The notes beneath the pieces are model-generated. The model worked only from the letters and a program-made list of their open reading frames with translations. It ran no database searches and was not told the origin of the DNA. From the IMG/VR virus record IMGVR_UViG_3300021440_000071, positions 1 through 37,359 of that record: a stretch of DNA of 37,359 nt, one strand, 5' to 3'. This stretch comes from a virus. A program made the translations under genes and the position numbers. Positions 1 to 37,359 of this stretch are shown piece by piece (the first letter of the stretch is position 1; the number at the start of each line of letters is the position of its first letter).

Positions 1-332
1 AGATTGTATAATTTCTTTTGTGTATTATCAATTCTCTTCTTTTGAACATATTTATCTAAACGTTCTTCATCTGTCAATTGAGAATTAAGAATAATGTTTA
101 ATTTATGGTAAACCTCATCATTTATAGACGGTTTTTGTATTACGAACTCACCAACTATTGAAAGCTGATTTAGTATATCTTCAGTAAAAGATAATTTAGC
201 TTGTCTATAATAAACCCATCTAAGATAATTTTTATCAACCTCTAAAATAGTTCCTACTTTCTGACCTGCATATTTGCCTGTCTCTAAAATAGACTTAACT
301 GTCAATGTGCGAAGTAATAAGTTCCCTGCCAT
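1..332 (-). CDS. ExoX C-terminal-like domain protein, N-terminal part (gene continues at 37359-37104)
   Basis: Starts at ATG 332 and runs off base 1; the same frame resumes at the other end of the window, so this is one gene cut by linearising a circle. Residues ~18-40 read GKYAGQKVGTILEVDKNYLRWV, close to the pattern of the small domain found at the C-terminus of exodeoxyribonuclease X-type proteins (GKYkG.t..e....YL.W). Here it stands without the exonuclease domain. The C-terminal half is charged and probably helical (DEERLDKYVQKKRID). It sits just before the SSB-like gene, which suggests a DNA-metabolism role. The domain call is from memory; the function is inferred. Confidence 0.72.
   Translation of the reverse strand, partial: MAGNLLLRTLTVKSILETGKYAGQKVGTILEVDKNYLRWVYYRQAKLSFTEDILNQLSIVGEFVIQKPSINDEVYHKLNIILNSQLTDEERLDKYVQKKRIDNTQKKLYN
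22..147. repeat. Terminal repeat of the contig, left copy
   Basis: These 126 bases are identical to 37234-37359 in the same orientation. The repeat lies inside one gene and joins its two halves in frame, so it is the overlap of a circular (or circularly permuted) genome, not a mobile repeat. The preceding 21 bases (1-21) match 37213-37233 at only 16 of 21 positions. Confidence 0.95.
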
Positions 333-334
333 AA

Positions 335-586
335 TTAAAAAAGATTTACTTTATTTTCTTCAATTCTTTTTTTCAATGAGTCATAACCTTCCAAACATTG
401 AAAATAATCTACTCCATCAGATACTTCTGTAAATTTTGGATGTTGAATGATAGATGAAACGCTATAAATAGTAGCTATTCTTGTTTCATGTTCTTCCATA
501 GGTCTATGCATACCTAAGTCTTTTGCTTTTTCGCATTCTTCATCATGTAAATAAAATTCGATTTCAAGTCCTTTTAGTTCAATCAT
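335..586 (-). CDS. Hypothetical protein, 83 aa
   Basis: Acidic small protein with no family I recognise; no membrane segment or cysteine cluster. It starts at ATG 586 and ends 2 bases before the start of the ExoX-like gene, so the two are almost certainly co-transcribed. It follows the DnaA domain IV-like gene. The tight packing supports it being real. Confidence 0.7.
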   Translation of the reverse strand: MIELKGLEIEFYLHDEECEKAKDLGMHRPMEEHETRIATIYSVSSIIQHPKFTEVSDGVDYFQCLEGYDSLKKRIEENKVNLF

Positions 587-597
587 TTTGTTTGTTT

Positions 598-957
598 TTA
601 ATTATTATGCACCGCTCCGCAATAGCGGCAGATGTACGTTTTAGTTTTAGGTGTTAAAATTAGCCCGTATTCGGGGTATTTTTCGACTATCTTTTCAATT
701 AGGTCGCTTACTACCACATAGCCAGTATCAATCAACATACGGCATCTTTCATTCGATGCCATTACGGTCGTATGATCTCGGTCGTTTAAGTACTTCCCTA
801 TTTCGGTCAATGTGTGTCGATGGTATTTTATAGCGATGTAAAAAAACAAATGTCGAACCATACAAATGTACTCGAATCTTCTTTTAGATTTTAGTTGTTC
901 GACGCTTATTTCAGCTACTTCGCAAATGTTGGTTGCGAGGGTTGGGAGTGGTGTCAT
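598..957 (-). CDS. Stand-alone DnaA domain IV-like DNA-binding protein with C-terminal CxxC
   Basis: Residues ~28-75 match the DNA-binding domain IV of the bacterial initiator DnaA: a helix-turn-helix region, then TLTEIGKYLNDRDHTTVM, where DnaA has L.EIG..FG.RDHTTV. The His and Thr residues of this signature contact the DnaA box in DnaA. The AAA+ ATPase and N-terminal domains are absent, so it cannot initiate alone as DnaA does. The C-terminus carries CRYCGAVH, a possible half zinc site. Likely roles are binding the phage origin or host DnaA boxes, recruiting or competing with host DnaA, or acting as a transcription factor. The domain call is strong; the role is inferred. Confidence 0.85.
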   Translation of the reverse strand: MTPLPTLATNICEVAEISVEQLKSKRRFEYICMVRHLFFYIAIKYHRHTLTEIGKYLNDRDHTTVMASNERCRMLIDTGYVVVSDLIEKIVEKYPEYGLILTPKTKTYICRYCGAVHNN

Positions 958-959
958 GG

Positions 960-1184
960 TTAAAAAGGTATTTGTTGTTTAGTAATTTTTTGTAAATGAG
1001 TTCTAAGATAAGTCAATGAATAGAATTTGCCTCTGATGCAATAACCGATACTCCCACCGTTTACAATTTTCCTAACTTCAATACACCTATGTGTATTTAT
1101 CAACTTTTTACACTTTGTAAACTGATATTCATTAGCAAAGTCAATATGCCAAATTAAATCATAGTTCTTTGATATTGTTATCAT
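960..1184 (-). CDS. Hypothetical protein, 74 aa
   Basis: No recognised family. Basic, with three cysteines and a pattern of short beta-like segments (IGYCIRGKFYSLTYLRTHL). Its stop lies 2 bases before the ATG of the DnaA domain IV-like gene, so the two are probably one transcript. It follows the methyltransferase gene. Confidence 0.65.
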   Translation of the reverse strand: MITISKNYDLIWHIDFANEYQFTKCKKLINTHRCIEVRKIVNGGSIGYCIRGKFYSLTYLRTHLQKITKQQIPF

Positions 1185-1228
1185 TATTGTTTAGTTATTG
1201 TGGGCTTATTAAGTAGTTACAGGAAATA

Positions 1229-2164
1229 CTATGGAACTGCATAAAACGACAATATGTGTTCTATCATTGGTAGTGTCCATCCATCTCCTAATAATGATGC
1301 AGTTTGTTGTAAGTTTAGTATATCGCAATAATCATCAGGGAAACCTTGTAATCTGCAAAGTTCAATTTTATTTGCCATTCTCAAATATCCATCTTCGTAA
1401 ATTATTGTATTACCAAACTTTTCTCTATCTCTAATATACTTTTGTGCTTTTTCAGATAGTTTATCTTTGTGTCCAAAAGAATAATACATTCGGTGCATCA
1501 ATGCCTTATGTTTATCTTCTTTTACTTCGCCACTTGTAATAACATATTTAAGCAATATTTTTCTATCCGTTGGGTCAGGAATGTCAGTAACCATATCAAA
1601 TAAATCTTTTCGCATTTTAATATTGCTCCAATAGTATCTATCCCTTTGTTGTGCAACTACTAATTCAGAATTTAATCTTGCTGGGTAAACTCCAAGCAAT
1701 CTACTCATAATCCCTACATCTAATTTACTTGCACTTCCTACATTTTCTTGTAAAAATTTCACATTTGGATTTAAACTTTTGCAATGGTTTAGTATATCAA
1801 TAAAAGCAAAGAATAAACTACTTTTTTCTCCATTCAATCCCTCACGTTTCCCAATACTACTTAAATTTTGGCAAGGGCTTCCACTTCCTATAAAATCAAT
1901 ACTACTCCAATCAATATCCTATTCACGCCATTTAGTAATATCTCCAAGCTGTATCACATCAGGAAAATGATGCTGTTGTAATTTAATAGCATAGGTTTTA
2001 ATTTCACTTGAATAGTAGTTATTTACTTTTATTCCTAAATTATGGAACGCTTGTCGTAAAGTTCCCATACCATTAAAAAGTGAAACCACGTTAATAGACC
2101 GTACTTCCTGTAACACGTGCTTTGCAAAAGCGGGGGTTTCTTCTATATTTTCAACTTTCTGCAT
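1229..2164 (-). pseudogene. DNA (cytosine-5) methyltransferase interrupted by an in-frame TAG
   Basis: A single open frame of 311 codons encodes a C5-cytosine methyltransferase apart from one TAG at 1919-1921 (codon 82). The N-terminal piece has motif I (VVSLFNGMGTLRQAF) and ends GDITKWRE. After the TAG the frame continues DIDWSSIDFIGSGSPCQ, containing the catalytic PCQ of motif IV. Then come ENV (motif VI), VVAQQRDRYYW (motif VIII), LCRLQGFPDDY and LGDGWTLPMIEHIL (IX-X). From memory, relatives read WREWDIDW here, so TAG probably replaces a Trp TGG codon. As written it would give an 81-residue fragment and a fragment lacking motif I. Options are a recent nonsense mutation, a base error, or readthrough. 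The intact frame on both sides argues for a recent or tolerated change. TAG is used as a normal stop elsewhere (for example TerL). Confidence 0.88.
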
Positions 2165-2184
2165 CTAATTATCTTTTGTGGTTA

Positions 2185-2237
2185 ATTCAACATTTGTCCT
2201 TCTAAGCCCCGCCTTCGCAAAGCACCAAACGTTAGGC
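2185..2237 (-). repeat. attC-like site C (3' end of cassette 1)
   Basis: Read on the minus strand it starts GCCTAAC (2237-2231), fitting the integron box RYYYAAC, and ends GTTGAAT (2191-2185), fitting GTTRRRY. The next inner segments, CAAA (2226-2229 on plus) and TTTG (2193-2196), are also complementary, and the centre (2211-2225) can form a small hairpin. The stop codon TAA of the RHH gene lies inside the first box, the usual layout of an integron cassette. At 53 bp it is near the short end of attC sites. The identity is inferred from architecture; no integrase is present in this genome. Confidence 0.5.
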
Positions 2238-2396
2238 GTTATTGCTACCAGTCTTTAACTTTGAAGAATAAGCTTCAATCAGTTTTCTAATTTCAGTTTC
2301 ACAAAAATTCTTGCGGCTGCGACCTTCTCCATTGGACAGCTTATCCAAAAGTTTAACTTCTTTACTATCCAAATGGATTTCTATTCTTACTTTCAT
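2232..2396 (-). CDS. Small ribbon-helix-helix DNA-binding protein (cassette 1)
   Basis: A 54-residue protein starting MKVRIEIHLDSKEVKLLDKL and continuing GRSRKNFCETEIRKLIEAY. This is the ribbon-helix-helix (CopG/Arc type) plan: an N-terminal beta strand (VRIEIHL), helix A, a turn, and helix B. It is a clear paralogue of the gene at 9218-9388, sharing RIEIHL, GRSRKN and the CET.IR motif. Its ATG overlaps the stop of the upstream gene (ATGA), so it is translationally coupled. RHH proteins usually repress their own operon; the 11-bp-phased repeats at 2611-2640 are the likely operator. It may be an antitoxin. Confidence 0.85.
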   Translation of the reverse strand: MKVRIEIHLDSKEVKLLDKLSNGEGRSRKNFCETEIRKLIEAYSSKLKTGSNNA

Positions 2397-2599
2397 ATTT
2401 TTTCGTATTGTTTTTGTTCGTTACGGATAAAAACGGAGCAGATGTGAACCTTGCCTTTATACCCGTACCAATTTTTTGCTTGACTGATTACATTCTCTAT
2501 TGCAGCATCTTTGTTTTCTGCCTTAGTGGTAATAGCTTCTGATTTTAATACCGTGCCATCCTTATTTTTAGTGGCTACATAAATTTTGTACAGTTCCAT
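2393..2599 (-). CDS. Cassette 1 protein of unknown function, 68 aa
   Basis: First gene of a two-gene operon with the RHH gene; the overlap is ATGA. Lysine-rich with an N-terminal beta strand (LYKIYVATKN) and a helix AENKDAAIENVISQAKNWY, which suggests a small alpha/beta fold. No family recognised. By position it may be the partner of the RHH protein (for example a toxin), but the sequence shows no toxin signature. It has its own promoter and lies between two attC-like hairpins. Confidence 0.72.
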   Translation of the reverse strand: MELYKIYVATKNKDGTVLKSEAITTKAENKDAAIENVISQAKNWYGYKGKVHICSVFIRNEQKQYEKI

Positions 2600-2610
2600 A
2601 TTTTATAGAT

Positions 2611-2648
2611 TTACGACAATATTACGACACTTATACGATATATGCAAA
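2611..2648 (-). promoter_or_regulatory. Cassette 1 promoter with 11-bp-phased operator repeats
   Basis: On the minus strand TTTG (2648-2645), a 20-base spacer and TAATATTG (2624-2617) fit the Bacteroidota promoter TTTG-N19..21-TAnnTTTG with one mismatch. Overlapping it on the plus strand are three copies of TACGACA/TACGATA, with the 8-mers starting at 2611, 2622 and 2633, exactly 11 bp apart and so on one face of the helix. One repeat lies on each side of the -7 box. The same arrangement is upstream of the paralogous cassette 2, which supports binding by the encoded RHH proteins. The operator role is inferred. Confidence 0.62.
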
Positions 2649-2671
2649 TTTATTTTACAACCGCAACAACC

Positions 2672-2806
2672 GCCTAACAACCGTATTGCTTCTATTGGGG
2701 TTTGACGAATAAATCCTGTTCTTTTTGTTCACTATTGAACTGCTGGTTAAGGGCTGAACGACATATCCCTGAATATCCCAACAGCAGCAATACGAACCCG
2801 TTACCC
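2672..2806 (-). repeat. attC-like site B (upstream boundary of cassette 1)
   Basis: On the plus strand GCCTAAC (2672-2678) is followed by CGTATTGCT (2682-2690), which pairs perfectly with AGCAATACG (2786-2794). A further TTGGG/CCCAA stem (2695-2699 with 2777-2781) lies inside, and GTTACCC (2800-2806) closes the element. On the minus strand the closing box is GTTAGGC, a fit to GTTRRRY. The stop codon TAG of the preceding gene (2806-2808) overlaps the first box. At 135 bp it is the size of large attC sites such as Vibrio cholerae repeats. No T-run follows, so it is not an ordinary terminator. Confidence 0.55.
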
Positions 2807-3063
2807 TACAACCACCTATACAAATCATCAATGTAAAGGCGTGGTGAGGTGTGGTTAGTTATTGTATTATTTTGTTTCGAGTATCTTAGTTTCGTTTTTT
2901 CTGAAACTGTCCGTGCTTTCTTGAATTGGATTCCGTTTTTATGTGCGAACACTTGTAAAACATTGACCGAACATCCGAACTCATCCGCGAACTCCTTGCA
3001 CGTCTTATCCTTATGTGATTCTAAGATAATCTTTTTGTGAGATTGTGTGAGGATGGGGTGCAT
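2806..3063 (-). CDS. Putative helix-turn-helix protein, 85 aa
   Basis: Residues ~10-50 (KIILESHKDKTCKEFADEFG, then CSVNVLQVFAHKNGI) look like a helix-turn-helix that scans like the phage family 'T..EIA...G.S...V...A...GI'. The C-terminal third is basic and ends RLYIDDLYRWL. It follows the exonuclease gene by 28 bases. Its TAG stop abuts the attC-like hairpin at 2672-2806. A DNA-binding role is likely but the target is unknown. Confidence 0.7.
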   Translation of the reverse strand: MHPILTQSHKKIILESHKDKTCKEFADEFGCSVNVLQVFAHKNGIQFKKARTVSEKTKLRYSKQNNTITNHTSPRLYIDDLYRWL

Positions 3064-3091
3064 GGTTTAAAAATTCGTTGTATTCCATGTT

Positions 3092-3808
3092 TTAGTCTTG
3101 GTTAGGGGTTGTGTAATTCGGCATTGTAAGCGTTTCATAATATTCACGTGCTTTATCAATCTTACTGTAAAGAGTTTGTATTAATGTTTCATCGTATGAG
3201 AATGTGAATACCTTGATTCGGTTATTCGTTGGAATCTCATTGATTAAATCGTTATTACGCTGGATTTGTTGGCATTGTGCTATATAATCTTCATTATCGT
3301 AATTACGTCCGAATTTATACACCAACCGTTCGCACTCATTAATAATCATTTCCTTTGTGTTAGGTACTAGGGCATAAATCAATCGGTACTCTTTAATACC
3401 TTTCAAAGCCATGTAACATTGTGCTTGTACCTTGTAAAGTGTATTCGGTTCAGCTTCAAAGAAAGTGCGTAAACTCCATGAAGTTTTAATGTCCTCAATA
3501 CAATCCGAAAGGATAATATCGGGCGTTCCTATGATGTAGTCATTACTAAATCGTTCACGATTCTTTACGCGAAACTCCCCACCTAATACCGATTGAACTA
3601 ACGCCATTGAATCTTGTTCCATTGATAACCCTTTATCCATGTACTCATTATTAATAAACTCACGATATCCAAACTTTCTTTCTAGCCACATTGATTCAAC
3701 TAAAGTTTTCGCGGTTTCTGAAAGTTTACCTGCTTCTTTATCGGCTTTCAATTTCGGCTCTGTTAAGAGTGTTCCCGCTGATGAGCATCTAAATAGTATT
3801 TTATCCAT
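3092..3808 (-). CDS. PD-(D/E)XK exonuclease (YqaJ / lambda-exonuclease-like)
   Basis: A 238-residue protein of the size of phage recombination exonucleases. Motifs in order: GLSMEQDSMALVQSVLG (residues ~60-76, the conserved Glu of motif I), GTPDIIL (D97) and CIEDIKTSW (D106, K108), giving the D...(D/E)xK metal-binding core, then YKVQAQCYMA, the Q-containing helix typical of the YqaJ/lambda exonuclease group. The start ATG (3808) overlaps the end of the annealing-protein gene (3801) by 8 bases. Such pairs, exonuclease plus single-strand annealing protein, form phage recombination systems: the exonuclease resects double-stranded ends for its partner. Function is well supported by motif and context. 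Confidence 0.85.
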   Translation of the reverse strand: MDKILFRCSSAGTLLTEPKLKADKEAGKLSETAKTLVESMWLERKFGYREFINNEYMDKGLSMEQDSMALVQSVLGGEFRVKNRERFSNDYIIGTPDIILSDCIEDIKTSWSLRTFFEAEPNTLYKVQAQCYMALKGIKEYRLIYALVPNTKEMIINECERLVYKFGRNYDNEDYIAQCQQIQRNNDLINEIPTNNRIKVFTFSYDETLIQTLYSKIDKAREYYETLTMPNYTTPNQD

Positions 3809-4493
3809 TTATTTGCGCCTCCTTCGCTTCGTATTCTTTTTGCAACCCTAATGCTATGGCGGTTGATTTAACACCTTGTAATAGCTTTAAATCGCTGCAT
3901 GATGTAATAAAGTCTAATACTCTTTTACTTTCCTTTTCATCGTTGATTTTATCATAAGAAAGTAACTCTGCATTACCTTCAAAGTTTTGTACATCTTTTC
4001 TGTTTAGATTAGCACCGAATAAAGTACCGAAATGGTCGCATGCATCCTTAATAGCTACACTTTTTGCAATACCTGTCGCCATAGGTACAGCGCCAATATT
4101 TATATTACTAAGGTCTAATTTCAATGCACCCGAACCCGCTGATGTTTGCAAATCCCATGCACCTACTCCATCATGAAACATCATTTCATTAGTTGCAGGA
4201 TTAAGGTAATGAACTCGAACTGTAACTTGTATAGCATTAAATAATTGTTTTACTTCTTTTACTTCTATTTGAAACTTTTTGAAACATGACCTTAAAAGAT
4301 ATTCTACTTTATCAATAGGTAGATATTTATGGTTTTTAATATAAGGGTGTATTTTTATCCATTGAGTTGGAGGCGGTGTAGATAAGATTACATTTAATTG
4401 CTCTAAAGGTATCGCTACGTCTGTAAGTTGTTTGAATAGACTAGTTATAGTAGTCTTGGTAGGTTTATCTATCTTTACGATTTCATTTGACAT
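3801..4493 (-). CDS. Probable Rad52-like single-strand annealing protein
   Basis: A 230-residue protein coupled to the exonuclease gene. It lacks a Walker A motif, so it is not a RecA-like or Sak4 recombinase. The middle has a beta-rich segment (FNAIQVTVRVHYLNPATNEM), then GIAKSVAIKDACDHFGTLFGANLNRKD. This recalls the Rad52/22 family helix in which an 'A.K.A..DA.KR....FG..LG' pattern precedes the end of the core. Family assignment is by pattern memory plus context; an ERF- or RecT-type annealer is the alternative. Confidence 0.72.
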   Translation of the reverse strand: MSNEIVKIDKPTKTTITSLFKQLTDVAIPLEQLNVILSTPPPTQWIKIHPYIKNHKYLPIDKVEYLLRSCFKKFQIEVKEVKQLFNAIQVTVRVHYLNPATNEMMFHDGVGAWDLQTSAGSGALKLDLSNINIGAVPMATGIAKSVAIKDACDHFGTLFGANLNRKDVQNFEGNAELLSYDKINDEKESKRVLDFITSCSDLKLLQGVKSTAIALGLQKEYEAKEAQING

Positions 4494-4564
4494 TTGTGTA
4501 AATTGTTTTTATTGTTGATTAAATGATTCGCGTGTTGACGAATGCGCGACCCTTGTGTAGTAAG

Positions 4565-4969
4565 CTACAAACTATCTTCTAATTCGTTAACTTCGGTTTC
4601 GTTCCAATCTTCTTTCATCTCTTGGTTACGTTCGTCGTTCAATTGCTGAATCTCTTTGGGAGTTGCTGTAAGATGTGCGTCCATTTCGTACATATTAGCA
4701 AGTGAGATATTTTTAGTAATACCTTCGATACATTTTTTTAATTCAGCGTTGTATTCTTCCATTGTGATAAAGGTGTATGAATTTATTAAAAATTCAATAC
4801 TCAATTCTTTTTTACCTAATGAGTAGTTGTCAATATTATCAAAGTTATTTACATCTATTATTTTATCTTCTGAATAGATAGCTATAACCGTGCAAGGTGA
4901 TTGTCTTAAATAGATAGGGAACTGAATCTCTACTGTCTCGTTTACTGTTTTTTTGATTGTGATTTTCAT
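4565..4969 (-). CDS. Hypothetical acidic protein, 134 aa
   Basis: First gene behind the 5.0-kb promoter. I start it at ATG 4969 (MKITIKKTVNETVEIQFPIY); the longer frame from TTG 5005 would begin inside the -7 box and cannot be on the transcript. The N-terminal half is beta-rich and the C-terminal half helical and strongly acidic (ends ETEVNELEDSL). No family recognised. It heads the operon carrying the annealing protein, exonuclease and DnaA-IV genes. A small stem-loop (about 4549-4568) overlaps its stop but lacks a T-run. Confidence 0.7.
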   Translation of the reverse strand: MKITIKKTVNETVEIQFPIYLRQSPCTVIAIYSEDKIIDVNNFDNIDNYSLGKKELSIEFLINSYTFITMEEYNAELKKCIEGITKNISLANMYEMDAHLTATPKEIQQLNDERNQEMKEDWNETEVNELEDSL

Positions 4970-5002
4970 TTTGTAATTGTTTTTAATTGTTAATTGATAG
5001 TG

Positions 5003-5035
5003 CAAATATAATATTAATATTATGATACTACCAAC
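5003..5035 (-). promoter_or_regulatory. Promoter with 16-bp palindromic operator (5.0 kb)
   Basis: Minus strand: GTTG (5035-5032), 21 bases, TATATTTG (5010-5003), a fit to TTTG-N19..21-TAnnTTTG with one -33 mismatch. The spacer holds the perfect palindrome ATAATATTAATATTAT (5008-5023). The same palindrome lies at the same distance from the -7 box of the promoter at 12145-12177, and downstream flanks are also similar. Predicted transcription start is about 4996, leaving a ~27-base leader. Shared operator is inferred. Confidence 0.65.
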
Positions 5036-5084
5036 ATATTAGCAACATTTATTTTTATATATAGTTGTGATACCTTAATAGATT

Positions 5085-5375
5085 CTAACTATAAAGTTTG
5101 TGTTTCTTAAATTCCTCATTAAGTCTATCCATGTACATTCTATGTCCTTTGGCTGTGATTTCTTTTTGTACCTTGAATGATATGGATTCCCAATCTTTCA
5201 GAAGTTCGTAAATGTTTATCCGATTTCCGAAAGTATAGATGTCAACTTTATCTACTTCGTAGTCGTGAATAGATAGTGGCTTTTCAATCTTTGGAGTAAT
5301 ATCGAACGTACATTTGATAGGGTAAAGATTAAAATTAAATTTGAATGATAGTTTTCTTGTTTGTACATTTGTCAT
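5085..5375 (-). CDS. Hypothetical protein, 96 aa
   Basis: Beta-rich N-terminal half (LSFKFNFNLYPIKCTFDITP) followed by a helical, basic C-terminus (EEFKKHKLYS). No family recognised. It starts at ATG 5375 and ends about 50 bases upstream of the 5.0-kb promoter, so it may be the last gene of the transcript that begins near 12.1 kb. Confidence 0.65.
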   Translation of the reverse strand: MTNVQTRKLSFKFNFNLYPIKCTFDITPKIEKPLSIHDYEVDKVDIYTFGNRINIYELLKDWESISFKVQKEITAKGHRMYMDRLNEEFKKHKLYS

Positions 5376-5400
5376 GTAAATCTGTTTTATATTGTTAATG

Positions 5401-5428
5401 AAGGGAGCTTAGGCTCCTTTTGTTTTTT
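5401..5428 (+). terminator. Stem-loop with T-run in the plus direction
   Basis: AAGGGAGC (5401-5408), loop TTAG, GCTCCTTT (5413-5420), then TTTGTTTTTT. It reads as an intrinsic terminator on the plus strand, where no gene precedes it; on the minus strand the hairpin forms but no T-run follows (CTTCATT). It may block antisense transcripts, or act on the minus transcript as a processing or stability hairpin between 5427-5717 and 5085-5375. Confidence 0.5.
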
Positions 5429-5717
5429 AATGTTCGCAGTTATCCGAAAAGTGTTCATCAGTCGCAGGGAATCGTTCCAAATCACCTTTACGCCCTTGTG
5501 CCTCATCAAGTCGAATGAAGCTATTATTTGCTACTTTAGCGGCTACCCATGAGCGGTGAATGTTACGTTTGTTCCAATAGCTTATTAAATCGTCCATAGT
5601 CTTTTCATCTGTCAATAGACGATTATTAATAAAGTCGTTGACGGAATCCATTTGTAATTCAGTTGTACATGAATCAATCCAAGATGATACGATGTGATAA
5701 TGTGTAGAGTGTTTCAT
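5427..5717 (-). CDS. Hypothetical protein, 96 aa
   Basis: Predicted mostly helical, with a His/Cys-containing start (MKHSTHYHIVSSWIDSCTTE) and an Arg/Trp-rich middle (WNKRNIHRSWVAAKVANNSF). I have a weak memory of similar proteins in Bacteroidota phages but cannot name the family. It lies 3 bases after the small membrane-protein ORF and ends just before the stem-loop at 5401-5428. Confidence 0.68.
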   Translation of the reverse strand: MKHSTHYHIVSSWIDSCTTELQMDSVNDFINNRLLTDEKTMDDLISYWNKRNIHRSWVAAKVANNSFIRLDEAQGRKGDLERFPATDEHFSDNCEH

Positions 5718-5720
5718 AGT

Positions 5721-5861
5721 TTAATATTTTTCGTTGTGATTAGTTTCGTCGAATCGTTCCTCTACAGCTGTCATGTAGCCCGAACGATAACCGATGTAAT
5801 TGCTTATAAGTGCCACGACTGATAAGCATAGGAATGCTAAAAATAAATCTGTTGTTTCCAT
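5721..5861 (-). CDS. Small membrane protein, 46 aa
   Basis: ATG 5861 to TAA 5721. Residues ~5-22 (DLFLAFLCLSVVALISNY) form one clear membrane helix; the tail is short, with acidic residues (EERFDETNHNEKY). It fills an otherwise empty gap and is spaced 3 bases from the next gene, which supports translation. Function unknown; phages often use such micro-proteins to alter the host membrane. Confidence 0.6.
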   Translation of the reverse strand: METTDLFLAFLCLSVVALISNYIGYRSGYMTAVEERFDETNHNEKY

Positions 5862-5866
5862 GTTGT

Positions 5867-6139
5867 TTAATTTAATGAAGGTGAATAAATGTTTGTAAAT
5901 GTTTGTGATGTTGTAAATTTGATTCTAAAGATAATTCCGGTCAATGCTTCTTCAATTGCTGTCTCAACTGTTGATCCGTTTGACATTGAGTGATTGAAAA
6001 GATTTAAGTAGTCGTTGATTTCACAATCTGTAATTCCGCATAGATACCCTTCGAGTATTGCCATTGCCTCAATGCGGCTAATCTTTCGCAGCTTTGCGAG
6101 TTCGATTACTTCTTTATGGTTTATGTGGTATGTGTACAT
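5867..6139 (-). CDS. Hypothetical protein, 90 aa
   Basis: Helical N-terminus with an HTH-like stretch (HKEVIELAKLRKISRIEAMA, residues ~8-27), then acidic and cysteine-bearing residues (CGITDCEINDYL). The C-terminus is threonine-rich. No family recognised. It is followed 6 bases later by a small membrane-protein ORF. Confidence 0.66.
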   Translation of the reverse strand: MYTYHINHKEVIELAKLRKISRIEAMAILEGYLCGITDCEINDYLNLFNHSMSNGSTVETAIEEALTGIIFRIKFTTSQTFTNIYSPSLN

Positions 6140-6212
6140 TGTTTAAGATTTTATAAAAGGAAGGCATGCAACAAATCCTACTCTACTACCTACCAACCTT
6201 AGATGAAAACAA

Positions 6213-6344
6213 CTATTTTAGATTCTTTTTTAAGAGTTTTTTTTCGAGTTTTTTAATCTGTTCTTTATCAGCTTCGGAACACCGAATAAAGATACCAATA
6301 ATTTTATTTTTGTACTTAGGTTTCGCTCCTTTTTTATTTTGCAT
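6213..6344 (-). CDS. Small basic protein with RHH-like pattern, 43 aa
   Basis: ATG 6344 to TAG 6213; it overlaps the end of the YopX-like gene by 11 bases. The sequence MQNKKGAKPKYKNKIIGIFI continues RCSEADKEQIKKLEKKLLKK. The short beta strand IIGIFIRCSEAD followed by one helix resembles the N-terminal half of ribbon-helix-helix repressors, but helix B is missing. DNA binding is a guess; coding potential is supported by the composition and overlap. Confidence 0.5.
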   Translation of the reverse strand: MQNKKGAKPKYKNKIIGIFIRCSEADKEQIKKLEKKLLKKNLK

Positions 6345-6675
6345 TGTTATTCTTTTTAGTGTGAATGTTTGAGATGATTTCGCCTATATCATATGAATTA
6401 CCTGTCATTATGCTCATTTGAAGTTCGCACATATCTGATACTACTTCTTCGCCATGTCCTGCATGATAGTAAATATCTCCATCGTAGTATTCTACTCCTT
6501 TTGGAGATGTGTAGCGAAGTTGTCCGACAGTTTCTGGGATGACTATGTATCCATATTGCATAATTATTGTGCTTTTTGTTATTCTATGTAAATCATCTTC
6601 ATCATTTTTATAATAATACCCATACACCCATTCCTCTGTATCGGTTCGTTTTCCTCTAAATTTTATCGTTCTCAT
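6334..6675 (-). CDS. YopX family protein
   Basis: Starts MRTIKFRGKRTDTEEWVYGY and contains VIPETVGQLRYTSPKGVEYYDGDI, the two hallmark stretches of the YopX family (IKFRGKR...W.YG; V.PETVGQ.TG..D..G.....GDI). The family is common in phages and prophages of Firmicutes and Bacteroidota and has no established biochemical role. The 113-residue length is a little short: the usual C-terminal continuation of the family is reduced. It overlaps the upstream gene's stop by 4 bases (ATGA). Confidence 0.88.
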   Translation of the reverse strand: MRTIKFRGKRTDTEEWVYGYYYKNDEDDLHRITKSTIIMQYGYIVIPETVGQLRYTSPKGVEYYDGDIYYHAGHGEEVVSDMCELQMSIMTGNSYDIGEIISNIHTKKNNNAK

Positions 6676-6980
6676 TTGTTATTCTTTTTAAAGTTAATAA
6701 TACCGTTGGTTAATGCCCATAGTGGGGTGAGTTTAGATTGTTGCATTATTCCATTTATGGCTATTGAACCGCCCGATACTTCCACCCTATGCTCCTTCGT
6801 AAACTCCAATACTTCTTCCAAATCAAAGTGTTTTCTTACAAGTTCGTTTTCATCCTCGATAGGGTCTGACGGTAGTTGCTTGATGGCGTTGATGGCGAAG
6901 GAGAGGGCTTCTTTATTTTCTTGTGTTATGTATCCTCGTTCCATAGCTTCTAAAATAGGAATTGCTTTATTTGCGTTCAT
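6672..6980 (-). CDS. Hypothetical protein, 102 aa
   Basis: Helical N-terminus (KAIPILEAMERGYITQENKE, then ALSFAINAIKQLP) of the type seen in small Bacteroidota phage proteins in which a short helical repeat precedes a variable region. The C-terminus, about residues 55-102, is mixed. No function known. The gene is coupled by an ATGA overlap to the YopX-like gene. Confidence 0.68.
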   Translation of the reverse strand: MNANKAIPILEAMERGYITQENKEALSFAINAIKQLPSDPIEDENELVRKHFDLEEVLEFTKEHRVEVSGGSIAINGIMQQSKLTPLWALTNGIINFKKNNK

Positions 6981-7002
6981 GGTGTGGGGTTATTTTATGT
7001 GG

Positions 7003-7602
7003 TTAATCAATTCCAAAGTATAAGTCTGAACTAATATCGTCCGTATTTGAATTTTTAAGAGCATTTATTAGGTTCTCCTTCGATTCTTTACACAAGCCAA
7101 AACCATATCTACAATATCTAAATGACCTTTCAAATGTTGAAATGGGATACATGATATCTTTTTCTAAGCATAACTTTTTACATGATAAGTCTTGAAAAAA
7201 TTTATCGTGAAATAGTATTGTAAATGCTTCTACATCATCCTTTAATTCTCTGAAATAAGCCATCTTTGTAATAGAGAAATCAAAAATAGATATAATATCT
7301 TCTGGAGTTCCATAATGCTTTCTTATTAATTCAATTCTGATATTTGTCTTTTTATTCTTGTATGATATTGTATTTGCGTTCTCATAACTAAAAATGTAAT
7401 CTTCATTACTTTTAAAGTATGCGTTCGCTTCTGAATAATCAGCTTCGCATTTGAAAAATATATCAATATCTTTTATTTTTTGATTACTGAAAATATTTTT
7501 GAAACATCCACCTGCGATAAAACCTTTATGGTTAATCATGTAGTGGTCAAGGAATCTGACTTTAGTTAATGATAGTGGTGATTCTTTTAAGAATTGTTGC
7601 AT
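7003..7602 (-). CDS. Nucleotidyltransferase-fold protein (phage type)
   Basis: Residues ~28-55 read GFIAGGCFKNIFSNQKIKDI then DIFF, the polymerase-beta-like nucleotidyltransferase signature GG..kd......DID(l/i)f: GG in the helix-capping turn and DID as metal ligands. Lower down, TNIRIELIRKHYG may supply the third acidic residue (E of RIELI) and FDFSITKMAYF is a conserved-looking helix. Length (199 aa) fits a minimal head domain plus helical tail. Phage members are common but their substrates are not known; they may modify host tRNA or protein. The fold call is fair, the function is not known. Confidence 0.75.
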   Translation of the reverse strand: MQQFLKESPLSLTKVRFLDHYMINHKGFIAGGCFKNIFSNQKIKDIDIFFKCEADYSEANAYFKSNEDYIFSYENANTISYKNKKTNIRIELIRKHYGTPEDIISIFDFSITKMAYFRELKDDVEAFTILFHDKFFQDLSCKKLCLEKDIMYPISTFERSFRYCRYGFGLCKESKENLINALKNSNTDDISSDLYFGID

Positions 7603-7634
7603 ATTCTTTATTTTAAAATGTTAGTTAAGTTGGG

Positions 7635-7766
7635 TTAGTATATTTTATAAAGTCTTTTTGTTGCTAATTTTGTTTTCTCCCAAATGAGCCAAAACTTATT
7701 TTGTTTGCTCATCTTTATTTTTTTGTTTATGTTGTACCATCTAATCAATAGACTTTTTCGTGCCAT
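7635..7766 (-). CDS. Possible small basic protein, 43 aa
   Basis: ATG 7766 to TAA 7635 in a ~200-base gap. The product, beginning MARKSLLIRWYNINKKIKMS, is strongly basic with several Trp/Tyr residues. No family recognised. Evidence for coding is limited to an intact frame and position in a gap. Confidence 0.4.
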   Translation of the reverse strand: MARKSLLIRWYNINKKIKMSKQNKFWLIWEKTKLATKRLYKIY

Positions 7767-7802
7767 CTTTTCACGCCTGTTCGTAGGCTTACGTTTTAGT
7801 TG

Positions 7803-8054
7803 TTATAAATTATCTACTTCAATTTTTACTTCGTTCCAATAATCCCATTGTTCATTAGGGCTTTCAAATTCATGCCAATTAATAGCTTCGCATATTTCAT
7901 CAATAGCAATTAAGGATACTTTCTTTGCTTGTGATAAAATTTGTTCGGGATATTCATGGTTTGTAAGCATTGAACTACCAATGTATCCATGAACGTAATC
8001 TTTGAACTTTTCTATAAGTTCCTGCGCTTTCTCTTTCGGTGTTTGCTGTGTCAT
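7803..8054 (-). CDS. Hypothetical protein, 83 aa
   Basis: I start at ATG 8054 (MTQQTPKEKAQELIEKFKDY), 5 bases after the upstream stop; an earlier ATG at 8093 would overlap the upstream gene by 34 bases. The pattern KEKAQELIEKF...KKVSLIAIDEICEAI...YWNEVKIEVDNL is one I have seen often in small helical Bacteroidota phage proteins. Function unknown. Confidence 0.72.
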   Translation of the reverse strand: MTQQTPKEKAQELIEKFKDYVHGYIGSSMLTNHEYPEQILSQAKKVSLIAIDEICEAINWHEFESPNEQWDYWNEVKIEVDNL

Positions 8055-8059
8055 ATCTT

Positions 8060-8407
8060 TTACTTTTGTGGTTTGGTTGGTAAGGGCTGCCAAAATTTGA
8101 ATCTTATTTTCATTTTACTGACAGATGCATAAATAACTTCAACTGCCTTATCTTGTAATTCATCCCATGCTAATACATTCCCTTCTTTATCCGCATCCTC
8201 TTTAGTCGGCAGCCTATCCTCAACGCTTATCCAACGGTCGGGAGTGGGGTGTTTGAGTTTCTCGATAACCTCATCAATACTTTTACAGTTAGCCGCATCT
8301 AATATCGGCTTAACATATTCTTGTAATAAATACTTGTAATCTTCTTCTTTAGTGTCTAAAGAATATTTCATTAATAAATTGTTTATTCTTATTTCTTTTG
8401 TGTTCAT
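8060..8407 (-). CDS. DUF551 domain protein
   Basis: The C-terminal half contains the DUF551 hallmark WISVEDRLPTKEDADKEGNV and ends with KFWQPLPTKP, matching the family pattern 'W....RLP.......VL.......V......W.PLP'. The N-terminal ~50 residues are helical and variable. DUF551 proteins are frequent in phages and have no proven function. Starts at ATG 8407; the gene is closely spaced with the downstream gene. Confidence 0.82.
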   Translation of the reverse strand: MNTKEIRINNLLMKYSLDTKEEDYKYLLQEYVKPILDAANCKSIDEVIEKLKHPTPDRWISVEDRLPTKEDADKEGNVLAWDELQDKAVEVIYASVSKMKIRFKFWQPLPTKPQK

Positions 8408-8455
8408 TTTTTAAGTTTTAGTTGATGATTAATTATAGTGTGTGGTATAAGTATC

Positions 8456-8743
8456 TTATATAACAACGAATCCAACTGATTCAAATTTTACGTGAGAAAA
8501 TCCGCTAAACCCATTCAAATCTTTTTGTACAAAATGTGTCCACCAACAAATAAAACTTGCCACATCTCTTGAATAAATTTGTAAACTTACTTCCGTTGGG
8601 TCTCCATGAGGAATAACCCTTATTGGTTCTGATAAATCCAAGCAAGTTTCAAATGTGAAGTAATCACAACCATGTTTTAAAGGTATTTTTCTGTCTTCGG
8701 CTGTAAGTAAGCCAACTTTGTTAAGGATGTTTATTTTATCCAT
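8456..8743 (-). CDS. Hypothetical protein, 95 aa
   Basis: Begins MDKINILNKVGLLTAEDRKI and has a beta-rich body with aromatic residues (SFICWWTHFVQKDLNGFSGF). No family recognised. Starts at ATG 8743 and is separated by 48 bases from the DUF551 gene. Confidence 0.66.
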   Translation of the reverse strand: MDKINILNKVGLLTAEDRKIPLKHGCDYFTFETCLDLSEPIRVIPHGDPTEVSLQIYSRDVASFICWWTHFVQKDLNGFSGFSHVKFESVGFVVI

Positions 8744-8797
8744 TTTTTAAAGTTTTAGTTTTTAGATAAGGATGAAAATTTCAGTCTTAGTAGGGAG

Positions 8798-9145
8798 TTA
8801 TGCGTAATTGCTAAGCCAACGCACATCAACCCAAGCATCAGTAAATGGTATTTGTTTTTTAACCATAACTTGAGGTGGTTCGTAATCATATCCACCAAAT
8901 CCATTTCCATCTTCAAAAGTTTCAATTTCTTGCTTTAATCCTTTTTCTAAAATTCTAACGTGTATAGGCTTCCAAACGATATTGGTTAAATCAACTCCAA
9001 TAATCTCAACTTTTACCTTTCTAAAGTTTGGATAATCCATATCACAATTTACTTTACCTTCTGCAATAGCCAACAAGCAACTACGCATAACAGCACCTAA
9101 ATCGCTATTGGCAGTTTCTTCTGTATTCAAATTTTTGTGTTCCAT
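8798..9145 (-). CDS. Hypothetical protein, 115 aa
   Basis: A short N-terminal helix with SDLGAVMRSCLLAIAEGKVN, then alternating beta-like segments (VKVEIIGVDLTNIVWKPIHV) and a glycine-rich turn (GNGFGGYDYEPP). No family recognised. It is the first gene after cassette 2, separated from attC-like site D by ~40 bases, and no clear promoter was seen in front of it. Confidence 0.66.
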   Translation of the reverse strand: MEHKNLNTEETANSDLGAVMRSCLLAIAEGKVNCDMDYPNFRKVKVEIIGVDLTNIVWKPIHVRILEKGLKQEIETFEDGNGFGGYDYEPPQVMVKKQIPFTDAWVDVRWLSNYA

Positions 9146-9184
9146 ATTAACTTTATTTTAAATTGATAATTTCGTGTATTAAAT

Positions 9185-9216
9185 CGCCAACAGCGTTTAG
9201 CTGCAAAACGTTAGCG
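9185..9216 (-). repeat. Short attC-like hairpin D (3' end of cassette 2)
   Basis: Minus strand: CGCTAAC (9216-9210) starts 1 base after the TGA stop of the RHH gene and the element closes with GTTGGCG (9191-9185). The boxes pair at 6 of 7 positions; between them AGC/GCT encloses a GTTTA loop and a one-sided GCAAAAC spacer. It shares CAAA..CGTTAG.CG with site C and GTTAGCG with site A. At 32 bp it is shorter than known attC sites, so it may be a decayed site. Confidence 0.38.
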
Positions 9217-9217
9217 G

Positions 9218-9388
9218 TCATTTCGTTTTCTTAATTTTTATTTTTTTTTGCCCACGCTCAAATGATTGAATGATTGAACGAATTGCGGTTTCGCAGTAGT
9301 TCTTTCTACTCCGTCCATCCTGTTCCGCAATTTTATCAAGTGCCGAAGTTTCAGCATCGGTTAGGTGTATTTCAATCCTGTTTTTCAT
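9218..9388 (-). CDS. Small ribbon-helix-helix DNA-binding protein (cassette 2)
   Basis: A 56-residue protein: MKNRIEIHLTDAETSALDKI, then GRSRKNYCETAIRSIIQSFE and a lysine-rich tail. The RIEIHL strand, helix A, turn GRSRKN and helix B fit the CopG/Arc ribbon-helix-helix plan, and it is clearly paralogous to 2232-2396. Its ATG overlaps the stop codon of the upstream gene (TAATG). It is the last gene of a three-gene operon and probably autoregulates via the TACGAYA repeats at 9827-9845. Confidence 0.87.
   Translation of the reverse strand: MKNRIEIHLTDAETSALDKIAEQDGRSRKNYCETAIRSIIQSFERGQKKIKIKKTK
9221..9246. repeat. 26-bp inverted repeat around cassette 2, left copy
   Basis: The reverse complement of these 26 bases is identical to 9919-9944 on the plus strand. 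The left copy encodes the lysine-rich tail of the cassette 2 RHH protein; the right copy is non-coding, just upstream of the cassette 2 promoter. A remnant of an oppositely oriented related cassette is one explanation. Confidence 0.75.
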
Positions 9389-9576
9389 TACCAGTCAATT
9401 TCGTTTAGGTGAATAGTTTTAATGTCGTTTTCGGAAAGCGGTTTTTCGCCTTGCAACTTTTTCACAATATCAAGAAGTCGTGATTTTGTTGCAGGGAAAT
9501 TTCGCAAATCATCTTTTCTTACTCTGTTGAGTATGCTTTCAATTTGCCCCTGTTTGTGTTGTTGGTATGCGTTCAT
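9388..9576 (-). CDS. Cassette 2 protein of unknown function, 62 aa
   Basis: Middle gene of the cassette 2 operon. Helical and basic in the centre (ESILNRVRKDDLRNFPATKS), acidic near the end (LSENDIKTIHLNEIDW). It has no counterpart in cassette 1. The 11-base gap upstream and TAATG overlap downstream show one transcript. No family recognised; it could be part of a toxin-antitoxin set with the RHH protein. Confidence 0.7.
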   Translation of the reverse strand: MNAYQQHKQGQIESILNRVRKDDLRNFPATKSRLLDIVKKLQGEKPLSENDIKTIHLNEIDW

Positions 9577-9587
9577 TTTATTAAATT

Positions 9588-9803
9588 TTATAGGTTAAAA
9601 TCTTTTTGCATTACTGATATTTTGTGTCCTTTAGGGTAGGCATCGCAACCCTCCAAAAGTTCCACTACTTCTGTATGGTCTTGCTGGCTGAACAGATACT
9701 TTGCCTTTACAACAAAAGGGATGGTTGTAATTTCTCTGCCTCCGTAGTGGCGAAAGGATTTATACCTGTAAACCCTAACTTTTACCTCTGTATTTGCTTC
9801 CAT
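9588..9803 (-). CDS. Cassette 2 protein of unknown function, 71 aa
   Basis: First gene of the cassette 2 operon; a beta-rich small protein (EVKVRVYRYKSFRHYGGREI). No family recognised. No clear sequence similarity to the first gene of cassette 1, so only the RHH gene and the regulatory architecture are shared between the cassettes. Confidence 0.7.
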   Translation of the reverse strand: MEANTEVKVRVYRYKSFRHYGGREITTIPFVVKAKYLFSQQDHTEVVELLEGCDAYPKGHKISVMQKDFNL

Positions 9804-9826
9804 TGTAATTTGCTTGTTTTTAATTT

Positions 9827-9862
9827 ATACGACAAAGATACGATAAAGTTTCGTATTTTCAA
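9827..9862 (-). promoter_or_regulatory. Cassette 2 promoter with 11-bp direct repeats and inverted half-site
   Basis: Minus strand: TTG (9862-9860), 19 bases, TATCTTTG (9840-9833), a full -7 match to TAnnTTTG. On the plus strand ATACGACAAAG (9827-9837) and ATACGATAAAG (9838-9848) are tandem 11-bp repeats overlapping the -7 box, and TCGTAT (9851-9856) is an inverted half-site in the spacer. The same core, TACGAYA every 11 bp, lies at the cassette 1 promoter. Likely RHH autoregulatory operator. Confidence 0.65.
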
Positions 9863-9918
9863 TCATTATTTTAAAAAAGTTATTAACAATGTTAAAATGA
9901 TTAAATGAACCCTCCCAC

Positions 9919-9944
9919 AAAAAATAAAAATTAAGAAAACGAAA
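9919..9944. repeat. 26-bp inverted repeat around cassette 2, right copy
   Basis: Identical to the reverse complement of 9221-9246. A-rich but not simple: it includes TTAAGAAAACGAAA. It lies upstream of the cassette 2 promoter, followed by a CA-rich stretch that leads into attC-like site A. Confidence 0.75.
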
Positions 9945-9971
9945 CGGGCAACCGCACAACCCAACGCACAC

Positions 9972-10065
9972 CGCTAACATTGCATTAAAAGAAAGCGGCA
10001 ATGAACGGTATCGCATTGAAGGAGCATTTGTAGTGCCGCCTTCTTTAATGCAAATCCCGTTAGCG
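9972..10065 (-). repeat. attC-like site A (upstream boundary of cassette 2)
   Basis: Best formed of the four hairpins. Outer boxes CGCTAAC (9972-9978) and GTTAGCG (10059-10065) are perfectly complementary. The inner arms 9979-10000 and 10034-10055 pair almost throughout with a few extra bases on one side, like the extrahelical bases of attC sites. An unpaired CCC (10056-10058) separates inner and outer stems on one side only, like the spacer of attC. The 33-base tip is variable. Total 94 bp. On the minus strand the preceding ORF's stop TAA lies in the first box. CA-rich flank resembles that of site B. Confidence 0.6.
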
Positions 10066-10200
10066 TCCCACCTTTCTCACTTCCCTTCTGTACGCTCGGT
10101 ATAATCGCTTCCTATATTTAATGGTAATATGTCGCTTGGTATATATCCACCGATATATATTCATCAACTCTCTATCACGGATTATTCTTGGGTGTTTCAT
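10060..10200 (-). CDS. Small very basic protein, 46 aa
   Basis: ATG 10200 to TAA 10060. It begins MKHPRIIRDRELMNIYRWIY and is rich in Arg/Lys/Tyr. It starts 2 bases after the stop of the mini-membrane-protein ORF, and its stop codon is inside the first box of attC-like site A. A nucleic-acid-binding role is possible from charge alone. Coding status rests on frame and spacing. Confidence 0.5.
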   Translation of the reverse strand: MKHPRIIRDRELMNIYRWIYTKRHITIKYRKRLYRAYRREVRKVGR

Positions 10201-10202
10201 GG

Positions 10203-10328
10203 TTATAGAGTATTATATATTATTGAAATTACCTTAAACATTATGAACGCCCATATACTAAGTATTATAAACTCAAGAATCAATAATAATAGTAATTCCC
10301 TTTTCTCTTTGTTGGTTAGGTTATTCAT
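10203..10328 (-). CDS. Mini membrane protein, 41 aa
   Basis: ATG 10328 to TAA 10203. A charged N-terminus (MNNLTNKEKREL) is followed by one long hydrophobic helix (LLLLILEFIILSIWAFIMF), then a short tail. The ATG overlaps the stop of the lipoprotein gene (ATGA), so the two are translationally coupled and probably work together. The inner membrane is the expected location. It could be the inner partner of the lipoprotein (spanin-like or exclusion pair). Confidence 0.62.
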   Translation of the reverse strand: MNNLTNKEKRELLLLLILEFIILSIWAFIMFKVISIIYNTL

Positions 10329-10549
10329 GGTTTCTTTATTTTGTGATACCATATATTGAATATATTAGTTACCGTTGAATTTGTATCCCCATTTTTAATA
10401 TAAACAGTATAGTTATTTTTATTATACAATACCTTCAACGTATCTTTTTTCAATGGATCATTATCGAGATAATATCCACTTGGCGGTTCATTTATTAATC
10501 CGCATCCAATCATGAGTAGTAAGATACTAGCTATTAATAGTTTACTCAT
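10325..10549 (-). CDS. Small lipoprotein, 74 aa
   Basis: Begins MSKLLIASILLLMIGCGLIN: positive start, hydrophobic core and a lipobox MIGC with the lipidated Cys at residue 16. The mature ~58 residues are polar with repeated Asn/Thr and no further Cys. It is coupled to a mini membrane protein. Possible roles are outer spanin, superinfection exclusion, or periplasmic inhibitor; it lies in the accessory operon, not next to the holin-like gene, which weakens the spanin idea. The signal peptide is clear, the function unknown. Confidence 0.78.
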   Translation of the reverse strand: MSKLLIASILLLMIGCGLINEPPSGYYLDNDPLKKDTLKVLYNKNNYTVYIKNGDTNSTVTNIFNIWYHKIKKP

Positions 10550-10604
10550 TTTTATTTCGTTTGAATATTGTAAGGGTGGGTTTTATAGTAGATTAAAAGT
10601 ATTG

Positions 10605-10811
10605 TCATGTGGTTAGTAATTTATAAGTGAATGTATATATGCTTCCGTTGAGGGTTTTGCCGTTAACCGATTGTATTGAATCTGATTCTAAAATCAATTT
10701 TTGTATTTGAGATGTAATATCATCGAATTCAATTAATACAAGTCTATAAGGCGAATAAATAGGCTTTTTACTATCATCAATTTCGATTTCAATTGTTATC
10801 TTGTGGGTCAT
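10605..10811 (-). CDS. Hypothetical protein, 68 aa
   Basis: Starts MTHKITIEIEIDDSKKPIYS; beta strands alternate with polar loops (LNGSIYTFTYKLLTT). No family recognised. Its ATG overlaps the stop of the upstream 182-aa gene (ATGA), so it is translationally coupled to it. Confidence 0.7.
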   Translation of the reverse strand: MTHKITIEIEIDDSKKPIYSPYRLVLIEFDDITSQIQKLILESDSIQSVNGKTLNGSIYTFTYKLLTT

Positions 10812-11356
10812 GGGTTACTTTTTAACAATTCATCAATTTCATTTGCCAAGTCGCGGAGTTTATCGGATATGGATTTCTCCTTTTGGTGATTAGATAGCCA
10901 TTTGTAGAAGGGGATGAAGGATTTTTTATTGTAGCAATCTCTCCAAACACTTAAACGTTGTTTTGTACTACTCCATACTTTAAAAGACTTCATTTTATTT
11001 ATTGCATCCCAAATATCTATACATTCTATACTCCCATCTTCCATATTCTCCAACAACGCCTTTCTAAGTTCGGGTTCTTCAACCGATTCAAACCATTCAC
11101 GCGCGGTTTTACTTTCGTCTAAAAAATCGTGGAGGGGGATTTCGTGGAGTTTAAGAGCATTATCGTTATATTGTAACCATACACCTTTATTAGTTACTGT
11201 AAAACATTTACAATCCTTATTAATATTACCTTCATCATTCGGTGCAGCCGCTTTAAGCACCTCCCTAAGTAACGGTAAATCTTCGGGTTTCTTCGTGTGA
11301 ACGATACAGGTAGGCTCATCTTGTAGCCGCTTGATTAATTCTTGTTTGAGTTTCAT
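10808..11356 (-). CDS. Hypothetical protein, 182 aa
   Basis: Mixed alpha/beta protein; the middle has Trp-rich helical stretches (TAREWFESVEEPELRKALLE; SVWRDCYNKKSFIPFYKWLS) and the end is a coiled-coil-like helix (SDKLRDLANEIDELL). No family recognised with confidence. It starts at ATG 11356 and is coupled to the next gene. Confidence 0.7.
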   Translation of the reverse strand: MKLKQELIKRLQDEPTCIVHTKKPEDLPLLREVLKAAAPNDEGNINKDCKCFTVTNKGVWLQYNDNALKLHEIPLHDFLDESKTAREWFESVEEPELRKALLENMEDGSIECIDIWDAINKMKSFKVWSSTKQRLSVWRDCYNKKSFIPFYKWLSNHQKEKSISDKLRDLANEIDELLKSNP

Positions 11357-11393
11357 AATTCTGTTTTTAATTGTTTAAGGTAAATTGTAATTA

Positions 11394-11900
11394 TTAATTG
11401 CCTATTAATTTTATTTTATTATCAATCAATCTTATATCTCCCATATCGTCCACATCATTAACTATTCCTTGTAAAGCCTTATCTGATGCCAACATTACCC
11501 TTATTTCAAGCGTTTCAAGTTGTGTTTGCAATTCTGCTATTTCTTTATTAATTGCGCTTATCTCCTCTTTTCTTTTCTCAATCATATCCGAATATTCTTT
11601 TGGTATAATAAAAAACTCATCAAGATTAAAAGCAACATTATTTTTTGATGCAGTTCCCCAAGCATTTCCGAGCCAATCTTCTCTATATGTTTGGTTTTGC
11701 CCCGCTTTTAATGACTTTTCTAAAACTATCTTTTTTAATTCTTCATTTGATTTTATTTCAAAATCATTGCTCATTACCTTATGAAGCATATAAACATTAA
11801 GGCTTATACCTTGCGGCTGACTATCTTTTAAATTTTTTATTTTCGCCCTTACTCGTTCTGTTATTTTATCGACTAAGTATTTTCTTTGTGTTGAGTTCAT
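11394..11900 (-). CDS. Hypothetical protein with C-terminal coiled coil, 168 aa
   Basis: I start at ATG 11900 (MNSTQRKYLVDKITERVRAK), just past the stop of the preceding gene (11902); the longer frame from 11942 would overlap that gene. Residues ~108-145 (IEKRKEEISAINKEIAELQT, then QLETLEIRVML) form a likely coiled coil. The N-terminal half is basic. No family recognised. Confidence 0.72.
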   Translation of the reverse strand: MNSTQRKYLVDKITERVRAKIKNLKDSQPQGISLNVYMLHKVMSNDFEIKSNEELKKIVLEKSLKAGQNQTYREDWLGNAWGTASKNNVAFNLDEFFIIPKEYSDMIEKRKEEISAINKEIAELQTQLETLEIRVMLASDKALQGIVNDVDDMGDIRLIDNKIKLIGN

Positions 11901-11901
11901 C

Positions 11902-12120
11902 TTATAAATATTTAGGAAGTGAAGGAATATTTTTAACACCATTTTTATAATAACCTACTACTAATCCATCTTCAACTATTGCATTATCATAACTTAACAT
12001 TAAATAATTTGCAAAGTGTTCAGCTGTTTTGCTTTTACCTTCTTTTTCCATATTTTCTTTGTACCGTGTAATTGATATTTGTTGTATACTTTTTATTTCT
12101 TTTTGAGTTAAGGTTTTCAT
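11902..12120 (-). CDS. Hypothetical protein, 72 aa (first gene of the accessory operon)
   Basis: Basic helical N-terminus (LTQKEIKSIQQISITRYKEN) followed by KTAEHFANYLMLSYDNAIVE. No family recognised. It is the first gene behind the palindrome-containing promoter, with a leader of about 18 bases, so it is probably among the earliest products. First genes of such operons often act against the host, but nothing here shows that. Confidence 0.7.
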   Translation of the reverse strand: MKTLTQKEIKSIQQISITRYKENMEKEGKSKTAEHFANYLMLSYDNAIVEDGLVVGYYKNGVKNIPSLPKYL

Positions 12121-12144
12121 TTTAATTGTTTTTTAATTCTGATA

Positions 12145-12177
12145 CAAATATAATATTAATATTATCATTTCACCAAA
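12145..12177 (-). promoter_or_regulatory. Promoter with 16-bp palindromic operator (12.1 kb)
   Basis: Minus strand: TTTG (12177-12174), 21 bases, TATATTTG (12152-12145), matching the Bacteroidota promoter fully. The spacer contains ATAATATTAATATTAT (12150-12165), a perfect palindrome that also overlaps the -7 box. The same element in the same register is at 5003-5035. Predicted start about 12138. It drives the accessory operon after the tandem terminators. Confidence 0.75.
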
Positions 12178-12243
12178 GAAAATAGAATATTTATTTTTCT
12201 ATATAATTACGAAACAATATAGATAGAACCTATATACAACAAA

Positions 12244-12266
12244 AATAGCCCACAAATAGTGCTATT
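12244..12266 (-). terminator. Weak terminator-like hairpin
   Basis: Minus strand: AATAGC (12266-12261), an 11-base loop, GCTATT (12249-12244), then TTTGTTG. A short stem with a moderate T-run, behind two stronger terminators and before the accessory promoter. It could be a third back-up terminator or a chance structure. Confidence 0.35.
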
Positions 12267-12330
12267 CTCGCTTAATTACTCAACCAAAAACAATATGAAC
12301 GGTGTAAAGATAATGAATAATTGAATAAAA

Positions 12331-12356
12331 AAAGAGTTAGCGGCAACCAACTCTTT
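12331..12356 (-). terminator. Intrinsic terminator T2 of the late operon
   Basis: Minus strand: AAAGAGTTGG, loop TTGCCG, CTAACTCTTT, then TTTTATT. The 10-bp stem includes a G.U pair that would be an A.C mismatch if the plus strand were transcribed, so it is built for the minus transcript. Second of two tandem terminators after the holin-like gene. Confidence 0.8.
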
Positions 12357-12403
12357 AAATATATCCACCAATGAGACTAACGACAATCCAAAGATAATAA
12401 AAA

Positions 12404-12426
12404 AAACGTAGTTATTAGCTACGTTT
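12404..12426 (-). terminator. Intrinsic terminator T1 (bidirectional in form)
   Basis: Perfect 8-bp stem AAACGTAG (12404-12411) / CTACGTTT (12419-12426) with a 7-base loop. On the minus strand it is followed by a run of T's, on the plus strand by TCTTTCTTTTTTT, so it can stop both directions. It lies ~80 bases after the stop of the holin-like gene and marks the end of the virion/lysis transcript. The remaining non-coding bases here (12427-12504) show nothing more. Confidence 0.82.
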
Positions 12427-12504
12427 CTTTCTTTTTTTGTGGTAATATATATCAGAGATTCAACAATCAAACATACTCCCCAATTCTCAATTCACCAAAT
12501 ATTT

Positions 12505-12687
12505 TTATGTCGTCGTTCCACCCGTTACATTTCCATCCTTTGCGGCTGCGAATCCTAACCCACTTGCGACGGTTACGATTGTAGCGGCTGTTGTTGCATC
12601 TATTTTACCTGTACCTACTAATCCTGCTGTGATGATTGAAATTAACCCTGCAAGGCTTGTTTTCCAATTTTTTAATATGTGTTTCAT
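12505..12687 (-). CDS. Small holin-like membrane protein, 60 aa
   Basis: Begins MKHILKNWKTSLAGLISIIT and continues GLVGTGKIDATTAATIVTVA. There are two weakly hydrophobic segments, about residues 11-26 and 33-50, separated by a turn with TGKID, and a short polar tail (KDGNVTGGTTT). Similar 'NWKTT.AG......G..D..T......G.G...AKD' proteins occur near the lysis region of many Bacteroidota phages. A holin role is inferred from size and position: last gene before the tandem terminators. Confidence 0.72.
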   Translation of the reverse strand: MKHILKNWKTSLAGLISIITAGLVGTGKIDATTAATIVTVASGLGFAAAKDGNVTGGTTT

Positions 12688-12711
12688 ATAATAAACGGCT
12701 GTAAAGTAGCC

Positions 12712-13419
12712 TTACTTTTTCTCTTTTTCTTTAATCTCTTGTTGCAACTTCATCCAAGTGGGTGTACCTTTCATATCGGCTAACATTTCAGCTATGCACT
12801 CAATAATCTTTTGCGATGTTTCAGCTTTGTCAACTTCCCACACTGTACCGATTGCTATTCTTAATTTCCCATCTTCGTCAAACTTGAAAATAGTTTTATA
12901 GTTCACCGTTGCAATTGTATCAATTACTCCATTTGTTTCATACTTTTCTTTGTCGATTATTCTATAATGGTCTCGTATGTTTGAATTTCCTTGCTTTACA
13001 TATTGCATCCATAATGCAGATACTCGTCCTCTATCATTAGGGTGCAAAAAAGAGATCCATCCAAGTTTCATCATCTCGTTTGGCTTCGCTCTAAATATTG
13101 TCATTAAAGCATCGTTCACACTTGTACACATACCTTCGTTATCACAAATAAATAAGGCTAACGGGTTGAGTTCAAAATGCGCCTCCATCGTCATTTGTAA
13201 TTGGTCTAGCCCGTACATTATCTTTGAAGTCCTACCGGCTATAATTTCCGTTTTATGGCTCATATCATCACGGAACTTTGAAGTTTCATTATGGAATTGT
13301 TCTTGCACTTTCATGTGATTGATAATCTTCTTTACAATCCATCCACAAAGGGCAAATGTAGCGGTTAAAATTCCACCTGCTACCCACTTAAATACTTCAA
13401 AGTTTATGTTTATGTTCAT
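12712..13419 (-). CDS. Membrane-anchored PAS domain protein
   Basis: Residues ~11-32 (WVAGGILTATFALCGWIVKKI) form one membrane helix. A helical linker follows (about 33-85; may be a coiled coil), then a PAS domain (about 85-190): NPLALFICDNEGMCTSVNDA, then WISFLHPNDRGRVSALW, the typical PAS 'V...A......G....W..F.HP.D' core, and a beta sheet ending KFDEDGKLRIAIGTVWEV. A helical tail ends in KEKEKK. No kinase, cyclase or output domain is present. PAS domains sense ligands, redox state or energy. Lying between the nucleotidyltransferase and holin-like genes, it may tie lysis or late development to host state. The domain is well supported; the role is inference. Confidence 0.85.
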   Translation of the reverse strand: MNININFEVFKWVAGGILTATFALCGWIVKKIINHMKVQEQFHNETSKFRDDMSHKTEIIAGRTSKIMYGLDQLQMTMEAHFELNPLALFICDNEGMCTSVNDALMTIFRAKPNEMMKLGWISFLHPNDRGRVSALWMQYVKQGNSNIRDHYRIIDKEKYETNGVIDTIATVNYKTIFKFDEDGKLRIAIGTVWEVDKAETSQKIIECIAEMLADMKGTPTWMKLQQEIKEKEKK

Positions 13420-13428
13420 CTATTAGTC

Positions 13429-13704
13429 TTATAATTTTTTAAAAATTAATTTTTCCATCCATCCGTTTTGCATTGTGCAGAATACGGGGTTTACTTCTTT
13501 GTTTATTGCAATTGATAAATTATATCTCAACTCCTCATCATGCCGATTGATTTTAGAACCTTCTTTCATTTTTATACATATATCAATGTCGCTATCAACT
13601 TTTGCCGTATCACGCGCCTGTGAACCGTATAACCATATTGATTCTGCATCGTACTTTAAAAGTATCATGTCAACAATCGTTTTTTGTGTTGCTTCATTTA
13701 TCAT
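13429..13704 (-). CDS. MNT-like minimal nucleotidyltransferase
   Basis: I start at ATG 13704 (MINEATQKTI), which overlaps the upstream stop as ATGA; a TTG two codons earlier is less likely. The core IWLYGSQARDTAKVDSDIDI is the MNT signature GS.ARG....SDID: Gly-Ser plus two Asp metal ligands. Length (91 aa) fits the minimal nucleotidyltransferase domain. Such proteins are usually antitoxins paired with a HEPN RNase, as in HEPT-MNT systems; no HEPN gene is next to it. Placed between the fibre candidate and the PAS protein in the late operon. It may AMPylate a host HEPN toxin, i.e. act as an anti-defence antitoxin. That is inference. Confidence 0.85.
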   Translation of the reverse strand: MINEATQKTIVDMILLKYDAESIWLYGSQARDTAKVDSDIDICIKMKEGSKINRHDEELRYNLSIAINKEVNPVFCTMQNGWMEKLIFKKL

Positions 13705-14456
13705 GCCCAAAATCTTAAAAGGTTAGCATTTGAAACAGACGCTCCATCAATGGTATATCCTGTTTCTGTGAATGTGATTGTATGCCCTTCTATTATTGAC
13801 GTATCACTATCTATGTATAGATATTTAATAGTAAAGCTCCATGTGTCGCCTTCAGTCCATTCAATGTCAAATCCGTCTCCATAGGCATAAGTTTCATATC
13901 CTAGCCCTATAAGAAAACCGATTTGAGAATTAAATGGATTGTCATGTAATTCAGTCAATGGGAATCCTGTATCTTTCGTATCTGTGAAGGGGCTTTGCCA
14001 AAATAAAAGGTAATTTGAAATCGGAATACTTCTCAAAAAAGTGAGCCAATTATTATCATGCTTAAATTGCATATCAGGGTCAGTTTCAGCATACGCGGTA
14101 ATTGTATTGCGCGGTGTTAGTTGTGGGATAACTTTTTTAAAGTCCGTTGCTGTGAATGTCATTCTATCGCCTGTCGGAATATTCACACCATTGTAAATTG
14201 CTTCGGTACACTCATACGCATAACTACCTCCATTTTCTGTACACCAAAGATTTAACCATATGGTTGAATTAAACGTGGCATAGTTGGCAATGTTGCGAAT
14301 AGAATTAGCCCAAGTTTTTGAGGGTATCGAATTGAGTAAACCCTGTCGAGATACTGAACTACCGCCTTCTATTAAAAATGAATCAGTATCATCAATATTC
14401 TGTACTGATTTCGATATGTTCTTTTTTATCCTGTCTCGTCGTGTTAAACCTGCCAT
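13701..14456 (-). CDS. Putative tail fibre / receptor-binding protein
   Basis: A 251-residue protein after the tail-tip genes. The start (MAGLTRRDRIKKNISKSVQN, then DDTDSFLIEGGSSVSRQGLL) resembles short N-terminal attachment regions of Bacteroidota phage fibre proteins. The body is rich in Trp, Tyr and Thr and looks beta-rich (ends TITFTETGYTIDGASV). No enzyme motif seen. Receptor binding is inferred from position and composition. It is coupled to the nucleotidyltransferase gene by an ATGA overlap. Confidence 0.62.
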   Translation of the reverse strand: MAGLTRRDRIKKNISKSVQNIDDTDSFLIEGGSSVSRQGLLNSIPSKTWANSIRNIANYATFNSTIWLNLWCTENGGSYAYECTEAIYNGVNIPTGDRMTFTATDFKKVIPQLTPRNTITAYAETDPDMQFKHDNNWLTFLRSIPISNYLLFWQSPFTDTKDTGFPLTELHDNPFNSQIGFLIGLGYETYAYGDGFDIEWTEGDTWSFTIKYLYIDSDTSIIEGHTITFTETGYTIDGASVSNANLLRFWA

Positions 14457-14457
14457 A

Positions 14458-16152
14458 TTAATCTGTGTTTAGTGTATTTGCCGCTTTGATACCTTGAACC
14501 ACTCTTGCAATACCACTATCTGACTTTGTTGGAGGTGCTGACGGGTTTTGTCCTGATAATGTAATAGTACATGACGAGAAGTGAGTAAGGTTATCGTAAA
14601 TCCAAATTAGAATCTGATTAATCATGTAAGAATTCATAGCATACCCACCAAGATTCAAAGTAGATAAAGCCGTTACATAAAGAAACATATTATTTTCCAT
14701 ATAGTTAATTGAAGGGCTATTTTGAAAAGGATAGAACGATGTCATGCCAGGTGCTAAATCCCCACCGATTGACTTACAATTTATACTCATAACATTATCA
14801 GCTATGCTTTTACAATTGCTGAAAAATACATAAACTTCTTTCGTTGTTAATGTGGCAAACGTATGACTAATATTAGTTAGTGAGGGCGTTGTAGCCATTG
14901 CCGTTTTATTTACACCCGTTGAACCGTCCGAATAATACACCGCGTAAAAGTTTCCTGCTGAAGGTGCTGAAATATCAATACCGAAATCACCTGAACCGAC
15001 TAATACAGCTTTGAATCCATATTGTAAAGTATTAGCGCTTGTAAGTTGGTATGTTCCTGCAAGTGCTGTGCCGTTTGTAATTACATACACTAGCTGCCCC
15101 TTAGCATCCTCACCCCAATATCCCGAATTGAGTAAATAAGTACTATTCAGAAAGTCTAAGAAATTACGTTTGCCGTTGAATTTCTTTTGTATTGTTCTAG
15201 TTGTACCAATGTCCATAGATTCAATCCAAAAGTAGGATGTTTGCGGCATTGTTCCAATAATCAAAGTATTACTAAAAATATCAAAAGTTGTAGTATTAAT
15301 TCGTTCGCGTAGTTTAATCGAATATTGCGAAAGTGGGAAGGCTGCATTTCGTTTTACTTCTAACTTTGAACCTTGTTCGCGTGTTACCTTTACTCCATCA
15401 ACCCAAACGGAATCACAAAGTAAAATCCGTTCTAACTTATCCGCTTCCCATTCGGGCAAACCTTGTGTAAAGTTTCCTAAGTTAAGTAAATAAGTTCTAA
15501 AGGCTATACCGCTTACCATTTCAGAATTTAACGGTTGATCTTCGTACACATTGAATTTACTACCTGTATCCATCTCTGCCATTAATCCATCTATTCTTTT
15601 TTGGAAGATAAAGGATGATGATGGGTATACAACCGATTGGTCGTTAAACGTGCTGTAATAGTCTATTCTGACCGTTTTAGGGTGTGATTGTTTTAGGTCG
15701 AACGGCTCAAAAATAATGTATTGATTCGATGAGCCTGGATTGTAGGAAAGTTGAAGGAAATAAACTCCTTCAGGTACATCATAAAGCTGAATCGTAATCG
15801 TGTAAAGTTTCATACTGTCCCATGTTCCTGATTCTTGAACAACGGTAACGGTCTTTGAAGTGTATTCGATTCCATTTACGTCCAAAAGTCTCGCGTGTTG
15901 GTAATGCCCTAAAGTGGAATCACTACCTAGCCATTGAAGTCGAATAGTATCCGATTGTTGGAAAGGTTGAATGTAATTTACTTTTTGCTCATACGGTTTA
16001 TACATTCGTTTAAAGAAATCATCATCGAAGCCTTTAAAGTTGAATTGAGGGTTAAAAACATTCAAGTAAGTCGTACCGCTTATCGCTTGGTTATCGCTTT
16101 GCCATAGCTGTCTAAGTGGGTTTAATAAAGGAAATTCAAAAATATTTGCCAT
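14458..16152 (-). CDS. Tail-tip / baseplate-associated structural protein
   Basis: A 564-residue protein starting MANIFEFPLLNPLRQLWQSD. The first ~200 residues contain beta-sandwich-like stretches (YTITIQLYDVPEGVYFLQLS) and a conserved-looking FEPFDL, as in tail-tip proteins of Bacteroidota siphophages. The C-terminal part is Ser/Thr/Asn-rich, typical of exposed tail proteins. It is separated from the upstream tail gene by the plus-strand lipoprotein gene. Structural role is inferred from position. Confidence 0.68.
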   Translation of the reverse strand: MANIFEFPLLNPLRQLWQSDNQAISGTTYLNVFNPQFNFKGFDDDFFKRMYKPYEQKVNYIQPFQQSDTIRLQWLGSDSTLGHYQHARLLDVNGIEYTSKTVTVVQESGTWDSMKLYTITIQLYDVPEGVYFLQLSYNPGSSNQYIIFEPFDLKQSHPKTVRIDYYSTFNDQSVVYPSSSFIFQKRIDGLMAEMDTGSKFNVYEDQPLNSEMVSGIAFRTYLLNLGNFTQGLPEWEADKLERILLCDSVWVDGVKVTREQGSKLEVKRNAAFPLSQYSIKLRERINTTTFDIFSNTLIIGTMPQTSYFWIESMDIGTTRTIQKKFNGKRNFLDFLNSTYLLNSGYWGEDAKGQLVYVITNGTALAGTYQLTSANTLQYGFKAVLVGSGDFGIDISAPSAGNFYAVYYSDGSTGVNKTAMATTPSLTNISHTFATLTTKEVYVFFSNCKSIADNVMSINCKSIGGDLAPGMTSFYPFQNSPSINYMENNMFLYVTALSTLNLGGYAMNSYMINQILIWIYDNLTHFSSCTITLSGQNPSAPPTKSDSGIARVVQGIKAANTLNTD

Positions 16153-16205
16153 GTTTTAACTTACTGTGTTTTAAATAGTCTTAGCTTTGAATACAAATTT
16201 ACATT

Positions 16206-16433
16206 ATGAAACAGATTATTTCTTTTATTTTTATCGTTGCAGCCTTTTGTAGCTGTCAAAAGAAACAATGTTATCAGTGCATACATATTACTAATTTTGG
16301 AGGGAATACTAAGCCTCAAATTGATTATTCGTCTCATTGTGGATGGACTGAAACGGATAAACTTAACTACGTCCAAAGTCAATCTATTGTATCGAGCAAA
16401 TATAGCGTTCGTGTTAGTTGTACCGTTCATTAG
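16206..16433 (+). CDS. Small plus-strand lipoprotein (possible superinfection-exclusion protein)
   Basis: The only clear gene on the plus strand. It begins MKQIISFIFIVAAFCSCQKK: Lys, hydrophobic core, then FCSC with Cys17 as the likely lipidation site. The mature ~59 residues have four more cysteines (QCYQC, SSHCGW, VSCTVH), which could form two disulphides in the periplasm. A -7 element TAGCTTTG (16182-16189) matches TAnnTTTG, but no good -33 box is present; the predicted start leaves a ~10-base leader. Its stop abuts the stop of the tail gene at 16434 with no gap, and it lies between tail-tip genes. T5 encodes a similarly sized lipoprotein, Llp, that blocks its receptor, next to the receptor-binding gene; that analogy suggests the role, but there is no sequence similarity claim. 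Confidence 0.72.
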   Translation: MKQIISFIFIVAAFCSCQKKQCYQCIHITNFGGNTKPQIDYSSHCGWTETDKLNYVQSQSIVSSKYSVRVSCTVH

Positions 16434-18659
16434 TTATCTTATTAGGTTAGTTAAATCAGTTCCGATACTTGTATTGGTTGCAAGCATCTTAAATTTCGCA
16501 TTACCACGCATTGCAGGTCTTGTACTCACCGAAAGTATGTAGCCATAATAAGAAACGCCTAAATACACAATCTCGATAAATGAGTAAGGATCGCTTTCTA
16601 TGAGGTTATACAAATTGATTTGTTCGTTTGTTTCGAATTCAAAAATTACCGGTTGAAATAACTCCGCTCCATCAGGGCATAATTGCGCTATTTGTATCGC
16701 CTCGCCTTCGTTGTAGTCTATGAACCCTAATGTCTCGGTATACATCTTCAGATTGCCTACATTATTCTTTCCCGAAAGTTGGAAGTTGAAGTAGTCGTTG
16801 TCGTTTAGTTTGAAACACGCTCTGAAATAATCTCCATTTCGTACAAGTGAACGCTTAGGACTGAAAAGTATATTGTATGCCGTATCCGGACTGAATATGT
16901 TGAAGATTTCCCAAACGCCGGGTACAATCGGGTCCCGATGAATTAAATGGTAGTTGATTGTATTACCTGTAACGGGATCCGTATAGGTATTTGAATTGTC
17001 ATCGTTAATATGCAAAGCAAATACATCATTATCATTCTGTGAATCAGAAATCGTCTTGCCAGAGTAGTTAATTCTTTCAAATTCCCTACCATACATGTCG
17101 CATCGCCATGGACTTACATAATCTGCAGTCTTTTGAATCCGAACTAATGAAGAAAGATAGGTTTGAGTATTGTTGAACTCATCCTTGCCATTCGTAATTT
17201 CTAGTATTCCGTCTCCTTTTTGGTCATAAGAATAAGTTCCGCTCCCAATGTTCAACGTTGACCATGATTCTTGTGTAAATGGAGTTGCTTTAAAATTTAC
17301 GACACTTGAAATCTTAGGGTAATACGGGCTTACAGAGGTTTTGAATACATCAGTCTTGAATACTAAATCAACCGTATTTGAAACTTTATCGTACACGAAT
17401 GCAACTCCAAATTCGGTGTTCATAAACTTGAAGAAATCAGCAAATGTGGTTCTTAATTTACTGCCTGATAGACCTTTTATTCCATCCCCGGACGATACCG
17501 CAAGTTGATTCGTATAAACCGTATCGAACCAAGTTGTATTGATTGTTAAATCTGGGTCAGGAACTCCCAAGTGTACATCCGGTGCACTTATTTGTTTGAT
17601 CAGATATATAAAAACATCTTTAACGTATAAGTGCGGGGTATATGTAGCTGCGAATCGGTTGGTGAACGATGCGGCCAAATCAATGCCATATACATTTGTC
17701 GAATAATCTCCAGAAGGTATCACCAATCCACCCCCGCCAATTATTTCCATTCTGAAAAGAAAAACTAATCCATATCCATCTGGTACGGTTATAGTTTGAG
17801 TATCTGTTCCGGCATATATATGCGAGACGTTTGCATGGTGGGTGAAGCTGCTATTAAGTATATAATAGTAAGAAGATATTGGACTGCCTATGGGATACAA
17901 TCCATACAATAATTGTGCATTTGCATCTGCTGTTCCAATCCCGGTTGTTACAAGGAAATTAAAATCACACTTTAATTCAATATCAACTGAACTTCCGCTT
18001 GTATTTTGAAGAAACGTGCTGTTAGGTCCACCACTTCCATAATTCTGCTCATAGAATTTTATTGATACATTCGTTCCTTCTGAATCAATATAAGTTAAAT
18101 CAGGAAAGAAATCAAAATTTTGACCGGCAACACCTTCCCAATTTATTTTAGCCTGTAATAACAACCCATCATCATACACATACTGCACATCAGGGTTCCC
18201 ATCAATCGCAAACTCATAAGGTGTATGCTCACGAGCTTTTAGTTTAGCTGCAAATCCATTCTCCATAACCGGCACAACTACATAATCGAACTCGTCTTGT
18301 GCCTGCGAGAAATCAAGATCACCTCTGAAAAACAAATCATAAGCGTATGTATCCGGGTTGAATTTCTCAACATACAACTCGCACTTTGCCTCAATGCCTT
18401 GATTGTATAATAAGTATCGTAGAATCTTTGCGCCGTCTTTGTGAAATTTTAAGGGGGTGGCATAGGTGGTAAACATGCCGTAATAGGTGAATCCTCTTTC
18501 CCATCCTATCTCATATTCCTGCCATCCTTCAGGAGCTCGTTGTATCTCGGTTGGTGTTACATTAGCGAAGTATGCGCCTGTATTATCAATGGTGTGATAA
18601 TACCAATCTGTTCCATCAAAATAGCGTAAATAGTGTTTGTATGGATTTCTTTGTGCCAA
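16434..18659 (-). CDS. Distal tail / tail-tip protein, 741 aa
   Basis: Large protein directly after the tape measure gene, where Dit or tail-tip hub proteins lie. The N-terminus (MAQRNPYKHYLRYFDGTDWY, then PEGWQEYEIGWERGFTYYGM) is a pattern I associate with Bacteroidota siphophage tail proteins. Middle and C-terminal parts are beta-rich with many aromatic and Asn residues (GFIDYNEGEAIQIAQLCPDG). No peptidase or glycosidase motif was identified. Its ATG (18659) is next to the stop of the tape measure gene. Confidence 0.75.
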   Translation of the reverse strand: MAQRNPYKHYLRYFDGTDWYYHTIDNTGAYFANVTPTEIQRAPEGWQEYEIGWERGFTYYGMFTTYATPLKFHKDGAKILRYLLYNQGIEAKCELYVEKFNPDTYAYDLFFRGDLDFSQAQDEFDYVVVPVMENGFAAKLKAREHTPYEFAIDGNPDVQYVYDDGLLLQAKINWEGVAGQNFDFFPDLTYIDSEGTNVSIKFYEQNYGSGGPNSTFLQNTSGSSVDIELKCDFNFLVTTGIGTADANAQLLYGLYPIGSPISSYYYILNSSFTHHANVSHIYAGTDTQTITVPDGYGLVFLFRMEIIGGGGLVIPSGDYSTNVYGIDLAASFTNRFAATYTPHLYVKDVFIYLIKQISAPDVHLGVPDPDLTINTTWFDTVYTNQLAVSSGDGIKGLSGSKLRTTFADFFKFMNTEFGVAFVYDKVSNTVDLVFKTDVFKTSVSPYYPKISSVVNFKATPFTQESWSTLNIGSGTYSYDQKGDGILEITNGKDEFNNTQTYLSSLVRIQKTADYVSPWRCDMYGREFERINYSGKTISDSQNDNDVFALHINDDNSNTYTDPVTGNTINYHLIHRDPIVPGVWEIFNIFSPDTAYNILFSPKRSLVRNGDYFRACFKLNDNDYFNFQLSGKNNVGNLKMYTETLGFIDYNEGEAIQIAQLCPDGAELFQPVIFEFETNEQINLYNLIESDPYSFIEIVYLGVSYYGYILSVSTRPAMRGNAKFKMLATNTSIGTDLTNLIR

Positions 18660-20984
18660 TTATCTTATATTAGATTGTCTGTATGATTCAAAACCGCTTA
18701 ATCCGTAATAGTTCGCTGTTAAGTTCTTCGCGCGTAAATCTTGACGAAGCCCTTTAAGTTCTATAATTTCCTCATCTGTTTTTTCAAGCAAAGCCATTTG
18801 AATTGAATCGGTTGATACTTTGCTACCGTCAGCAAGTTTTACCATTGCCGTTCTGTAAATCGCACTCATTAACTCGGAATTATTGAGTACCATATCATCA
18901 GCTTTTAGGAAAGTTTTAGTAGGCGCGTTTGGTGTGATTTCCAAACGTCCATCACCGCGCAAAATCGCCTCGCGTCCTGCCTCACCGACTATGGCGAACT
19001 CATCCTTACCCTTACCGCGTCCTTTTGCGTATTGTGGTAGTGGAGTGGCTAATACTTTTGCTAGTTCTGCACCACCTGCAATACCTGCACCGACTGACAA
19101 AGCAAGTCCCGGATAACCGCCCGGATTCGCAAGGAAACCAATAACCGCCTCCGCTGTCTTTGCAATGATATTTGTAACAGATAAAGCCTTTTGTATTACC
19201 GCTTGTTTGCGTTGTGCTGTGATTCTATCTCTATCTATCTTCTTTTGTTGTGCTTCATTTTCTGCTTGTAATTGTAGTTTCTTTTTCTCTTTTTGAGTAT
19301 TTGATAAACCACTTTGCTCAATAAATCTCAATTCATTATCGTAACTCACTTTTAATGCTTTATCACGTTTATCAATTTGCATGATTTCACGCGCGTAAAC
19401 CGCATCTGAAATATCAGAAATTGCACTTGTAACATCGCTAGTAAGTTGCACAATCTCTTGCATTAACTTTTTACGTTCCTCTAACCTTTTTTTATTCTGT
19501 TCTTTGGCTTCCTTATCTTCTTCGGCTGCAATTTGCTTTCTATTTGCGCGTTCAATTAATTGTCTATTTAATGCTTGTGCTTCGGGGTCTCCTAATCCTG
19601 CGGGGTATTCGGTTTCAATATCCTTTTCAATTTCTGCATACATTTTTTCATATGCGTCTCCAAGTGCCTTAACTGTTTCGGGTGAAATCCCAACCGATAC
19701 CATATCTTCCTTTAATTCCTTGATATGTATTGTTGGTTTTACATAAACGTCTACTTTTTTCACTTTACCTTCATCACCATGAGTTAAATCATGGTCTTTT
19801 TTAAACTTTGCTAATTCCATTGCGGTTTCTTCCCATGCTTTCTCTGCGGCTTTTGCTTCGTCTTGTGCTTGTTGTCTATAATACTTTTTAGCATCTTCGG
19901 GCTTTAACATACCTTGAAAAAATAATAGTGGATTCCCTGTTTGATTGAATTGATTTGCACCATACGATACTTGTGCTTTTAACGTGTTTAACCAACCGTC
20001 ATCCTGTTTATTTTGCGCCTCTGTGGATTTATCGACTGCTTCTTTCAATAAATATTGAGATTTAGCGCGTAATTGAATCATTTTAATATAATCATCAGAT
20101 TTATTAATAGTATTCTTTTCGGCTAAATTAAAATCATCTGTTTTACCTGCTGATTCTCCAAGTGTTTTATTATATTCCTCTAAAAAAGCGTTCTTTGATA
20201 TTACTCCTTTTTTTGCTAGTTCTAAACTTAATCGAAGTTCACCCATTGAACTAATAGCACCTTTATTGGATTCCTTGTATTCGTCTGTTTTTTCAACGGC
20301 ATTATCTAAATTCTTATTATAGTCTAAAATTTGATTTGTCAATGCCACAACCGCTTCACCTGCTAAATTAAATATCCCTGCAATACCGAGACCTGGCAAT
20401 ATATATGCCGCTTGTCTGATAAATCCCCATGCCTTCGATAATGCACTACCATAATTCCCCACATTTCGCGTATACCGTCCCGTTTCTTGTTCTAATGTGC
20501 TTAATTCGGCATTTACGCGCTGAATATCGGTAAGTAATGTCTTACCCATTGCATTACGTTGCGAAGCACTTAAATTGTCGTATTGGGCTTGTAATGACTT
20601 CAATTGTAAACGCATTGAAGTAATACTACCTTCTTCTGATTGTTTTAGCTTAATTGCATCGTTTGAGGCTTGGTTACTTGCTTTTAATGATATTGTCGCT
20701 TCGTCTAATTGCTTTTTTACATCATGGTTAGAAAGTGCTAGTTTCTCATTCGTTGAAACAAGCTGCTTTGTGTATTTCTCTAATTCTGAAACTGCTTTAG
20801 TTGCATTTCCTGCACCTTGTCGAAGTGCTGCCAAAGAATTTCCACCACCTAAAACGTCGTTAAGTTGCAAAGCGTTTTTAAATACGTCTTGCAAAGTATC
20901 ACCCAATGAACTTAATTCACTCTTTAATTTACTGACTTGCTCAAATGCCGACGCGTCGACTATCTCTGATATTTTATCTGCCAT
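18660..20984 (-). CDS. Tail tape measure protein
   Basis: The longest protein (774 aa). The first ~170 residues are coiled-coil helix (VSKLKSELSSLGDTLQDVFK...), two hydrophobic segments follow (about 190-215, AAYILPGLGIAGIFNLAGEA; and about 625-650, NPGGYPGLALSVGAGIAGGA), and the region between holds long charged helices. This is the standard tape-measure plan. It sits between small tail genes and the tail-tip protein. By the usual ~0.15 nm per residue, a tail near 115 nm would be expected (estimate). It starts at ATG 20984, overlapping the preceding small membrane gene by 11 bases. Confidence 0.9.
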   Translation of the reverse strand: MADKISEIVDASAFEQVSKLKSELSSLGDTLQDVFKNALQLNDVLGGGNSLAALRQGAGNATKAVSELEKYTKQLVSTNEKLALSNHDVKKQLDEATISLKASNQASNDAIKLKQSEEGSITSMRLQLKSLQAQYDNLSASQRNAMGKTLLTDIQRVNAELSTLEQETGRYTRNVGNYGSALSKAWGFIRQAAYILPGLGIAGIFNLAGEAVVALTNQILDYNKNLDNAVEKTDEYKESNKGAISSMGELRLSLELAKKGVISKNAFLEEYNKTLGESAGKTDDFNLAEKNTINKSDDYIKMIQLRAKSQYLLKEAVDKSTEAQNKQDDGWLNTLKAQVSYGANQFNQTGNPLLFFQGMLKPEDAKKYYRQQAQDEAKAAEKAWEETAMELAKFKKDHDLTHGDEGKVKKVDVYVKPTIHIKELKEDMVSVGISPETVKALGDAYEKMYAEIEKDIETEYPAGLGDPEAQALNRQLIERANRKQIAAEEDKEAKEQNKKRLEERKKLMQEIVQLTSDVTSAISDISDAVYAREIMQIDKRDKALKVSYDNELRFIEQSGLSNTQKEKKKLQLQAENEAQQKKIDRDRITAQRKQAVIQKALSVTNIIAKTAEAVIGFLANPGGYPGLALSVGAGIAGGAELAKVLATPLPQYAKGRGKGKDEFAIVGEAGREAILRGDGRLEITPNAPTKTFLKADDMVLNNSELMSAIYRTAMVKLADGSKVSTDSIQMALLEKTDEEIIELKGLRQDLRAKNLTANYYGLSGFESYRQSNIR

Positions 20985-21141
20985 TTAGCTTGTCTTTTAT
21001 CTTGTTAATACTTTCTTGAATCGCTTGTTCTTTGTCCTTTAAAATCTTATCGGTCTTCTTAAATGCTAGGCTTATTATTTCACGAATGAATAAAACCATT
21101 ATTACCACAAATACCGTTATGACTATGCTCGTTATTATCAT
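20974..21141 (-). CDS. Small membrane protein before the tape measure, 55 aa
   Basis: ATG 21141 to TAA 20974. One N-terminal membrane helix (MIITSIVITVFVVIMVLFIR) and a charged helical tail (KILKDKEQAIQESINKIKDK). The ATG overlaps the upstream stop (ATGA) and its end overlaps the tape measure start, so it is translationally coupled at both ends. Role unknown; position suggests tail assembly or a holin/DNA-injection accessory. Confidence 0.68.
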   Translation of the reverse strand: MIITSIVITVFVVIMVLFIREIISLAFKKTDKILKDKEQAIQESINKIKDKLNGR

Positions 21142-21788
21142 TTTCCATTTAGTTTTTCAATTTCCAATCGACGTGCATACGCTTTGTACTTGGCTATCCA
21201 TGAACAATATTTACCAACTGTGATATTTTCGGGTATAACCGTCTTAAATACCGATTCCATTTCAGTAATCGTACTCGCAAAGTATTCATACGTGTAATGT
21301 GATTCTTTGCCGCTTGGGTTACTTAGTTTAATCTTGTCAAGTTCATTCATCAAATCCACATATTCAGACTTCCAATGAGGTATCATCGAGTTGATTACTT
21401 TCTTTAGATTATCTTCTGAAAACTCCATCCTTTCGGGCAAATACTCATTGAATGAGTAAAGAAATTCAAAATTTTCTTTAGTAGGTAGTATGTTTATAAC
21501 CTCAATGAGCAAACCGAACATCTTAACCCTATTTTGTAATTGGGTTAACTGTCTAGTTTTCATTAATTTTTTCTTTGCTTGAAGTCCACCTGCTTCCTCT
21601 GTATATTGCATATAGAGTGAATCAAAACAATCGCTCAACTCTTTCTCCGTTGGTGTACCCTCTATTATTAGTTTCTCTAATTCATTATTCACCAAACAAT
21701 CTATAAATATTGACAATGGTAGTTTATGAATATTGAGATATAATTTCGTAGTTGTTTGGCTCGATATCTTCGTTCGCTTGAACTTCAT
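21138..21788 (-). CDS. Hypothetical tail-region protein (possible tail assembly chaperone)
   Basis: Helical protein with LPLSIFIDCLVNNELEKLII and, later, a basic helix AKKKLMKTRQLTQLQNRVKM. It lies two genes before the tape measure, where tail assembly chaperones usually are. The start is uncertain: ATG 21854 overlaps the upstream gene by 131 bases, ATG 21788 (chosen) by 65, and TTG 21716 would start 8 bases after the upstream stop and directly before the conserved-looking LSIFIDCL. No programmed-slip signal was identified. Confidence 0.65.
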   Translation of the reverse strand: MKFKRTKISSQTTTKLYLNIHKLPLSIFIDCLVNNELEKLIIEGTPTEKELSDCFDSLYMQYTEEAGGLQAKKKLMKTRQLTQLQNRVKMFGLLIEVINILPTKENFEFLYSFNEYLPERMEFSEDNLKKVINSMIPHWKSEYVDLMNELDKIKLSNPSGKESHYTYEYFASTITEMESVFKTVIPENITVGKYCSWIAKYKAYARRLEIEKLNGK

Positions 21789-21951
21789 CCAATGTGGCAG
21801 CTCGATACTTTGTATCTTCTGTATCAAACCAAATTGCAAAAGTTGTGCGTTCATTTATAGCCCTTGTTTTAGTTATGGCTCGTAAGTAGCCTAAATATTG
21901 TTGCTGCTCACTTTGCCTTCGTTTACATGGTATGCAAGGCTCTTTAATCAT
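21724..21951 (-). CDS. Hypothetical protein with CxxC, 75 aa
   Basis: Begins MIKEPCIPCKRRQSEQQQYL; the CIPCKRR motif may hold a metal or interact with nucleic acid. The rest is mixed alpha/beta (TTFAIWFDTEDTKYRAATLD). Its ATG overlaps the upstream stop by 4 bases. Located among tail genes; no function known. It overlaps the next gene if that gene starts at an ATG. Confidence 0.62.
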   Translation of the reverse strand: MIKEPCIPCKRRQSEQQQYLGYLRAITKTRAINERTTFAIWFDTEDTKYRAATLDEVQANEDIEPNNYEIISQYS

Positions 21952-22400
21952 AGCCTAACCACCTTGCGAACATTGTTTATTAAATCCTCACCGAATCCAT
22001 ACTCCCCAATCAGTTGCTCTCTTGATTTACTCGATAAACCGAATATATCAGAACTCCCACTATATTTTGTTTTCAACATATCATTTTTCCAATCCGTTGA
22101 TTCGTCCTTCCATTCATCAACTCCCACTTTTTCAAATTGCATAGCGTTCAAAAAATCACCCGTTAAGGCTAAATCTGGAATACCAAAACCTGGCAAACTA
22201 TTCATTTCATTTTTCATCATTGCATAATGTGAATCTTGATAAGTTGGATTAATCTGACTTCCATCCTTTCGCGTTCCTTTTACAATCTGAATCGTATTCA
22301 ACTCCAACACATCCGCTGCATGATCCTCTAAAGTATCCATTGCGACTCTCATCAAGTCCAATCTATCAACATTCTTTATAACATCGTTAATCGTTGCCAT
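21948..22400 (-). CDS. Tail/virion morphogenesis protein, 150 aa
   Basis: Contains VLELNTIQIVKGTRKDGSQI, then NSLPGFGIPDLALTGDFLNA. The pattern 'N..Ql..G.d..G..I.P.Y......K.......G.PDL.LTG.F...m' is familiar from head-tail or tail-completion proteins in Bacteroidota prophages. Located between the major tail protein and the tape measure. Structural/assembly role inferred from family memory and position. Confidence 0.66.
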   Translation of the reverse strand: MATINDVIKNVDRLDLMRVAMDTLEDHAADVLELNTIQIVKGTRKDGSQINPTYQDSHYAMMKNEMNSLPGFGIPDLALTGDFLNAMQFEKVGVDEWKDESTDWKNDMLKTKYSGSSDIFGLSSKSREQLIGEYGFGEDLINNVRKVVRL

Positions 22401-22446
22401 TTGATAGGTAAGGGGAGGGCATTGCTGCCCTTTACCCCTATTTTTT

Positions 22447-22614
22447 TTACTTCTTTTTCTTATTCACCATGTTGTACAATTCAGTTAGCTTTTTCTCCCT
22501 GTTTTCGCCTTCGCAAATATGAGGAGGGCAGTCGCTTATGAACTCTGAAACAGTTGTGAAACTGCTTACCCATGTGATAGAGAAACTTGTTCCCTCGAAT
22601 TTTATGTCTTCCAT
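22447..22614 (-). CDS. Small tail-region protein, 55 aa
   Basis: ATG 22614 to TAA 22447, just after the major tail protein gene. The pattern DCPPHICEGENREKKLTELY resembles a small protein I recall downstream of major tail proteins in Bacteroidota phages (CP.HI.EG...E.KL..LY). Helical, with a basic end (NKKKK). Possibly a chaperone for the tail tube or tape measure; not proven. Confidence 0.65.
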   Translation of the reverse strand: MEDIKFEGTSFSITWVSSFTTVSEFISDCPPHICEGENREKKLTELYNMVNKKKK

Positions 22615-22625
22615 ATTTTAACCTA

Positions 22626-23585
22626 TTATGTTGCAATTGTTTGTGCTACTGCGTTTGCTTGTCTTAAAATACCCGCACTTGTCAAAGCCGATACCGTTCC
22701 GAATTGTAACGTAAACGAATCCGCTGCTGTGATAGCTGATGTGAGTACAATCGTCCAAGCCTTCGTAGCAGGTGCAGCCGTTACCGAAGCGGTCGTGTTC
22801 TGAATACCTGTGGAATCCTTATAAAAGTTCCATAAAGCTGTAGTAGCTAATTCACTTGTATAAGTATCATAAAGATTCGTTGAACCACTCCAAACACGAC
22901 AAACAACCGTTTTAGTTGAGGCTACCATTTCCGTAACTATTTCAATACGTGTAGGTTTCAAACCTAAGAAAGAAGTATTTGTAGTTACGTTGATAGTTGA
23001 AGGCACTTGAATAAATCTCCAATTCTTATTGATTTCTGATTCATCTTGTAAACCAATTTCAATAGCATAAAGGGTATCCTCTGCTCCTGTGTTTACCTTG
23101 ATGTTAGGCGCAAATAACGTATCGAGAGTAAACCCTTTTACATTTGTCGCACCCGATGAGGTACATAAGAATCCATTGTTTACTCCATCAATCAACAAAA
23201 CATCGAATCTATCTTGCTGACCTGTGAATAATGATAATTGAGCGTGCATATCCATTGCACCGTTTGAGTAAAACAATCTCCATTTGTATTTACCATTAGA
23301 GACGTATTTTTCAACTCGATACCCTGTTTCGCGTGTAACCGCATCGCCCGATTTATCCTCGACCGCTTCAAATCCTTGAATCGGAAAGTATCGTGATGTG
23401 GCTGTGTTGTTTGCTACTCCTGCGGCTACTGTGCTTTGCCATGCCGCTACTTGTGTCGGTGTCCATGAAGTTCCAGTTGGAACTAACATGATACCGACAA
23501 TGTTTTTAAGGTCATAAGGACAGCCCGTTACCCCCGTATTACCGAGAATGACTGAACAATCCGTACCTAAATTTCCTGTTGCCAT
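22626..23585 (-). CDS. Major tail tube protein (putative)
   Basis: A 319-residue, Thr/Ala/Gly/Asn-rich, beta-rich protein between the tail completion gene and the tape measure, where the tube protein is expected. It has cysteines near the start (GTDCSVILGNTGVTGCPYDL). A domain of ~200 residues is followed by a Thr/Ala-rich C-terminal region (TASVTAAPATKAWTIVLTSA) that may be an Ig-like or decoration extension. No direct family hit can be claimed; role from size, composition and position. Confidence 0.65.
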   Translation of the reverse strand: MATGNLGTDCSVILGNTGVTGCPYDLKNIVGIMLVPTGTSWTPTQVAAWQSTVAAGVANNTATSRYFPIQGFEAVEDKSGDAVTRETGYRVEKYVSNGKYKWRLFYSNGAMDMHAQLSLFTGQQDRFDVLLIDGVNNGFLCTSSGATNVKGFTLDTLFAPNIKVNTGAEDTLYAIEIGLQDESEINKNWRFIQVPSTINVTTNTSFLGLKPTRIEIVTEMVASTKTVVCRVWSGSTNLYDTYTSELATTALWNFYKDSTGIQNTTASVTAAPATKAWTIVLTSAITAADSFTLQFGTVSALTSAGILRQANAVAQTIAT

Positions 23586-23609
23586 TTTTTATAATTTGTT
23601 TTTAATTTT

Positions 23610-24788
23610 TTAAACTTCTAATTTGTAATATGAAACGTTTGTGAGTTGAACCCCATCAACCGTATATGAATTTTTAGCATGAATGTAACCTGCCGATATA
23701 CCTTCTTGCATTTCTATGTTTAATAGGTTTGCAGAGTTTGTAGGTTCTGCATAATAATGATTGACTATATCGACATCATTGTTATTCTGAATCAATATTC
23801 TTTGAATTATGCTACTTGTTGTAGTTACTAATGAGTTTGCATAATAACGATACAAATAAGGATTCAAAGGTGTGAGTTCAAACGCTGTAAATAGGAATAT
23901 AGAAGTTTGAGTATAGTTTAACGGTGTGTGATTGTTTACTTCAAAAAAGAAATACAATCTCGAAGCCGTTACCCCATCATTACATTCTATATAACCCGTA
24001 TATTGACCGTTTGCGACCGCGCTCATCGACTTGTTATACGTTTCCCCTACTGTAATCGGATCACTTGTACCATCGAATGGAAAGTTAATCGTATATTCAG
24101 GATTGTCGGCTAATCCTACTTTCCTTAAATCAATATACGAAGCCGCTGCAAGCGTTACGGCTAAGTTCCCATTAGTACCCACTACTCTTAATCCTGATAC
24201 ATTATTCTTGTAAACTAATGTTGCCAAAGGATAAACCGAATTAACTAAGCAAGGTTGAGGCTCTAAATGGAGTTCCAAGTTTTCTATTACAATCGCATCT
24301 ACTTTATCGGGAAATATATAACCGTTTTTAGTGCCGGTATTACTTCCCATGTGGTAAATATCCATGTGAGAATGTTTCGGTTGATTACCCGAAAACATAA
24401 TGTAAGGATATGCGTACAATTGTTGTAGAAATTCAGCATAAATAGGACGTAAAATAGCGTTGTAGTTTATCGTTTCTCTATCATCCGCGCTCATTGTCGC
24501 ATCTGTTAGTGTCATAATAATCACATCACATTTTACATCAACTCCGATTCTTTTACCACTTGCATCCGCATTGAACGGTTGAATCAAACAAATTAAAGGG
24601 TATCTAAAGTTTTTCAACGATGGCGACTTACTATCGTTGGCAATCTCATTCATTAAAGCTGTGAAGCTATTATGTTTGTAATTGACTGTTAAGTTAATCT
24701 CATCTTGAATAGCATCATTAACATTACTTACAACGTCCGATAACATTGCGCTAAGTGAAGGCGGTAAGTTTATGTATGAATGTGCCAT
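23610..24788 (-). CDS. Tail completion / head-tail joining protein with C-terminal extension
   Basis: The N-terminal ~185 residues (FTALMNEIANDSKSPSLKNF, RYPLICLIQPFN, CDVIIMTLTDATMSADDRET) look like a tail-terminator/completion protein. The remaining ~200 residues (TNGNLAVTLAAASYIDLRKV; NVSYYKLEV) are beta-rich and could be a fused virion surface domain, making it twice the usual length. Its start overlaps the connector gene by 1 base. Position agrees with a joining role. Confidence 0.62.
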   Translation of the reverse strand: MAHSYINLPPSLSAMLSDVVSNVNDAIQDEINLTVNYKHNSFTALMNEIANDSKSPSLKNFRYPLICLIQPFNADASGKRIGVDVKCDVIIMTLTDATMSADDRETINYNAILRPIYAEFLQQLYAYPYIMFSGNQPKHSHMDIYHMGSNTGTKNGYIFPDKVDAIVIENLELHLEPQPCLVNSVYPLATLVYKNNVSGLRVVGTNGNLAVTLAAASYIDLRKVGLADNPEYTINFPFDGTSDPITVGETYNKSMSAVANGQYTGYIECNDGVTASRLYFFFEVNNHTPLNYTQTSIFLFTAFELTPLNPYLYRYYANSLVTTTSSIIQRILIQNNNDVDIVNHYYAEPTNSANLLNIEMQEGISAGYIHAKNSYTVDGVQLTNVSYYKLEV

Positions 24789-25390
24789 TAGAACCCGAAT
24801 GAATTTATAGTTTGAAACATACCTTGTTGTTCACGATATAATGCAAGGTTGGTGTAAGGCTGAATGTAACCCGAAAAGTATGGATAACATGGAGGTGGAT
24901 ATTTTAATCCGATGTAAGTTGGAAAAGATATTTTATTTGCATATAGGTACTCATGTAGTCTATAATTGAAATCTACCATTTCATTCCATGCCGACATCAT
25001 TTTGTTCATTGCTGAAACGTTTATCATGTTTTCAGCGTTTGCCATCCTTACGCCAATGTCCATCGTTGTCGTTACGTTTTGGCGAATAACCCAATAATAA
25101 ATGTAATTTGCTATTGGATTACTGCCAATCGTAGCGAACCCTTGCCATTTTTGAAGCGTGCCTGTTAAATCCGTATATTCTGCACCGTTGATAAGGTCAT
25201 AGTATATACCCGATGTTGCATCAATATTAGCTTGAAGAAGTTTATTTAAAGCATATCCTAAGATAGTGTTTAAATACTTATCCTCATACTTATTTACTGA
25301 TTCAGCTAAAACATCCGTAATAACATCATTTGTACTCGTATTAGGGAGTACAATGTTATTCGTGAAGTGGGTATATAATGTAAGTGCCAT
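24788..25390 (-). CDS. Head-tail connector (adaptor) protein
   Basis: A 200-residue helical protein: N-terminal VNKYEDKYLNTILGYALNKL and a later helix with Trp/Tyr (NPIANYIYYWVIRQNVTTTM), the pattern of DUF6712-like/gp6-like adaptors that follow capsid genes in Bacteroidota siphophages. It starts exactly at the stop of the signal-peptide protein gene. Family assignment is by pattern memory. Confidence 0.68.
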   Translation of the reverse strand: MALTLYTHFTNNIVLPNTSTNDVITDVLAESVNKYEDKYLNTILGYALNKLLQANIDATSGIYYDLINGAEYTDLTGTLQKWQGFATIGSNPIANYIYYWVIRQNVTTTMDIGVRMANAENMINVSAMNKMMSAWNEMVDFNYRLHEYLYANKISFPTYIGLKYPPPCYPYFSGYIQPYTNLALYREQQGMFQTINSFGF

Positions 25391-25923
25391 TAGTTAAACG
25401 TATAGAGTTTGACGTTATAAATACGCGTTGAAGTACCTGCGCCCGAATGAGAGACAACAATACGAACGTAGTTCGATTTACTTGCAGCCGAGCCGAATGT
25501 TGCACCATAAACATATTTAAGTGCGCCTTTCGTAGCTGTCATTTGTTGAGTTAACATCGTGAATGTTGCACTATTTAATGTATCACAATTCACTCCATCC
25601 GTTCCCGTTGGACTGTTATTCAAACGATACCATGTAGTTCCATCCATTGAACCTTGTAAATAAACGTTTACAGTCGGTGCAGATGAATAAACTGTGGTAT
25701 CAACTTGAAACGTTACCTTATAATTAGCTACTGTACTTGTATTCAATACACCTGTTTTAGTACTGAAATAAGTAGTCGCTGTTCCCGTTACGGTATCAGC
25801 TACTGCGGACGTAATACCTGCAATCGTCGAAGTACTTTTGTACATCGTGATTTGCGCGTTTGCTTTTTGTGTGATTAAACTCGCTGTTAAGCATAAAACG
25901 AGTATGACAATGTATTTTTTCAT
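25390..25923 (-). CDS. Signal-peptide protein encoded within the head module
   Basis: Begins MKKYIVILVLCLTASLITQK with ANA-Q after it: a textbook Sec signal peptide with an AxA cleavage site at about residue 23. The mature ~154 residues are Ser/Thr/Val-rich and beta-rich (VTFQVDTTVYSSAPTVNVYL; NYVRIVVSHSGAGTSTRIYN), like an Ig/jelly-roll decoration or adhesion domain, with one cysteine. It is tightly packed between the capsid-module genes, with a 6-base gap upstream and none downstream, so it is co-expressed with the virion. Exported to the periplasm or surface is the direct prediction, odd for a head gene. Confidence 0.72.
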   Translation of the reverse strand: MKKYIVILVLCLTASLITQKANAQITMYKSTSTIAGITSAVADTVTGTATTYFSTKTGVLNTSTVANYKVTFQVDTTVYSSAPTVNVYLQGSMDGTTWYRLNNSPTGTDGVNCDTLNSATFTMLTQQMTATKGALKYVYGATFGSAASKSNYVRIVVSHSGAGTSTRIYNVKLYTFN

Positions 25924-25929
25924 GTTTTT

Positions 25930-26130
25930 TTAATTTAATGTTGCGAAGCCTTTAGAGATTAAATGATTTGCAGCCGTTGAAGGGAATGTATATGAAACAC
26001 CTTCCTTTAAGTTTCCAACTCCTGTTCCTGTTATTGAAACCATAATCGTAACATCCTCATCCGTTTGAATCGGAGTAGTATCAATCGGTTTCTCAATAAC
26101 TTCTTTTTTAACTTTCGTGTGCTTTGCCAT
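25930..26130 (-). CDS. Small head-region protein, 66 aa
   Basis: Lys-rich N-terminus, then VTIMVSITGTGVGNLKEGVS and SKGFATLN. The pattern G.G.LKEG..Y.......A..LI.KG.A.L is common in short proteins next to phage capsid genes. It is 9 bases from the capsid stop and 6 from the next gene. Role unknown; head decoration or stabilisation is possible. Confidence 0.7.
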   Translation of the reverse strand: MAKHTKVKKEVIEKPIDTTPIQTDEDVTIMVSITGTGVGNLKEGVSYTFPSTAANHLISKGFATLN

Positions 26131-26139
26131 TGTTTATAA

Positions 26140-27420
26140 TTATGGTGTTACAATTCCTGTCAATGTTTGGATATCAGTTGCGATATCAGTTGATTTTCTC
26201 CAACCGGTTAAATCAGCTGTACGGATAAGTAAGCCCATGAATTTCTTTGCTTTCATAGTCAAAATATCCTTTGCATAATCACCCGAAAGGTTATAACCGT
26301 AACCCATCTCGTAGCCTGGTTGCTCATAAATACGTGCAAATCGTGAATCACCTAAAACACAAGTGTTTGCCGTAATGTATGGACTTTCGATTACTGTAAC
26401 GCCCGAAATAACAGTGCCATCCTTTGAAGCGAATGGAGGTAAAACATAATTGTAGTTTTTATCCTTTTTCAACTTCATTTTGTTGATATCCGATACATTC
26501 ATGTAAACTACATTCGGCATATACTTACCACCGTAAACGATTGAAGATGTGATATCCTCACACATTTTTACAATCAAATCGTAGATACTTGCATCTGTGA
26601 TACCTGCTGCCGGTGCTGTGTATGTTGTAGCTGCTGTGTAAATACCATTCAAGTGAGGCGTAGAACCCGAACCTGTTGCAAGTTCAGTTTCAATAGCACA
26701 AGCAACATCCGTTTGTAAGAACAATTCAACCTCAGCGGCTAAACGTGCTGTGTACTTCAATGATTCTTCTGTAATTGGTAACGTAGTACCGATTTTTTGA
26801 AGGCTCATTGTATAACCTTGCCATGCGTATGCTGATTCTGCTAATGCTGAACCTTCACTAGCTGCGGCTGCGTTTCGTGTAGCCAATGTTTGGTCGATGT
26901 ATCGAACAACTCCATTGCTTTCAGGGTCAACGGGGATTTTAGGAAGTGAAGCGTAAATGTTCAACTTTGGCGCACCTATTACACCATAATCAGGTAAGAA
27001 CATCCCCATAGGGTTCGATGTTACGGAAGCGGTTGTGTAGTTTGTTTTTAACACGAAGTTGTGTTGACCTCCCGAATTGGATTTAATCAATTGAATCAAT
27101 TGGTCTTTTTGCTCAAACAATTGCTTTTCAATGTCAACTCCTTTTCCATCGTTAGACGTTTGCAACTTCATTGCTTGCATCTCGATACCTTGCTTTAAAA
27201 CCGCATCGTAAACCTTATCGATTGTAGGTTTCATTTTTGATTCAGTTGCTTCTACCGCTTGTTTGATAGCCGTTTCAGCTTCTTCTTTGGTAATCATACC
27301 TGCCATTTGCTCATTTGCGGCTGTCTTTACCAAGTCGATAAACTCATTATGAGTTTTTATTTCGTCGGGCGTGTACGGTGTGTTATCCGATTTTATAGCC
27401 CCTGCTTGTAATTTTTCCAT
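26140..27420 (-). CDS. Major capsid protein (HK97 fold)
   Basis: 426 residues. The first ~120 form a helical, charged delta-domain-like region (QLFEQKDQLIQLIKSNSGGQ ends it), as in HK97 where this part scaffolds assembly and is removed by the protease. The body has the HK97-type N-arm and P-domain features (GVIGAPKLNIYASLPKIPVD; SLQKIGTTLPITEESLKYTA; ELATGSGSTPHLNGIY) and ends with an A-domain strand. Directly follows the prohead protease gene with a 1-base overlap. Strong assignment by length, order and sequence pattern. Confidence 0.88.
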   Translation of the reverse strand: MEKLQAGAIKSDNTPYTPDEIKTHNEFIDLVKTAANEQMAGMITKEEAETAIKQAVEATESKMKPTIDKVYDAVLKQGIEMQAMKLQTSNDGKGVDIEKQLFEQKDQLIQLIKSNSGGQHNFVLKTNYTTASVTSNPMGMFLPDYGVIGAPKLNIYASLPKIPVDPESNGVVRYIDQTLATRNAAAASEGSALAESAYAWQGYTMSLQKIGTTLPITEESLKYTARLAAEVELFLQTDVACAIETELATGSGSTPHLNGIYTAATTYTAPAAGITDASIYDLIVKMCEDITSSIVYGGKYMPNVVYMNVSDINKMKLKKDKNYNYVLPPFASKDGTVISGVTVIESPYITANTCVLGDSRFARIYEQPGYEMGYGYNLSGDYAKDILTMKAKKFMGLLIRTADLTGWRKSTDIATDIQTLTGIVTP

Positions 27421-28355
27421 TACTTTTTTGTTTTAATAGTTTGTAAAATTGTACCTGCTATATCTAAATAGCTTTTTTGAGTGCCTAAAGGCGGCTCGTT
27501 TATAATTGATGGAGTGGCTTTACCGGCTCCATTAAGTTTGCATCCACAATTAGCGCAATACGAATCTTCAGTATCACATTCGCACCCGCAATCAGGACAA
27601 ACACAATCAGATTTTGTTGTATTGTCAATTACCGATTGAGTTGGAGTTACATAATTTGAACCCTTGACAACCGCTGAAATTTCGATTAACTTAGCTTCTA
27701 ATACTGCCCAAAAGAATCCCGTTTCATTTGCTCTATCTTGATTCGCTACTTGAGGGTAATATTTATCCCAATTGGCTTTATACTCTTTATAATAGTCTTG
27801 ACCCGAATTAACACACATTACAACATTGACATACTGCATCCCTACTGAATGATTCTTTACATAACCTTTCTTGTATTGTTCACACATATATGCGTTACGG
27901 TCAATCTCTGCCGTTGATTCACCGATTAAAGCCTGTGTACTCCCTTTATACGATTGCCCGAGTGAAGCCCATGACATAGTTTTTGTGTAGCATTTCATCT
28001 CATCACAAATAACCTTATCAAACTCCATCTCATGCTCTTGCAAGTGAAGGAATGATGTATTTTCGGTTAGTGTTTTTTTCCAAAGTCCGGGTATATGTAC
28101 ATCATCATGACAATCCATTAAGTTCGTAGTATTACCTACTATTTTAATCAATAATCCATTGAAATCAGGGTTATTTGAAGTAACGGCAATGTCTTTAGTA
28201 GCAAAATCATGTGATTCTACATTCGGAACAACATAGGTAAACGCATCGCACCGCTTAATAGTCGACTTCTTTTGCTTGATAAGAAGCGACTTATTATCGA
28301 CTAAGTACTTAAATAACTCGTCTTTAGTTGCAAATTGTGGGATGTGGTAGTTCAT
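27420..28355 (-). CDS. Prohead protease with a C-terminal zinc ribbon
   Basis: HK97-type protease: DCHDDVHIPGLWKKTL (residues ~81-96) resembles the D..gDv..pGa....L segment; FLHLQEHE supplies His104, KNHSVGM supplies Ser170, and EAKLIEISAVVKGSN matches the LlEvS.V..pAN end of the family. A linker is followed by a four-cysteine-pair zinc ribbon (CVCPDCGCECDTEDSYCANC, residues ~251-270), which HK97-type proteases do not normally carry. The 311-residue length reflects this extension. It cleaves the capsid delta domain and itself during maturation. Catalytic residues are assigned by pattern. Confidence 0.82.
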   Translation of the reverse strand: MNYHIPQFATKDELFKYLVDNKSLLIKQKKSTIKRCDAFTYVVPNVESHDFATKDIAVTSNNPDFNGLLIKIVGNTTNLMDCHDDVHIPGLWKKTLTENTSFLHLQEHEMEFDKVICDEMKCYTKTMSWASLGQSYKGSTQALIGESTAEIDRNAYMCEQYKKGYVKNHSVGMQYVNVVMCVNSGQDYYKEYKANWDKYYPQVANQDRANETGFFWAVLEAKLIEISAVVKGSNYVTPTQSVIDNTTKSDCVCPDCGCECDTEDSYCANCGCKLNGAGKATPSIINEPPLGTQKSYLDIAGTILQTIKTKK

Positions 28356-28370
28356 TTTCGTACGATTTGT

Positions 28371-29807
28371 TTACCCTTGATTATTTTGTCCTTGTCCTTG
28401 ATTATTGTCTTGATTTCCGTTGGTGTCGGTATTTGTTGTGTCTGTTCCATTTGTATTTGTTTTTGAATTATTGAACATTGCTTGTTGTTCGGGTGTGAGT
28501 TGATACCAAAACTTCCCGATAAACTCACTCGCTAACTCATCAGAATCTAATTGACTCATTGCCTCATCATAGATAATCATGTTGTTCTTAAACTGTTCGA
28601 TTATTGCTGGAACATTGAATCTTCTTGATTGCGCCTCTAATGCCTTATCAGCTTGTAATACGCCTAAATGTTTGAATGATGTTTCTAATTTGAACCCTAA
28701 CTTATCTAATCCTAAACATTCAGCTTCTTGCTCATCAATGTTCTTTCTTTCGGGGATGATATGATTCTGATAAAGGTTCTTACCTGCTTCGTTTTTATTG
28801 TTGAGCGCCACGCCTCCAAGGTCCCTACCAAGTAAATCAAACTCATAACCCATCACATCACAAATCGTAGAACTATCAGACTTCAGTAACTCCAATAGCT
28901 TCATAGCTGTCATCGTTGGCATGACAGACGTAAACGCCATAGGTTTAGACGCGAAGGCTAGTTCTGATTTACCTGCACCCGTTCCATGCTCTGCCCAATC
29001 ATCTTTTAACGCTTGTTTCTCGCTTGGTGTCAATGAAATCGCACCTGCTGAATCGGAAGCCGATGGAGAAACAAAGCCCCATCCTGCACCAATTGCACGA
29101 ATACGATGTTTGTAATTTGCTATCGAAGCGTTTATAGGATTCTCTAAAGTCTTTAAAGGTGATTCAGGTAAATAACCCTGCCCCAATGCGGGGATATTCG
29201 GATTACAATAGCAATACAGATTTTCAAAGTCTGTTATCTTGATTGTTGTTCCATTTTCAGTATAATAGAAAGAATCTATTAAGTCATATTTATTAGCGAC
29301 AAATAATGTGCTAAGGTTATTTTTCCAAGTAACTCGGCAAAATCTAGGGTCAAGTAGTTTCCTACTCATTTGCTCAACTCCAAAACCTAAAGGAATCTCG
29401 TGATACTCCCAAGCATATCCAAAAGAGTTTAGATACTGAATTAATCTTGAAACAAATTGAGTTCTATTTTCAAATATATTCGGACGTAATAAAAGCCGTT
29501 GGTATGTTTTGTTTAACTCAAGCGGTAAAGGCTTACCGTTCTCTTTTGTAATCTCTGTTAAACCGTTTGAATGTGCTTGTGCTTTTCTAAATAGAATCGT
29601 TGATACTTGTGGGCATTCGTTAATCGCCCTCATAATAGTATGAGTAGAATTAATCGAGAAGTAGTTATGTATTGAGTTAGCTTGTTGCAGACTGATAAAG
29701 CCTTGCGCTCCATCATCAAACATCCCTTTGTTAACTAGATTAGAGGCATTATCAGCACCGCTTTTGATGCTGATAAGCCCCCATAATACATTCAATTCTT
29801 TTAACAA
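28371..29807 (-). CDS. Portal protein
   Basis: 478 residues, between TerL and the prohead protease. It contains FGYAWEYHEIPLGFGVEQMS, LYCYCNPNIPALGQGYLPES and LKTLENPINASIANYKHRIR, the HK97/SPP1 portal pattern of a barrel followed by a helix that continues into the stem. The C-terminus is an Asn/Gly/Gln/Thr-rich tail (NTNGTDTTNTDTNGNQDNNQ), likely disordered. No in-frame ATG exists near the 5' end; TTG at 29807 (MLKELNVLWG) is the best start. A promoter lies upstream (29892-29921). Confidence 0.85.
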   Translation of the reverse strand: MLKELNVLWGLISIKSGADNASNLVNKGMFDDGAQGFISLQQANSIHNYFSINSTHTIMRAINECPQVSTILFRKAQAHSNGLTEITKENGKPLPLELNKTYQRLLLRPNIFENRTQFVSRLIQYLNSFGYAWEYHEIPLGFGVEQMSRKLLDPRFCRVTWKNNLSTLFVANKYDLIDSFYYTENGTTIKITDFENLYCYCNPNIPALGQGYLPESPLKTLENPINASIANYKHRIRAIGAGWGFVSPSASDSAGAISLTPSEKQALKDDWAEHGTGAGKSELAFASKPMAFTSVMPTMTAMKLLELLKSDSSTICDVMGYEFDLLGRDLGGVALNNKNEAGKNLYQNHIIPERKNIDEQEAECLGLDKLGFKLETSFKHLGVLQADKALEAQSRRFNVPAIIEQFKNNMIIYDEAMSQLDSDELASEFIGKFWYQLTPEQQAMFNNSKTNTNGTDTTNTDTNGNQDNNQGQGQNNQG

Positions 29808-29891
29808 CCTTTCATTTTTGAACCTTATTCTCTCTTGATATCATTACGACATTAATTAACGAGAAAAGGCGGTTATACACTAAAAACGATA

Positions 29892-29921
29892 CAAATATAG
29901 ATAATTTTTGTAAATACCAAA
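29892..29921 (-). promoter_or_regulatory. Promoter upstream of the portal gene
   Basis: Minus strand: TTTG (29921-29918), 18 bases, TATATTTG (29899-29892). The -7 and -33 boxes match exactly; the spacer is 1 base shorter than the usual 19-21. Predicted start about 29885 gives a ~78-base leader before the TTG start of the portal gene, the longest untranslated leader in the virion module. It would let capsid genes be expressed apart from terminase. Confidence 0.6.
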
Positions 29922-29922
29922 T

Positions 29923-30189
29923 TTATTTTTTTCTAATTTCTGTTGAAGGTGGTTCAGGTGGTCGCTTTGGTAAATGTCTTTCTAACTTTTTGTTACTAGA
30001 ATAAAATATATTTGGATAATACCTTCTTACTACTCTTTGAATCAATAACCCCTGTAATTGATGAAATGAATATATCCAATCTTGTAATTCACTTGGGTGG
30101 CTTTGTTCAAGTTTTGTAAATTCTGAATGTGCTTTTAAAAGACTATCCATTATATTTTGCTCTTCTTGGGTGAATGGATTTTTATTCAT
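29923..30189 (-). CDS. Hypothetical protein, 88 aa ('HPSEL..W...LQ' family)
   Basis: Helical, with QSHPSELQDWIYSFHQLQGL then RVVRRYYPNIF. The pattern 'HP......f...iH.LQ.ll..R..rR..P' recurs in small Bacteroidota phage and prophage proteins of unknown role that I cannot name. The basic C-terminus ends PKRPPEPPSTEIRKK. Its ATG overlaps the end of the 33-aa ORF by an ATGA. Confidence 0.72.
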   Translation of the reverse strand: MNKNPFTQEEQNIMDSLLKAHSEFTKLEQSHPSELQDWIYSFHQLQGLLIQRVVRRYYPNIFYSSNKKLERHLPKRPPEPPSTEIRKK

Positions 30190-30287
30190 TTTCTAAAGTG
30201 TGTTTTAGGTTTACGGTTACAGATTCTATTTAACCTTCTATTAAGCCATAATAGAAGAAAGTATATGTTGCCTTTTTGATAATTCAT
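30186..30287 (-). CDS. Very small basic protein, 33 aa
   Basis: ATG 30287 to TGA 30186. MNYQKGNIYFLLLWLNRRLN then a basic tail. It overlaps the upstream stop and the downstream start with an ATGA at both ends, exactly filling the gap, which strongly suggests translation even though it is short. A short hydrophobic stretch (IYFLLLWL) may touch the membrane. Function unknown. Confidence 0.55.
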   Translation of the reverse strand: MNYQKGNIYFLLLWLNRRLNRICNRKPKTHFRK

Positions 30288-30625
30288 ACCGTTTCATTTA
30301 ATACCAACTCCTGACCACACAACGCAAAGTAAAGGTTTTGAAGTTGATGGACGTATTTGATTTTTGCTATATCGTAAAGTAGTTGTTTGCCATCAAAATA
30401 GACTCCTATTTTCCCATTACCAAAAGTATAAGATTCGTATTTTAGTCTATAAAAACCAAACTTCACCATCCATTCTTCGGTGAGTGGGATAGGGTGATAG
30501 TTATTACAATTATTTCCAATTGCAATAAAATCATCAATACTTATTTTTGTTAGTTTATTCGGTTTTGATATATCAAAATTATCATGTACCAAATTCCCAA
30601 TCCTTAGTTCGTTTGCTGAAATCAT
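30284..30625 (-). CDS. Hypothetical protein of the 'NELRIGN' Bacteroidota phage family, 113 aa
   Basis: Begins MISANELRIGNLVHDNFDIS, and contains YHPIPLTEEWMVKFGF and IKYVHQLQNLYFALCGQEL. This order (NELRIGN-V....PIPLTEE.L...GF....VHQLQNLYFALTG.EL) is a signature I know well from small proteins in Bacteroidota phages and prophages; no function is established. It overlaps the upstream gene by 44 bases. Confidence 0.85.
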   Translation of the reverse strand: MISANELRIGNLVHDNFDISKPNKLTKISIDDFIAIGNNCNNYHPIPLTEEWMVKFGFYRLKYESYTFGNGKIGVYFDGKQLLYDIAKIKYVHQLQNLYFALCGQELVLNETV

Positions 30626-30821
30626 TTGTAAATTGTTTTATATATCTGTGTTTAATAAATCCGTTGATTAACTTAAATCTAATAAGTGCGCCTCTTTTAG
30701 TAGTTTGGTAAATTACTTCTCCTTTTGATAAGTTCTGTAAATTATCCGCCTTGCTTAAATCTAATTTTTTACTTATAAATAATACTCCTGTTACCTTATT
30801 TTCTAATGAACATTCTGACAT
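30582..30821 (-). CDS. Hypothetical protein, 79 aa
   Basis: Lys-rich, beta-containing (EVIYQTTKRGALIRFKLINGF). No family recognised. It overlaps the next gene by 44 bases, longer than other overlaps here, so its 3' end or the next start is worth checking. A TAnnTTTG-like box (30844-30851, minus strand) lies upstream but without a -33 box. Confidence 0.6.
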   Translation of the reverse strand: MSECSLENKVTGVLFISKKLDLSKADNLQNLSKGEVIYQTTKRGALIRFKLINGFIKHRYIKQFTNDFSKRTKDWEFGT

Positions 30822-30856
30822 TGTAAATTGTTTTATTGTTCCACAAATATAAGTAA

Positions 30857-31036
30857 TTAATTTCTTTTTATTACTATAATATCATTACCTTTTATTTCAT
30901 TAATATCATAGATAATGTCATTAATTTCTATACTATTTATTTCCTGTACTTCTTCTTTAGTTATAAATAAATAGCCTAATGACATAGGGTTATTCATATC
31001 ATTTTTATCTATAATAAACCATTTTTTTATTTCCAT
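30857..31036 (-). CDS. Small hypothetical protein, 59 aa
   Basis: ATG 31036 to TAA 30857, 11 bases after the TerL stop. Acidic and Ile-rich: MEIKKWFIIDKNDMNNPMSL, then alternating short strands (IEINDIIYDINEIKGNDIIV). No family recognised. The clean frame filling a 200-base gap supports it. Confidence 0.58.
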   Translation of the reverse strand: MEIKKWFIIDKNDMNNPMSLGYLFITKEEVQEINSIEINDIIYDINEIKGNDIIVIKRN

Positions 31037-31047
31037 AATTTATTTAA

Positions 31048-32391
31048 CTAAAACCAAATTCCATGCACTTGGTCGATATATCTTAACGGATCTATTAGAT
31101 GATTATGCGCGTCTATCGGTTTACCTGTTGGATTCCCGTTCATATCCCTCGCCTCGCAATATAACGCAAATTCCATTAATAAATTGTTACTCCCTTCGAC
31201 TACATAAATCTCTTTAGATAGTAATTTACTTAACCCCTTGTCAATACCTTTTTCGGGTGAAGGTCTGATATTGGTAAATCCTGCTGCTGCCGTTGGATAG
31301 CGTTCTATTTGTTCCTCTGTCATTTGATTTAACAATCCGTAACGAAGTGAGCGTATGGTATCAGGTTCGGCACAATCAGCGACAATGAGGCTATCTTGTG
31401 TTAATCCTAATGAATCAAGTTTGAATGCTAAAGGAATTAATTTTAAAGGTTCATAATTCAATTCTCGAACATAGATTTTATTCTTTGATGCTTTTACACC
31501 GATTGTTCCTGCTGGGGATGATGTACCAAAGTCTTGACCGTAAACCTCTTGATAATCCAATGCGAGATAATCTTCTAAAGAAATCATTTTGAATTTCTTA
31601 AAATACTGTCCTTTCTTACCTGTGCTTGCGTGCCCTTCAATCTCGGTTAGGTAGTAATGTATGTTTTCATACTCACCACCTTTTACCCCTGATGATTCGT
31701 ACTCTTCGACAATGTTAGCTGGTAGGTACTGATTATCCTTATACGATGTTTGAATAACATGAACTCCCTTTAGATTCTTTGGTACAATCTTGTAATAACC
31801 GTCTACGTCATCTTGCGTGAATTGTGGGTAATCATCAACGGTTAACGGCTCAATGTTGAAGTATCTTTTTATAAGCCAATGATAAATATCTGGCGTATTT
31901 AAGATGACAAAAATCAAACTACCCTCTTCCCTTACTGAATGTCTCCATGTATTAAACTTTTCCTCATCTCGAATATCTGCCATTTCTTCGACAACTCCAA
32001 TATCAACGCGGCTCACTCCTTTCATGTGTGCCGTCTTAGATAGGCTCGACGCTCTGAACCCTTGTGTAAATACCACTTGCTCCCCGTTCTTACATTCTTT
32101 TATTGAGTTTTCATTCCGTTGGTAAATGCCATTAAACGCCCCATCTCTATTAGCTGTGTCGAATCGTTGAAGTACATCGTTTAGAATGGAGTTTTTAATC
32201 TTACTTGCCTCATCTCTTAAGACCTGAATACGTTTACCATTGATACAAGCATGATAGGCAATAGCCTTGCTAACTTCATAGGTTTTCTTACCACCTCTAC
32301 CACCTATTAAGATTATCATTCTACAATCTTCAGGAGGATTATATAAAATCTTGAATTTATCGTCTGTTTTTACGACTATTTCAACTTCCAT
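31048..32391 (-). CDS. terL: Terminase large subunit
   Basis: 447 residues. ATPase domain: Walker A GGRGGKKT (30-37), Walker B IGVVEEM (131-137). Nuclease domain (RNase H fold): VYGQDFG (D287), VADCAEPD (D339) and a late Asp in LIDPLRYID (~431-436). It packages DNA into the prohead and cuts it. Starts directly after the TerS stop. Ends in TAG, so TAG acts as a stop in this genome. Confidence 0.92.
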   Translation of the reverse strand: MEVEIVVKTDDKFKILYNPPEDCRMIILIGGRGGKKTYEVSKAIAYHACINGKRIQVLRDEASKIKNSILNDVLQRFDTANRDGAFNGIYQRNENSIKECKNGEQVVFTQGFRASSLSKTAHMKGVSRVDIGVVEEMADIRDEEKFNTWRHSVREEGSLIFVILNTPDIYHWLIKRYFNIEPLTVDDYPQFTQDDVDGYYKIVPKNLKGVHVIQTSYKDNQYLPANIVEEYESSGVKGGEYENIHYYLTEIEGHASTGKKGQYFKKFKMISLEDYLALDYQEVYGQDFGTSSPAGTIGVKASKNKIYVRELNYEPLKLIPLAFKLDSLGLTQDSLIVADCAEPDTIRSLRYGLLNQMTEEQIERYPTAAAGFTNIRPSPEKGIDKGLSKLLSKEIYVVEGSNNLLMEFALYCEARDMNGNPTGKPIDAHNHLIDPLRYIDQVHGIWF

Positions 32392-32733
32392 TTACTCGAA
32401 AGTTATTTGTTTAATATTAAGCCCTTCATGCTTAACTTCTGACTTATCAATCTGGTCTTCAATACCTCTATTCAATGTATCAATAGCTTTTGCGTTACCG
32501 TCCTCTTTAGCGTGCTTTATAAGGGCTTTAATGTAGTCATCAAGGTTAGTACCTTCTGACATATGTTTAAAGATAGTTTTAGTCAATAAACGCTCTTTAC
32601 GTCTTTCTTCCCATCCTTTCTCCCTTTGTTCTTTAGTAGGTTGGTTCTCACTAGTAAAAGGAGTGGCATTACCTGTTAATCCAGGCTTTAGGTTTTTCAG
32701 ACGTTTATCAGACGTGTTTTCACTTTTAGCCAT
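32392..32733 (-). CDS. terS: Terminase small subunit (putative)
   Basis: 113 residues upstream of TerL with a 0-base gap. N-terminus KSENTSDKRLKNLKPGLTGN and KEQREKGWEERRKERLLTKT, a pattern of basic N-terminus and helical body typical of small terminase or its homologues (DUF5681-like). It recognises pac/cos DNA and directs TerL. A strong promoter ends 4 bases before its ATG, so the transcript is probably leaderless or nearly so. Confidence 0.78.
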   Translation of the reverse strand: MAKSENTSDKRLKNLKPGLTGNATPFTSENQPTKEQREKGWEERRKERLLTKTIFKHMSEGTNLDDYIKALIKHAKEDGNAKAIDTLNRGIEDQIDKSEVKHEGLNIKQITFE

Positions 32734-32737
32734 ACCA

Positions 32738-32769
32738 CAAAATTATACTACTTTAATTGAATTGACAAA
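32738..32769 (-). promoter_or_regulatory. Virion (terminase) promoter
   Basis: Minus strand: TTTG (32769-32766), 20 bases, TAATTTTG (32745-32738): a perfect fit to TTTG-N19..21-TAnnTTTG. The ATG of the small terminase (32733) is only 4 bases after the -7 box, so transcription should start at or next to the ATG, i.e. a leaderless mRNA. Confidence 0.78.
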
Positions 32770-32771
32770 AT

Positions 32772-33299
32772 TTATTTTAAGTACCCCCACACCTCCAAAG
32801 ATTCACCGTTCATTATCGCTTGTGTTACGTTATACATATCCTCGAAAGAACGTACTGAAACATAGATACCGCCGCCATCCTGCACCCACTTGGCGAAGTC
32901 TTTTTGTGATTGTAGATGTTTTTCTTTTTCTTGCTTTGTCTCGATGTAAATAGCGCGTCCGTTGTAAAGTCCGTGTAGGTCGGCGAATCCTTTGTTAGTG
33001 GATTTGATGAACCCGATTCCTGGTCGCCACTTACCCTCACTACTGATTCTTTTTAGCTTCGTGTCTGTGTAGTACTCCCACACCGCTTGACAAAGCTCAT
33101 TAAACTTATTTGTGTTGAATACTTTTTTAGATATTGGCTTTTCTAGGATAATCCTTTCGGGTCTGCCTTGCTCATCTACAATGTCTTTAAATGTGGCTTT
33201 TTTAGTTATTTTCGACTTCATCAAAGGGAACGTAACCGCGTGCCGTCCTAAGTTGGCACGTCTTTCGTTGTATAGTTGCTCGAATTGGGTTTGAGTCAT
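32772..33299 (-). CDS. VRR-NUC-like PD-(D/E)XK nuclease
   Basis: Residues ~104-150: GFADLHGLYNGRAIYIETKQ, then QKDFAKWVQDGGGIYVSV. D107, E120 and K122 (ETK) give the D...ExK core, and the Q.DF..W....GG.Y.....f.d pattern matches VRR-NUC domains of phage Holliday junction resolvase or nuclease type. The N-terminal ~100 residues are basic. It lies in the replication module, where a junction-resolving or end-processing role is likely. Its stop is 2 bases before the terminase promoter. Confidence 0.82.
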   Translation of the reverse strand: MTQTQFEQLYNERRANLGRHAVTFPLMKSKITKKATFKDIVDEQGRPERIILEKPISKKVFNTNKFNELCQAVWEYYTDTKLKRISSEGKWRPGIGFIKSTNKGFADLHGLYNGRAIYIETKQEKEKHLQSQKDFAKWVQDGGGIYVSVRSFEDMYNVTQAIMNGESLEVWGYLK

Positions 33300-33306
33300 T
33301 CTATCG

Positions 33307-33660
33307 CTAATTTAAGGGATTTAATATTTGTCTGAAATCATCAAGTATAAGTGCGGTAAGTCTTAGTCGTGTATCATCTAACATTTCATTCCAATAGACA
33401 CAATGAAATACGCGGTAATAGTTTAACCGTTCTTTTGAGATATTTATTTGACACAAAGACATAATATTTTGAATTGTACAAATATCAAAATACTTTTCTA
33501 CTTTCATCATCTTATGTAATGCGTGTGCTGCTGCTTCACGTTGCATTTCAAATGTAATGCCACCGCTTTCAATGTTGTTATTTTTTAGAACCATGTCTAT
33601 TTCGGAATAAAGTCCTTTCATAGTTCCTACTTTTCTTAGTTCAAGACCTAAGGCTTTCAT
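33307..33660 (-). CDS. Hypothetical protein, 117 aa (conserved in Bacteroidota phages)
   Basis: Contains IQNIMSLCQINISKERLNYY and CVYWNEMLDDTRLRLTALIL followed by DDFRQIL. This resembles a helical protein I have seen often beside phage nuclease or DnaB genes in Bacteroidota, of unknown function. Four Cys are present without a clear metal site. Starts at ATG 33660, 7 bases before the nuclease gene. Confidence 0.75.
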   Translation of the reverse strand: MKALGLELRKVGTMKGLYSEIDMVLKNNNIESGGITFEMQREAAAHALHKMMKVEKYFDICTIQNIMSLCQINISKERLNYYRVFHCVYWNEMLDDTRLRLTALILDDFRQILNPLN

Positions 33661-33672
33661 ATTGTTAGTTTT

Positions 33673-33930
33673 TTATTGCTCGATTGCTAAACCGAGTTTG
33701 ATTATTAATTCTTTTAATAGTGGGTTCTTTTGTTGCATGGAGTTGAGTCGGAGTGGGATTGTGAAAATTCTTGTTGCCGTTTCTTTATCAATAACTCCAC
33801 ACGTTCCCGAAGTAAGGTTTTCAAATTGGTATCCGTTGACGGTTGCATATATTGCATTATTAGCCTTTGCTCTGAGCAAAACACATTCACTTTGTTCACT
33901 AATAACTCTACTGATTTTTTCATGTTTCAT
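33673..33930 (-). CDS. Hypothetical protein, 85 aa
   Basis: Starts MKHEKISRVISEQSECVLLR; Lys- and Thr-rich with beta-like stretches (IYATVNGYQFENLTSGTCGV). It starts 3 bases after the DnaB stop and ends 12 bases before the next start. No family recognised. A 69-aa frame in the same place (33714-33923) is a shadow. Confidence 0.7.
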   Translation of the reverse strand: MKHEKISRVISEQSECVLLRAKANNAIYATVNGYQFENLTSGTCGVIDKETATRIFTIPLRLNSMQQKNPLLKELIIKLGLAIEQ

Positions 33931-33933
33931 AAT

Positions 33934-35367
33934 TTAAAAAGGGGGTTCTTCAAAAGGGAATGGATTTATTATTGATGGGGCTTCAAATGTATCACGTTTT
34001 ATAATTGAATTGAATTGAATTTCTGTAAAGTTATTTATTTCATGGTCTCTAAAGTGCATCATTTCGGGGTCAAAGTATAAATCTATTTGCCCTGTTTCCC
34101 CGTTTCTAAATTTCTCAATTATAATTGAACCTTTGCGCTCTGTGCTTGAACCGTCTTCATTTGTTTTATCCCCACGTTTAAACGGTCTATCAACGATTAT
34201 ACCCATGTCGGCATCTGCTAATATCGCGTCCGATTCTCGAAGCTGTGACAGTTTACCTGGTCGGCTTACTTTATCGGGTGTTTCACTTTCTCGGTTAAGT
34301 TGAGCGAGTACAATCATAATTATATCAAGGTCTTTCGATATGGCTTTGATTCCACTTGATAACTTAGCCACTTCGCGCTCACGTGTCGTATTTTTGTTTT
34401 CTTCTGCTGTGATAAGTTGAATATAGTCAATAATTATAACTCTTGCTCCTTTTGTCTTAACTAGTTTTTCTGCTTTCCATCTAATATCAGAAATATTAAC
34501 CTTTGCGTTATCGGTTGAATATACGGGAAGTGCTGACATTTTACTTATTCCGTAATCAATAACCGAATCGATTGCTTGTTTGTTTTCTCCGCTTCGTGCT
34601 GCATTACGGTAAATCTTCCAAAATTCCACACCCGAAACAATGGACGCGAACCTACCTGCAAGTTGAGTGTTCGGCATTTCTAAAGAAATCACACCTACAC
34701 AACTTCCAAGCCTTGCCATATTTAAAGCCAATGAACAAGCAAACGCGGTTTTTCCCATCGACGGACGTGCAGCAATTACAATCATTCCACTTTCTAAACC
34801 TCCAGTCATGGCATCAAACTTTTCAAATCCTGTTAATACGCCTTGAAACTCTTTTTTCTCGATTCTTTCTCTTCTATCAATCAATCCAAGTGCAAGTTGC
34901 GACATATCTGACCAATCATCGACTACATTAAAATTCATTGCCTTTTTAATCTTAGAATCTAAATCTTTTGCCACATCGAATGCGGTTTCATTTTTTTGAA
35001 GTGAATAAATTGCATCATTACTTAATCTTGTAACATAATCTTCCACAAGTGCAAGACACCAATTAATCATATAGACTTTTGTAACGTTCATGTCTAGTTT
35101 TTTCGATATAATGTAGCCCCAATTATCGCCGCTTGTTGATACTTTATCTCTAATCTTTCTATAAAGTAGAGTTTGGTCTATTGGTGTGCCTTCATCATAC
35201 ATTTGGGTTAAAGCATTCCAAATTGTACGATTATCATCATTATAGAACATTTCAACTTCTGTAATGTATTGCCTAGCTTTTACGAATTGCTCTGTACCTT
35301 CAAAAATTATCATACCAATTATTGAATTTTCAGCGTTTAAGTCGTGTTTTTGTACTTCTAGTTTCAT
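33934..35367 (-). CDS. dnaB: Replicative DNA helicase (DnaB family)
   Basis: 477 residues. N-terminal DnaB domain (about 1-150; ENSIIGMIIFEGTEQFVKAR), then the RecA-like domain: Walker A ARPSMGKT (200-207), the SLEM glutamate (230), Walker B VIIIDYIQL (310-318), QLNRESE and the arginine-finger region QLRESDAILADAD (375-387). It unwinds DNA at the phage fork as a hexamer. Overlaps the helicase-loader gene by 1 base. The C-terminal tail ends PFPFEEPPF. Confidence 0.94.
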   Translation of the reverse strand: MKLEVQKHDLNAENSIIGMIIFEGTEQFVKARQYITEVEMFYNDDNRTIWNALTQMYDEGTPIDQTLLYRKIRDKVSTSGDNWGYIISKKLDMNVTKVYMINWCLALVEDYVTRLSNDAIYSLQKNETAFDVAKDLDSKIKKAMNFNVVDDWSDMSQLALGLIDRRERIEKKEFQGVLTGFEKFDAMTGGLESGMIVIAARPSMGKTAFACSLALNMARLGSCVGVISLEMPNTQLAGRFASIVSGVEFWKIYRNAARSGENKQAIDSVIDYGISKMSALPVYSTDNAKVNISDIRWKAEKLVKTKGARVIIIDYIQLITAEENKNTTREREVAKLSSGIKAISKDLDIIMIVLAQLNRESETPDKVSRPGKLSQLRESDAILADADMGIIVDRPFKRGDKTNEDGSSTERKGSIIIEKFRNGETGQIDLYFDPEMMHFRDHEINNFTEIQFNSIIKRDTFEAPSIINPFPFEEPPF

Positions 35368-36074
35368 TATTTGTATTTGTCAGATGGGTCTATTTTTTTG
35401 TTTGATTTATCGAAATGTTCTGAAAGTATTTTTTTCCTACCTTCTACGCCTTTTTTATTAATCCACTTAGCGAAGTGGTCTGCATAATCTTTAAAATCCT
35501 TTTCTTTTTTACCTAAAGATATTAATTCAGAATCGAATGTGTTTTGAAATATTTGTAAGTTGGTATGTAAAATATTATGAGATTCACAAATTTTTATTTT
35601 AGCATCAATATATTCTTTGTCATATTTAGCCCTGCACTCTGAAATTGAAAAAGTTGATGTTGTTGGTGAATTTTTTAATACATCATCATCATGTTTTGAA
35701 TGTTTTAAAGGTTTATTTATCACTACAGTGCCTAGGGCAGTGCCACTACACTGCTTTGGTAGTTGCTTAGGCAGTGCTTTGGTATTTTTTACCAAAGCAA
35801 CTACGCACGCAGTATGTTGATTTTTGCTTACTTGAATTATACGAATAAAACCATATTCTTTCAATTCTCCAAGTGCTTTTGAATACGTTTTATAGTTTGA
35901 AACCCCTATTGAGTGCATGGTATTATAAGAAGGTAGCGAGAATTTTTCTACCCATGCAAGTCGGTTGTTTAAATCTATAATATAAAAGTAAAGTATCCCA
36001 TGAATAGGTCTAACTAAATCGGGGTTATTTACAGCCCAATCAAAAAACTTTTTACTTAAATCAAATGTATTCAT
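35367..36074 (-). CDS. Replisome organiser / helicase loader (winged helix)
   Basis: The N-terminal ~85 residues (LAWVEKFSLPSYNTMHSIGV then YSKALGELKEYGFIRII) form a winged-helix domain like phage replication proteins O. A low-complexity linker (residues ~92-125, KNTKALPKQLPKQCSGTALG) is encoded by DNA full of repeats. The C-terminal domain (KDYADHFAKWINKKG) fits the DUF7833-type helical domain in Bacteroidota loaders. Placed directly before dnaB, as lambda O and P are. The linker DNA is the likely origin. Function is inferred from domains and order. Confidence 0.82.
   Translation of the reverse strand: MNTFDLSKKFFDWAVNNPDLVRPIHGILYFYIIDLNNRLAWVEKFSLPSYNTMHSIGVSNYKTYSKALGELKEYGFIRIIQVSKNQHTACVVALVKNTKALPKQLPKQCSGTALGTVVINKPLKHSKHDDDVLKNSPTTSTFSISECRAKYDKEYIDAKIKICESHNILHTNLQIFQNTFDSELISLGKKEKDFKDYADHFAKWINKKGVEGRKKILSEHFDKSNKKIDPSDKYK
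35721..35806. other. Putative replication origin: iterons and inverted repeat inside the organiser gene
   Basis: Dense repeats in 86 bp of the linker-coding DNA: CAGTGCC at 35726 and 35738 (12 bp apart) with a variant CAGTGCT at 35772; CACTAC at 35721 and 35744; GCTTTGGTA at 35753 and 35776 (23 bp apart); and a perfect inverted copy TACCAAAGC (35790-35798) around a TTTTT loop (35785-35789). In lambda the origin iterons also lie inside the O gene in the linker region. Origin role is inferred. Confidence 0.6.
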
Positions 36075-36077
36075 TTA

Positions 36078-36572
36078 TTATAGAGTTCGTAGATAGTTTA
36101 ATATATATTCTTGCGCGTATGTATAAAAACATTCAGTATTACCGCCAAATTTGTATTTAGGTTTAAATGAATCATGTGAATATTTCTTTTTTACTAAGGA
36201 TTCATTTATTAAGGCTAACTTCTTAGTACTAAAATTTTTAATAAATAATTCTGTTATTTGTAAATAATTATTTTTAAATGAAGTATATCTATTTTCGATA
36301 TTTGAAGTAATCCCTATTTTTAGGAAACATTGACCGTTTATGTTATCACTAATTTTTATAAAGTATAGTGTATGGTATAAATTTCTTTTATCAGATTTAA
36401 GAGTAATATTTTTATAAGAATTGATTAAAATATCTGTTTCTTTATTACTCGATTTATATTCTTTACCGATTGCATTTTTGATAAGCATGGTCAATAAATG
36501 ACCTCTTTGCTCTAATGTAAGTACACTTATAAAATTGTTAGTAGTTTCTACGTTTAAAATTATTTCGTTCAT
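36078..36572 (-). CDS. GIY-YIG-like (T5orf172/Mug113-type) domain protein
   Basis: I start at ATG 36572 (MNEIILNVETTNNFISVLTL); the frame is open upstream but would need two ATGs inside the hairpin. The C-terminal half has the GIY-YIG variant of T5orf172/Mug113 proteins: LYFIKISDNINGQCFLKIGI, TSNIENRYTSFKNN, later INESLVKKKY with the Glu, then KFGGNTECF. This fold gives nucleases that cut DNA, such as homing endonucleases and host-DNA or repair nucleases. The N-terminal ~65 residues are of unknown fold. It stands directly behind a promoter and structured RNA. Confidence 0.78.
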   Translation of the reverse strand: MNEIILNVETTNNFISVLTLEQRGHLLTMLIKNAIGKEYKSSNKETDILINSYKNITLKSDKRNLYHTLYFIKISDNINGQCFLKIGITSNIENRYTSFKNNYLQITELFIKNFSTKKLALINESLVKKKYSHDSFKPKYKFGGNTECFYTYAQEYILNYLRTL

Positions 36573-36573
36573 T

Positions 36574-36697
36574 GAAATAAAAACCCTTTGCGAAGCCATC
36601 CAGTGAGAACTCCATTTAAGGAGTGGATAACCCCGCAAAGGGTATTAAAATTATTTATTAATTACGGTTCTCACGCCGTTTATATGTATTAAGAACT
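36574..36697 (-). ncRNA. Structured RNA: kissing stem-loop plus long terminator-like hairpin
   Basis: Minus-strand RNA from the promoter at 36702-36733. Hairpin 1: ACGG/CCGU (36664-36679) with loop CGUGAGAA. Hairpin 2: a continuous 18-bp stem (36584-36601 with 36625-36642), CCCTTTGCG/CGCAAAGGG plus nine pairs including four G.U, and an apical hairpin ACTCC/GGAGT with a one-sided UCUCACU bulge. The 7-base GUGAGAA of loop 1 is complementary to UUCUCAC at the bulge of hairpin 2 (kissing). Hairpin 2 is followed by TTTTTATTT. The G.U pairs would be A.C mismatches on the other strand, so the RNA form is minus. Either a ~120-nt small RNA or a leader/attenuator of the GIY-YIG gene. Confidence 0.68.
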
Positions 36698-36701
36698 AAC
36701 G

Positions 36702-36733
36702 CAAATCTAACTCATTCCGATTAAATTACCAAA
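36702..36733 (-). promoter_or_regulatory. Promoter of the structured RNA / GIY-YIG gene
   Basis: Minus strand: TTTG (36733-36730), 20 bases, TAGATTTG (36709-36702): perfect match to the Bacteroidota promoter TTTG-N19..21-TAnnTTTG. Predicted start about 36696, 17 bases upstream of hairpin 1. It begins a few bases beyond the SSB-like gene's stop. Confidence 0.8.
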
Positions 36734-36734
36734 A

Positions 36735-37091
36735 TTAAAAAGGTAATCCCTCCGGTTCAACTTGCGCTGCTTGTTGCGATTGGACCAGTGCAGCTTGTGA
36801 ACTTCCATCCTTTGTAATCTGCCATAACTCCAAAGAATTGAAACACTTTTCTTCGCCTTGTGGGTTCGTCCATAATCTACCCTTTACATTTACCTTAGCC
36901 GTTACCAGGTCGCCATCGTTAATACCGTTGAGAAGGTCGCATTTGTCGTTACCTGCTTGGATTTGTAGGTATTGAGGGTAGGTATCTTCAGTCAAGATAA
37001 TAAATTCAAGTTTTCTAAACTTTTCCGATACTTGAACAATTGGGTTCTTTTTATACAGTTTACCCGATACTGTGTAGCTTTCGTTTGCCAT
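36735..37091 (-). CDS. Single-stranded DNA-binding-like protein (DUF3127-type)
   Basis: 118 residues with the plan of an OB fold: YTVSGKLYKKNPIVQVSEKF, RKLEFIILTEDTYPQYLQIQ, then GDLVTAKVNVKGRLWTN and FNSLELWQI. It resembles DUF3127-type SSB-like proteins of Bacteroidota (FkKqefvl.te..YPq.i.f....d). The flexible C-terminus ends EPEGLPF, an SSB-type acidic, hydrophobic tip that recruits partners. It binds ssDNA during phage replication (inferred). It lies just upstream of the structured-RNA promoter. Confidence 0.82.
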   Translation of the reverse strand: MANESYTVSGKLYKKNPIVQVSEKFRKLEFIILTEDTYPQYLQIQAGNDKCDLLNGINDGDLVTAKVNVKGRLWTNPQGEEKCFNSLELWQITKDGSSQAALVQSQQAAQVEPEGLPF

Positions 37092-37103
37092 GTTTTGTTT
37101 GTT

Positions 37104-37359
37104 TTAGATATAATATTTCATTGTTGTAAGTTTTGAATACTTTCCTTTACTGTGATTAATAGCTTGTAAGTTTGATTTACCAAGCTTTATAATTTGATCT
37201 CTTTCGCATCTGATATTGTATAACTTTTTTTCAGTATTATCAATTCTCTTCTTTTGAACATATTTATCTAAACGTTCTTCATCTGTCAATTGAGAATTAA
37301 GAATAATGTTTAATTTATGGTAAACCTCATCATTTATAGACGGTTTTTGTATTACGAAC
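37104..37359 (-). CDS. ExoX C-terminal-like domain protein, C-terminal part (gene begins at 332)
   Basis: Completion of the gene that starts at base 332. The frame is open to base 37359 and the shared 126-bp repeat joins the parts in frame. Unique to this end are residues such as RCERDQIIKLGKSNLQAINH and KLTTMKYYI, basic and probably helical. It ends 12 bases before the SSB-like gene. Assembled length is about 165-170 residues. Confidence 0.78.
   Translation of the reverse strand, partial: FVIQKPSINDEVYHKLNIILNSQLTDEERLDKYVQKKRIDNTEKKLYNIRCERDQIIKLGKSNLQAINHSKGKYSKLTTMKYYI
37234..37359. repeat. Terminal repeat of the contig, right copy
   Basis: Identical to 22-147 in the same orientation. 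See the left copy. Removing one copy gives a circle of about 37,212 bp. Confidence 0.95.

Follow-up and report, generated by a model that had tools for sequence, protein, structure and literature searches.

What does a promoter followed by two hairpins with complementary loops do at the boundary between two phage genes? The question is raised by the minus strand of a 37-kb tailed-phage record from IMG/VR (the whole stretch of 37,359 nucleotides analysed here is called the window), which encodes TerL, a portal protein, a major head protein, DnaB and a DUF3127 single-strand DNA-binding protein (SSB), and whose host assignment is based on promoter type and gene content. A first-pass annotation of the window had described this layout and read it as a candidate small RNA or leader switch for the GIY-YIG gene that follows. 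The observation as a whole is real, the layout being found as described, and it is larger than a single window could reveal; the interpretation attached to it is partly supported.

The element spans positions 36733-36572 on the minus strand and lies between the SSB gene (36735-37091; Pfam PF11325, E 1.6e-19; PHROG 4932, E 1.5e-25) and the gene for a T5orf172/GIY-YIG-type endonuclease of 164 amino acids (36078-36572; PF10544, E 4e-4, 21.2 bits against a cut-off of 20; PHROG 681 endonuclease, E 3.9e-12), both on the same strand. The 3' end of the SSB gene (36735) abuts the promoter, which starts at once with the -33 box TTTG (36730-36733) and ends with the -7 box TAGATTTG (36702-36709). The arrangement TTTG-N20-TAGATTTG (36733-36702) is the perfect promoter originally claimed and fully matches the Bacteroidota promoter consensus TTTG/TAnnTTTG (PMC7366714), and the window holds 11 motifs of this type where 2.2 are expected. 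The stretch 12499-12380 (minus strand) also holds a full promoter, behind which a terminator hairpin (AACGTAG...CTACGTT T8) lies within about 70 nt and a second terminator hairpin soon after it; the kiss is absent there, and a further short promoter-terminator transcript is predicted.

Within the element the promoter is followed by hairpin 1 (36664-36679), which has a 4-bp stem and an 8-nt loop (ACGG-CGUGAGAA-CCGU) and a homologous hairpin in relatives, by an A/U-rich linker of 20 nt (36644-36663) and by hairpin 2 (36583-36643), which is predicted to fold at -36.6 kcal/mol and to which a U-tract, UUUUAUUUC (36574-36582), is directly attached, a U-rich tail being common in other elements as well. 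Hairpin 2 comprises 20 outer pairs, rather than the 18 first counted, with the four G.U pairs already noted, and encloses an inner hairpin (36610-36623, loop UUAAAU). Loop 1 contains the kiss segment GUGAGAA (36668-36674), a position that covaries in relatives, and the 3' bulge of hairpin 2 contains UUCUCAC (36603-36609), so that the reported 7-base complementarity between loop and bulge is borne out. The ATG of the GIY-YIG gene follows the U-tract at 36572; an in-frame ATG at 36599, nine codons upstream in the 3' arm of hairpin 2, leaves the start site of this gene uncertain.

The 134-nt strand folds at -46 kcal/mol compared with -24.4 kcal/mol for shuffled sequences (z -6.1), a value dominated by hairpin 2. 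Hairpin 1 is absent from the nested minimum-energy fold, in which UGAGAAC pairs with an upstream GUUCUUA (36690-36696; -6.0 versus -4.0 kcal/mol) that is peculiar to the window. Hairpin 1 as drawn in the first-pass annotation therefore rests on comparative evidence, namely its presence in relatives, and the kiss is not proven by the window alone. The window in fact holds an atypical element, with 22 nt between the -7 box and hairpin 1 (median 5) and a kiss in a side bulge and not in an apical loop.

An INPHARED DNA search with the window gave no match, pattern searches for the promoter or the stem gave one relative each, and the GIY-YIG protein was discarded as an anchor for relatives (it yielded just an identical copy in another contig, without variation). 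Elements were sought with a scanner that looks for a promoter, hairpin 1 and a terminator hairpin whose interior is complementary to the loop; a first, loose version returned many chance matches in A/T-rich DNA and was replaced by one with energy and geometry limits, whose matches score 33-43 where shuffles predict 0.33 matches at a score of at least 30. In sample 1 (80 loci around phage DUF3127 genes, 746 kb; fixed geometry, no promoter requirement), 35 matches were found in 32 loci, as opposed to 0-3 in eight shuffled sets, none of these with a promoter box; a box is present in 31 of the 35 elements even though the search did not require it. Sample 2 (80 loci around a DnaD-like replication protein, 389 kb), in which a few loci had already been seen (e.g., L167 is L004 and L227 is L061), gave 31 distinct matches, all in gene direction, with 0-2 in shuffles. 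Both samples were built around SSB or replication genes, and other parts of phage genomes are represented by a few whole isolates. No match was found in 38 chromosomal DUF3127 loci of the host family (126 kb), and a scan of Staphylococcus phage phi11 found no element. The DUF3127 gene is chromosomal in 393 of the 397 genomes of the family of G005, a core gene that is useful as a negative control only.

Complementarity between the two hairpins was assessed in 93 promoter-hairpin-terminator structures chosen blind to the kiss, with loops permuted over 500 rounds. A kiss of at least 6 bases occurred in 28 of the 93, compared with a mean of 2.65 (maximum 7) for permuted loops, and one of at least 7 in 17, compared with 0.82. 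Neither this test nor the two locus samples involved hand selection, whereas some matches (inside genes, of low complexity or with no gene behind) were removed by hand from the tables of architecture, ATG distance, U-tracts and kiss distinctness used below.

The kiss sequences vary freely: 37 of 38 are distinct, mostly of 6-9 bases, and complementarity is nonetheless maintained. In L003 (SSB 77% identical) the promoter, including its -7 box, is near-identical and the RNA has diverged, with GUGCAG in the loop of hairpin 1 and CUGCAC exposed by the terminator hairpin. In L004 (SSB 42% identical) the loop AAGUAGAGAG is matched over 10 bp by CUCUCUACUU of the terminator hairpin. In the Flavobacterium phage tooticki6-1 the pair is GUGAGACG/CGUCUCAC, the related mumin9 and snusmum6 carry GUGGAACG/CGUUCCAC with the rest of the RNA almost unchanged, morran9 has GUGAGAAG/CUUCUCAC, and L180 and L181 are one compensated kiss base pair apart (GCUUCUCAC/GUGAGAAGC versus GCGUCUCAC/GUGAGACGC). 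Cultivated phages with the element are Flavobacterium phages tooticki, mumin, morran and 11b and the Polaribacter phage Freya. Copies per phage range from one to three (three in snusmum6-1, one each in 11b and Freya_1), and single copies also occur in prophage-like loci of Flavobacterium and Pedobacter genomes. Where a locus holds at least two elements, a loop matches the hairpin 2 of another element over at most 4 bases and its own over 6-12; several elements of one phage can thus, judging from these sequences, act without cross-talk because each has its own kiss sequence. FpV9 and P12024L, which have the same SSB, lack a convincing element, which indicates that it is not essential to the module, and no convincing copy was found in phi13:2 (50 kb) or B124-14. 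Riemerella phage RAP44 (L127) carries two longer cousins (13721-13861, plus strand, and 30543-30427, minus strand) in which the promoter is followed by a 5' segment of 14-15 bases fully complementary to the interior of the terminator hairpin (TGTTAATCCAAGTGC/GCACTTGGATTAACA); they precede antirepressor-type genes, and the long pairing would displace hairpin 1.

Covariation in related phages, a check that the first-pass annotation had called for, argues strongly for a functional kiss. An alignment of six distinct tooticki-type sequences shows 97.9% pairing in the kissing helix, with 6 of 8 pairs changed on both sides, while slid controls leave 34-41% of cells paired. A second sub-family (14 sequences) gives 99.1% pairing, again with 6 of 8 pairs double-changed. 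For the whole structure of the first alignment there are 16 double-change pairs compared with 6.5 in shuffles (0/500), and for kiss plus hairpin 1 of the second, 42 double-change cells compared with 13.2 (0/500); related sequences are non-independent, so these shuffle counts are not probabilities, and the slid controls agree with them in direction.

The architecture of the element is regular. Across 36 elements, hairpin 1 starts a median of 5 nt behind the -7 box, approximately at the expected transcript start, and has a median stem of 5 bp and loop of 10 nt; the linker measures 19 nt, and hairpin 2 (44 nt) holds the kiss segment at its centre, flanked by 18 nt on each side. From the -7 box to the end of the element the distance is about 91 nt. 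At least four T residues are found in the 8 nt behind the stem in 30 of 35 elements, a T-run that was not demanded by the search; the low counts of the window and L069 reflect a stem end placed off register, and L011, L075 and L078 (minus strand) look like chance matches. In quality the U-tracts equal or exceed those of gene-end terminators, in keeping with the earlier description of hairpin 2 as terminator-like.

The start codon of the next gene is tied to this terminator. In 30 of 38 elements an ATG follows hairpin 2 at a distance of 8-32 nt, compared with 24 of 302 other intergenic terminators of the same loci (Fisher p 4e-21); the same holds for 23 of 31 elements of sample 2, which supports the proposed role as a switch for the downstream gene. 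Only one of the gaps between hairpin 2 and ATG contains a -7 box, and in 26 of 38 cases the stop codon of the gene before the element overlaps the -33 region or directly adjoins it. Since about 15 nt between U-tract and ATG leave no space for another promoter, the downstream gene is expected to be transcribed through hairpin 2, and a terminator placed between a promoter and a close ATG would, from this layout, be an attenuator by position. Where the ATG is about 40-60 nt away, an extra conserved segment, AACTTAATAGTT-TA-GG-AA-CTTAAAACCTTTAT, lies between terminator and start (L012 4545-4595, L004 1337-1390, L080, L023, L042, L056, L197, L177 and L168), the ATG at these loci being about 40-55 nt away and belonging to a small protein of a conserved type (MAKFELKFL...); the segment is a candidate for a second control specific to that gene, and such elements may be subject to additional regulation. 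The Rfam DUF805b RNA (RF02914) scores above gathering at L181 1484-1516, directly behind the kissing element, and at L045 8283-8314. A leader peptide was considered and rejected, as the ATG-AAG-TGA of tooticki is not conserved among relatives.

The genes behind the element are diverse, comprising GIY-YIG (the window and L108), HNH (a moomin-phage paralog), VirE/primase types, ParB/methyltransferase, DnaD-like and DUF6291-like replication proteins, SSB, ERF, SNF2-type helicase and MBL hydrolase, names that outside the window come from the annotation of the records or from reading the sequences. The element is thus not tied to one gene, and the specific link to GIY-YIG made in the first-pass annotation was not supported, relatives with the same promoter and SSB having other downstream genes. 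The element can persist at a junction whose downstream module has been replaced, as in the window versus L003, where a different (VirE/primase-type) gene lies more than 200 nt further on, and in mumin and snusmum (helicase module) versus tooticki and hemulen (primase module); the element marks junctions at which phage replication modules are exchanged. Among the moomin phages the kiss variant tracks the downstream module, GUGGAACG accompanying the helicase module and GUGAGACG the primase module (L017/L028 versus L012/L014/L015/L016/L021/L029).

The element is probably a promoter-proximal transcription attenuator and one of a large class of Bacteroidota-phage leader RNAs that had not been listed before; we read it as neither a GIY-YIG-specific leader nor merely a free sRNA. 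The host-type promoter would start a transcript that opens with or near hairpin 1 and continues through the linker to hairpin 2 and its U-tract, a predicted intrinsic terminator with the ATG of the next gene usually 8-32 nt on. Most transcripts would end there as an RNA of about 90-125 nt, in line with the promoter-driven leader of about 120 nt suggested for the window on the basis of its layout, and the fraction that reads through would serve as mRNA of the next gene or operon, with replication, recombination or nuclease genes. Less certainly, loop 1 may capture the complementary segment on its emergence from the polymerase, the kiss setting the efficiency of termination. RNA polymerase covers about 14 nt of RNA; with a median of 18 nt from the end of the kiss to the end of the stem, the kiss segment would emerge only about ten nt before the termination point, so that capture by loop 1 could precede closure of the stem and hinder it. 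We lean slightly toward a kiss that hinders closure of the terminator stem and promotes read-through over the alternative that it stabilises the terminator.

Several points speak against attenuation: expression of the downstream gene might also come from operon read-through that begins upstream, the window element deviates from the common form (late hairpin 1, bulge kiss and competing upstream pairing), the SSB is found in FpV9 and P12024L without the element, and elements with a more distant ATG and an extra conserved segment may be regulated in a further way. An own promoter, a hairpin near the 5' end, a 3' terminator and a length of about 91 nt would suit a stand-alone trans-acting sRNA, or a dual RNA such as IsrK of the Gifsy-1 prophage, whose short RNA and read-through mRNA are both active (PMC4825925), the kiss then being a compact fold or a contact with its own mRNA or a second copy. 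We regard this reading as unlikely: the ATG keeps a close distance of 8-32 nt from the terminator, all but one of 38 kiss sequences are distinct and leave no common target, and the complementary loops occupy each other within the folded RNA. Trans effects of the released RNA are possible, with IsrK as precedent.

Other readings of the two hairpins fare worse than the sRNA. That hairpin 1 lies near +1 in most elements, with a start codon close by, might point to a structural 5' leader whose kissing fold shields the 5' end of the mRNA or leaves the start region accessible, the U-tract being no more than the A/U-rich sequence at which Bacteroidota ribosomes start; this is improbable given a U-tract that adjoins the stem base and equals those of gene-end terminators in quality. 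It is more doubtful still that the element acts as a processive antiterminator, a two-hairpin RNA that stays bound to polymerase so that later terminators are ignored: its two hairpins, its location where early operons begin and its one to three copies per phage recall HK022 put, which likewise is about 70 nt with two stem-loops (PMC9378689), but put RNAs share sequence and have no direct U-tract, whereas the element is free in sequence and its second hairpin serves as the terminator. Chance complementarity, or inverted repeats in DNA that serve a protein and have no role as RNA, is the least credible reading of all; 7 bp of complementarity in A/T-rich DNA could arise by chance, which a single window could not exclude, but shuffles, loop permutation and covariation in relatives do exclude it, both stems keeping their pairing while the sequences of the relatives differ.

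Little is known of gene control in Bacteroidota phages, and the element offers a clear and testable case in cultivated phages. It looks like a widespread, undescribed RNA control over the time at which replication genes are switched on. We put it at slightly better than even that self-kissing attenuators with a free pairing sequence form a new, widespread class of RNA switch, with two or three orthogonal RNA-only timers per phage placed before replication, recombination and nuclease operons. Read as attenuators, the elements form a naturally occurring set that owes its specificity to self-complementarity alone, which is relevant both to co-transcriptional folding and to orthogonal RNA regulators.

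A literature search of open-access papers found no description of the element, and the paper on the moomin phages mentions neither promoters nor terminators (PMC7077304). No Rfam 15 family covers the element in the window or in the relatives' loci scanned; in the window, with gathering and relaxed thresholds, nothing scored above gathering and the weak miRNA and sRNA hits were noise far below the cut-off. This agrees with the earlier statement that no known riboswitch class is recognisable, and a riboswitch was rejected on the grounds that there is no conserved sequence core. The nearest known systems are intrinsic-terminator attenuators, which likewise consist of a promoter, a leader and a terminator hairpin with U-tract shortly before a start codon; the element has the same-strand upstream promoter, the hairpin with U-tract and, by position, the terminator in the leader of the controlled gene. 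It differs from them in having no recognised leader peptide, ligand core or antiterminator helix, and instead a loop-loop contact between hairpin 1 and the terminator. The phi29 packaging RNA has two complementary loops that may vary in sequence as long as complementarity is kept, and which pair between molecules in the packaging ring; both are phage RNAs with complementary, variable loops, and the element sits before replication genes. Like the element, for which both RNAs are predicted, Gifsy-1 IsrK has a prophage promoter that gives a short terminated RNA and a read-through mRNA, but it is a single locus that acts in trans on a translation start, whereas the element is a class free in sequence with an internal kiss (PMC4825925). 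HK022 put resembles it as an early-operon phage RNA of two stem-loops that affects transcription in cis, an action that is predicted for the element, and differs in having no terminator of its own at the end and a sequence shared between copies (PMC9378689); paralogous elements within one phage differ from each other and share no two-hairpin sequence core. In kissing-loop antisense attenuation of the pT181 type, loop-loop pairing controls a terminator, as is proposed for the element, and orthogonal variants are possible, but the partner is a separate antisense RNA (PMC3753616), whereas both loops of the element lie in one RNA. The element is probably an attenuator in kind, and the self-kissing terminator with free sequence is, as far as this could be tested, a new and large variant of it.
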